From contig CALWZL010000015.1 of assembly GCA_944385995.1 (NCBI GenBank), forward strand, positions 1-40,361: a DNA stretch of 40,361 nucleotides, written 5' to 3'. Both the position numbers and the translations under genes were made by a program. The notes under the pieces were generated by a model that saw only the letters and a program-made list of their open reading frames with translations, did no database searches and was not told the DNA's origin. The stretch comes from an uncultured Faecalibacterium sp. (GTDB taxonomy: Bacteria; Bacillota; Clostridia; Oscillospirales; Ruminococcaceae). Positions 1 to 40,361 of this stretch are shown here, in pieces; the stretch's first letter is position 1; each line of letters opens with the position of its first letter.

Positions 1-348
1 GAGACCATCACCCTGGACAAGGAGAGCGCCCACTTCAAGGCCCAGCTGGCCCAGAAGTACGCCGACATCGTCTACAATGGCCAGTGGTTCACCCCGCTGC
101 GGGAGGCCCTGGACGCCTTCGCCAACAGCCTGGAAAAGACCGTCACCGGCGATGTCAAGCTCAAGCTGTACAAGGGCAACATGATCAACGCCGGCGTCAC
201 CTCTCCCTACACCCTGTACGATGAGCAGACCGCTTCCTTCGGTGAGGATGAGGACTACAACCAGGCAGATTCCGCCGGCTTCATCAACCTGTTCGGCCTG
301 TCCATCAAGGAGCGGGCCAAGCTGTCCAAGAGCTGGCCCAAGGACTGA
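1..348 (+). CDS. argG: argininosuccinate synthase, C-terminal part
   Basis: Only the last 115 residues are in the window; the gene enters from the left edge already open in frame 1 and stops at TGA 346-348. The residues match the C-terminal region of argininosuccinate synthase, the ATP-dependent enzyme that joins citrulline and aspartate, including the stretch [20 protein letters not shown] and the closing helix. It is the first visible gene of an arginine operon: argH follows 201 bases later. A hairpin terminator lies between them, so read-through or a promoter at the end of the gap may set the downstream level. Identity is sure from family knowledge and context; the start and regulation lie outside. 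Confidence 0.93.
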
Positions 349-443
349 TCCGCAGGAAAGACCGAAAAGCTTTCTTCCCCTTTGCCCGTTACCTCACACT
401 TTCCGGGCAAAGGTAACACCAACCGGCAGGGATGCCGGCGGCA

Positions 444-485
444 CCGCCGCAGGACGTGATTTTCCTGCGGCGGCTTTGCCGTTTT
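444..485 (+). terminator. intrinsic terminator/attenuator after argG
   Basis: An 11-bp perfect stem (CCGCCGCAGGA 444-454 with TCCTGCGGCGG 463-473) closes an 8-base loop and is followed by a broken T-rich tract ending in TTTTT at 481-485. The T-run begins several bases after the stem, so termination may be partial, in keeping with the arginine genes that continue 64 bases later. Confidence 0.65.
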
Positions 486-549
486 TCCGGCCAATCTTCC
501 CAAAAGGGACAGGGCCGGTCTTGTGATACTGTTTTGAAAGGAGCCCTAC

Positions 550-1950
550 ATGGCTGAACAACTCTGGAAAGGCCGCTTTTCCAAGGCGGTGGACTCCCGC
601 GTCAATGATTTCAATTCTTCCATCCGTTTCGATCAGCGGATGATCGCCCAGGACATGAAGGGCAGCGGCGTCCACGCCGCCATGCTGGCCCGGCAGGGGA
701 TTATTTCGGAGGCCGACTGCGAGGCGATTCTGGGGGGCCTGGCCTCCATCGCGGACGACCTGGCCTCGGGCAAGCTGGAGATTGACCCCAACGCCGAGGA
801 TGTCCACACCTTTGTGGAACAGACCCTGACCGCCCGGATCGGGGACGCCGGCAAGCGCCTCCACACCGGCCGCAGCCGGAACGATCAGGTGGCCCTGGAT
901 ATCCGCCTCACCCTGCGGGATGAGAGCAAGCGGCTCCAGGGACTGATCGCGGATTTGATCCGGGTCATCTGCAAGAAGGCCGGCGAAAATACCGACGCCG
1001 TCATGCCCGGCTATACCCACCTGCAGCGGGCCCAGCCGGTGACCTTCGGCCACGCCCTGATGGCCTATGCCTGGATGCTGCTGCGGGATCTGGGCCGCTT
1101 TGCCGACGCCACCCGCCGGATGGACAGTCAGTGCCCCCTGGGGTCGGGCGCTCTGGCCGGCACCACCTATCCCCTGGACCGGGATTTCACCGCCGAAAAG
1201 CTGGGCTTTGCCGCCCCCTGCCCCAACAGCATGGACGGCGTGTCCGACCGTGATTTCTGCATCGAGCTGGCTTCCGCCATGGCGGTCTGCATGATGCACC
1301 TGTCCCGCCTGTCGGAGGAAATCATCCTCTGGTGCAGCTGGGAATTCAAGTTTGTGGAGCTGGACGATGCCTTCACCACCGGCTCTTCCATCATGCCCCA
1401 GAAGAAAAACCCCGATGTCACCGAGCTGATCCGGGGCAAGACCGGCCGGGTGTACGGCGATCTGAACACCCTGCTGGTGATGATGAAGGGCCTGCCCCTG
1501 GCCTACAACAAGGACATGCAGGAGGACAAGGAGGCCATCTTCGACGCCGTCGACACCCTGTCCCTCTGCCTGACCACCATCACCCCCATGCTGGACACCA
1601 TGCGGACCCTGCCCGCCAATATGCGCCGGGCCGCGGCCGCCGGTTTCATCAACGCCACCGACTGCGCCGACTACCTGACCAAGAAGGGGATGCCCTTCCG
1701 GGATGCCTACAAGCTGACCGGTCAGATGGTGGCCGACTGCATCGCCAACAACAAAGTCCTGGAGGAGCTGACGATGGAGGAGTTCCAGCGCTACAGCTCC
1801 CTGTTTGACCAGGATGTGTATGCGGCGGTGGATCTGGTCAACTGCTGCGAGGGCCGCACCAGCTACGGCGGCCCCGGCGCGGCCAGCGTCCGCCGTCAGA
1901 TAGAACAGGCCGAGGCTGCCCTCGCCGCCTGGGAGGAGGCCAACGCATGA
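550..1950 (+). CDS. argH: argininosuccinate lyase
   Basis: This 466-residue protein, the usual family length, cleaves argininosuccinate to arginine and fumarate in the cytoplasm. The fumarase/aspartase superfamily signature GSSIMPQKKNPD is present at about residues 280-291 and holds the catalytic serine loop; TGRSRNDQ near residue 110 and GYTHLQRAQPVTFGH near residue 155 are the other two conserved regions. The start has an AAAGGAG ribosome site at 536-542. It sits after argG and overlaps argC by four bases (ATGA), which suggests translational coupling. Confidence 0.97.
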   Translation: MAEQLWKGRFSKAVDSRVNDFNSSIRFDQRMIAQDMKGSGVHAAMLARQGIISEADCEAILGGLASIADDLASGKLEIDPNAEDVHTFVEQTLTARIGDAGKRLHTGRSRNDQVALDIRLTLRDESKRLQGLIADLIRVICKKAGENTDAVMPGYTHLQRAQPVTFGHALMAYAWMLLRDLGRFADATRRMDSQCPLGSGALAGTTYPLDRDFTAEKLGFAAPCPNSMDGVSDRDFCIELASAMAVCMMHLSRLSEEIILWCSWEFKFVELDDAFTTGSSIMPQKKNPDVTELIRGKTGRVYGDLNTLLVMMKGLPLAYNKDMQEDKEAIFDAVDTLSLCLTTITPMLDTMRTLPANMRRAAAAGFINATDCADYLTKKGMPFRDAYKLTGQMVADCIANNKVLEELTMEEFQRYSSLFDQDVYAAVDLVNCCEGRTSYGGPGAASVRRQIEQAEAALAAWEEANA

Positions 1951-2885
1951 GTTACAAAGTTTTCATTGACGGTTCGTCGGGCACCACCGGCCTGCGGATT
2001 GCCGACCGGCTGGCCGGCCGCCCCGAGCTGGAACTGCTGACCATTGCCGAGGCCGACCGGAAAAAGGTGGAAAAGCGGGCCGAGGTCATCAACTCCGCCG
2101 ACCTGGCTTTCCTCTGCCTGCCGGATGCGGCCTCCAAAGAGGTGATCCCCCTGGTAAACCCGGAAGTCAAGGTGCTGGACACCTCCACCGCCTTCCGCAC
2201 CGCCCCGGGCTGGGTCTACGGCTTCCCCGAGCTGCGGGGCCAGCGGGAGAAAATCCGCACCGCCAACCGGGTGGCGGTGCCGGGCTGTCATGCCTCCGGC
2301 TTCATCGTGCTGGCCCGGCCCCTGGTGGAACTGGGCCTGGTGCCGGCGGATTATCCCTTCAGCTGCCACAGCCTCACCGGCTATTCCGGCGGCGGCAAGA
2401 AGATGATCGCCGAGTATGAGGACGCCAACCGTCCCGGCCTCTACAGCACCCCCCGGGCCTACGGTCTGACCCTCCATCACAAGCACCTGCCCGAAATGAA
2501 GGTGATTTCGGGCCTGACGGCGGCCCCCATCTTCTGCCCCATTGTGGATGACTACTATTCGGGCATGGAGGTCACCGTCCCCCTGCGGATGGAGCTGCTG
2601 AACGGCGTCACCCCCGAGGCCATCGCCCAGGCGCTGGCCGACTATTACGCCGGAGAAAAACTGTTTACCGTCCATCCCCTGGACCAGCTGCCCGGGGATG
2701 GGATGCTGGCCGCCGGCGCCCTCCAGGGCACCGACCGGATCGAGCTGTACACCACCGCCAGCCCCGACGGCAGCCAGATGCTGCTGATCTCCCTGTTCGA
2801 CAACCTGGGCAAGGGTTCGTCGGGGGCGGCAGTCCAGTGCATGAACATCATGCTGGGGCTGGAGGAGACGGCCGGGCTGGAATAA
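1947..2885 (+). CDS. argC: N-acetyl-gamma-glutamyl-phosphate reductase, short type 2
   Basis: This 312-residue enzyme reduces N-acetylglutamyl phosphate to the semialdehyde with NADPH. The N-terminal VFIDGSSGTTGLRIADRL nucleotide-binding motif and the catalytic cysteine in VPGCHASGF mark it as ArgC. The length and the FIDG..GTTG start fit the shorter type-2 branch rather than the 335-345 residue type-1 enzymes. The start codon overlaps the argH stop codon. It has no ribosome site clearly separate from the argH end, so coupling to argH translation is likely. After the stop, a 225-base gap with palindromes separates it from argJ. Confidence 0.95.
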   Translation: MSYKVFIDGSSGTTGLRIADRLAGRPELELLTIAEADRKKVEKRAEVINSADLAFLCLPDAASKEVIPLVNPEVKVLDTSTAFRTAPGWVYGFPELRGQREKIRTANRVAVPGCHASGFIVLARPLVELGLVPADYPFSCHSLTGYSGGGKKMIAEYEDANRPGLYSTPRAYGLTLHHKHLPEMKVISGLTAAPIFCPIVDDYYSGMEVTVPLRMELLNGVTPEAIAQALADYYAGEKLFTVHPLDQLPGDGMLAAGALQGTDRIELYTTASPDGSQMLLISLFDNLGKGSSGAAVQCMNIMLGLEETAGLE

Positions 2886-3016
2886 TCCCGCCCACCCGCC
2901 CTCAGCGGAATCCCCCGCGGCTGCGCCGCCGCCCCCCGTCGGGGCTCGGTGCCGGCGCCGGCAGGATTGAGGGAAAGGTGCAGAAGGTACCGCACGGTTC
3001 AGAGGAGTCCCCCCTC

Positions 3017-3050
3017 TGCCGCTGCGCGGCATCTCCCCCGCTGGGGGAGA
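3017..3050. repeat. double-hairpin intergenic palindromic repeat
   Basis: Two neighbouring hairpins occupy the argC-argJ gap: TGCCGC-tgc-GCGGCA at 3017-3031 and TCTCCCCC-gct-GGGGGAGA at 3032-3050. This layout, a short GC stem followed by a C-run/G-run stem, resembles the dispersed palindromic repeats often found between genes in Oscillospiraceae. A related set occurs at 27781-27840. No coding signal is seen in the gap apart from the argJ ribosome site. Confidence 0.55.
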
Positions 3051-3110
3051 CAGCCCCTGCGCACCCTGCGGAATCAGAGGAACTGGAAAGGATATCGAAG
3101 GAGGAATAGC

Positions 3111-4337
3111 ATGAAGTATCAGGAGGTTGCGGGCGGCATCTGCGCCCCCAAAGGTTTCGCGGCGTCGGGTGTCCATTGCGGCATCCGCGCCAATCACACC
3201 AAGTACGACCTGGCCCTCATCAAGGCCGAGGTCCGCTGTGCGGCGGCGGGCGTCTACACCACCAATAAGGTCTGCGGCGCACCCATCAAGGTGGACCGCG
3301 CCCACCTGGCCGACGGCTACGCCCAGGCCATCCTGGTCAACAGCGGCAACGCCAACACCTGCGCCGCCAACGGCGTGGAACTGGCCGAGGAATGCTGCCG
3401 CCTGACCGGTGAGGCCCTGGGCATCCCGGCCGAGGACGTGCTGCCCGCCTCCACCGGCGTCATCGGCCAGCCCATGGTGATTGATCCCTTTGCAGCGGGT
3501 ATCCCGGCGGCGGCCGCCAAGCTGGCCGCCACTGCCGAAGGCAGCGCCGACGCCGCCACCGCCATCATGACCACCGACACCCACAAGAAGGAATACGCCA
3601 TCCAGTTTGAGCTGGGGGGCAAGACCTGCACCGTGGGCGCCATCGGCAAGGGCAGCGGCATGATCGCCCCCAACATGGCCACCATGCTGGCTTTCTACAC
3701 CACCGATGCGGCGGTCAGCCCCGCCATGCTCCAGAAGGCCCTGCGGGAAGTGGTGCCCGGCACCTACAACCAGATGAGCGTGGACCTGGACACCTCCACC
3801 AACGACACCCTGATCGTCATGGCCTCTGGGCTGGCGGGCAACCCGGTGGTGGACGCCGAGGGCCCTGACTATGACGCCTTTGTGGCGGCCCTGACCGCCA
3901 TTGCCGAGCACATGTGCGCCGAGCATGCCGGGGACGGCGAGGGCGCCACCCACCTGATTACCTGCGAGGTCACCGGCGCCCCCGATCTCAAGACCGCCCG
4001 GGCTGTCTCCCGCAGCGTCATCTGCTCCAACTTGTTCAAGGCGGCGGTCTTTGGCCGGGACGCCAACTGGGGCCGGATTCTCTGCGCCATCGGCTACACC
4101 CCCGGGGATTTCTCCATCGACAAGGTCTGCGTCTGGCTGTCCAGCGCCGCCGGCGAGGTGTATGTCTGCGAGAACGCGGCCTATCACCCCTACAGCGAGG
4201 AGGAGGCCGCCAAAGTGCTGGCCGAACACGACATCCTGGTGAAGGTGGACATGGGTCTGGGCAGTGCCAGCGCCAAGGCATGGGGCTGCGATTTGACCTA
4301 TGACTATGTGAAGATCAACGGGGATTACAGGACCTGA
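3111..4337 (+). CDS. argJ: bifunctional ornithine acetyltransferase / N-acetylglutamate synthase
   Basis: The protein has 408 residues from the ATG at 3111, chosen because AAGGAGGA at 3098-3105 sits just upstream and the homologous N-terminus begins near here; a longer in-frame start at 2949 lacks such support. ArgJ moves the acetyl group from N-acetylornithine to glutamate and cleaves itself before a threonine. That self-cleavage site is visible in GKGSGMIAPNMATMLAF, about residues 180-196, as the Ala-Thr-Met-Leu step. No argA or argE occurs in the operon, so ArgJ probably provides both acetyl recycling and priming; whether it is truly bifunctional cannot be told from sequence alone. Confidence 0.95.
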   Translation: MKYQEVAGGICAPKGFAASGVHCGIRANHTKYDLALIKAEVRCAAAGVYTTNKVCGAPIKVDRAHLADGYAQAILVNSGNANTCAANGVELAEECCRLTGEALGIPAEDVLPASTGVIGQPMVIDPFAAGIPAAAAKLAATAEGSADAATAIMTTDTHKKEYAIQFELGGKTCTVGAIGKGSGMIAPNMATMLAFYTTDAAVSPAMLQKALREVVPGTYNQMSVDLDTSTNDTLIVMASGLAGNPVVDAEGPDYDAFVAALTAIAEHMCAEHAGDGEGATHLITCEVTGAPDLKTARAVSRSVICSNLFKAAVFGRDANWGRILCAIGYTPGDFSIDKVCVWLSSAAGEVYVCENAAYHPYSEEEAAKVLAEHDILVKVDMGLGSASAKAWGCDLTYDYVKINGDYRT

Positions 4338-4367
4338 GACCGGGCCTGAGAGTGGGAAACGAGAGAT

Positions 4368-5222
4368 ATGAAAAACGAAGAGATGGCCCTCCTTTTTTCG
4401 GAGGCAACACCCTACATCCAGAAATACCATGGCAAGACGATGGTCATCAAGTACGGCGGCAACGCGATGATCAACGAGGATTTGAAGAATGCCGTCATGA
4501 ACGACCTGGTCACCCTGACCCTGCTGGGGGTCCGGGTGGTTCTGGTCCACGGCGGCGGCCCGGCCATCAATGACATGCTGAAAAAGGTGGGGGTCGAGAG
4601 CCACTTTGTGGGGGGCCTGCGGGTCACCGACCAGGCCACCATGGAGATCGTCCAGCAGGTGCTGGCCGGCAAGGTCAACAAGGACCTGGTGGCCAAGCTC
4701 CGGGGCCGGGGCGTGGGCCTGTGCGGCATGGACGGCCAGATGCTCCGGTGCGCCGAGATGGATTCCCGGCTGGGCTATGTGGGCGAGGTGATCCATGTGG
4801 ACACCACCCTGATTTCCAGCCTGCTGGACCGGGGGTATATCCCGGTCATCGCCACCGTGGGCATGGACGACCTGGGCCAGCCCTACAACGTCAACGCCGA
4901 CACGGCGGCGGCCCAGATCGCCATCGCCCTCAAGGCCGAAAAGCTGGTATCCATGACCGATATTGCCGGCCTGCTGCGGGATAAGGACGACGAGAGCACC
5001 CTGATTCCCGAGGTGGAGGTCAGCGAGATCGAGGGCTACAAGGCGGCCGGCATCATTGCCGGCGGCATGATCCCCAAGATCGGCGGCATGGCCGACGCCA
5101 TCTACCAGGGGGTCCACGAGGCGGTCATCATCGACGGCCGGGTTCCCCACACCGTTTTGCTGGAGCTGTTCTCCAACCGCGGTTCCGGCACCCGGTTCTA
5201 CCGCCGCAGCCACAGGGAATAA
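4368..5222 (+). CDS. argB: acetylglutamate kinase
   Basis: This 284-residue amino acid kinase phosphorylates N-acetylglutamate, usually the arginine-feedback step of the pathway. It carries the KYGGNAM motif near residue 28, the glycine-rich LVHGGGPAIND near residue 62, and the C-terminal AGGMIPKI motif seen in the family. The N-terminal helix before the kinase core (MALLFSEATPYIQKYHGKT) resembles the extra helix of arginine-sensitive hexameric enzymes, so feedback inhibition is likely. The ribosome site is weak (GGGAAACGAGAG). It lies 30 bases after argJ and 72 before argD. Confidence 0.96.
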   Translation: MKNEEMALLFSEATPYIQKYHGKTMVIKYGGNAMINEDLKNAVMNDLVTLTLLGVRVVLVHGGGPAINDMLKKVGVESHFVGGLRVTDQATMEIVQQVLAGKVNKDLVAKLRGRGVGLCGMDGQMLRCAEMDSRLGYVGEVIHVDTTLISSLLDRGYIPVIATVGMDDLGQPYNVNADTAAAQIAIALKAEKLVSMTDIAGLLRDKDDESTLIPEVEVSEIEGYKAAGIIAGGMIPKIGGMADAIYQGVHEAVIIDGRVPHTVLLELFSNRGSGTRFYRRSHRE

Positions 5223-5294
5223 CAGCCCCTGTCCCTCTCCTTTCCGGCGGGCCGGAAAGATTCACGACTGCATCCAGATCAGGGAGGAAACAAG

Positions 5295-6488
5295 ATGAAT
5301 TCCGAGAAAGTCATTGCGCGGGACAACGACTACGTCCTGCATACCTATAACCGCAACCCCATCGTCATCGAGAAGGGCCACGGCCTCCACGCCTATGGTC
5401 CCGAGGGCCAGAATTACCTGGACTTCACCAGCGGCATCGGGGTGAACAGCCTGGGCTACTGCGACCTGAACTGGGCCGAGGCGGTTTCCAAGCAAGCCCA
5501 CAAGCTCCAGCACACCTCCAACCTCTACTACACCGCCCCCTGCTCCAAGCTGGCCAAGCGGCTGTGCCGCCGCACCGGCATGAGCAAGGTGTTCTTCGGC
5601 AATTCGGGGGCCGAGGCCAACGAGGGCGCCATCAAGGCGGCCCGGAAGTACAGCTTTGACCACTACGGCGAGGGCCGGGACCAGATCATCACCCTGGTGA
5701 ACAGCTTCCACGGCCGGACCCTGGCCACCCTGACCGCCACCGGCCAGGACACCTTCCACCACTACTTCGGACCCTTCAACGACGGCTTTGTCTACACCCC
5801 GGCGGGAGACATCGAAGCGCTGACCAAGCTGGTGGACAAGCAGACCTGCGCCGTCATGCTGGAGCTGGTCCAGGGCGAGGGCGGCGTGGTGCCCCTGGAT
5901 CAGGAATACGTCCAGGCAGTCCGCTCCCTCTGCGACGAAAAGGACCTGGTCCTGATTGTGGACGAAGTCCAGACCGGCGTGGGCCGCACCGGCACCTTCC
6001 TGGCCTGTGAACAGTTCAACCTCCGGCCCGACATCGTCACCCTGGCCAAGGGCCTGGGGGGCGGCCTGCCCATCGGCGCGGTCCTGATGAATGAGAAGGT
6101 GGCCGCCGGGATGGGGCCCGGCAGCCACGGCTCCACCTTCGGCGGCAACCCGGTGGTCTGCGCCGGCGCCAACGTGGTGATGGACCGTCTGGACGAGAGC
6201 TTCCTGGCCGGTGTGCGGGAGCACGCCGCCCAGCTGCGGGCCGGCCTGGAAAAGCTGCCCCATGTGAAGGCCGTCACCGGCCTGGGCCTGATGCTGGGCA
6301 TCCAGTTCGAGGACGGCATCAGCGCGGCGGATGTGCTGGCCGCCTGCCGGGAGCGGGGCCTGCTGGTCCTGACCGCCAAGACCCGTCTGCGTCTGCTGCC
6401 GCCCCTGGTGGTGACCGCCCACGACATCGAGCGGGCCCTGATTATTCTGGATGAGGTGCTGTGCGGGTTTGACCCGGTCCAGTCCTGA
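5295..6488 (+). CDS. argD: acetylornithine aminotransferase
   Basis: This is a 397-residue class-III PLP aminotransferase that converts N-acetylglutamate semialdehyde to N-acetylornithine. Family landmarks are FTSGIGVNSLGY near residue 45, the NSGAEANEGAIK cofactor loop near 100, the VDEVQTGVGRTG aspartate motif near 220, and the PLP lysine in LAKGLGGGLPIGA near residue 250. GGGAGGAAACAAG just before the ATG is a good ribosome site. The operon context favours acetylornithine over other omega-amino substrates. Confidence 0.96.
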   Translation: MNSEKVIARDNDYVLHTYNRNPIVIEKGHGLHAYGPEGQNYLDFTSGIGVNSLGYCDLNWAEAVSKQAHKLQHTSNLYYTAPCSKLAKRLCRRTGMSKVFFGNSGAEANEGAIKAARKYSFDHYGEGRDQIITLVNSFHGRTLATLTATGQDTFHHYFGPFNDGFVYTPAGDIEALTKLVDKQTCAVMLELVQGEGGVVPLDQEYVQAVRSLCDEKDLVLIVDEVQTGVGRTGTFLACEQFNLRPDIVTLAKGLGGGLPIGAVLMNEKVAAGMGPGSHGSTFGGNPVVCAGANVVMDRLDESFLAGVREHAAQLRAGLEKLPHVKAVTGLGLMLGIQFEDGISAADVLAACRERGLLVLTAKTRLRLLPPLVVTAHDIERALIILDEVLCGFDPVQS

Positions 6489-6502
6489 ACAAGGAGGACG
6501 AC

Positions 6503-7417
6503 ATGAAGCATCTGCTGAAAATGAACGACCTGACCCGGGAGGAAGTGTACCACATCCTGGACGTGGCCGACGAGCTGAAGGCCGACCAGAAGGCGGGCAA
6601 AACCCCGCCCCTGCTGGCGGGCAAGAGCGTGGCCCTGATGTTCTCCAAGACTTCCACCCGGACCCGCACCAGCTTCGAGGTGGGCGTCTACCAGCTGGGT
6701 GGCCTGGGCAGCTATATGAATGCCGTCACCGAGCTGCAGGCCGCCCGCGGCGAGCCTTTGCGGGATACCGCCCGGGTGCTGGGCCGGTATTACGACTGCA
6801 TTGTCTGGCGGACCTACCGTCAGCGGGACCTGGAAGAGCTGGCCGAGTATGCCGGGGTGCCGGTCATCAACGGCCTGACCGACTACGCCCATCCCTGCCA
6901 GGTGCTGGCCGACCTGATGACCATCCGGGAGCGCCGGGGAACCCTGGCAGGGCAGAAGCTCTGTTTTGTGGGGGACGGCAACAACATGGCCAACAGTCTG
7001 ATCGTGGGCGGCCTGCTGGCCGGAATGCAGGTCACCTGCGTCTGTCCCCCGGCCTACCGTCCCGCCGCCGATGTCCTGATGTTCGCCCATAAGTACGGTT
7101 CGGCCTTCACCCTCCTCCACGACCCCAAAGAGGGGGTCAAGGACGCCGACGTGGTGGTCACCGCCGTCTGGAACAACACCGTCGGCGAGGAGGAAGCCGA
7201 GCGCCGGATGCGGGATTTCCAGGGCTATCAGCTGACCAGCCAGCTCCTGAAAGAGGCCAGGCCCGACGCCATGGTGCTCCACTGCCTGCCTGCCCACCGG
7301 GGCGAGGAAATCTCGGGCGCGGTCTTTGAGGACCACGCCGACGAGATCTTCACCGAGGCGGAAAACCGCCTCCACGTCCAGAAGGCCGTCCTGGCCATTC
7401 TGCTGGCCGGCAAGTAA
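6503..7417 (+). CDS. argF: ornithine carbamoyltransferase
   Basis: This 304-residue enzyme makes citrulline from ornithine and carbamoyl phosphate. The carbamoyl-phosphate loop KTSTRTRTSFE lies near residue 50, the HPCQVLADL motif near 130, and the ornithine/active-site motif VLHCLPAHRGEEISG near 255. AAGGAGG at 6491-6497 gives a strong ribosome site 14 bases after argD ends. It is the last gene of the run; a terminator follows at once. Together with argG-D it completes the route from glutamate to arginine. Confidence 0.96.
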   Translation: MKHLLKMNDLTREEVYHILDVADELKADQKAGKTPPLLAGKSVALMFSKTSTRTRTSFEVGVYQLGGLGSYMNAVTELQAARGEPLRDTARVLGRYYDCIVWRTYRQRDLEELAEYAGVPVINGLTDYAHPCQVLADLMTIRERRGTLAGQKLCFVGDGNNMANSLIVGGLLAGMQVTCVCPPAYRPAADVLMFAHKYGSAFTLLHDPKEGVKDADVVVTAVWNNTVGEEEAERRMRDFQGYQLTSQLLKEARPDAMVLHCLPAHRGEEISGAVFEDHADEIFTEAENRLHVQKAVLAILLAGK

Positions 7418-7431
7418 GAAAATTTGCGCAA

Positions 7432-7470
7432 AACCCGCCGGGAAGGTTGACGTTCCGGCGGGTTTTTGTT
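7432..7470 (+). terminator. terminator of the arginine operon
   Basis: AACCCGCCGG (7432-7441) pairs with CCGGCGGGTT (about 7455-7464), followed by a T-run. The loop contains the -35 box of the next promoter. Confidence 0.85.
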
Positions 7471-7475
7471 ATAAT
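7447..7475 (+). promoter_or_regulatory. sigma-A-type promoter of tRNA-Ser, inside the argF terminator
   Basis: TTGACG at 7447-7452, a 17-base spacer and TATAAT at 7470-7475 make a near-consensus housekeeping promoter. The -35 box lies in the loop of the argF terminator and the spacer covers its 3' arm and T-run. Transcription would begin about 7482, some 40 bases before the tRNA. Confidence 0.8.
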
Positions 7476-7523
7476 AATAGGGCTGTAGCGGATGCCGGAG
7501 GCAGACGCCGTGGCCCCATATCT

Positions 7524-7612
7524 GGAGACGTATCGAAGTGGTCGCAACGAGCTTGACTCGAAATCAAGTTGTCCGCAAGGGCACGTGGGTTCGAATCCCA
7601 CCGTCTCCGCCA
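7524..7612 (+). tRNA. tRNA-Ser (anticodon CGA)
   Basis: This is an 89-base type-II tRNA. The acceptor arm GGAGACG (7524-7530) pairs with CGTCTCC (7602-7608), then discriminator G and an encoded CCA (7610-7612). The anticodon arm CTTGA-CTCGAAA-TCAAG gives anticodon CGA, which reads UCG serine codons. A long variable arm (stem TGTCC/GGGCA) and a T arm containing GGTTCGAATCC are clear. Long variable arm plus CGA anticodon makes serine secure. It has its own promoter and terminator. Confidence 0.95.
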
Positions 7613-7615
7613 GAC

Positions 7616-7653
7616 AAAAAGCCAGTGGCTGAAAAGCCGCTGGCTTTTTGTTG
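7616..7653. terminator. bidirectional terminator, tRNA-Ser and ars module
   Basis: AAAAAGCCAGTGGCT-gaaa-AGCCGCTGGCTTTTT is a long hairpin with one internal mismatch and flanking A- and T-runs. It can stop the tRNA transcript on the plus strand and the convergent ars transcript, whose last gene ends at 7666, on the minus strand. Confidence 0.88.
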
Positions 7654-7665
7654 TTTGTGCCGTTT

Positions 7666-8091
7666 TCAGAGTGCGGCGGGGATTTGGGTCCCGGCCTGCA
7701 GGTCGGCTTTGAGGGCCAGAACCCGGGCCTCGATCCGGGCGATGACGGCCCGGAACACTTCGTCGCTCTGGCCGGTGGGGTCCTCCAGGCCCCAGTCCTC
7801 CCGGCGGCGGCAGGGCAGCGCCGGGCACTGGACGTTGCAGCCCATGGTGACGACCACATCCACCGGCGGCAGCTCGGACAGGAGCTTGCTGCGCTGGGTC
7901 TGTTCCATGTCGATGCCGTAGATCTCCTTCATCAGCCGGACGGCGTCGGGGTTGATGCGGGGCTTGGTCTCGGTCCCCGCCGAATAGCTGTCAAAGACAT
8001 CGGCGGCCAGATGGCGGCCCAGGGCCTCGGCAATCTGGCTCCGGCAGGAATTGTGGACGCAGACAAAGGCGACTTTGGGTTTGTGGTCCAT
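7666..8091 (-). CDS. arsC: arsenate reductase, low-molecular-weight phosphatase type
   Basis: This 141-residue protein has the phosphatase P-loop CVHNSCRS at residues 11-18, with Cys11 as the expected nucleophile, and the MGCNVQCPALPC cluster near residues 82-93, followed by EDWGLEDPTG. Those two further cysteines are where thioredoxin-coupled ArsC enzymes relay the disulfide. It likely reduces arsenate to arsenite in the cytoplasm. It is the last gene of the arsR-permease-thioredoxin-like run, five bases after the preceding gene. A tyrosine phosphatase role cannot be excluded, but the extra cysteines and context favour arsenate. Confidence 0.85.
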   Translation of the reverse strand: MDHKPKVAFVCVHNSCRSQIAEALGRHLAADVFDSYSAGTETKPRINPDAVRLMKEIYGIDMEQTQRSKLLSELPPVDVVVTMGCNVQCPALPCRRREDWGLEDPTGQSDEVFRAVIARIEARVLALKADLQAGTQIPAAL

Positions 8092-8096
8092 GGCTG

Positions 8097-8417
8097 TTAC
8101 CCTCTGGCCTTCTGAATCAGGGCCTTGGCTTCCTCCTGGCTCAGCACCTTGCCGTAGGACACCACCTGACCGTCCACCACCAGGGCCGGGGTGGACATGA
8201 CCCCGTAGGATGCAATCTCGGCGAAGTCGGTGACATGGTCAATGGCGGGGTCCATCCCCAGCTCGGTCAGGGCCGCCCGGGCCGATGCCTCCAGGGCGCG
8301 GCACTTGGGGCAGCCGGAGCCCAGGACCTTGACGGCGGCATTTTGATTGCCGGCCCCGGGCTGGCAGCTGCCGGAACAGCAGCAGGATGTGTTTTTCTTG
8401 TTTCCAAACAGTCCCAT
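8097..8417 (-). CDS. thioredoxin-like small redox protein with Cys-rich N-terminus
   Basis: The 106-residue product has a thioredoxin-3-type fold (redox-active disulfide protein 2 family): the motif GSGCPKCRALE puts a CxxC at residues 36-39, and the cis-proline region is seen in GVMSTPALVVDG. Before it lies a glycine-rich stretch with CCC at 12-14 and Cys18. These extra cysteines are not part of the fold and may bind a metal or metalloid. It sits between the permease and the arsenate reductase, so a role as electron donor or metalloid carrier is likely by inference. The adjoining stop and start leave little room for separate promoters. Confidence 0.82.
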   Translation of the reverse strand: MGLFGNKKNTSCCCSGSCQPGAGNQNAAVKVLGSGCPKCRALEASARAALTELGMDPAIDHVTDFAEIASYGVMSTPALVVDGQVVSYGKVLSQEEAKALIQKARG

Positions 8418-8436
8418 AGTAAAAGTACCTCCTGTG

Positions 8437-9441
8437 TCAGATCAAAAGAAATTGGAGCGCGTTGAACAGATAACCTACCAGAACAATGCCGGCGGCGCAG
8501 ACTCCGACGAACAACGCCAACAGTCTGGGCTTGACGGCCTTGCGGAGCAGAATCAGGGATGGCAGGGACAGGGTGGTGACTGCCATCATAAAGGAGAGGA
8601 CGGTGCCCAACTGGGCGCCCTTGGCCAAGAGCGCCTCGGCCACCGGGATGGTGCCGAAGATGTCGGCATACATCGGAATGCCGGCGGCGGTGGCCAGCAG
8701 AACACCCAGGGGATTCCGGCTGCCCAGCAGAGTTTCAATCCAGCTGTTCGGAATCCAGTTGTGGATGACGGCGCCGATCCCCACCCCGATCAGGATGTAG
8801 GGAAAGACCTTTTTCCATGTGCCGGTCATCTGGTCCCGGGCGTAGAGAAGCCGGTCCTGCCGGGTCAGATGGGGCGCATCCAGATCGACGCTGCCCCGGG
8901 CCGACCGGACAAAGGGCTCGATTTCGGACTCCATCCGCAGATGCTCGATGACGGTACCGCCGGCCACCGCAATCACCAGTCCCAGCAGAACATAGAGGAT
9001 GGCCACCGGCCCGCCGAAAATGCTCATCAGAAGGACCAGGCTTCCCAGGTCCACCATGGGCGAGGAGATCAGAAAGGAAAAGGTCACCCCCAGGGGCAGC
9101 CCGGCGCTGGTGAAACCGATGAAGAGCGGAATGGAGGAGCAGGAACAAAAGGGGGTCACAGTGCCCAGCAGGGCGGCGATCAGGTTGGCGCCGATGCCGT
9201 GGAACCGGCCCAGAATCCGGCGGCTCCGCTCGGGCGGGAAATAGCTCTGGATGTAGGAGATGCAGAAGATCAGCACGCAGAGCAGGACGGTGATTTTGAG
9301 GACATCGTAGAGGAAAAACTGTACGCTGCCTCCCAGCCGGCCGGACAGGTCCAGCCCCAGGGCCTCCAATCCCCGGCCAATGGCGGCGCTCAGCCATTGC
9401 ATGCCCAAAACCTGGTCCTGGATGAATGTCCAAATACCCAT
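8437..9441 (-). CDS. COG0701 (DUF318/ArsP-type) permease
   Basis: The protein is 334 residues from the ATG at 9441, preceded by GTGAGG at a good distance. Upstream in-frame codons run through the operator and were not chosen. It is an integral membrane protein with about eight to ten hydrophobic segments. It has the family hallmark TPFCSCSSIPLFIGF and the matching second-half motif around AAGIPMYADIFGTIPVAEAL, reflecting an internal duplication. Members linked to ArsR (ArsP) export trivalent organoarsenicals, while others are of unknown substrate. Context supports metalloid efflux; the exact substrate is inferred. Confidence 0.85.
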   Translation of the reverse strand: MGIWTFIQDQVLGMQWLSAAIGRGLEALGLDLSGRLGGSVQFFLYDVLKITVLLCVLIFCISYIQSYFPPERSRRILGRFHGIGANLIAALLGTVTPFCSCSSIPLFIGFTSAGLPLGVTFSFLISSPMVDLGSLVLLMSIFGGPVAILYVLLGLVIAVAGGTVIEHLRMESEIEPFVRSARGSVDLDAPHLTRQDRLLYARDQMTGTWKKVFPYILIGVGIGAVIHNWIPNSWIETLLGSRNPLGVLLATAAGIPMYADIFGTIPVAEALLAKGAQLGTVLSFMMAVTTLSLPSLILLRKAVKPRLLALFVGVCAAGIVLVGYLFNALQFLLI

Positions 9442-9466
9442 ACAACAAACCTCACTTGGATGATAA

Positions 9467-9482
9467 ATCAAAATTTTTTGAT
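9467..9482. promoter_or_regulatory. second ArsR-type operator, before the permease
   Basis: ATCAAAATTTTTTGAT is an inverted repeat that differs at one position from the core of the palindrome at the arsR promoter (9874-9889). It lies 25 bases upstream of the permease start. Binding here would give a second control point or a roadblock inside the operon. Confidence 0.65.
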
Positions 9483-9498
9483 ACATTGCCCCGCAAGA

Positions 9499-9522
9499 AG
9501 CGCCATTCCGCGGAATGGCGCT
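9499..9522. repeat. 24-bp perfect palindrome between arsR and the permease
   Basis: AGCGCCATTCCG is followed directly by its reverse complement CGGAATGGCGCT. In RNA this forms a hairpin with almost no loop after the arsR stop. On the minus strand it is followed by TCTTG, not a full T-run, so it is more likely an mRNA processing or partial termination element than a strong terminator. Confidence 0.6.
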
Positions 9523-9533
9523 GGCGGGAACGG

Positions 9534-9851
9534 TTATTTGCGGCAGGCGCAGCTGCCGGCGGCCTCGGCGTCGGGGGTGGTCAGCTGCCGCAGCAGGGCG
9601 ACGGCGGCCTCCCGCCCGGCGGGATTCAGCCGGTAATGGGTCCATTTGCCTTCCTGGCGGCTCTCCACCAGGCCGGAATCGCAGAGAATCTTCATGTGAT
9701 AGGACAGGCCCGACTGGGTCAGGTCCAGGGGTTGCTGCAAGAGGACACAGGCGCACTTTTCGCCGCTGCGCAGCTGTTCCAGAATGGCCAGCCGCTTGGG
9801 GTCGCACAGGGCCTTGAACACCTTGGCCTGCTGCTGATACAATGTCTCCAT
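9534..9851 (-). CDS. arsR: ArsR/SmtB-family metalloid-responsive repressor
   Basis: The protein is 105 residues from the ATG at 9851, chosen because the upstream ATG at 9875 lies within the operator and GAGGACGG gives a ribosome site. It has a winged helix-turn-helix with the DNA-recognition helix at LTQSGLSYHMKILCDSGLV. The helix-3 motif KCACVLL carries a CxC, matching the ELCVCDL arsenite site of classical ArsR. A further CAC pair lies at the C-terminus (SCACRK). It should repress its own operon and release DNA on binding arsenite or antimonite. Confidence 0.9.
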   Translation of the reverse strand: METLYQQQAKVFKALCDPKRLAILEQLRSGEKCACVLLQQPLDLTQSGLSYHMKILCDSGLVESRQEGKWTHYRLNPAGREAAVALLRQLTTPDAEAAGSCACRK

Positions 9852-9871
9852 CCCGTCACCGTCCTCATCGC

Positions 9872-9891
9872 ACATCAAAATATTTTGATGT
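9872..9891. promoter_or_regulatory. primary ArsR operator
   Basis: ACATCAAAATATTTTGATGT is a perfect 20-bp palindrome placed just downstream of the arsR -10 box, over the likely transcription start. That is where an ArsR-family repressor would block initiation. Confidence 0.85.
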
Positions 9892-9895
9892 AAAC

Positions 9896-9924
9896 AGTAT
9901 AGTCCCGGGCTGCCGGTTTGTCAA
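9896..9924 (-). promoter_or_regulatory. promoter of the ars operon
   Basis: On the minus strand TTGACA (9924-9919), a 17-base spacer and TATACT (9901-9896) form a near-perfect housekeeping promoter directly upstream of the operator. Confidence 0.9.
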
Positions 9925-10000
9925 TAGGGAAATTCCGCCGCCGGGGATGACTTTCACAATTCTAAAACAGAATCGCATTCTTTTTCCAATGTGGGATGGG

Positions 10001-10006
10001 TATACT
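10001..10006 (+). promoter_or_regulatory. possible -10 box of the degV gene
   Basis: TATACT at 10001-10006 is a good -10, but the -35 position 17 bases upstream (TTCTTT) is weak. It lies 90 bases before the DegV start. Confidence 0.45.
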
Positions 10007-10095
10007 ACAGACACACCCGGGCCCAGGGCCGGCCCAACCCCTGCCCCGGCGAAAACCGAACATCCAGCCGAACCAGTGAGAAGGAGCGTGTCCAT

Positions 10096-10986
10096 ATGAA
10101 CCAGGATCGACAGAAAACCCCTCAAAAAACACAAGAGACGATGCAGCGAGTGGTTCTGGTGGCGGAAAGCGGCTCGGACATCACCCCGGCCCTCGCCGCG
10201 GCCCACGGGATTCAGGTGGTGCCCATGCACGGGTCGGAGAGCCGGGACGACGGGACCTTTCCGGCGGAGGAAATCTGTGCCTTTTACGACCGGACCGGCA
10301 TCCTGCCCAAAACCAGCGGGTGCACCCCGGAGGACTTTGAACGGGCCTTTGATGCCATCCGCGCCCACAATCCCCGGTCGGAAATCCTTCATCTGGCCTA
10401 TTCGGCTGTCACCACCTGTTCCTATCAGAGCGCCCGGATTGCCGCCGAAGGCCGGGAAGCCATCACCTCGGTGGATACCCGGCAGGTGACCATTGGGCAA
10501 TGCGCGGTGGTGGTGGAGACGGCCCGGCTGCTGGAAGCCCATCCCGAATGGGAGCTGGCCCAGGCGGCGGAGGCCGCCCGGGGCCTGGCCCGGCGGGCGC
10601 GGATGTGCTTCATCCCCGGGGAGCTGGAATTTTTGCGGGCGGGGGGCCGGGTCAGCAATGCCGCCGCCATGTGCGGCCGCCTGCTGGGCATCCATCCCCT
10701 GATTGAGATTTTGGAGGGGCGGCTCCAGGCCACCCGGAAGCTGCGGGGCAGGATGGAAGTTTTGATCCCCCGGCTGGTGGAGGAGTATATCCAGGCCAAC
10801 CGGTTGGACCGGCGGGAAATCTGGATGGTCCGCACCCCGCGTCTGGCCCCGCATCTGGTGGAGGCGGCGCAGGAGGCGGCCCGCCGCTGCGGGGTGCAGA
10901 CGGTCCAGTGGATTCCGGCGGGAGGCGTCATCACGGCCCACGGCGGCCCCGGCGCCTTCGGAATCGCGGGTTTTTGTCAAGAATGA
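10096..10986 (+). CDS. DegV family (fatty-acid-binding) protein
   Basis: The protein is 296 residues from the ATG at 10096, with AAGGAG 15-10 bases upstream; a longer frame reaching 9991 is not supported. It has DegV features: an opening ESGSDITPALAAAHGI strand and loop, KTSGCTPEDFERAF in place of the more common KTSQPSP motif, and SAVTTCSYQSARIA near residue 105, with VDTRQVTIGQ following. DegV proteins bind a fatty acid; in Firmicutes some (FakB) present it to a fatty acid kinase for phospholipid synthesis. No fakA is nearby, so that role is only possible. An unusual 15-residue Gln/Lys-rich N-terminal extension precedes the fold. Confidence 0.85.
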   Translation: MNQDRQKTPQKTQETMQRVVLVAESGSDITPALAAAHGIQVVPMHGSESRDDGTFPAEEICAFYDRTGILPKTSGCTPEDFERAFDAIRAHNPRSEILHLAYSAVTTCSYQSARIAAEGREAITSVDTRQVTIGQCAVVVETARLLEAHPEWELAQAAEAARGLARRARMCFIPGELEFLRAGGRVSNAAAMCGRLLGIHPLIEILEGRLQATRKLRGRMEVLIPRLVEEYIQANRLDRREIWMVRTPRLAPHLVEAAQEAARRCGVQTVQWIPAGGVITAHGGPGAFGIAGFCQE

Positions 10987-10991
10987 CCAAG

Positions 10992-11014
10992 ATTTGTTTT
11001 TTGAAAAAACAAAT
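10992..11014. repeat. A/T-only hairpin after degV
   Basis: ATTTGTTTTTT and AAAAAACAAAT meet around a single G, giving a 23-base inverted repeat without a GC core, six bases after the degV stop. It could act as a weak bidirectional terminator or a protein-binding palindrome. Confidence 0.5.
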
Positions 11015-11260
11015 TGCAGAAGAAACGCCCCCGAAAACAACCGGGCATTCTCTGGCAAAAGTGAAATCAATCACATAAAAAGGAATTTGCCGGGGAGCAA
11101 AACCGTCCTGCCGCTGTTGCGATTCGGAACACTGCCGGGACCCTGCGCCCTTCCGGGGAAAAGGCCTTCCATTGGCGGTGCGCTCAGCCCCGGCCAGGGC
11201 CGGCTTTCCGCTGTAGCTGACCGCTGATCCGCTGGTCTGCCGCTCCTCCCCCTGCAAACC
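11015..11260. other. non-coding stretch, possible small RNA
   Basis: No open frame here has both codon bias and a ribosome site. The interval ends in a clear terminator at 11261-11297, although no gene precedes it closely: degV ends 275 bases earlier. GGGGAGC near 11091-11098 can pair imperfectly with GCTCCTCCCC near 11242-11251, a long-range closing pairing that would fit a structured RNA. No convincing promoter was found. This may be a long 3' untranslated region of degV or a separate small RNA. Confidence 0.35.
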
Positions 11261-11297
11261 ATGCCGCCGGCCGCCGTGCTGGGCGGCATTTTTTGTC
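11261..11297 (+). terminator. intrinsic terminator
   Basis: ATGCCGCC (11261-11268) pairs with GGGCGGCAT (11281-11289), followed by TTTTTTT. It is a strong plus-strand terminator. Confidence 0.82.
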
Positions 11298-11357
11298 AAA
11301 AGAGGGTTGTTTTCAGGGCTATGGGGGGATTTCAGCAAGGGTTTCCATTTTTCTCTC

Positions 11358-11386
11358 TTTCCATGCGGGCGAAAGTATGGTAAAAT
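11358..11386 (+). promoter_or_regulatory. promoter of the cyclophilin leader
   Basis: TTTCCA at 11358-11363, 17 bases, then TAAAAT at 11381-11386, with TGG just before the -10 giving an extended -10. Transcription would start near 11393, at the first hairpin of the leader. Confidence 0.7.
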
Positions 11387-11393
11387 GTCGACA

Positions 11394-11526
11394 GGACGCC
11401 TGCGTCCGCTTCCCGGCCTGCCGGGAGAGCAAAAGCCTGCGTGCCGGCCGCTTTCTGGGTGCGGCCGGAGGGCGCAGGCCTTGGTATGTGGATCCCCAGG
11501 AGCGTCCGGGACGCGGAATGCTGGGG
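11394..11526 (+). ncRNA. four-hairpin structured leader before the cyclophilin gene
   Basis: Four perfect or near-perfect hairpins follow each other. HP1 is GGACG/CGTCC at 11394-11407. HP2 is TCCCGGC/GCCGGGA at 11411-11426. HP3 has an outer stem GCCTGCG/CGCAGGC (11435-11441 with 11473-11479) and an inner stem CCGGCCGC/GCGGCCGG. HP4 has an outer CCCCAG/CTGGGG (11494-11499 with 11521-11526) and an inner GCGTC/GACGC. No T-run follows, so it would be part of the mRNA. I do not recognise a known riboswitch class. Confidence 0.55.
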
Positions 11527-11554
11527 CTTGCGATGAAGGAGTAGGAGAAGCACT

Positions 11555-12031
11555 ATGGTTCGTATTACTATGGAAGACGGCGGCGTGATCGACATCGAGC
11601 TCGACAAAAAAGCCGCTCCCATCACCTGCGAAAACTTTGAGAAGCTGGTGAAGTCTGGCTTTTATGACGGCCTGACCTTCCACCGGGTGATTCCGGGCTT
11701 CATGATCCAGGGCGGCTGCCCCCTGGGCAACGGCACCGGCGGCCCCGGCTGGAAGATCAAGGGCGAGTTCCTGGCCAATGGGGTGGCCAACCCCATCCGC
11801 CACACCCGCGGCGTGGTCAGCATGGCCCGTGCCGCTGATCCCAACAGCGCCGGCAGCCAGTTCTTTATCATGCACCAGGATGCCCCCCACCTGGACGGCC
11901 AGTATGCCGCCTTTGGCAAGGTGGTAGCCGGCATGGATGTGGTGGACCGGATTGCCTCGGTCCGCACCGACTGGAACGATAAGCCCGCCACCCCCGTTCG
12001 GATGAAGAGCGTCGTTCTGATCGACGACTGA
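11555..12031 (+). CDS. cyclophilin-type peptidyl-prolyl cis-trans isomerase
   Basis: This 158-residue single-domain cyclophilin lacks a signal peptide, so it acts in the cytoplasm. The catalytic and cyclosporin-site motifs [13 protein letters not shown] (about residues 42-54) and SAGSQFFIM (about 105-113), with the central Arg and Phe positions, are intact. Two purine-rich stretches (AAGGAG at 11536-11541 and GGAG just downstream) serve as ribosome sites. It is a single-gene unit with its own promoter, an unusually folded 160-base leader and a strong terminator. Confidence 0.94.
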
Positions 12032-12063
12032 TCCCCGTCCCAGCCGGACCGATCCCGCACAGC

Positions 12064-12110
12064 AAAGCCCCCGCTCAGACCGCAGACACGGCCTGGACGG
12101 GGGCTTTTTG
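12064..12110 (+). terminator. terminator of the cyclophilin gene
   Basis: AAAGCCCCCG (12064-12073) pairs with CGGGGGCTTT (12098-12107), continuing into TTTT. The 42-base remainder before the convergent gene is AT-rich and shows no further signal. Confidence 0.88.
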
Positions 12111-12151
12111 CTGGCTTTGGGAAACTATACGATATGTTATATTACAATTTG

Positions 12152-13576
12152 TTATAGAGGCCGGAGGGCGAGACCCTCTTTTTCGGCCAGCTTGCGGCCC
12201 ATCAGGACCCCCATGACGCTGGCCATCATCAGGCCCCGGGTCCAGCCCGAGCTGTCGCCCAGGCAGTGGAGGCCCTGGATGTTGGTGTCCAGGTTCTGGT
12301 CCATCTTGACCTTGTTGGAGTAGAACTTCAGCTCGGGGCTGTACAGCAGGGTTTCATAGGCGGCAAAGCCGGGCACCACCATGTCCAGCATCTTGATGAA
12401 CTCGATGATGTTGGTCATGGCCCGGTAGGGCATGGCGGCGGTGATGTCGCCGGCCACCGCGTCGGGCAGGGTGGGCCGGACGTTGCTGCGGGCCAGCTCC
12501 TCGGGCCAGGTCCGCTTGCCGTCCAGAATGTCGCCGTACCGCTGGACCAGAATGTGGCCCGCCCCCAGCATGTTGGTCAGTTCGCCCACCTTCTGGGCGT
12601 AGGCGATGGGCTGGTTGAAGGGCTCGGTGAAGTTGTGGGACACCAGAATGGCCAGATTGGTGTTTTCGCTCTTCTTCTCCTTGTAGCTGTGGCCGTTGAC
12701 CACCGCCAGGTCGTTGTCGTAATTCTCCTGGGCCACAAAGCCGCCGGGATTCTGGCAGAAGGTGCGGACCTTGTTCTTCCAGGGCCGGGGATAGCCGATC
12801 AGCTTGGATTCGTACAGCACCCGGTTGACCTTTTCCATCACCTCGTTGCGGCACTCCACCCGGACGCCGATGTCCACGGTGCCAGGCTTGTGGGCGATGT
12901 GGTGTTCGGCACAGAGCTTTTCCAGCCAGTCGGCGCCCCGGCGGCCGGTGCCGATCACCACCGTATCGGCGTAGATGGAGCGGGTCTGGCCGTCCTTTTC
13001 CCGGACCAGGACGCCCCGGCAGACATCCCCGTCCAGCAGGATGTTTTCGCACTCGGTGGAGAACAGCATCTCCACCCCGGCGGCCTGGAGGTGCTGTTCC
13101 ACCGCCAGATAGAGCTGATGGGCCTTTTCGGTGCCCAGGTGGCGGATGGGGCAGTCCACCAGCTTGAGGCCGGCTTTGATGGCGTTTTTGCGGATCTCCC
13201 GGATCTCCTCGCCGGTGTAAATGCCCTCTACATGGGGGTCTGCGCCGAAGTCCAGATAGATTTTGTCGGTGTAGTCGATCAGCTGCTGGGCGAAATTCTC
13301 CCCGATCAGGGTGGGCAGGTCGCCGCCCACCTCATAGGACAGGCTCAGCTTGCCGTCCGAAAAGGCGCCCGCCCCCGAAAAGCCGGTGGTGATGGCGCAG
13401 GTGGGGCGGCAGTTGACGCAGTGGCCCAGCTCAGCCTTGGGGCAGCGGCGCTGTTCCACCGATTTCCCCTTTTCCACCAGAAGAATCTTCTTTTGGCTGC
13501 CGTGGCGCAGCAGCTCCACAGCGGTAAAAATGCCGGCGGGGCCGGCGCCCACGATAATCAGGTCGTATTTTTCCAT
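12152..13576 (-). CDS. FAD-dependent dehydrogenase, COG2509 type
   Basis: The protein has 474 residues. An N-terminal Rossmann motif IIVGAGPAGIFTAVELL (residues 7-23) binds FAD; a second dinucleotide-type strand VVIGTGRRGADWL lies near residue 210, and CLGDSSGWTRGLMMASVMG near the end is the FAD-closing motif. A cysteine-rich segment holds Cys45, Cys53, Cys56 and Cys60, within RRCPKAELGHCVNCRPTC, and could bind a metal or Fe-S cluster; it is typical of this uncharacterised family. GGAAGGGG precedes the ATG. It is 57 bases downstream of the HdeD-like gene, likely in one transcript. Substrate is unknown. Confidence 0.85.
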   Translation of the reverse strand: MEKYDLIIVGAGPAGIFTAVELLRHGSQKKILLVEKGKSVEQRRCPKAELGHCVNCRPTCAITTGFSGAGAFSDGKLSLSYEVGGDLPTLIGENFAQQLIDYTDKIYLDFGADPHVEGIYTGEEIREIRKNAIKAGLKLVDCPIRHLGTEKAHQLYLAVEQHLQAAGVEMLFSTECENILLDGDVCRGVLVREKDGQTRSIYADTVVIGTGRRGADWLEKLCAEHHIAHKPGTVDIGVRVECRNEVMEKVNRVLYESKLIGYPRPWKNKVRTFCQNPGGFVAQENYDNDLAVVNGHSYKEKKSENTNLAILVSHNFTEPFNQPIAYAQKVGELTNMLGAGHILVQRYGDILDGKRTWPEELARSNVRPTLPDAVAGDITAAMPYRAMTNIIEFIKMLDMVVPGFAAYETLLYSPELKFYSNKVKMDQNLDTNIQGLHCLGDSSGWTRGLMMASVMGVLMGRKLAEKEGLALRPL

Positions 13577-13633
13577 GGTACCCCTTCCCTTTTCCTATGA
13601 TTTCTGCCGCGGGCTGCGGCAGGAAAGACGGAA

Positions 13634-14326
13634 TCATTCCTGGTGCACTTCGGCGCTCTCGTCCACCGTGTCCAGTTCCCGGGCGGTGGCCTCCGCGTCG
13701 GTGGAGGTGTAATCGCCGCCCACCACGCCGTCGCCATTCAGGTCCAGACCTGTGACCGATTCCAGAACCGACTGGGTCTCGGGGTGGAGCTTGTGGAAGC
13801 GGCGGATGGCCAGGGCGGTATAGATGGCGCCGCCCAGGTTGAAGGCGCCCTCGATGATGAGGATGATTCCGATTCCCATCACCAGGGTTTCCATGGCGCC
13901 GAAGGGATCAAAGATCATGATGCCGCCCAGCACCACGCTGAGGAGGGCCAGCAGGATGAACCATTTCCAGCTGGGATAGCCGCAGCGGCGCAGTTCCAGG
14001 GCGTTCTGAAGGCGGCCCAGGCTGTCGAAGAGGACGAACAGGCCGAACACCACCGGCAGAATCCGCACCACAATGTCGCTGCGGAGGATCAGAAAGCCGC
14101 CCAGACCCAGACAGACCAGGCCCGAAATCAGGGTGAACTGGCTCTGAAAGACCTTGTGTTCAAAGGTGAAATAGCGGATCAGCTGGACGGCGGCACAGGC
14201 CAGCACCACGCCTCCCAGGGCGTAGCAGACGATGTTCAGAGCGATGCCGGGCACCGCCAGCAGAAAGACGCCGAGGGCCAGATACAGCAGGCTCATGAGG
14301 ATGAGATTCCATTTGAGATTTTTCAT
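13634..14326 (-). CDS. HdeD-like (DUF308) membrane protein with EF-hand-like tail
   Basis: This 230-residue protein has six hydrophobic segments between residues 8 and about 170, in the DUF308/HdeD pattern of two three-helix repeats. HdeD proteins are tied to acid resistance in enterobacteria, but the role in Firmicutes is unknown. The hydrophilic C-terminal tail contains DLNGDGVVGGD at 195-205, close to the Dx(N/D)xDG calcium loop of dockerins and EF-hands, though the last ligand is shifted by one position. The tail is otherwise rich in acidic residues. AAGGAGG lies upstream of the ATG. It precedes the FAD dehydrogenase. Confidence 0.82.
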   Translation of the reverse strand: MKNLKWNLILMSLLYLALGVFLLAVPGIALNIVCYALGGVVLACAAVQLIRYFTFEHKVFQSQFTLISGLVCLGLGGFLILRSDIVVRILPVVFGLFVLFDSLGRLQNALELRRCGYPSWKWFILLALLSVVLGGIMIFDPFGAMETLVMGIGIILIIEGAFNLGGAIYTALAIRRFHKLHPETQSVLESVTGLDLNGDGVVGGDYTSTDAEATARELDTVDESAEVHQE

Positions 14327-14404
14327 AGTCGGATGCCTCCTTGGGGGCGGGTCCCTTGTTCAGTATTCCACGGGGAGACGGTTTTTGCGCACCGGGCCTG
14401 TACA

Positions 14405-14440
14405 CAAAAGATGGGCAGAATGCACCCGCACCCTGCCCAT
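14405..14440 (-). terminator. terminator after the cytidylate-kinase-like gene
   Basis: On the minus strand ATGGGCAG (14440-14433) pairs with CTGCCCAT (14418-14411), followed by CTTTTGT. It separates the kinase-like gene from the HdeD-like gene, so the latter probably has its own promoter in 14330-14405; no strong one was seen. Confidence 0.75.
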
Positions 14441-14459
14441 TGCGCAGAAAACCGCAGCG

Positions 14460-15065
14460 TCAGCCCAGCTGTTTCTCTTTGGCCTCCACCGCGGCCAGAA
14501 TCATCTGGACGCAGGCGTCCTTGCCGAGGGCAGCGTTGACGCTCAGATCGTAGTTGTGGACATCGCCCCAGCGGTTCTGGGTGTAGTAGTTGTAGTAGGC
14601 GGCGCGCTGACGGTCGGTCTTGTCGATCTCGTCGCGGATGCCCTTTTCGGTGGTGGCCTTGACGATGGGGTTGGTCTTGGCGTACTCGCGGCGCCATGCC
14701 ACCGGCGCGTGGACAAAGACGTGGAGCACGTCGGTCCGCTCCCGCAGGACGTAGTCGGCGCACCGGCCCAGGATGACGCAGGGGCCTTCCTCGGCCAGCT
14801 TCTTGATGATCCGGCTCTGCAGGATAAAGACCTGATCGCTCAGGGGCAGATCGGTGCCCATGGTATACAGGCTGTAGAGCAGGCTGTGGGTGTGGCGCTT
14901 TTCGCTGGCCGCCACGGCCTCTTCCGACAGGCCGGAATCCCGGGCCGCCATGGTAATCAGCTCTTTGTCATAGAGCTTGATGCCCAGAGCGTCGGCGACA
15001 TCCTGTGCAATATAGCGCCCGCCGGTGCAGTACTCACGGCTCAAAGTGATGATCGTTTTTGCCAT
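14460..15065 (-). CDS. cytidylate kinase-like family protein
   Basis: The protein is 201 residues from the ATG at 15065, chosen for the GGGAGG ribosome site; two upstream in-frame starts have none. The opening ITLSREYCTGGRYIAQDVA matches the cytidylate kinase-like family, in which the classical P-loop lysine is absent and the loop reads SREY-x-x-GGR. YDKELI and a C-terminal DLSVN-x-x-LGKD complete the pattern. Members are widespread in gut Firmicutes; their substrate is not established, so true CMP kinase activity should not be assumed. It lies 130 bases downstream of the C39-like gene. Confidence 0.82.
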   Translation of the reverse strand: MAKTIITLSREYCTGGRYIAQDVADALGIKLYDKELITMAARDSGLSEEAVAASEKRHTHSLLYSLYTMGTDLPLSDQVFILQSRIIKKLAEEGPCVILGRCADYVLRERTDVLHVFVHAPVAWRREYAKTNPIVKATTEKGIRDEIDKTDRQRAAYYNYYTQNRWGDVHNYDLSVNAALGKDACVQMILAAVEAKEKQLG

Positions 15066-15194
15066 AATCGTTCCTCCCATCTTGTTCAGGAAGCCTTCCC
15101 GCCGCGGCCGCACAGCCGCAGGGAAACGGTGCTTCCTTTCAACAGTCGGGCGACGGGCCCGGCTGCCAGGTTGCAGCAGTTGGCCGGCGCCGGA

Positions 15195-16517
15195 TCAGCC
15201 GGCGGGGGCGGCGGTATGGGGCAGAATCAGCTCGGCCACCCGCATACTGCCGGTTTGGTCCACCGCATAGATGCAGCAGCGCCCCTCGGCGCCGGCCAGG
15301 TCGGCGGGAAACCGAACCCCGCCCGCTGCCGTCCGCTCCATCCGGTGAAACGTCTTGTGGGCGGTGGTGGCGTGGGCCACCCCGTCGTAAATGGTACAGG
15401 CGATCCAGCCGCCGAAGGTGTCGGGCAGAGGGTCCCGTCCGCCCTTCCGGGTGAAAAACCACTCTCCATGGCCGGCGTCCTCCAGCCCGCAGCGGATGCG
15501 GCGGGGCCGCGTGGTGGCAATGGTGCGGGGCTTGGGCCGCAAAACAATGGCCCGCCCGGTGAAATACCGCTGAAAATCCGCCACGGCCATGGTGCGGGCC
15601 ACGGCGCCGCTGTCGGCGGTGGGATCGTTGAGCAGGACAAAGTTGGCCATCACGTCTTCGTCGTGGCCGAATCCCCGCAGGGCCATCCAGACCCGGACCG
15701 GCTCTTTCTGGCCGGCCAGCCGGGTCTCCATCTCCACCCCCACCGAACAGCCGTCATGGATCTGGGCCCGCAGGTCTTTCAGATCCAGCCACCCCTGCCA
15801 GCTGGGATAGCCGCAGCAGGCCGCGGCGGCCACCGCATAGGCGGCGTTGTGGACGCTGCTGGTGGCGCCGTCCAGCATGGTGTAGGCCACTTCCTCGGGG
15901 AGGATATCCTCTCCCCATCGGTTCATCAGGGAGGCCATCACCAGAGACAGGTCCATCTCCCGGCCAAAGCTGGGATCGTGGCCCGCCAGGCTGTATTCCG
16001 GCAGATAGAGGCGGTGGTTGGTGACGGTTCCCTCCTGCCGGTCCCAGGCCAGGGGCCGGACCGCTGCGGCCAGCAGCCGGACCGCCGGGGTCACCTTGCC
16101 GTCGTTGGACGACAGGTTGACCTGCAGCTGAATGCCGGCGCCGCCGTCCGGGGCGGCCACCGTGACGGTGTCCCCCATCAGAAAGACCATGCCGTCCTCG
16201 CTCTGGGTGTGGACGCTCCGACGTGGGTAGTCGGGGGCCCATTTGCCGAAGCTCATCCAGCTGGTCCAGTTGTTGTTGGCATAGACCCGGCACCGGACTT
16301 CCAGCATGGTGTTGTCGGGGGCCAGAGCGTTCCAGCTGACATTCAGATTGCAAAAGGCCGGCATGGCCAGCTCGGGCGAGGTATAGCTGCCGTAGGGCAG
16401 ATACCGCCCGGCGGAGCTGTCCAGCACCAGACAGCCGTTTTCCAGGGCCACGTTGTCCAGGGCTCCCCGGGAAAAGGTCTCGGTCCCCTGAAGAATCAGG
16501 TTGTTTTTTTGTTCCAT
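15195..16517 (-). CDS. C39-peptidase-like protein, probably catalytically dead
   Basis: The protein is 440 residues from the ATG at 16517, preceded by GGGAGGG. It has no signal peptide. Residues 1-165 look like a beta-sandwich. Residues about 170-330 follow the layout of C39-like peptidases: PEEVA near 207, HNAAYA at 223-228, LRGF at 280-283 and LNDPTAD at 296-302. Where the family usually has CSPTS the sequence reads MDLSLV (188-193), and where a GH motif is usual it reads RVWMALRGF, so nucleophile and base both seem lost. A beta-rich domain follows (345-440). It starts 25 bases after the DUF624-like gene ends. The C39 assignment comes from pattern memory and needs a profile search. Confidence 0.65.
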   Translation of the reverse strand: MEQKNNLILQGTETFSRGALDNVALENGCLVLDSSAGRYLPYGSYTSPELAMPAFCNLNVSWNALAPDNTMLEVRCRVYANNNWTSWMSFGKWAPDYPRRSVHTQSEDGMVFLMGDTVTVAAPDGGAGIQLQVNLSSNDGKVTPAVRLLAAAVRPLAWDRQEGTVTNHRLYLPEYSLAGHDPSFGREMDLSLVMASLMNRWGEDILPEEVAYTMLDGATSSVHNAAYAVAAAACCGYPSWQGWLDLKDLRAQIHDGCSVGVEMETRLAGQKEPVRVWMALRGFGHDEDVMANFVLLNDPTADSGAVARTMAVADFQRYFTGRAIVLRPKPRTIATTRPRRIRCGLEDAGHGEWFFTRKGGRDPLPDTFGGWIACTIYDGVAHATTAHKTFHRMERTAAGGVRFPADLAGAEGRCCIYAVDQTGSMRVAELILPHTAAPAG

Positions 16518-16542
16518 CCTCGGCCTTCCCTCCCTGCGGCCC

Positions 16543-17391
16543 TCATGCGCCGCTGTCACTGTGGCGGCCGTCCTCCGCTTCCTCCCCGGAAGCATAGGCG
16601 GCCAGCTCGGCGTCCTTTCTGGCGCGGATGCGCTCCTCCACGTGGAATACCTGCTCCAGGTCGCCACTGACGATCTGACAGCAGATTTCACAGGGGAACC
16701 AGAATCCCAGGACCAGCATCAGCAGCAGGCCCAGGGGCATGCTGAGGATGACCAGGCCCCAGAAGAGAATCTGAACGATGGCCGCGGCCAGGGCATGGGG
16801 CAGAAATGCCAGCATGCAGCGGAGGCTGTTGGCCAGGGTCTGGGGAAAGGGCTGGTCCAGGAGCACCACCTGGGGCCACATGTAAGCAAACAGCATCTGG
16901 AACACCAGGAGATTCAGAACGGCGGCCACCCACAAACCGGTGCCCGCATCGACCCCCTCGGCCAGCATGCTGAAGCAGAAATAGACCACGAAAATTTGTA
17001 AGGTAATGACGACGCAGTACAGGATGCCGGGCAGGATGCTGGCCTTGAAATTCTGGCGGAAGGCCCGGCGGTAGGTGGTCCACCAGTAGCCGGGCTCATC
17101 CCGCAGGGCCCGGAGAACGGTGTCATACATGCCGGCCAGAAACGGGCCGGCTGCCATTCCGCCCACCACGGCGCCGGCCCCCATCACCAACAGGCTTTTG
17201 GTGAGAAAGCCGATGCCCACCAGGCAGATCGCCGGGATAAAGCCCAGGCAGGTGAGCAGGTGGGCAAGAAACATGTCCTGCAAATCCCGGCCCATCAGCT
17301 CAAAAAAACGGCGGATGCCGGTCTTGCGGGGGGTGTCTTTGTCCACGCCGCGGTCCTCTGTGAAATCTTTTGCCCTCGGAAAAAGTCCCAT
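16543..17391 (-). CDS. DUF624 (YesL-like) membrane protein
   Basis: This 282-residue protein has about five to six hydrophobic segments between residues 40 and 240, with the family landmarks GPFLAGMYDTVLRALRDEPG (about 95-115) and the following FRQNFKAS. The N-terminus is charged and cytoplasmic, and the tail is acidic with a short Ser/Asp/Gly end. DUF624 proteins often accompany ABC sugar transporters; none is seen here. Instead the gene leads an operon with the C39-like protein, which suggests a different, unknown membrane function. A near-consensus promoter lies just upstream. Confidence 0.72.
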   Translation of the reverse strand: MGLFPRAKDFTEDRGVDKDTPRKTGIRRFFELMGRDLQDMFLAHLLTCLGFIPAICLVGIGFLTKSLLVMGAGAVVGGMAAGPFLAGMYDTVLRALRDEPGYWWTTYRRAFRQNFKASILPGILYCVVITLQIFVVYFCFSMLAEGVDAGTGLWVAAVLNLLVFQMLFAYMWPQVVLLDQPFPQTLANSLRCMLAFLPHALAAAIVQILFWGLVILSMPLGLLLMLVLGFWFPCEICCQIVSGDLEQVFHVEERIRARKDAELAAYASGEEAEDGRHSDSGA

Positions 17392-17463
17392 CTGTCGATT
17401 CCCTCTCCCGGGAGTCTGTGCAAAACGCCCAGTCCCCGGCTGTGATTCCTTTATTTATCTTAC

Positions 17464-17492
17464 ATAATACCTGCATTTGGAGGATTTTGCAA
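17464..17492 (-). promoter_or_regulatory. promoter of the DUF624-C39-like operon
   Basis: On the minus strand TTGCAA (17492-17487), 17 bases, then TATTAT (17469-17464) form a good housekeeping promoter about 72 bases before the start codon, divergent from the plsC promoter. Confidence 0.78.
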
Positions 17493-17553
17493 GACCTTGG
17501 GCGGAAGGGTTTTGTAAAAAAAGTGTTTTCATCTCCCATTTTGCCCGAAACTG

Positions 17554-17562
17554 TGTTACAAT
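17554..17562 (+). promoter_or_regulatory. extended -10 promoter of plsC
   Basis: TGTTACAAT at 17554-17562 is an extended -10 (TG-n-TACAAT). No good -35 is seen at the 17-base distance, as is common for extended -10 promoters. Confidence 0.6.
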
Positions 17563-17611
17563 ACAAAAGAAATCAGGAAAAATACAACAATTTCAAGAGG
17601 AGGGGGACGCT

Positions 17612-18370
17612 TTGCGGATTCTCTATATCCTGCGCACCATCGCAATGTATGTCTATATGTTCGGCTATATGCTGCTGTTCTACGGCACCCTGCGGCGGGC
17701 CGAAAAGGCCAAGGCAGCCGGCGATCAGGAGACGGTGCGGCAGATTGTGGACTACCACATTCCCCGCTGGTGCCGCGGCCTGCTGCGGGTGGCCGGCGTC
17801 AAGATGACGGTGGAGGGCCGGGAACGGATTCCCACGTCGGGACCGGTGGTGTTTGTGGGAAATCACCGGAGTTATTTTGATATTCCCATCATGCTGGTGG
17901 CGCTGGACCGGCCCCACGGCATTCTGGCCAAAGAGGAGCTGGCCCATATTCCTTTGCTGAGCCGGTGGATGAACCTGCTGGGCTGTGTTTACGTCAAGCG
18001 GGACGATGTCCGGGGGTCGCTGCAGGCCCTGAAGGATGCGGCCGGGGTGGTCAAGGAGGGGGACAGCTTCACCATCTTCCCGGAGGGCACCCGGTATAAA
18101 GGCCAGGAGGGAGGCGCAGGGGAATTCAAGGCCGGCGCCTTCCGCATCGCCATCAAGACCGGGTCCCCGGTGGTGCCGGTGGCCATCAGCGGCGCCCGGG
18201 CCCTGTATGAGGGTCACAGCGGCATTGTCCATCCGGGCAGCGTCCGGGTCACCATTCTGCCCGCCATCCAGACCGCCGGCATGAAGAAGGAGGAGCAGAC
18301 CCAGCTGCCCCAGGCCGTCCGCCAGAATATCCTGGCCGCCCTGAGCCGGCTGGATCAGACCATCCTGTGA
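17612..18370 (+). CDS. plsC: 1-acyl-sn-glycerol-3-phosphate acyltransferase
   Basis: The protein is 252 residues if translation begins at TTG 17612, which sits a few bases after the strong GAGGAGGGGG ribosome site; no ATG is that well placed, the next in-frame one being about ten codons in. A hydrophobic N-terminal helix (residues 2-25) anchors it to the membrane. The acyltransferase motifs are NHRSYFD at 84-90 (catalytic His and Asp) and FPEGTR at 156-161, with VPVAISGA later. It adds the second acyl chain to lysophosphatidate to give phosphatidate. A small ORF follows directly. Confidence 0.9.
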   Translation: MRILYILRTIAMYVYMFGYMLLFYGTLRRAEKAKAAGDQETVRQIVDYHIPRWCRGLLRVAGVKMTVEGRERIPTSGPVVFVGNHRSYFDIPIMLVALDRPHGILAKEELAHIPLLSRWMNLLGCVYVKRDDVRGSLQALKDAAGVVKEGDSFTIFPEGTRYKGQEGGAGEFKAGAFRIAIKTGSPVVPVAISGARALYEGHSGIVHPGSVRVTILPAIQTAGMKKEEQTQLPQAVRQNILAALSRLDQTIL

Positions 18371-18378
18371 GGAAACCC

Positions 18379-18600
18379 ATGGGACGGACAGAAGGATGCA
18401 GCGGGCAGAGAGCCGGAGGCGCCGTGAAAAGGGTGCGTCTGCGGGTGGTCCGCCGGTGGAAAAAACCGGCCCCGCCCCGCCGGGCTTCCGGCGCGCCGCC
18501 GGTGCCCCGCCCCGCCGATTTGGATAACCCCTACAGCCCCTGTTACCGGGAGCCCCGCTCCTTTGCCCAGCTGCGGCCCCGGACCCCGCGTCAGGAGTGA
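18379..18600 (+). CDS. small Arg/Pro-rich hypothetical protein
   Basis: The product is 73 residues from ATG 18379, with GAGG six bases upstream and overlapping the plsC stop; a second possible start is GTG 18424 behind GGAGG, giving 58 residues. The sequence is strongly basic at first (KRVRLRVVRRWKKP), then proline-rich, ending with PRTPRQE. No domain is recognised. It ends four bases before a strong terminator, so it fills exactly the space between plsC and the end of the transcript; this is the main reason to believe it is translated. It could also be chance coding in GC-rich DNA. Confidence 0.4.
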   Translation: MGRTEGCSGQRAGGAVKRVRLRVVRRWKKPAPPRRASGAPPVPRPADLDNPYSPCYREPRSFAQLRPRTPRQE

Positions 18601-18603
18601 ACG

Positions 18604-18640
18604 AACGCCTTGTACGCCTTGTGCGTACAGGGCGTTTTTG
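18604..18640 (+). terminator. terminator of the plsC transcript
   Basis: AACGCCTTGTACGC pairs with GCGTACAGGGCGTT around a short CTTGT loop, followed by TTTTT. Confidence 0.88.
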
Positions 18641-18701
18641 GTGTTGTGGATTTTCCCGGATTTTGGGCCGAAAACAGACTCGAAAACTGCCTCTCCCGCG
18701 A

Positions 18702-18730
18702 TTGTCTCCCCGTCCCCTTTATGGTATACT
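18702..18730 (+). promoter_or_regulatory. promoter of the aromatic amino acid operon
   Basis: TTGTCT (18702-18707), 17 bases, then TATACT (18725-18730). The leader before pheA is only about 55 bases, too short for a T-box, so control by tRNA charging is not evident. Confidence 0.82.
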
Positions 18731-18792
18731 GATAGTAACAAGAAATCCGATGAAACCTGGAAGGAATCATCCAAGGAAGGGAGTGATCCGCG

Positions 18793-19863
18793 ATGGACGA
18801 GCTGGAACAGGCGCGTCGGGAGATCGACGCGGTGGATGCCCAGCTGGCCTCGCTGTTTGAGCGGCGGATGCGGGCGGTGGTGCAGGTGGCCCGGTACAAG
18901 AAAGAACACGGCTTGCCCATCCACGACCCGGCCCGGGAGGAACAGGTCTTGGAGCGGTCGGCCCGGCGGATTGAAGATCCGGCCCTGCGCCCCTATTACC
19001 TGGACCACGTCCGCAACCGGATGGCGGTGGCCCGCCAGTACGAGGCCTTTCTGCTGGGGCAGAACCGGGTGGCCTATCAGGGGGTGGAGGGCGCCTTTGC
19101 CCACATTGCCCTGAAAAATCTGTTCCCCCATGCCGAGGCCGTCAGCTGTCCCACCTGGGACGAGGTGTTCGCCCGGGTGGCCGGGGGAGATGCCGCCTAT
19201 GGGGTGGTCCCCTTTGAGAACAGTCACGCCGGGGATGTTTCGGCGGTGCTGGATCTGTGCTACAACCACCCGGAGCTGTGGGTGGTGCAGGTGTACGACC
19301 TGCCGGTGCGGCAGAATCTGCTGGTGCTGCCCGGCACCACCCTGCCCGAGATCCGGCATGTCTACAGCCATCAGCAGGCCATTTCCCAGAGCGAAACCTT
19401 TTTGAAGCAGATGCGGCTGCCCTATACCGCCATGGCCAACACCGCCATGGCCGCCAAGTATGTGGCCGAGAGCGGCGACCGGACCAAAGCGGCCATCGCC
19501 AGCCGGGAGACGGCGGACCTCTACGGCCTGGAGGTGCTGGTGCCCGACATCAACACCGACGGAGACAACACCACCCGGTTCATTGTCATCAGCCGGGACA
19601 AGCCCACCCGGGGCAACCGGTTTTCCCTGCTGTTTACGGTGGACAACAAGCCCGGCAAGCTGGCAGCGGTGATCCAGAAGATCGGCGCTTCCGGCTTCAA
19701 TATGGAGTCCATCAAGAGCCGGCCCATGCCCCACATGCCCTTTGAATATTATTTTTATGCCGAGCTGGTGGGTGACCCCGCCGGGGCCGAGAGCGAAGCT
19801 TTGCTGCGGGACCTGGACAGCACCTGCCGGACGGTACGCATGTTAGGAGTGTATACAAAATGA
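18793..19863 (+). CDS. pheA: bifunctional chorismate mutase / prephenate dehydratase (P-protein)
   Basis: This 356-residue protein has three domains: an AroQ-type chorismate mutase (residues 1-85, with the arginine and lysine-rich helix at RRMRAVVQVARYKKEHG), a prephenate dehydratase (about 90-270, with FENSHAGDV and the catalytic TTRFIVIS near 257), and a C-terminal ACT domain (about 275-356, with GKLAAVIQKIGASGFNMES and SRP). It converts chorismate to phenylpyruvate, and the ACT domain usually gives phenylalanine feedback. It leads the operon and overlaps aroB by four bases. Confidence 0.96.
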   Translation: MDELEQARREIDAVDAQLASLFERRMRAVVQVARYKKEHGLPIHDPAREEQVLERSARRIEDPALRPYYLDHVRNRMAVARQYEAFLLGQNRVAYQGVEGAFAHIALKNLFPHAEAVSCPTWDEVFARVAGGDAAYGVVPFENSHAGDVSAVLDLCYNHPELWVVQVYDLPVRQNLLVLPGTTLPEIRHVYSHQQAISQSETFLKQMRLPYTAMANTAMAAKYVAESGDRTKAAIASRETADLYGLEVLVPDINTDGDNTTRFIVISRDKPTRGNRFSLLFTVDNKPGKLAAVIQKIGASGFNMESIKSRPMPHMPFEYYFYAELVGDPAGAESEALLRDLDSTCRTVRMLGVYTK

Positions 19864-20912
19864 GTGAAGCGTTTCTCGGCACCAAGCTGACCATGAACCT
19901 GGGAGCCCGCAGCTACGAGATCATCCTGCGCCGCGGCGCCCTCCAGAACCTGTATCAGTTCGCCAATCTCAACCGCCGGGTGGCCGTGGTCACCGACAGC
20001 GGCGTGCCGCCGGTCTATGCCCGCCAGGTGGCCGACCAGTGCCGCGAGTCCACCATCATCACCGTCCCCCAGGGCGAGGCCAGCAAGAGCATGAAAACCC
20101 TGGAATCGGTCCTGAACCAGATGCTGGCCTTCGGGATGGGCCGGGGCGACCTGGTCATCGCGGTGGGCGGCGGCGTCGTGGGCGACCTGGCCGGCTTTGC
20201 GGCGGCCATCTATATGCGGGGCATTGACTTCATCAACTGCCCCACCACCACCCTGTCCATGATCGACTCCTCCATCGGCGGCAAGACCGCCGTGGACCTG
20301 GGAGACACCAAGAACATTGTGGGCGCCTTCTGGCAGCCCAGGCTGGTGATTGTGGACGCCGACACCCTGTCCACCCTTCCCCGCCGCCATTACATCAACG
20401 GCCTGGCCGAGGCGGTGAAGGCCGGCCTGCTGGCCGACCCCGAGCTGTTCGGCATCTTTGAAAACGGGGACATCGACGCTGATATCGATACCATCATCTA
20501 CCGCAGCCTCAAATTCAAAAAGAGCATCGTGGAGCAGGACGAGACCGAGCACGGCGCCCGGCGGGCGCTGAACTTCGGTCACACCATCGGCCACGGCATC
20601 GAGGCGGTCAAGGGAATCAAGGGCCGCCGGACCACCGGCCTGTTCCACGGGGAGTGTGTGGCCCTGGGGATGCTGCCCATGATCGAGAGCAACGCCCTCC
20701 GCAAGCGGACCCGGGCGGTCTACCGCCGTCTGGGGCTGCCCACCCGCACCGGCTTTGACAAGGAAAAGGTCTACGCCGAGATGCTCCACGACAAGAAGGC
20801 CCAGGGCGGCCAGATCACCGTCATCAAGGTGCCGGGCCTGGGCTGCTGGCGGGCCGAGACCATCCCGGTGGAGGAGCTGCGGACCCTGCTGGGGCTGGAG
20901 GAGAAAGCATGA
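19860..20912 (+). CDS. aroB: 3-dehydroquinate synthase
   Basis: This 350-residue NAD- and metal-dependent enzyme turns DAHP into 3-dehydroquinate. The NAD site VGGGVVGDLAGF lies near residues 102-113, and the CPTTTLSMIDSSIGGKTAVD stretch near 126-145 is highly typical. The metal-binding glutamate and histidines are in GLAEAVKAG, NFGHTIGHGIEA and FHGECVALGM. The start overlaps the pheA stop (ATGA) and its own stop overlaps aroC, pointing to tight translational coupling. Confidence 0.97.
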   Translation: MSEAFLGTKLTMNLGARSYEIILRRGALQNLYQFANLNRRVAVVTDSGVPPVYARQVADQCRESTIITVPQGEASKSMKTLESVLNQMLAFGMGRGDLVIAVGGGVVGDLAGFAAAIYMRGIDFINCPTTTLSMIDSSIGGKTAVDLGDTKNIVGAFWQPRLVIVDADTLSTLPRRHYINGLAEAVKAGLLADPELFGIFENGDIDADIDTIIYRSLKFKKSIVEQDETEHGARRALNFGHTIGHGIEAVKGIKGRRTTGLFHGECVALGMLPMIESNALRKRTRAVYRRLGLPTRTGFDKEKVYAEMLHDKKAQGGQITVIKVPGLGCWRAETIPVEELRTLLGLEEKA

Positions 20913-22054
20913 AGAACACCTTCGGCTCCAATCTGAGCCTCACCATCTTCGGGGAGAGCCACGGGGCGGCCATCGGGGCGGTCCTGGACGGGATGGCTGC
21001 CGGGGTCCCGGTGGAGGAAAAAGCCCTGGCCGCCCTGATGGACCAGCGCCGGGCCCGGGGGGACGGCCTGTCCACCGCCCGGGTGGAGGCGGACCAGATC
21101 CGCATCCTGTCGGGGGTGGTGCAGGGGCACACCACCGGCACCCCCATCGCCCTGATGATTGAAAACCAAAACACCCGCAGCGGCGACTATGCCGCCACCG
21201 CGGCCCTGCTCCGGCCCGGCCATGCGGATTATACCGCCTATGCCCGGTACCGGGGCTTTCAGGATGCCCGGGGCGGCGGCCACTTTTCGGGCCGGATCAC
21301 CGCCGGTCTGGTGGCCGGAGGCGGCATTGTGCTGGGAGCCCTGGAGCGGGCCGGGATTCGGATTGTGACCCACATCGCCCAGTGCGCCGGCATCGACGAC
21401 ACCCCCTTTGCCCGGGATGACCCGGCGGCTCTGGCCGCCCAGGCCAACATTTTGGCCGGGCGGGGCGCAGGCTTTGCCCTGCTGGACGGGGCGGTGGAAG
21501 AACCCATGAAAGCGGCCATCCGGGCCGCCGGCGCCGAGGGAGACAGTGTGGGCGGCCTGCTGGAAACGGCCATTCTGGGCCTGCCCGCCGGTGTGGGCGA
21601 ACCTTTCTTTGACAGCGTGGAGAGCCAGCTGGCCCATGCGGCCTTTGCGGTGCCTGCCGTCAAGGGGATTGCCTTCGGGGAGGGGTTCGGCTTTGCCGCC
21701 CTCCGGGGCAGCCAGGCCAACGACCCCTTCCGGGTGGAGGAGGGCCGGATCGTCACCGAGACCAACCGGAACGCCGGCATCAACGGCGGCCTGACCAACG
21801 GGATGCCGGTGGTATTCCGCACGGTGGTCAAGCCCACACCCAGTATATATAAGGAACAGCGCACCGTGGACTATACCGCCGGCGAAAATGCGCTGTTGTC
21901 CATCAAGGGCCGGCACGACCCCTGTATTGTGCCCCGGGCGGCGGTGGTCCAGACCTGCGCCGCGGCGGTGGCCATCGGGGACCTGCTGACGGCCCGCTAT
22001 GGCGAAACCTGGATGGTGCGGCCGGACACATTCCGCACCGGGGAGGACTGCTGA
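20909..22054 (+). CDS. aroC: chorismate synthase
   Basis: This 381-residue FMN-dependent enzyme removes phosphate from EPSP to give chorismate. Landmarks are FGESHGAAIGAVLDG near residue 12, TTGTPIALMIENQNTRSGDY near 70, RPGHADYTAY near 90 and RGGGHFSGRITAGLVAGGGI near 115, together the FMN- and substrate-binding regions of the family. It overlaps aroB by four bases. A separate flavin reductase must supply reduced FMN; none is seen in the operon. Confidence 0.97.
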   Translation: MKNTFGSNLSLTIFGESHGAAIGAVLDGMAAGVPVEEKALAALMDQRRARGDGLSTARVEADQIRILSGVVQGHTTGTPIALMIENQNTRSGDYAATAALLRPGHADYTAYARYRGFQDARGGGHFSGRITAGLVAGGGIVLGALERAGIRIVTHIAQCAGIDDTPFARDDPAALAAQANILAGRGAGFALLDGAVEEPMKAAIRAAGAEGDSVGGLLETAILGLPAGVGEPFFDSVESQLAHAAFAVPAVKGIAFGEGFGFAALRGSQANDPFRVEEGRIVTETNRNAGINGGLTNGMPVVFRTVVKPTPSIYKEQRTVDYTAGENALLSIKGRHDPCIVPRAAVVQTCAAAVAIGDLLTARYGETWMVRPDTFRTGEDC

Positions 22055-22055
22055 G

Positions 22056-23315
22056 ATGGAATATGGTCTGATTGGCTCCAAGCTGGGGCACTCTTACTCC
22101 AAGATCATCCATGAGCGGCTGTGCGGCTATCACTACGAGCTGCACCCCCTCCCCACCGAGGCCGAGGCCAGGGCCTTTCTGGAGGCCCGGCCCTTCCGGG
22201 CCATCAACGTCACCATCCCCTATAAGCGGCTGGTGATGGAGTACTGTGACCAAATCGACCCCCGGGCCGCCGCCATTGGAGCGGTCAACACGGTGGTCAA
22301 CCGGAATGGAAAGCTGTACGGCTACAACACCGACTACATGGGGTTTGCCTGGCTGTGCAGCAGCCGCGGGGTGAAGTTTGAGGGCCGGACGGTCCTGATT
22401 CTGGGCACCGGCGGCACCCACAACACCGCCGCCGCGGTGGCCCGGGACGCAGGGGCGGCCCGGGTGCTGACGGTGAGCCGCCATCCCGACCCCGACAAAG
22501 GAGAGCTGTCCTATGAGGAGGCGGCCCGGTCGGGGGCAGAGATCGTCATCAACACCACCCCGGCGGGAATGTACCCCGACGTGGGGGCCTGCCTGTTGGA
22601 CGTGGCCGGGATGTCCGGCCTGGAAGCGGTGGTGGATGTCATCTACAACCCCGTCCGCACCGAGCTTTTGCTCCGGGCGGAGGAGGCCGGGGTGCCGGTG
22701 ACGGCCTGCGGCCTGGAAATGCTGGTGGCCCAGGCGGTATACGCCGCGGAATATTTCCTGGACGCTCCCTTTGCAGACCGGGAAGGCGAGATTCGCCGGG
22801 GCTCTGCGGCCCTGCGGGCGGATATCCTGAATCTGTCCCTCATCGGGATGCCCTCCAGCGGCAAGACCACCCTGGGCCGGGCCCTGGCTGAAAAGCTGGG
22901 CCGGACCTTTGTGGACCTGGACGAGGAGATCGTCAAGGCCGCCGGGTGCAGCATTCCCGAGATTTTCCAGGCCGAGGGGGAGGCCGGCTTCCGGGCCCGG
23001 GAGTCGGAACAGGCCGCCCGGTTCGGCAAGGAGAGCCGCCTGCTGATTTCCTGCGGCGGCGGCACCGTCAAGGACCCCAAAAACATCCGGGCCCTGCGCC
23101 AGAACGGCGTGATTCTGTTCATCGACCGGCCCCTGGAGGCGCTGACGGTGGGGGGCGGGCGTCCCCTGTCCTCCAGCCCCGAGGCGCTGCGGGCCATGGA
23201 AGCCCAGCGCCGGCCCCTCTATGAGGCCGCGGCAGACGCCGTCATCCGCAACGACGGGACGGTGGAACAGGCGGTGAACCGGGCCCTGGCGGCCCTAGAA
23301 CCATTGTTTGGATAA
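22056..23315 (+). CDS. aroE/aroK: shikimate dehydrogenase - shikimate kinase fusion
   Basis: The 419-residue protein starts at ATG 22056 with GGGAGG nine bases upstream, one base after aroC. Residues 1-250 are shikimate dehydrogenase: catalytic Lys57 in NVTIPYK and Asp93 in GYNTDY, an NADP loop LILGTGGTHNTA near 115, and EMLVAQA near 221. Residues 258-419 are shikimate kinase: Walker A GMPSSGKT (264-271), the shikimate-binding Asp in FVDLDEE, Arg in FRARESE, CGGGTV, and the lid GGGRPL. The fused enzyme would take dehydroshikimate to shikimate 3-phosphate in two steps. The two domains are joined by about ten residues. Confidence 0.94.
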   Translation: MEYGLIGSKLGHSYSKIIHERLCGYHYELHPLPTEAEARAFLEARPFRAINVTIPYKRLVMEYCDQIDPRAAAIGAVNTVVNRNGKLYGYNTDYMGFAWLCSSRGVKFEGRTVLILGTGGTHNTAAAVARDAGAARVLTVSRHPDPDKGELSYEEAARSGAEIVINTTPAGMYPDVGACLLDVAGMSGLEAVVDVIYNPVRTELLLRAEEAGVPVTACGLEMLVAQAVYAAEYFLDAPFADREGEIRRGSAALRADILNLSLIGMPSSGKTTLGRALAEKLGRTFVDLDEEIVKAAGCSIPEIFQAEGEAGFRARESEQAARFGKESRLLISCGGGTVKDPKNIRALRQNGVILFIDRPLEALTVGGGRPLSSSPEALRAMEAQRRPLYEAAADAVIRNDGTVEQAVNRALAALEPLFG

Positions 23316-23431
23316 ATCCTTCTTCTGCGGCCCTGGACCGGGCAGACCATTTTGTGGGAGAGTAGATGTGACGGAGCAAAAGCGCCGCAGCCGAGAAGCG
23401 ATGGATTTTCAGAAGAAAGGAACGATTCCCC

Positions 23432-24448
23432 ATGATTATTTCAACCAAAAAAGGCACCCCCCAGGAAGAACTGGACAAGATTGTCGACAAGTTCGAGAAA
23501 CAGGGCCTGTCGGTGACCCTCATTACCGGCACCGACTACAACGTCTTTGGCCTGGTGGGCGACACCACCAAGCTGGACGAGCGGGACATCCTGGCCAATC
23601 CCTGGGTGGACAATGTCACCCGGGTGTCGGCCCCCTATAAGCGGGCCAACCGGCTGTTCCACCCGGCCGACTCGGTGATCGACTGCGGCGGCGTCAAGAT
23701 TGGCGGCCACGAGAAGATCGCCGTCATGGCCGGTCCCTGCAGCATCGAGAGCGAGGACCAGGCCAAGCGGATTGCAGCCAGCGTCAAGGCCGGCGGCGCC
23801 ACCCTGTTCCGCGGCGGCGCCTACAAGCCCCGCACCTCCCCCTACTCCTTCCAGGGCCTGGAGACCGAGGGCATTCTGGACATGGTCAAGGCCCGGGAAG
23901 CCACCGGCCTGCCCATTGTCTCCGAGCTGATGAGCGAGGACCGGATTCCCGAGTTTGAGGAGTATGTGGACGTGGTCCAGATCGGCGCCCGGAACATGCA
24001 AAATTTCCAGCTGCTGAAGGCGGTGGGCAAGATGCACAAGCCGGTCCTGCTCAAGCGGGGCCTGTGCAACACCATCGAGGAGTGGATCATGAGCGCCGAG
24101 TACATCATGGCCGGCGGCAATGAGAACGTGATTCTCTGCGAGCGGGGCATCCGCACCTTTGAGAAGTACACCCGGAACACCCTGGACCTGTCGGCGGTGC
24201 CCATCATCCACGAAAAGACCCACCTGCCCGTGGTGGTGGACCCCAGCCACGCCACCGGCAAGGCCAATCTGGTGGAACCCATGATGATCGCGGCGGTGGC
24301 CGCCGGCGCCGACGGCCTGGAGGTGGAGGTCCACTATGACCCCCGCCACGCCTGGAGCGACGGCGCCCAGTGCCTGACCCCCGACGCCTTTGCACAGGCC
24401 ATGGCCAAGTGCCGCCAGGTGGCCTGGGCCATCGGCCGGGACATGTAA
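23432..24448 (+). CDS. aroF: 3-deoxy-7-phosphoheptulonate (DAHP) synthase, type I-beta
   Basis: This 338-residue enzyme condenses PEP and erythrose 4-phosphate, the first step of the shikimate route. An N-terminal ferredoxin-like regulatory domain (residues 1-70, starting MIISTKKGTPQEELDKIVD) precedes the barrel. The barrel shows GPCSIES, the substrate motif GGAYKPRTSPYSFQG, LLKRG and the metal-site DPSHATGK. The N-terminal domain often mediates feedback in this class. AAAGGA gives the ribosome site. It follows a 116-base gap after the aroE/K fusion with no clear promoter, and is three bases before aroA. Confidence 0.96.
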   Translation: MIISTKKGTPQEELDKIVDKFEKQGLSVTLITGTDYNVFGLVGDTTKLDERDILANPWVDNVTRVSAPYKRANRLFHPADSVIDCGGVKIGGHEKIAVMAGPCSIESEDQAKRIAASVKAGGATLFRGGAYKPRTSPYSFQGLETEGILDMVKAREATGLPIVSELMSEDRIPEFEEYVDVVQIGARNMQNFQLLKAVGKMHKPVLLKRGLCNTIEEWIMSAEYIMAGGNENVILCERGIRTFEKYTRNTLDLSAVPIIHEKTHLPVVVDPSHATGKANLVEPMMIAAVAAGADGLEVEVHYDPRHAWSDGAQCLTPDAFAQAMAKCRQVAWAIGRDM

Positions 24449-24451
24449 GGG

Positions 24452-25723
24452 ATGCGGGCGGCGATCAGGCCGGGGTCTGCCCCGGCCGGTATCCTGACCG
24501 CGCCTCCCAGCAAGAGCATGGCCCACCGGGCGGTGCTCTGTGCGGCCCTGGCCGAAGGGACTTCCCGCCTGACCCATCTGGCCCACAGCCAGGATATCGA
24601 CGCCACCCTGGGGGCGGCCGCAGCCTTTGGGGCGGCGGTCAGGATGGAGGACGGCGGGGCGGCGATCACCGGCGTGGGGATTCCCCGCCCGGCGTCCGGC
24701 CCGGTGGACTGCTGCGAGAGCGGCAGCACCCTCCGCTTTTTGATTCCGCTGGCGGCTCTGTCCGGGGCGCCGGTGACCTTCACCGGCCGCGGACGGCTGA
24801 TGCAGCGGCCCCAGAGCGTCTACCAGGAACTGTTTGCCCGACAGGGCCTCCGGTTTGAACAGGCCGGGGACAGCCTGACGGTGGCCGGGCCGCTGGGTTC
24901 GGGGGAACTGGAGCTGGCAGGAGATGTCTCCAGCCAGTTTGTCAGCGGACTTCTGTTTGCGCTGCCCCTGCTGGAGGGAGACAGTACCCTCCGGCTCCGC
25001 CCGCCGGTGGAGAGCCGCAGCTACATCCAGATGACCCGGGCCGCCCAGGCGGCTTTCGGGGTGGAGAGCCGCTGGCTGGATGAACATACCCTTTTGGTGC
25101 CGGGCGGCCAGCGCTATACCGCCCGGGATGCCGCCATTGAGGGGGACTGGAGCCAGGCCGCCTTCCCGGCGGTGCTGGGGGCTTTGGCCGGGGATGTCAC
25201 CGTCACCGGCCTGGACCCCGACACCCTCCAGGGGGACGCGGTGATTCTCCAGATTCTGCGCCGGTGCGGCGCAGAGATTCACCCGGCGGCGGACGGCGTC
25301 CGCTTTGTCAAAAGTCCCCTGCACGGGGTGGAGATCGATCTGGCCGACTGCCCCGACCTGGGCCCGGTCCTGATGGCCATGGGCCTGCTGTGCCGGGGAA
25401 AGACCGTCATCCGCAACGCCGGACGCCTCCGCCTCAAGGAGAGCGACCGGATTGCGGCCATGGAGCAGGAACTGCGGAAGCTGGGCGGAAACATCGAGAG
25501 CGAGGGGGGCACCATCACCATCCGGGAGAGTGTCCTCCATCCCCCGGCAGAGCCGCTTTGCGGCCACAATGACCACCGGGTGGTCATGAGCCTGACGGTG
25601 CTGGCCGCCGCGGCGGGCCTGCCCGCCGTCATCGAGGGGGCTGAGGCCGTCCGCAAGAGCTGGCCCGATTTCTTTGCCGGGATGCGGCAGCTGGGCCTGG
25701 AGGTGGAAGAAGATGCTGGATAA
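24452..25723 (+). CDS. aroA: 3-phosphoshikimate 1-carboxyvinyltransferase (EPSP synthase)
   Basis: This 423-residue enzyme joins shikimate 3-phosphate and PEP. It has PPSKSMAHRAVL near residue 18, ESGSTLRFL near 90, where many class-I enzymes have NAGTAMR, and LKESDRIAAM plus HNDHRVVMS near the end. The altered residues in the PEP loop (Ser for Thr97 and Phe for Pro101 by E. coli numbering, my alignment) bear on inhibitor sensitivity but this is inference. The start is three bases after aroF, and tyrA overlaps the end by 11 bases. Confidence 0.94.
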   Translation: MRAAIRPGSAPAGILTAPPSKSMAHRAVLCAALAEGTSRLTHLAHSQDIDATLGAAAAFGAAVRMEDGGAAITGVGIPRPASGPVDCCESGSTLRFLIPLAALSGAPVTFTGRGRLMQRPQSVYQELFARQGLRFEQAGDSLTVAGPLGSGELELAGDVSSQFVSGLLFALPLLEGDSTLRLRPPVESRSYIQMTRAAQAAFGVESRWLDEHTLLVPGGQRYTARDAAIEGDWSQAAFPAVLGALAGDVTVTGLDPDTLQGDAVILQILRRCGAEIHPAADGVRFVKSPLHGVEIDLADCPDLGPVLMAMGLLCRGKTVIRNAGRLRLKESDRIAAMEQELRKLGGNIESEGGTITIRESVLHPPAEPLCGHNDHRVVMSLTVLAAAAGLPAVIEGAEAVRKSWPDFFAGMRQLGLEVEEDAG

Positions 25724-26576
25724 ATCGAAGCGTTACCTGATTGTGGGTCTGGGGCTGCTGGGCGGCAAATATGCCCTGGAGCTGACCCGGGCCGGATTTG
25801 TGGTGGACGGCATCAACCGCAGCGAAAAGCACCTGCAATATGCCATCGACCACGGCTACATCCGCAGCGGCAAGACCCGCGATTTCGAGGACCTGGTGGC
25901 GGGGGCCGACCACATCATTTTCGGCCTCTATCCCACCACCCTGCTGGAGTGGTTCAAGACCTACGGGCATCTCATCAAGCCCGGCTGCATCTTCACCGAT
26001 GTGTCGGGGGTCAAGACGGGGCTGGTGGAGCCCATCCAGGAGATGTGCCCGGCGGGGGTGGAGTTCATCGCCAGCCATCCCATGGCGGGCCGGGAGACCT
26101 CCAGCGTCGAGCACGCCGCCGAGGTGAATTTTGCCCCGGCCAACTTCATCATCACCCCCACCGACAAAAACACCGCCAGGGCCATTGTCTGGGTCACCGA
26201 GCTGGCCGAAGTGCTGGGCTTTGAGCACATTTCCACCCTGACGGTGGAGGAGCACGACCGGATGATCGGCTATCTGAGCCAGCTGTGCCATGCCATTGCG
26301 GTCAGCCTGATGTGCGCCAATGACAACACCGCCCTGTGCGAGTATACAGGAGATTCGTTCCGGGACCTGACCCGGATTGCCAAGATCAACGAGACCATGT
26401 GGTCCGAGCTGTTTTTGTGGAACAAGGACAATCTGATCGCAGAGATCGACCAATTTGATGCGGCGCTGGGGCAGCTGCGGGCTGCGCTGGCAGCGGGAGA
26501 CCGGGCAGGTCTGGAAGAGATGTTCCGGCTGTCCACCCGGCGCCGGACCATGTTTGACAAAAAGACACCCGACTAA
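25713..26576 (+). CDS. tyrA: prephenate dehydrogenase
   Basis: The protein is 287 residues from ATG 25713, preceded by GGTGGAAGA; it overlaps aroA by 11 bases. It turns prephenate into 4-hydroxyphenylpyruvate with NAD(P). The Rossmann motif VGLGLLGGKYAL is at residues 11-22, and the catalytic histidine lies in SHPMAGRE near residue 126. It has no ACT domain, unlike many Firmicute TyrA proteins, so tyrosine feedback would have to occur elsewhere, for instance at the DAHP synthase. With PheA it forms the two branches from prephenate. Confidence 0.93.
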   Translation: MLDKSKRYLIVGLGLLGGKYALELTRAGFVVDGINRSEKHLQYAIDHGYIRSGKTRDFEDLVAGADHIIFGLYPTTLLEWFKTYGHLIKPGCIFTDVSGVKTGLVEPIQEMCPAGVEFIASHPMAGRETSSVEHAAEVNFAPANFIITPTDKNTARAIVWVTELAEVLGFEHISTLTVEEHDRMIGYLSQLCHAIAVSLMCANDNTALCEYTGDSFRDLTRIAKINETMWSELFLWNKDNLIAEIDQFDAALGQLRAALAAGDRAGLEEMFRLSTRRRTMFDKKTPD

Positions 26577-26598
26577 GGCTGAAAAGGAGGGTCCGTCC

Positions 26599-27558
26599 GT
26601 GGCCAGACAGGAAAAGCAAAAGCACAAGCTGCTCGCCCTGGCGCGCATTTTTGAGCTGGAGACCGACGAAAAACATCGCCTGACGGTGCCGCAGCTGGCA
26701 CAGATGCTGATTGCCCAGGGCATTCCCTGCGAGCGCAAGAGCATCTATGCCGACATCGATGCACTGCGGGAGATGGGCTATGACATTGTGCTGCAGCGGG
26801 GCCGGGGCGGCGGCTATTGGCTGGCCCACCGCACCTTTGAGCTGGCCGAGCTCAAGCTGCTGGTGGATGCAGTCCAGAGCTGCCGGTTCATCCCGCAGGA
26901 AAAGACCGACGCCCTGATCGGCAAGCTGGAACAGCTGGCATCCCACCATGAGGCGGCCCAGCTCCAGCGTCAGGTCTACGTGGCGGGGCGGCCCCGGAGC
27001 CAGAATGCCCAGGTGCTCTACACCATCGATGCTTTGCACCAGGCCATCAACACCGGGCGGCAGGTATCGTTTCACTATGCCAACGGCAAAGACCACACCG
27101 TCAGTCCCTGGCAGCTGGCCTGGGACGGCGGGAGCTACTATCTGATTGCCTACCAGGACTACAGCCAGCCGGCGGGAATCCGGCACTACCGTGTGGACCG
27201 GATGAGCCGGGTCAAGGTCCTGAAAGATCAGCCCTGCTGCGGCAGGGAGCTCTACAACCAGTTCAGCCTGCCGGCCTATCTGAAAAAACATTTCAACATG
27301 TACGGCGGGCCGGAGTACCGTGTCACCCTCCGGTGCGCCCCCGATCTTCGGGAAAACATGATCGACCGGTTTGGACGGGATGTGATCCTGATCGACGAAG
27401 CGGACGGATGGTTCCACTTCACGGCGCCGGTCTGTGTCAGCGGGCCGTTCCTGGGCTGGATCTGCGGCTTTGAGGGCAAGGTCACCGTCCTGGCCCCCGC
27501 CGAAGTCCGCGCCCGCCTCGCCTCCCTCGGCCACACCCTCACCGCCTCCTACTTCTGA
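26599..27558 (+). CDS. WYL-domain transcriptional regulator
   Basis: The protein is 319 residues from GTG 26599, chosen because AAGGAGG at 26584-26590 is eight bases upstream; no ATG fits. An N-terminal winged helix (about 5-75) includes CERKSIYADIDALREMGYD, then a GRGGGYWLAHR strand pair. A WYL domain follows (about 140-225, with NTGRQVSFHYANG and YLIAYQD, HYRVDRM) and a C-terminal WCX-type extension to the end. WYL domains bind small ligands or nucleic acid. It is 22 bases after tyrA and ends the operon, so it may sense an aromatic product; this is inferred from position only. Confidence 0.87.
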   Translation: MARQEKQKHKLLALARIFELETDEKHRLTVPQLAQMLIAQGIPCERKSIYADIDALREMGYDIVLQRGRGGGYWLAHRTFELAELKLLVDAVQSCRFIPQEKTDALIGKLEQLASHHEAAQLQRQVYVAGRPRSQNAQVLYTIDALHQAINTGRQVSFHYANGKDHTVSPWQLAWDGGSYYLIAYQDYSQPAGIRHYRVDRMSRVKVLKDQPCCGRELYNQFSLPAYLKKHFNMYGGPEYRVTLRCAPDLRENMIDRFGRDVILIDEADGWFHFTAPVCVSGPFLGWICGFEGKVTVLAPAEVRARLASLGHTLTASYF

Positions 27559-27721
27559 CGGGTTTGATGGGTGCCGGGCAGCTGCTCCCACTTGGGTTGC
27601 GGCCCGCGGGCGGCAAAGCCCTGCATCTTGGTCGGCGTCTGGGCTGCGCCCGGGTGGGATGCAACGTTTGCGGAGCCTGATTTCCCATGCCCCCGCAAAG
27701 GCCGCTGATGCCTGTATAAGC

Positions 27722-27757
27722 AAAAATCCTCGCTCCTGCTGGGGCGGGGATTTTTTG
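27722..27757 (+). terminator. terminator after the WYL regulator
   Basis: AAAATCCTCGCTCC-tgct-GGGGCGGGGATTTTTT, a stem with two G-T or mismatched steps and a six-T tail. The 160 bases between the regulator and this hairpin show no gene. Confidence 0.82.
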
Positions 27758-27780
27758 ATTCCCTCCGGCCCTGCGGGCCG

Positions 27781-27840
27781 CCTCTCTCAGAGAGAGGCTT
27801 TGGGTCCCGGAGACCCAAAAAGGCCCCCTCTTTGAGGGGG
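27781..27840. repeat. triple-hairpin intergenic palindromic repeat
   Basis: Three hairpins in a row: CCTCTCTCAGAGAGAGG (27781-27797), TTTGGGTC-ccgga-GACCCAAA (27799-27819) and CCCCCTC-ttt-GAGGGGG (27824-27840). The last is like the C-run/G-run stem in the argC-argJ gap. The arrangement resembles dispersed palindromic elements of gut Firmicutes. Confidence 0.6.
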
Positions 27841-27856
27841 CTGTGGGAGTCAGCAG

Positions 27857-27884
27857 AAAACCCCAGCGCCTGCCGGGCTTTTTT
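27857..27884. terminator. possible terminator of the tail-like pair
   Basis: AAAACCCC and GGGCTTTTTT flank a GC-rich loop. On the minus strand the run GGGGTTTT follows a GC-rich stem. Pairing is imperfect, so this is a weak call. Confidence 0.35.
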
Positions 27885-27927
27885 ACAGTCCGAAAAGGTG
27901 CCGGGGTTCCGAGGGAGCGTTTTAGTT

Positions 27928-29184
27928 TTACTGGAAAGCGCCGGTCACCCGGTCGATGTAACCGCCGGTGCCCGACGTGCCGCGGGCGGCCCGGATGCGG
28001 AAATTGAAAGCCGGGTCTTTGGCGGCGGAGGCGTTGGAAAATGCGATGTTTTGGCCTTCCCGGACCTCGGCGGTGGCGTCCTGCCAGACCGGCTGGTCGT
28101 CCAGGGCGTTGTTGGTGACTTCCACCGTGAAGTCGGCGTCGGCGGGAATGACGCCGCCCACCGTGAGGGTGGCCACCGTAATGGGATCGGAGGCCACCAG
28201 GGGCTGGGTGAGGGTCAGGCTGGCCGAGGTGACGGCCTTGGTGAAGGTCATGGAGAGGCTGGAAGAAGCAAAGCCGTCGTTGGCGGTCACCTGGAGGGTG
28301 TGGTCCCCGTTGGCCAGCTGGAGAAAGGCGGGGGCGTCGTTCAGCGCTGCAAAATGCTGTGCGGCGCCCGAGGCCGCCGTCAGGGTGCGGGTGACCTGGT
28401 CGTCCAGCTGTTCGGTGAGAGAAAGGAGGCTGCCCTCGGGATCGGTGGCGGTGTATTCCAGCAGGAACGGGGTGTTGCGGATGCCCAGGCTGGCGCCGTT
28501 GGTGCCGCTGGGACTGGTGATGCTGGGTGCGGTGTTGGGCCGGAGATTGCCGCCGTCGTCCACCAGCATGGTGGAAGGCAGAATCAGAGCGGGCCGGACG
28601 CCGTTGGTGACATCGGAATCCCGATAGGTACAGTCGCCGTTGGTGCTCACCACCACCCAGACGCTGTTTGCTGCCTGGGTGTAGGGGGAGCGGGTCCAGT
28701 ACCAGGTGGGAGAGCCGTTCAGAGAGGCAATGCGGCGGTCGTCGGCGGTCTCGAAGTCCTGGAAGTAAGCCAGACAGGCGCCGTCGGCCGGCATGCCGGG
28801 CTTGTCCGCCGCGGTCCAGCCCATCTCATAGCCGGAAGTGAGGAACAGACGGGTTTCCAGGCCCTGCCTGCCGCTGTGGACGGTGCTGCCCTCCGCGTAG
28901 GGAATGCGGACGGTTTTGATGAGGGGCTGAATATCGCTGTCGATGAGGGGCAGAAAGGTTTCGTTCAGCCAGGTGTGGATGCTGGAAGCGGCGTACTGGC
29001 TGGTTCCGCCCCACAGAAGTTTGGAGTGGATGTTTTTCATCATCAGCCAGGTGCCCTCACAGCTGGCGTCATAGAGGCCGGAGTCGGGGTTGCCGTGGTG
29101 GAGGATGATGAACTCCTGTGCAGTGCCGTTGACGTTCAAAGAGACGGTGCTGCCCACAGGCAGGGCAGAAAGAATGGTTGCCAT
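27928..29184 (-). CDS. DUF6273-domain tail-like protein with Ig-like C-terminus
   Basis: The 418-residue protein has no signal peptide. Residues about 5-212 fit a DUF6273 domain: LMMKNIHSKLLWGG (47-60), SSIHTWLNETFLP (67-79), WYWTRSPY (161-168) and GVRPALILP (195-203). This fold is common in phage tail-tip or receptor-binding proteins and resembles the C-type-lectin-like fold. Residues about 217-418 are Thr/Ser/Ala-rich with two beta-sandwich-like repeats (ITSPSG, YTATDPEGS, LTLTQPLVASDPITVATL). AAAGGGGG precedes the ATG. It lies 17 bases downstream of the tail-fibre-like gene in one transcript. Role in adhesion or receptor binding is inferred. Confidence 0.7.
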   Translation of the reverse strand: MATILSALPVGSTVSLNVNGTAQEFIILHHGNPDSGLYDASCEGTWLMMKNIHSKLLWGGTSQYAASSIHTWLNETFLPLIDSDIQPLIKTVRIPYAEGSTVHSGRQGLETRLFLTSGYEMGWTAADKPGMPADGACLAYFQDFETADDRRIASLNGSPTWYWTRSPYTQAANSVWVVVSTNGDCTYRDSDVTNGVRPALILPSTMLVDDGGNLRPNTAPSITSPSGTNGASLGIRNTPFLLEYTATDPEGSLLSLTEQLDDQVTRTLTAASGAAQHFAALNDAPAFLQLANGDHTLQVTANDGFASSSLSMTFTKAVTSASLTLTQPLVASDPITVATLTVGGVIPADADFTVEVTNNALDDQPVWQDATAEVREGQNIAFSNASAAKDPAFNFRIRAARGTSGTGGYIDRVTGAFQ

Positions 29185-29201
29185 GGCGCAGAATCCCCCT
29201 T

Positions 29202-30395
29202 TCAGAATTCGATGCGGGCCGCCTCAGCATTCCAGATGCCGGTGACGGTCAGGTTGTCCAGGGCGGCCAGATCCGCTTGAAAAGGATGTGCGGTCACCGA
29301 GGTGTCGTATTTGTGTTCCAAAATCTCCACCCGCTGGGCCAGAGCCTCCAGGGCCGAGGCCTGGGCCGCGTCCAGGGTGGCGCGGGCGTTCTGGCGGTCC
29401 TGATCGGTCCAGGCGGCGCTCTCCCACAGGGTGGTCAGGGCCAGCTTGACGGCCAGGGGCACCAGGGCGGGAGTCAGAGGGGACCAGCCCGACTGCATCG
29501 AAAACAGCTGATCGGTGGAGGCGGGCGCCAGCCGGAGTTCCCCGTCCACGGTGAGGGCCAGGCCGTAGCCGGTGGCCAGTTTGACCGGGCCGGCCTGGTG
29601 GGCGGTGGGCAGGTCGGTGCGGCGGACAAAGGTGGTCAGGTCGGATTCCGGCACCGTCTCGGTGGTGACGGCGCCCGTCTCACTGTCCACCGACTGGACG
29701 CGGACCAGGCACCCCGCCGCCGGTGCGTCCGGCAGGGGCAGGGCGCCCACATCCTGGGCATCCAGCTGGACCCGGCCGCCCATGCTGTTGACGCTGATGA
29801 CCGGGCCTTCGGTGGGGGCGACGGCTTCGGCCCGCTGGGCGGCCGCTTCCGCCCGCTGGGCGCTGGCCTGGGCGGCGTCAGCCTGTGCGCCGGCGGACGA
29901 CACCGAGGCCGCCGCCTCCCCTGCCGCGGCGCCGGCTTCCTGGGCGCTCTGGGCCGCGGCGTCCGAAAAGTGTTCGGCATCCACGGCAGAGGCCAGGACC
30001 TGGGCGACAAACTGTTCGTACAGGGAGGAAGAAGGCGGCTGGGCGGTGCCGTCCACCGGGAGGATCTCGCAGGTGTCATAGCTGCCGGGCTGGGTGTAGG
30101 CGGTGTAGCCGCCGCCGTCGGTGGCGGTCAGCATCCACCGGCCCGACGGCGCGGCGGTCAGACGGCGGTCCACCGCAATCCGGCCTTCCGGGTCCAGCAG
30201 CAGGGGCTCCGGCAAGGTGCCGTCCGCCTGTTCGATGTGGAGAGAAACGCTTTTGCCGGCCCATTCGGCGGGCAGGGTGAAGGCCAGGGTGTCGACGCCC
30301 TGGGCGTGCTGGCTGCCCAGATGAAGCTGGGCCGGGTGTGGGATGAAATCGGTACAGCCCGAGAGCTGCCGGGCCGTGATCTCAATGTGCATCAT
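29202..30395 (-). CDS. phage tail-fibre/baseplate-like protein with Ala-rich coil
   Basis: The protein is 397 residues from the ATG at 30395 (a second ATG follows at once at 30392), with AGGAAGGA upstream. An N-terminal beta domain (1-130) has a baseplate-upper-protein look, with LPAEWAGKSVSLHIEQADG and WMLTATDGGGYTAY. Residues about 140-200 are an alanine- and glutamine-rich coil (AAAQSAQEAGAAAGEAAAS, QRAEAAAQRAEA). A beta-rich region follows, and a short coiled stretch (LDAAQASALEALAQRVEILE) comes before the C-terminal tip. No capsid, tail or lysis gene is nearby. It could be a prophage remnant or a domesticated tail fibre. Confidence 0.6.
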   Translation of the reverse strand: MMHIEITARQLSGCTDFIPHPAQLHLGSQHAQGVDTLAFTLPAEWAGKSVSLHIEQADGTLPEPLLLDPEGRIAVDRRLTAAPSGRWMLTATDGGGYTAYTQPGSYDTCEILPVDGTAQPPSSSLYEQFVAQVLASAVDAEHFSDAAAQSAQEAGAAAGEAAASVSSAGAQADAAQASAQRAEAAAQRAEAVAPTEGPVISVNSMGGRVQLDAQDVGALPLPDAPAAGCLVRVQSVDSETGAVTTETVPESDLTTFVRRTDLPTAHQAGPVKLATGYGLALTVDGELRLAPASTDQLFSMQSGWSPLTPALVPLAVKLALTTLWESAAWTDQDRQNARATLDAAQASALEALAQRVEILEHKYDTSVTAHPFQADLAALDNLTVTGIWNAEAARIEF

Positions 30396-30790
30396 GTTGG
30401 GTGTAATCCTTCCTTTCCCGGGGCGCGCCGGGCGCCCCGCTTGGTGGGTGTTTCCGAAATGAGCCGGCCGGTGTTTCGGAGGGCGGAAAAGGGGCCGGCC
30501 CCTGCCGGGCTGACCCCATTGTAATGGGCCTGACCGGGGCGGGACAGGGTGTCCTTTTGGCGGACAAAAGCTGCGGGAAAAAGTGAAATTTTGTCCCTGC
30601 GCCGGGCCCCGAAGTGGGAAAAATTGCATGCAAACGGAAAAATAAATGTTAAATTTCTGTTACAGTATTGCGGGGGCATTTCGATCGAAAATCGGAGGAT
30701 GGAGACGGAAAAACCAAAGTTGTGAGAAAAAGATTGTACAACTTGCACGAAAAAGAACGACAAAAATATAACAAATCCACATCCAGCCAT
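30396..30790. other. non-coding stretch upstream of the tail-like genes
   Basis: The first 150 bases are GC-rich with a CCCATTGTAATGGG hairpin near 30518-30531; the rest turns AT-rich from about 30590. No gene with a ribosome site is seen on either strand. A minus-strand promoter for the tail-like genes must lie here, but no good -35/-10 pair was found. Confidence 0.5.
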
Positions 30791-30819
30791 TTGACAAATC
30801 GGCGCTGGTCTGCTAAGAT
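30791..30819 (+). promoter_or_regulatory. strong promoter of the G5/3D gene
   Basis: TTGACA (30791-30796), 17 bases, then TAAGAT (30814-30819), a near-consensus housekeeping promoter. Confidence 0.88.
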
Positions 30820-30835
30820 AGGACAGCTGTTGTGA

Positions 30836-30965
30836 TGCGTCCAACGCACGATGCAGCGAATAAAACAGACCGACCAAGAAGTTAAGCGCCGTCCTTTTGG
30901 AGGCGGCGCCCGGCGGCGGACCGGGAGATCAAACCGGCCAACGGCGGGCGGAGGAAGCAGCCCGC
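30836..30965 (+). promoter_or_regulatory. structured 5' leader of the G5/3D gene
   Basis: Hairpins TGCGT-cca-ACGCA (30836-30848), GCGCCG...CGGCGC (30886-30909), CCCGG...CCGGG (30909-30925) and GCGGGC...GCCCGC (30944-30965) follow the promoter. The leader is about 215 bases to the chosen start. Some cell-wall hydrolase genes are under a c-di-AMP riboswitch, but its conserved core is not visible here, so the leader is unassigned. Confidence 0.5.
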
Positions 30966-31040
30966 AAACAAAGCCAAACTGTAAAAAGAGAGGAGTTGTT
31001 TCGTATCACTTCCGAATGTAAGCATGATGAAAAGAGACGA

Positions 31041-32045
31041 ATGGCTCGCCAGCGCCTGTTTGCGATGGGCATCCTGAGCCTGGGTCTTGCATTGACTCTG
31101 ATCCTGACCACCGTCAGCATCCGCGTCACCTACGTAACCGATTCCAATGGGGCCAGCCAGCTCCTGCTGACCAGCGAGAGCGACCCCACCCGTCTGATGA
31201 ACCTTTCCGGCATTGAAGCCGCGGAGGGCGACCGCGTCTACTATACGGCTTTTGGGGGCAGCCTGGCCACCCTGAACATCGAGCGGGCCTTTACCGTCAA
31301 CATTGAGGCCGACAGCCAGGAAATCCCGGTCAAGATGGTCTATGGCACCGTGGCCGAAGCCCTGGAAAAGGCCGGCATCACCCTGGGTCCCGACGACTAC
31401 ACCGAGCCCGCCCTGGATTCCCTGGTGAGCATTGGAAGCAAGATTGAAGTTCACCGGGTCCGCTATGAGGAGACGGTGGAGTATCAGACCATCCCCTATG
31501 AGACGGAGTATGTCTATACCAGTCTGTACTTCCGTGACACCGACCGTGTCACCACCCTCCAGGCCGGCTCCAATGGCCAGTGCGCCATTACCACCCGTCA
31601 CCGCTGGGTGGATGGCGAGCTGGAGAACAGCATCGTCACCGACGTGACCACCACCGTGGAGCCCCAGGACGCCCTGATTAAGGCCTACGGCGCCGGCGCC
31701 CCGGTCTCTCCCCTGACCGGCCCCGACGGCACCACCAACCCGCCTTCCAGCTACAGCAAGGTGCTGACCGGCAAGGCCACCGGCTATTATTCCCGCACCG
31801 GCAGCGGTGCTTCGGGCCTGGGCCTGGGCTATGGCACCGTGGCGGTTGACCCGGATGTGATCCCCTACGGGACCCTGCTGTATATTACTTCCACCGACGG
31901 CAAGTTTGTCTACGGTTATGCAGTGGCCACCGATACCGGCATTGCTCTGCAGGACGGCCATATTCTGGTGGACCTGTTCTATGAGACCTACGCCGAATCG
32001 GTCATCAACGGCGCCATCAATGTCAACGTCTATGTGGTTGGCTGA
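31041..32045 (+). CDS. cell-wall-associated G5 and 3D-domain protein
   Basis: The protein is 334 residues from ATG 31041; an in-frame TTG at 30996 just after GAGAGGAG is possible but too close to that site. A single N-terminal membrane segment (about 8-27) anchors or exports it. A DUF348-like domain (84-120) and a G5 domain (139-190, with YEETVEYQTIPYETEYVYT) bind cell-wall sugar. The C-terminal 3D domain (about 242-334) has the three aspartates Asp270, Asp298 and Asp311 in VAVDPD, ATDTG and VDLFY, a lytic-transglycosylase-like site. It likely trims peptidoglycan, as YabE/RpfB-type proteins do. Confidence 0.87.
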   Translation: MARQRLFAMGILSLGLALTLILTTVSIRVTYVTDSNGASQLLLTSESDPTRLMNLSGIEAAEGDRVYYTAFGGSLATLNIERAFTVNIEADSQEIPVKMVYGTVAEALEKAGITLGPDDYTEPALDSLVSIGSKIEVHRVRYEETVEYQTIPYETEYVYTSLYFRDTDRVTTLQAGSNGQCAITTRHRWVDGELENSIVTDVTTTVEPQDALIKAYGAGAPVSPLTGPDGTTNPPSSYSKVLTGKATGYYSRTGSGASGLGLGYGTVAVDPDVIPYGTLLYITSTDGKFVYGYAVATDTGIALQDGHILVDLFYETYAESVINGAINVNVYVVG

Positions 32046-32070
32046 TGGATGAATCCGATGCGTCTTTTCT

Positions 32071-32115
32071 AAAACCCCCGTTCTCTCTGTGTGTGCAGAG
32101 GGAACGGGGGTTTTT
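32071..32115 (+). terminator. terminator of the G5/3D gene
   Basis: AAAACCCCCGTTC pairs with GAACGGGGGTTTTT around a loop containing further pairs (TCTCTCTG...CAGAG), with a T-run. Confidence 0.9.
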
Positions 32116-32231
32116 CGCATTTGGGGAAAAGCTATGTCAGGTTTGCATAGAAAAGAAGTCAAAATTTGTGCTAAATGGCTATTTCCGGTTTTTGCAGAGA
32201 AAAGATTATGGCGGATTTTATGAAAAAGGCC

Positions 32232-32260
32232 TTGAAAAATCCCCCTGAATTATTTAATAT
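32232..32260 (+). promoter_or_regulatory. promoter of the glycogen operon
   Basis: TTGAAA (32232-32237), 17 bases, then TAATAT (32255-32260). A 100-base leader follows before glgB. Confidence 0.82.
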
Positions 32261-32369
32261 AGTAATGTAGAGACAACCGGGGGCCCGGACTGCGCTGCAG
32301 CGGACCGCGGAAGTTTTGCAGAAAATGCGGGCTGGCGTCAGTCTGCGCCAGGGAGGAGCTGCACATATT

Positions 32370-34610
32370 ATGAAAGAGACCGATGAATTGAAGCAGAACG
32401 CTGAACAGATGCCCCAGGCAGCGGAGAAACCGGCGGCAGAGAAGCCGGCCGAGGACAAAAACCGCAACCCGGAAGACGATCTGCCGGTGTATCTGTACAA
32501 GCAAGGGAACAACTACGAGGCCCAGCGCTTCTTTGGCTCGCACCTGACCGAACAGGGCGGCGAAAAGGGCGTTATCTTCCGTGTCTGGGCGCCCCACGCC
32601 ACCGCTGTGAGCGTGGTGGGCGATTTCAACAGCTGGAAGCCGGGCAGTCATCCCATGAAAAAGACCGACGGAGCCTCCATCTGGGAGCTGTTTATCCCGG
32701 GGATGAAGGAGTTCGACGTCTATAAGTATTGCGTCACCACCCGGGCGGGGGACCTGGTATTCAAGGCCGACCCCTACGCCCTCCACGCCGAGACCCGGCC
32801 CTCCAACGGAAGCAAGGTCTATGACCTGTCCGGTTTCGGCTGGAGCGACAGCGAGTGGATGGATGCCCAGAAGGCCAAAGACAGCATCAATGGCCCCATG
32901 AACATCTACGAGATGCACGCCGGCAGCTGGAAGATGAAGAAGGACGGAGACAACTACGTCCCCTACAACTATTCCGAGCTGGCCGACCTGCTGATCCCCT
33001 ACATCACCGAGATGGGCTACACCCATGTGGAGCTGCTGCCCATCATGGAATATCCCTACGACGGCAGCTGGGGCTATCAGGTGAGCGGCTACTTTGCCCC
33101 CACCAGCCGGTACGGCACCCCCAAGGACCTGATGGCTTTTGTGGACAAGATGCACAAGGCCGGCATCGGCGTCATCATGGACTGGGTGCCCGCCCACTTC
33201 CCCAAGGACCAGTTTGGCCTGTACATGTTTGACGGTGAGCCCTGCTATGAGGACCCCAACCCCCGCCGCGGCGAACACAAAGAGTGGGGCACCATGGTCT
33301 TCAACTTCGGCATGAAGGAGATCCAGAGCTTCCTGATTTCCAGCGCGCTCTACTGGCTGGAGCAGTACCATATCGACGGGCTGCGGGTGGATGCCGTGGC
33401 GTCCATGCTGTACCTGGACTACAACCGCCGGGACGGCGAGTGGGAACAGAATGTCAACGGCGGCAAGGAAAACCTGGAGGCCATCGACTTCCTGCGCAAG
33501 CTGAACACCGCCATCCTGACCCGCCACCCCGAAAAGTACATGATCGCCGAGGAGTCCACCGCTTGGCCCAACGTCACCAAGCCGGCTTCGGACGGCGGCC
33601 TGGGCTTCAATTTCAAGTGGAACATGGGCTGGATGAACGACATGCTCAGCTACATGAAGACCGACCCCCTGTTCCGCTCCTACAACCACAACAAAGTCAC
33701 CTTCAGCTTCTTCTATGCCTTCAGTGAAAACTTCGTCCTGCCCATCAGCCACGACGAAGTGGTCCACGGCAAATGCAGCCTCATCAACAAGATGCCGGGC
33801 GAGTACGATGACAAGTTCGCCAACCTGCGCACCTTCTTCGGCTACATGATGGCCCACCCCGGCAAGAAGCTGCTGTTCATGGGCCAGGAGTTCGGCCAGT
33901 TCAACGAGTGGTACGAGGCACGGCCGCTGGACTGGATGCTGCTGGACTACGACAAGCACAAAGAGCTTCAGAATTACGTCAAGACCCTCAACCAGTTCTA
34001 CAAAGACCACCCCGCCTTCTGGCAGGTGGACTACAGCTGGGAGGGATTCCAGTGGATTGTCCCGGACGACTATCAGCAGAGCATCGTGGCCTTCCTGCGC
34101 AAGGACGCCGCGGGCAAGCAGATCCTGATCGTCTGCAACTTCACCCCCATCCTGCGTGAAGGGTACATCATGGGCGCGCCGGTGGCCGGCAGCTACAAGG
34201 AGATCCTGAACAGCGACGATGCGGCGTTTGGTGGTTCGGGCCTGCACCACAACAAGAATATCCGCTCCAAGAAGGTCCCCATGCACGGCTTCGATCAGAG
34301 CATCACCCTGACGCTGCCGCCGCTGAGCACCCTGTATTTTGAGGTGCCGGTCAAGAAGGAGACCAAGGCCAAGACCACCAAGGCCGCGGCTGAAAAGGGA
34401 GCCGAAAAGACCACCGCCAAAAAGACCACCACCCGCAAGACGGCGGCTGCCGGCGAGAAAAAGACCACCACCCGCCGCACCACCAAGTCCAAGGTGGAGA
34501 AGGGCGCTCCCGCCAAGGAGACCAAGGCCGAAAAGGCTGAGAAAGAGGCCAAGGCCGAGAAAAAGACCACCCGGCGCAAGACCAAGGCGGAGAAGGCTGC
34601 CGAGGAATAA
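32370..34610 (+). CDS. glgB: 1,4-alpha-glucan branching enzyme with basic C-terminal tail
   Basis: The protein is 746 residues from ATG 32370, preceded by GGGAGGAG. After a short Glu/Lys/Pro-rich start comes a CBM48 domain (about 65-150) and the GH13 barrel with nucleophile Asp341 (GLRVDAVAS), acid Glu394 (IAEEST) and Asp462 (SHDEVVHGK). The all-beta end is followed by an 86-residue tail (661-746) made almost only of Lys, Ala, Thr, Glu and Arg, with repeats such as KKTTTRKTA and KKTTTRRTT, like a histone H1 tail. The enzyme adds alpha-1,6 branches to glycogen; the tail is unusual and its role unknown. Confidence 0.95.
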   Translation: MKETDELKQNAEQMPQAAEKPAAEKPAEDKNRNPEDDLPVYLYKQGNNYEAQRFFGSHLTEQGGEKGVIFRVWAPHATAVSVVGDFNSWKPGSHPMKKTDGASIWELFIPGMKEFDVYKYCVTTRAGDLVFKADPYALHAETRPSNGSKVYDLSGFGWSDSEWMDAQKAKDSINGPMNIYEMHAGSWKMKKDGDNYVPYNYSELADLLIPYITEMGYTHVELLPIMEYPYDGSWGYQVSGYFAPTSRYGTPKDLMAFVDKMHKAGIGVIMDWVPAHFPKDQFGLYMFDGEPCYEDPNPRRGEHKEWGTMVFNFGMKEIQSFLISSALYWLEQYHIDGLRVDAVASMLYLDYNRRDGEWEQNVNGGKENLEAIDFLRKLNTAILTRHPEKYMIAEESTAWPNVTKPASDGGLGFNFKWNMGWMNDMLSYMKTDPLFRSYNHNKVTFSFFYAFSENFVLPISHDEVVHGKCSLINKMPGEYDDKFANLRTFFGYMMAHPGKKLLFMGQEFGQFNEWYEARPLDWMLLDYDKHKELQNYVKTLNQFYKDHPAFWQVDYSWEGFQWIVPDDYQQSIVAFLRKDAAGKQILIVCNFTPILREGYIMGAPVAGSYKEILNSDDAAFGGSGLHHNKNIRSKKVPMHGFDQSITLTLPPLSTLYFEVPVKKETKAKTTKAAAEKGAEKTTAKKTTTRKTAAAGEKKTTTRRTTKSKVEKGAPAKETKAEKAEKEAKAEKKTTRRKTKAEKAAEE

Positions 34611-34718
34611 GGCGGCGGCACAACCGGCAGGCCGAAGGCGGCCTGATGGGGTTGTTACTGTATGTTGATTTTCGCCCCTGACCGACAGGGGCGCAAAGCA
34701 AAAGGGGAGAATAAAGTT

Positions 34719-35912
34719 ATGGCAAAAGAAATCGTGGCAATGATCCTTGCCGGCGGACGTGGCTCGCGTTTGTACGCGCTGACACAGAAAACGGCAAAAC
34801 CTGCGGTGTCCTTCGGCGGCAAGTACCGCATCGTGGACTTCCCGCTGTCCAACTGCGTCAATTCCCGCATTGATACCGTGGGTATCGCAACCCAGTATCA
34901 GCCCCAGAAGCTGAACGAGTACATCGGCAACGGCCAGCCCTGGGACCTGGACCGCCTGTATGGCGGCGTCCACACCCTGCCCCCGTACGAGCAGGCCAAG
35001 GGCACTGACTGGTACAAAGGCACTGCAAACGCCATCTACCAGAACATCAGCTTCATCGAGACCTACGATCCCAAGTACGTCATCATCCTGTCCGGCGACC
35101 AGATCTGCAAGCAGGATTATGCCGACTTCCTCCGCTTCCACAAGGAAAAGGGCGCCGACTTCTCGGTGGCCGTCATGGAAGTGGACTGGAAGGAAGCTTC
35201 CCGCTTCGGCCTGATGGTGGCCGACGAGAACGACCGGATCACCGAGTTCCAGGAGAAGCCCCCGGTACCCAAGTCCAACCTGGCTTCCATGGGCATCTAC
35301 ATCTTCAACTGGGATATCCTGAAGAAGTATCTGGAAGAGGACGAGGCCGATCCCAACTCCAAGAACGACTTCGGCATGAACATCATCCCTGCCCTGCTGC
35401 GGGATGAGCGCAAGATGTACGCCTACCACTTCAAGGGCTACTGGCGCGACGTGGGCACCATCGACAGCCTGTGGGAAGCCAACATGGAGGTCCTGGACCC
35501 CGAGAATTCCGGCATCGATGTCTTTGACGAAGAGTGGAAGATCTACAGCCGCAACCCGGTCCTGCCCGCCCAGAAGATCGGCCCCCGCGCCGTGGTGCAG
35601 GATTCCCTCATCACCGAGGGCTGCCGCATCTACGGCAATGTCACCCACTCGGTCCTGTCGGCTGGTGTCGTCGTTGAGGACGGCGCCACCGTCGAGGATG
35701 CAGTCCTGATGGACGGCGTCGTGGTCAAGGCAGGCGCTGTGGTCAAGCGCTGCATCCTGGCAGAGGATGTGGTCGTGGGCGCAGGCGCCAGAATCGGCGG
35801 CGACGGCCCCATCGCACACGTGGGCACCGGCCTCACCGTCGGCGCCGGCGCAGTCGTCAAAGAGGGCGCCAAAGTATTTGATTCGGTCAAGGAGGGCGAG
35901 GAAGTATGCTGA
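34719..35912 (+). CDS. glgC: glucose-1-phosphate adenylyltransferase, catalytic subunit
   Basis: The protein is 397 residues from ATG 34719, with AAAAGGGGAG upstream. It makes ADP-glucose, the committed step of glycogen synthesis. The nucleotide-binding motif [12 protein letters not shown] (residues 11-22), [15 protein letters not shown] and a C-terminal left-handed beta-helix with hexad-like repeats (about 290-390) are present. Between glgB and this gene lies a hairpin CGCCCCTG-accga-CAGGGGCG (34673-34693), possibly protecting the mRNA. It overlaps glgD by seven bases, so the two subunits are made together. Confidence 0.95.
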
Positions 35913-37033
35913 GCCAGAACAACAATGCGTTGGGCATTATTTTCCCCAACAGCTACGATAACACCGTACCCGAGCTGGTGACGGAGCGCACCATGGCGTC
36001 CATCCCCTTCGCGGGACGGTACCGCATGGTGGACTTCATCCTCTCCAGCATGTCCAACTGCGGCATCACCAACGTGTCCATCGTGGTGCGCAAGAACTAC
36101 CACTCCCTGATGGACCACCTGGGCACCGGCCGCGAGTGGGATATGGCCCGCCGTCACGGCGGCCTGAACATCGTGCCTCCCTTTGCAGAAAAGGGCGTGC
36201 GGATCTACTCCGGCCGCGTCGAGGCTCTGGCCTCCATCCTGGGCTTCCTGGAAAACCAGAAAGAGCGCTATGTGGTCATGTGCGACGCCAACATCGCCGT
36301 CAACTTTGACTTCAACGCCCTGCTGGAGGCCCACCAGGCCAGCGGCGCCGACATCACCGTCGCCTACCAGAAGACCGAGATCCCCGAGGGCCGCAAGGAT
36401 GACAACTACACCCTGACCATCGACGGCGACGGCCGGGTCACCGAGCTGCTGATGAACGATTACCGTCCCGGCGTCCAGAATCTGGACCTGAACATCTACG
36501 TCCTGGAGCGTGAGACCCTGATCCGCCTGGTCAAGGACGCCACCGCCCGCGGCCTGATCTACTTCGAGCGGGATATCCTGGCCCACAACGTCAACATCCT
36601 GAACGTCCAGGCTGTGGAGTACACCGGCTATGTGGCCCACATCTGCGACATGAAGAGCTACTTCGACGAGAACATGAAGCTGCTGGACGAGAAGAATCTG
36701 GACGCTCTGTTCCCCAAGAACAGCCCCGTTTACACCAAGATCCGCGACGACAACCCCACCCGCTATGTCTCGGGCTCCAAGGTTTCCAACTCGCTGCTGG
36801 CTGACGGCTGCACCATCGAGGGCACCGTCGAGAACTGCGTGCTGTTCCGCGGCGTCAAGGTCAAGAAGGGCGCCGTCGTCCGCAACTGCGTCCTGATGCA
36901 GGACACCGTGGTGGAGAAGGATGCCGAGATGGAGTATGTGGTCACCGACAAGAACGTCAAGATCACTGCCGGCAAGAAGCTCTCCGGCACCAGCAGTTTC
37001 CCGGTTTACGTTCAGAAGAACCACATGGTCTGA
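35906..37033 (+). CDS. glgD: glucose-1-phosphate adenylyltransferase, GlgD regulatory subunit
   Basis: This 375-residue GlgC paralogue has lost the glycine-rich pyrophosphorylase loop: the N-terminus reads [20 protein letters not shown] where GlgC has the GGRGSRL motif. The remaining fold, AGRYRMVDF and the C-terminal beta-helix, is intact. In Firmicutes GlgD forms a heterotetramer with GlgC and alters its activity, so it is best read as a non-catalytic partner. It overlaps glgC by seven bases and precedes glgA by 38. Confidence 0.95.
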
Positions 37034-37071
37034 GCGTCTGACCCATCAAAAGCAAGGAGGTATTTGCGCAT

Positions 37072-38490
37072 ATGAGAATTCTTTACGCTTCATCGGAGGC
37101 CACGCCCTTTGCCAAGTCCGGCGGTCTGGCTGACGTGGCGGGCTCTCTGCCCAAGGCCCTTGTCCAGGATGGTGTGGACGCCCGGGTCATTATGCCGCTG
37201 TACGGCGATCTGGGCTTCCGCGATCACCTGGAGTATGTCACCAACTATTCGGTTCCTGTGGGCTGGCGCAGCCAGTACTGCGGCCTGTTCAAGGCAGAGT
37301 GGGACGGCGTGACCTACTATTTCCTGGACAACGAGTATTATTTCAAGCGCCGCGGCCTGTACGGCTTCTACGATGACGGCGAGCGGTTTGCATTCTTCTC
37401 CCGCGCTGTGCTGGAGACCCTGTTCTATCTGGACTTCACCCCCGACATCATCAACTGCAACGACTGGCAGACCGCTCTGGTTCCGGTCTACCTGAACCTG
37501 TACTACCGTCACCTGGACAAGTTCAACCGGATCAAGACCATCTTCACCATCCACAACATCGCCTACCAGGGCAAGTATGGTCTGGACATCCTGGAGGACA
37601 CCTGCGGCATCGGCCGTCGGGATCAGCACATTGTGGAGTACGATGGCTGCGCCAACTTCATGAAGGGCGCCTTTGAGACCGCCGACAAGATCACCACCGT
37701 CAGCCCCACCTACGCCCAGGAGATCCTGGACCCCTGGTTCAGCTACGGCCTGGATGCCCTGCTCCGCGAGAAGCAGTATAAGCTGTGCGGCATCCTGAAC
37801 GGCATCGACATGGACGCCAACAACCCCGCCACCGATCCTTCCATCCCCTACAACTACACCACCGCCAACTTCCGCGAGGGCAAGGCCGTCTGCAAGTCCG
37901 CCCTGCAGGATCAGTTCGGCCTGCACAAGGACGGCAGCCCCGTCTTCTCGATGGTCAGCCGCATGGTGGGCATGAAGGGCTTCGACCTGGTCCAGAGCAT
38001 CGCCGACGGCCTGGTGGACCTGGGCATCGAGCTGGTGGTTCTGGGCACCGGCGAGAGCCAGTATGAGAGCTTCTTCTCGGATCTGGCCGCACGCCATCCC
38101 GGCCGTGTGGGCGTCTACATCGGCTTCAACAACGCGCTGGCCCAGCAGATCTATGCCGGCTCGGACAGCTTCATCATGCCGTCCAAGAGCGAGCCCTGCG
38201 GCCTGTCCCAGATGGTGGCCTGCCGCTACGGCACCCCGCCCATCGTCCGCGAGACCGGCGGCCTGCGTGACTCGATCCACGACTCCAGCAAGGGCAGCGG
38301 CAACGGCTTCACCTTTGCCGGCTACAGCGCCCATGAGCTGTACGACGCATGCTGCCGTGCCAACGCCGCCTACTATGACAAGGAGAACTGGGAGCACCTG
38401 GTGGAGTACGCCATGAACTGCGACTTCAGCTGGAGTGTCTCGGCCAAGAGCTATGAGGGCCTCTACAACGAGACCGCCAACCTCTGGTAA
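37072..38490 (+). CDS. glgA: glycogen synthase
   Basis: This 472-residue GT5 glycosyltransferase extends glycogen from ADP-glucose. The ADP-glucose motif KSGGLADVAGSLPKAL lies at residues 15-30, and the C-terminal E-x7-E-type site is in PSKSEPCGLSQMVACRYGT near 367-385, followed by ETGGLRD. AAGGAGG at 37054-37060 gives the ribosome site. It is the last gene of the operon; no phosphorylase or debranching gene is present here, so breakdown is encoded elsewhere. Confidence 0.96.
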   Translation: MRILYASSEATPFAKSGGLADVAGSLPKALVQDGVDARVIMPLYGDLGFRDHLEYVTNYSVPVGWRSQYCGLFKAEWDGVTYYFLDNEYYFKRRGLYGFYDDGERFAFFSRAVLETLFYLDFTPDIINCNDWQTALVPVYLNLYYRHLDKFNRIKTIFTIHNIAYQGKYGLDILEDTCGIGRRDQHIVEYDGCANFMKGAFETADKITTVSPTYAQEILDPWFSYGLDALLREKQYKLCGILNGIDMDANNPATDPSIPYNYTTANFREGKAVCKSALQDQFGLHKDGSPVFSMVSRMVGMKGFDLVQSIADGLVDLGIELVVLGTGESQYESFFSDLAARHPGRVGVYIGFNNALAQQIYAGSDSFIMPSKSEPCGLSQMVACRYGTPPIVRETGGLRDSIHDSSKGSGNGFTFAGYSAHELYDACCRANAAYYDKENWEHLVEYAMNCDFSWSVSAKSYEGLYNETANLW

Positions 38491-38523
38491 TCCCGGTAAA
38501 CACTGTCTGATGCAATAAAAGAA

Positions 38524-38565
38524 TGCCGCCCGTCGTTCTCTATATGGGAACGGCGGGCGGTTTGT
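38524..38565. terminator. bidirectional terminator between glgA and the C39 gene
   Basis: GCCGCCCGTCGTTC pairs with GAACGGCGGGCGGT around a TCTATATGG loop, with one mismatch. TTTG follows on the plus strand and TTCTTTTATT on the minus strand. Confidence 0.78.
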
Positions 38566-39182
38566 CATTTGCGGCGGAGGGCTACGGCGTACAGGTCCTG
38601 GGCTTGGTGGCAGGCCTCGACCAGGGCTTTGGGCTGGGGACAGACCCCGTGGTTGTGCCAGGGGTCGTTGAACCAGTAGTTGTCCTCGTCATAGCCCACC
38701 AGCAGCAGACAGTGTTCGTTCAGCTTCCAGTCAAACCAGTGGCCGTTGGGCAGACGCCAGCGGTCCACCCCCGGCACCGGCTGGAAGTCCAGGGTGGCCC
38801 AGAAAATCACCGGCAGACCGGCATCGATGTACTTGGCGCAGAGTTCGGCGGCGGTGCGGCCGGTTTCGTCCACCACTTCCCAGGCGTCGGACGCGCCGGC
38901 GGCATCCAGGGCGCTCTGGAGAGCCTGACAGATGCAGGGGGCGTAGCAGCCGTAGCCGGTGTGGTCGTGGGGGTCGCCGGGGTAGACAAAATGGGGGTCG
39001 GGGCCCCAGAGTTCCCCGTCCTGTTCCCAGAATGAGATGTGGGGCAGGTCCCGCTCGATGAAGGTGTCGGGGTCCACCTGGACCCCCGCCGCCCCCAGAG
39101 CCATGACGGCGCTGATGCTCTCGCAGCCGTTGACCCAGCGCTCGGTCTGGTCGATATAGGGGGCACAGACGATCTTTTTCAT
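38565..39182 (-). CDS. C39-family peptidase-like protein
   Basis: The protein is 205 residues from the ATG at 39182, with AGGAGG upstream. It matches C39-like (YvpB-type) papain-fold peptidases: a Tyr-Ile-Asp-Gln start, nucleophile Cys20 in VNGCESISAVM, His157 in LNEHCLLLVGYD, and Asn172-Asp173 in FNDPW. Unlike most relatives it has no signal peptide or membrane segment, so it seems cytoplasmic. It is a single gene, convergent with glgA and divergent from uridine kinase. Its substrate is unknown. Confidence 0.82.
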   Translation of the reverse strand: MKKIVCAPYIDQTERWVNGCESISAVMALGAAGVQVDPDTFIERDLPHISFWEQDGELWGPDPHFVYPGDPHDHTGYGCYAPCICQALQSALDAAGASDAWEVVDETGRTAAELCAKYIDAGLPVIFWATLDFQPVPGVDRWRLPNGHWFDWKLNEHCLLLVGYDEDNYWFNDPWHNHGVCPQPKALVEACHQAQDLYAVALRRK

Positions 39183-39234
39183 GCAAATTCCTCCTGTGGC
39201 GTGGGATGGACTGTCAAAACGCAAGGTTTTGTGG

Positions 39235-39240
39235 TATGAT
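39235..39240 (+). promoter_or_regulatory. extended -10 promoter of udk
   Basis: TGGTATGAT (39232-39240) is an extended -10; the -35 (TGTCAA, 17 bases upstream) is poor. Confidence 0.55.
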
Positions 39241-39341
39241 TACAGGTAGAATATACAGCGGCTTTACCTTTTGGGGAAAAGCGCTGGGACCAGTATACTA
39301 CAAAGCGGTCTGCTGCGCCAGACCACGCAGGGAGGTACATG

Positions 39342-39971
39342 ATGAACAGTCTGATTATCGGCATCGCGGGTGGTTCGGGCAGCGGCAAGACCACCCTGGC
39401 CCTTCGATTGAAGGCGCGGTTTGGGGAGGAAGAAGTGCGGCTGATCCCCCACGACAGCTACTACAAGCGGCACGATGAGCTGCCCTACGAAAAGCGGTGC
39501 CTGCTGAACTACGACCACCCCGACGCCTTCGACAATGATCTGCTGATCCAGCACCTGAAAGAGCTGAAGGCAGGCCGCGCCATTGACTGTCCCATTTACG
39601 ACTATTCGATTCACAACCGGTCCGACCAGGTGCAGCACATCGAGCCGGCGCCGGTGCTGATTGTGGAGGGGATTCTGCCCTTCACCGAGCCGGCCCTGCT
39701 GGAAATGTTCGACTACAAGATTTTTGTGGACACCGACGCCGACGAGCGGATTCTCCGCCGGATCCTGCGGGATGTCAAGGAGCGGGGCCGGTCCCTGGAC
39801 AGTGTCATCACCCAGTACCGCACCACCGTCAAACCCATGCACGAGGCCTTTGTGGAGCCCAGCAAGCGAAACGCGGACATCATCGTCCCCAACGGAGGGG
39901 AAAATGGTCCCGCCCTGGAAATGCTGGTGCACCACATTCGGAGCCTGATTCAGCAAGCCCAGACCCTCTGA
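39342..39971 (+). CDS. udk: uridine kinase family P-loop protein
   Basis: The protein is 209 residues from the second of two adjacent ATGs (39339 and 39342); the second is better spaced from GGAGG. The Walker A GGSGSGKTT is near residues 9-17, then HDSYYKR, the NYDHPDAFD motif near residue 65 and PIYDYSIHNR near 86, with IVEGILPF further on. It phosphorylates uridine or cytidine in pyrimidine salvage. It follows its own promoter, and a GC-rich hairpin pair lies after it. Confidence 0.9.
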   Translation: MNSLIIGIAGGSGSGKTTLALRLKARFGEEEVRLIPHDSYYKRHDELPYEKRCLLNYDHPDAFDNDLLIQHLKELKAGRAIDCPIYDYSIHNRSDQVQHIEPAPVLIVEGILPFTEPALLEMFDYKIFVDTDADERILRRILRDVKERGRSLDSVITQYRTTVKPMHEAFVEPSKRNADIIVPNGGENGPALEMLVHHIRSLIQQAQTL

Positions 39972-40030
39972 GGAACGGGCTGCGGGGCCCGGTCCTGCCA
40001 GCCGCAGGCCCCGGACAAACAACATCAAAG

Positions 40031-40049
40031 GCCTGCCCCAGCGGCAGGC
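40031..40049 (+). promoter_or_regulatory. hairpin before the small secreted peptide
   Basis: GCCTGCC-ccagc-GGCAGGC ends about three bases before the AAGGAG ribosome site, so it could influence translation. No T-run follows. Confidence 0.4.
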
Positions 40050-40065
40050 GGCAAGGAGACCATCT

Positions 40066-40251
40066 ATGAACCGTAACAAGAAGATTCAGCGCGCAGCCCT
40101 CATGGTTGTTATTTTGACCGCATGCTGTGTCATGCCTGCCATGGCCGCCGGTGTCGGCGTGGACGTGGCGGACGTTGTGCTTCGTCCCATGTCCCTGTGG
40201 GAGATGCTGATCCGCTTCTTCCATGCCCTGTTCGGCGTCGCGCTGTACTAA
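40066..40251 (+). CDS. 61-residue secreted or membrane-active peptide
   Basis: The product begins with a basic start (MNRNKKIQR), a hydrophobic core (ALMVVILTACCVMP) and the cleavage-like AMAA at residues 25-28, which together look like a signal peptide. A mature part of about 33 residues would follow: GVGVDVADVVLRPMS then the amphipathic, aromatic end LWEMLIRFFHALFGVALY. AAGGAG lies 7 bases before the ATG. I do not recognise a family. It may be a small exported peptide acting on or in the membrane. It sits between uridine kinase and an IS end. Confidence 0.6.
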   Translation: MNRNKKIQRAALMVVILTACCVMPAMAAGVGVDVADVVLRPMSLWEMLIRFFHALFGVALY

Positions 40252-40285
40252 TCGGATGCAATCAAATACCCCATCTGGCCTGTGG

Positions 40286-40310
40286 TGAACCGCCCCAGAA
40301 TTAGTAGACA
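40286..40310. mobile_element. probable IS3-family terminal inverted repeat
   Basis: TGAACCGCCCC followed by AGAATTAGTAGACA resembles the terminal repeats of IS3-family elements, many of which begin TGAACCGCCCC. The transposase-like reading frame on the minus strand stops inside it, as is typical. Only one end is in the window. Confidence 0.5.
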
Positions 40311-40360
40311 TGAATAAAAAGACCCACGTGTAGGGGAATCTCAACAGGACTGGCGAAGCG
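40301..40360 (-). CDS. IS3-family transposase orfB, C-terminal fragment (partial)
   Basis: On the minus strand the last 19 codons before a TAA at 40303-40301 read RFASPVEIPLHVGLFIHVY. This fits the C-terminal pattern of IS3-type OrfB transposases, where SPVEYR...GL is common shortly before the stop. The frame continues beyond the right edge. The fragment is short, so the call leans on the matching terminal repeat. Confidence 0.4.
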   Translation of the reverse strand, partial: RFASPVEIPLHVGLFIHVY

Positions 40361-40361
40361 T

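Follow-up and report, generated by a model that had tools for sequence, protein, structure and literature searches.

A fibre and tentaclin gene pair as the probable receptor-binding locus of a dispersed gene transfer agent in Faecalibacterium

The window is a stretch of 40,361 nucleotides from an uncultured Faecalibacterium sp. and represents contig C15 of a 2.25-Mb MAG (114 contigs, 88% complete). Two adjacent genes, both on the minus strand, encode a fibre-like protein and a DUF6273/Ig-like protein. They are located between a WYL regulator gene and a divergent 3D/G5-glgB-glgC-glgD block (Table 1). Pfam assigned families to 16 of the 20 other window ORFs that we judged to be genes and none to the remaining four. 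The families comprise arginine, aromatic and glycogen metabolism, the WYL regulator, the 3D/G5 protein and others, and none of them is of phage type. The scan left out many shorter or antisense ORFs and the genes that we take to be aroC/E/F/A, tyrA, glgC and glgD. Within these 20 ORFs, the result agrees with the sequence-only reading of this DNA, which had described a two-gene tail-like unit among housekeeping genes. The only RNA element in the window at gathering thresholds was one tRNA, and an interpretation involving an RNA element was dropped on this basis.

Table 1. Features of the gene pair, its upstream region and its neighbour in the window
Feature	Positions	Strand	Remarks
Fibre-like gene	29202..30395	minus	397 aa, stop codon within span; syntenic in 23/31 genus genomes
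DUF6273/Ig-like gene	27928..29184	minus	418 aa, of tentaclin type; presumably the tip that binds the receptor
Conserved N-terminal fibre domain, residues 1–118	30042..30395	minus	common to both clades; particle attachment presumed
C-terminal fibre end, residues 356–397	29205..29330	minus	similar to Toutatis gp78; presumed adaptor for the DUF6273 protein
DUF6273 domain match, residues 60–204	28573..29007	minus	falls in the region of the pair that varies most
Ig-like C-terminal part, residues 209–418	27931..28560	minus	more conserved; docking to the fibre presumed
3D/G5 gene	30897..32045	plus	outside the module; conserved neighbour marking the place
14-bp promoter element AAAAGGACACCCTG	30545..30558	minus	locus I of this genome has it too
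Presumed −10 box TACAAT	30518..30523	minus	21 nt after the 14-bp element

In the 418-aa protein, Pfam recognized an N-terminal DUF6273 domain (E = 5.5e-26), and no Pfam family was found for the fibre. PHROGs matched residues 216–418 of the former to "Hoc-like head decoration" (7.4e-91) and the C-terminus of the fibre to a family of unknown function (7.3e-13), together with weak tail-fibre matches. The structure model of the fibre has a mean pLDDT of 46, which is too weak to name a fold; its matches among viral structures included tail-fibre proteins among many unnamed ones. The model of the DUF6273 protein has a mean pLDDT of 68, with residues 124–195 mostly below 50, and gave PDB matches of the Ig/FN3 type with low TM scores. 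The Ig-like part of this protein is indicated by strands in the model, by the PHROG match and by full-length phage homologues. Sequence profiles detected no convincing relative of solved structure.

Tentaclins are described as having an N-terminal DUF6273 domain followed by Ig-like domains, of which the C-terminal one is thought to anchor the protein to the virion (PMC10743442). The 418-aa protein has the same order of domains and can be aligned with FP_Brigit's Hoc-like protein (46% over 99%, in two pieces), for which that article draws a comparison with tentaclins. However, it differs from the tentaclins described there in not belonging to a phage and in that no DGR or template repeat was found beside it or, by BLASTN, in its own genome; moreover, its model does not confirm the C-type lectin fold. 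In another account, DUF6273 was placed in DGR target proteins of Faecalibacterium phages (PMC11792537). The best phage matches of the 418-aa protein were the gene after the reverse transcriptase in Toutatis and Lelie, with identity over the full length, and an unannotated contig (47–48%). The final 42 residues of the fibre are similar to gp78, which lies just upstream of the Toutatis DGR. In contrast to the window, these phages have a DGR and, according to the Toutatis annotation, P2-like tail genes, and the remainder of the fibre has no counterpart in them. Judging from these alignments, the simplest account would be that the tip and the adaptor end of the fibre came from a Toutatis-like phage without the retroelement. 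A target gene that is still diversified in trans by a DGR elsewhere in the genome would also suit the position of the nearest phage homologue, which comes immediately after the genes for Avd and the reverse transcriptase of a DGR. However, a BLASTN search of the pair against its own genome returned the pair and a single 33-bp match located in the fibre gene. With no template-like copy in this search of an 88% complete MAG, diversification in trans was rejected as extremely improbable. No reverse transcriptase was present among the window ORFs scanned with Pfam.

The fibre was searched for in 61 genomes. Matches were obtained in 27, all of which are among the 31 genomes of the genus, and in none of the 30 genomes of other genera. 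The sequence-only reading had pointed to relatives as the place to look for the pair, and the position is conserved: the fibre gene adjoins the 3D gene in 23 of the 31 genus genomes (22 mapped loci and the window), and the full pair is found there in 10 (own, G001, G002, G004, G008, G013, G014, G015, G017 and G022; G numbers denote genomes). Therefore, the association is not due to chance. On the other side of the pair, the aro operon is present in five of these 10 genomes; in the other five, the contig shows 1 to 3.7 kb past the pair, without the aro operon. The 13 other genomes have the same N-terminal fibre domain (50–61% identity), and the C-terminus and the downstream genes differ (in G024, the contig ends). 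The remaining eight genus genomes have no fibre at this place. Three of them (G007, G016 and G025) have a holin there, accompanied by M15 in G007 and by a GH25-like frame, identified by reading, in G025. Weak fibre-domain matches lie away from the place in G009, G011 and G018, and the genome search found no fibre match in G019 and G027. Nine loci come from named genomes, of which eight are labelled Faecalibacterium (three being chicken isolates or species) and one "uncultured bacterium". Cultured strains that carry the pair include Faecalibacterium sp. An122 and An121 (loci L103 and L107). Locus L111 was considered as a case of tip exchange and rejected; it runs into a sequence read as phosphomannomutase and looks like a chimeric contig, and it was left out of all counts.

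The pair has no internal stop codon or broken frame in any of the 10 pair-bearing genomes, so that the decay in relatives named beforehand as an argument against the sequence-only reading was not seen in them. Among the genomes of the other clade, G021 has one TGA within its fibre match, and the match in G024 is cut by the contig end. The median dN/dS over the 45 comparisons among the 10 genomes was 0.39 for the fibre and 0.29 for its residues 1–118. For the DUF6273 protein it was 0.62, with 0.71 in the head and 0.51 in the Ig part; the highest single value (1.02) occurred in the head. The pair is under purifying selection, and a conserved base with a variable tip is the pattern that a receptor-binding device would show.

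A gene transfer agent of this genus, FpGTA, has been described by Borodovich et al. (2026, PMC12946183). According to the main account, operon I, with genes for TerS, TerL, portal, scaffold and capsid, was present in all 12 Faecalibacterium genomes examined, and FpGTA proteins were identified by proteomics of DNA-filled particles of ~40 nm. Operon II, which encodes a baseplate protein, a tail fibre, a receptor-binding protein, a holin and an endolysin, was found in five of the 12 (PMC12946183). The genome of the window has operon I at G000:C6, with the same kind of gene list, and its fibre and receptor-binding genes lie outside this operon. Ten ORFs were recognized in operon I, including TerL, a P22-type portal and the major capsid protein; these three were identified by Pfam and PHROGs, and TerS by position and similarity to relatives only. 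All ten proteins are present in each of the nine further genomes mapped. A portal of the SPP1 type (PF05133) was also tried for operon I and discarded as the wrong family; it occurs in five of the 31 genomes. Over 20 genomes, the between-genome distances for TerL, the fibre N-terminus and the 3D gene agree (r 0.88–0.92, Mantel p 0.0005); the correlation of TerL with the fibre is only 0.50 within the eight genomes of the window's clade.

The sequence-only reading had offered a surface or contractile-system accessory as one possible role and had suggested a search for contractile genes elsewhere in the genome. A spare tail tip for a contractile particle (a myophage, a tailocin or an extracellular injection system) encoded elsewhere would be compatible with the nearest phage homologue of the tip, since the phage that encodes it has tail genes of the P2-like kind and baseplate genes of the J type. 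Baseplate_J genes do occur in 12 of the 23 genus genomes examined, including pairs of large proteins in G002, G008 and G022 that presumably resemble those of injection systems. However, Baseplate_J is absent from the other 11, and seven of these (own, G003, G004, G006, G012, G017 and G020) carry the fibre locus. In addition, the terminase family of the short-tailed FpGTA type is present in all 31 genus genomes. The role as a contractile accessory was thus not sustained, and we regard a tip for such a particle as very unlikely.

Prophages related to FpGTA connect the fibre with the head genes. In G028 (C11, 605–630 kb), one run contains FpGTA-like head genes, a gene for a 3375-aa protein, a toxin-antitoxin-like pair, the fibre, a DUF6273 protein, an M15 endolysin and a holin. 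Its TerL and portal are 77% and 76% identical to those of FpGTA I, and the fibre and DUF6273 genes are adjacent in the same order as in the window. However, this prophage is one continuous element in which the 3375-aa protein separates the head genes from the fibre, its DUF6273 protein has only 256 residues, and it has no perfect promoter match. FpGTA-like head genes and a fibre also share one prophage in G007, and G023 has a decayed remnant with a broken terminase match, a portal and a fibre. Therefore, this type of fibre belongs to the phage lineage that gave rise to FpGTA. Among viral contigs scanned with the fibre alignment, no relative was found. The stored flanks of 65 viral contigs with FpGTA-like capsid genes gave no fibre or tentaclin profile match (positive controls included), a result of little weight, since in the prophages the head genes and the fibre lie on either side of a giant gene. 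Since such prophages exist, some of them in decay, and since the fibre is missing from the place in eight of the 31 genomes, the pair might be a prophage remnant without present function, left beside the 3D gene as the final two genes of a phage that integrated long ago. This is quite improbable in view of the intact frames of all 10 pairs, the fibre dN/dS well below 1, the same place across the genus and the promoter common to FpGTA I.

The place of the fibre in other members of the genus was compared with the published operon II. In G003, G023 and G026, it holds the fibre, a protein of ~195 residues, a third protein, a GDSL lipase, an M15 endolysin and an SPP1-type holin. The third protein of G026 has a Big_2 domain (Pfam on six G026 proteins). 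The gene run spans 4.8–4.9 kb, as against 4,907 bp published for operon II of APC918/95b (PMC12946183). From this agreement in gene content and length, the fibre place of this other clade is likely to be the published operon II. The two operons are ~125 kb apart in that strain (PMC12946183), whereas the distance between TerL and the fibre locus ranged from ~295 kb to 1.02 Mb in seven closed genomes (shorter way round), and no fixed distance between the loci was seen among them.

The window's clade also differs from the published arrangement in that operon II consists of the fibre and the tentaclin only, with no lysis genes beside the pair. In the 10 pair-bearing genomes, the holin is found at a third locus together with an XhlA-like frame. 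The endolysin of this locus is of the GH25 type in four genomes (own, G001, G014 and G015) and of the M15 type in six. Within the stretch examined, the neighbours include a LysR-like gene in all 10 genomes and a MATE-like gene in nine. The names MATE, LysR and XhlA, as well as GyrB and antirepressor below, come from reading of the sequences. In the window's own genome, the GH25 protein and the holin of the cassette were confirmed by Pfam.

This cassette bears on the question of how proteins without export signals would leave the cell. Neither protein of the pair has an LPxTG motif, and the highest 19-residue hydropathy means are 1.3 and 1.4; therefore, there is no sign of a signal or membrane segment, as judged from motif and hydropathy. 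The sequence-only reading had left the route of exit unclear. Lysis by a holin and an endolysin is the ordinary candidate answer, and the window's own genome has the genes for it, at another locus. The two proteins could also work without any particle, either as an adhesin that is secreted or free on the surface or as a decoy blocking phage receptors, and tentaclin-like proteins are stated to occur in bacterial genomes too (PMC10743442). However, the lack of a sortase motif or hydrophobic segment, on the same motif and hydropathy basis, and the promoter shared with the capsid operon make such a role highly improbable.

A common layout precedes TerS and the fibre gene: a 14-bp element (AAAAGGACACACTG and variants), 21 nt and TAnnnT. 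The 21-nt spacing was found before TerS in all 21 genomes examined and before the fibre in 19 of 23; it is 22 nt in the other four (G003, G006, G023 and G026). If TAnnnT is a −10 box, the 14-bp element would have its centre at about −40.5, where class II activators usually bind. A score matrix was constructed from 11 distinct TerS sites (21 genomes), which were picked by a regular expression and by hand. With this locus-I-only matrix, 18 of the 23 fibre upstream regions, all outside the training set, scored at least 11 bits, compared with 2.25% of 4000 random windows; this control is conservative because the windows come from loci containing the motif. Lower scores were obtained for the group G003, G006 and G023 (7.2), for G026 (8.5) and for G021 (9.6). 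The matrix and pattern scans were not blind, because the motif was first spotted by eye in the initial sequences. At the lysis cassette, the best sites reached at least 15 bits in five of 10 genomes (G008, G013, G014, G017 and G022), 11.4–12.0 bits in own, G002 and G004, and less than 9 in G001 and G015; the weak scores mean little because up to 1,700 bases were scanned, compared with 220 in the control.

In the window's own genome, a first pattern had only two perfect matches, at TerS and the fibre, and six matches with up to two mismatches, compared with one for the reversed control. A looser pattern without mismatches matched three sites, before TerS, the fibre and a DUF6291 gene. In the 31 genomes, this looser pattern gave 40 perfect matches, compared with two for the reversed control, and 11 genomes had none. 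The 40 sites precede TerS (18), the fibre (10), the lysis cassette (2), a DUF6291 gene (3), an AAA_25 ATPase gene (5; in the case of G026, the assignment follows from near identity to the G023 gene), gyrB (1) and a gene cut by a contig end (1). A similar site precedes gyrB in G029, and the gyrB-like frame of the window's own genome has a two-mismatch site. Therefore, use of the element may not be confined to the agent.

We conclude that the pair most probably forms locus II of FpGTA and serves as its receptor-binding module. In this view, FpGTA is a domesticated phage, short-tailed and P22-like, with its genes split over the chromosome. The module is very probably the tip with which a domesticated, DNA-delivering particle recognizes cells; the other parts of the particle are encoded elsewhere in the chromosome, behind an on-switch of the same type. 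The domesticated receptor-binding pair of the sequence-only reading has good support from the synteny, the intact frames and a dedicated promoter; the surface or contractile accessory that it had named beside it lacks such support. What the computation shows is the synteny, the unbroken frames, the purifying selection, the joint occurrence with FpGTA I, the shared promoter and the gene order of FpGTA-related prophages; the activator, the protein-protein contacts, the presence in particles, the ligand and the DNA transfer are inferred. On the best reading, the FpGTA of the window's clade is split over three loci and tipped by a tentaclin, and the pair would be present in the particles.

A putative activator would bind the 14-bp element before locus I (TerS, TerL, portal, capsid and others) and before the pair, and in several relatives it may also bind the element before the lysis cassette. 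The heads would then fill with host DNA. The fibre would join the head or a tail stub via its conserved N-terminal domain, and the tentaclin would dock on the fibre via its Ig-like part, such that the DUF6273 head could be presented to a surface ligand of the recipient cells. The holin and the endolysin would release the particles, and no signal peptide would therefore be needed.

RcGTA of Rhodobacter capsulatus resembles this arrangement in being encoded at several loci (five), with a tail fibre gene apparently outside the main cluster, but it has another phage ancestry and belongs to another bacterial class, as far as described in PMC10883770.

A wider reading can be put forward tentatively, and we consider it possible rather than probable. 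FpGTA may be more than two operons, namely a regulon that extends over the genus, is controlled by the host and has an activator site of its own. One promoter would serve the loci for the head, for receptor binding and for lysis; several species would use it for isolated genes of phage type as well (DUF6291, an AAA_25 helicase-like ATPase and perhaps an antirepressor-like gene). The receptor-binding locus would keep the attachment domain and swap the tip by clade, with a knob or GDSL lipase in one and the tentaclin in the window's clade; therefore, each lineage would aim its DNA at its own kin. Such kin-aimed delivery may be likened to a mating-type system.

The present account gives an explanation for the orphan pair of phage-tail genes in a gut genus that is abundant. 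To our knowledge, only a few agents of this kind have been described outside the Alphaproteobacteria, and FpGTA is one of them. Operons I and II were known from its main account (PMC12946183; supplements not covered), in which the shared promoter, the third locus and the tentaclin tip are not reported. For the strains without a detected operon II, its authors considered that the genes had been lost or that a more divergent set was present (PMC12946183), and the pair offers such a divergent second locus for these seven of the 12 strains. The shared promoter provides a handle on the regulator. With a tip that is specific to the clade, it also becomes possible to test which cells receive the DNA.

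The promoter layout of the Faecalibacterium gene transfer agent (FpGTA), a 14-bp element followed after 21 nt by a presumed -10 box, was found before the DUF6291 gene in three genomes (G000, which is the window's own, G014 and G001), and a related sequence accompanies this gene in G015. In G013, G020 and others, the DUF6291 gene lacks the layout. The end of the encoded protein weakly resembles DnaB_2. Other genes behind the promoter pattern are listed in the table; the first residues of the gene interrupted by a contig end are similar to phage antirepressors. In locus L111, the promoter and the fibre N-terminus are continued by an unrelated metabolic gene, and this contig is probably a chimera of metagenome assembly.

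Features associated with the FpGTA promoter or with FpGTA-like prophages
Feature	Locus	Genome or contig	Arrangement
DUF6291 gene	L280	G000:C92:39-890	FpGTA promoter layout before gene
DUF6291 gene		G014:C40	FpGTA promoter layout before gene
DUF6291 gene		G001:C46	FpGTA promoter layout before gene
AAA_25 (RepA/DnaB-like) ATPase genes	L342, L344, L345, L346, L347	G017, G008, G023, G014, G026	FpGTA promoter layout
Gene interrupted by contig end	L343	G008:C173	FpGTA promoter pattern upstream
gyrB	L348	G029:C1	FpGTA promoter pattern upstream
FpGTA-like prophage	L205 + L089	G028:C11	3375-aa giant protein separates head genes from fibre
FpGTA-like prophage	L086 + L191	G007:C8	3620-aa giant protein separates head genes from fibre

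In the FpGTA-like prophages, a small toxin-antitoxin-like pair immediately precedes the fibre. Large paired Baseplate_J proteins (open frames of about 970 and 700 aa) occur in G002:C94, G008:C60 and G022:C5, an arrangement that we regard as reminiscent of extracellular contractile injection systems. A phage remnant in G023 adjoins frames rich in ISIHALREEGD/FYPRPPRGGR peptide repeats (L097, about 10.9-13.7 kb; G023:C1:1540-1543 kb), which we take to be a CRISPR array in translation.

IMG/VR, a viral collection, contains contigs (loci L349-L357) whose capsid genes are 84-95% identical to those of the FpGTA head operon (FpGTA I); therefore, FpGTA operons are probably listed as viruses in viral catalogues.
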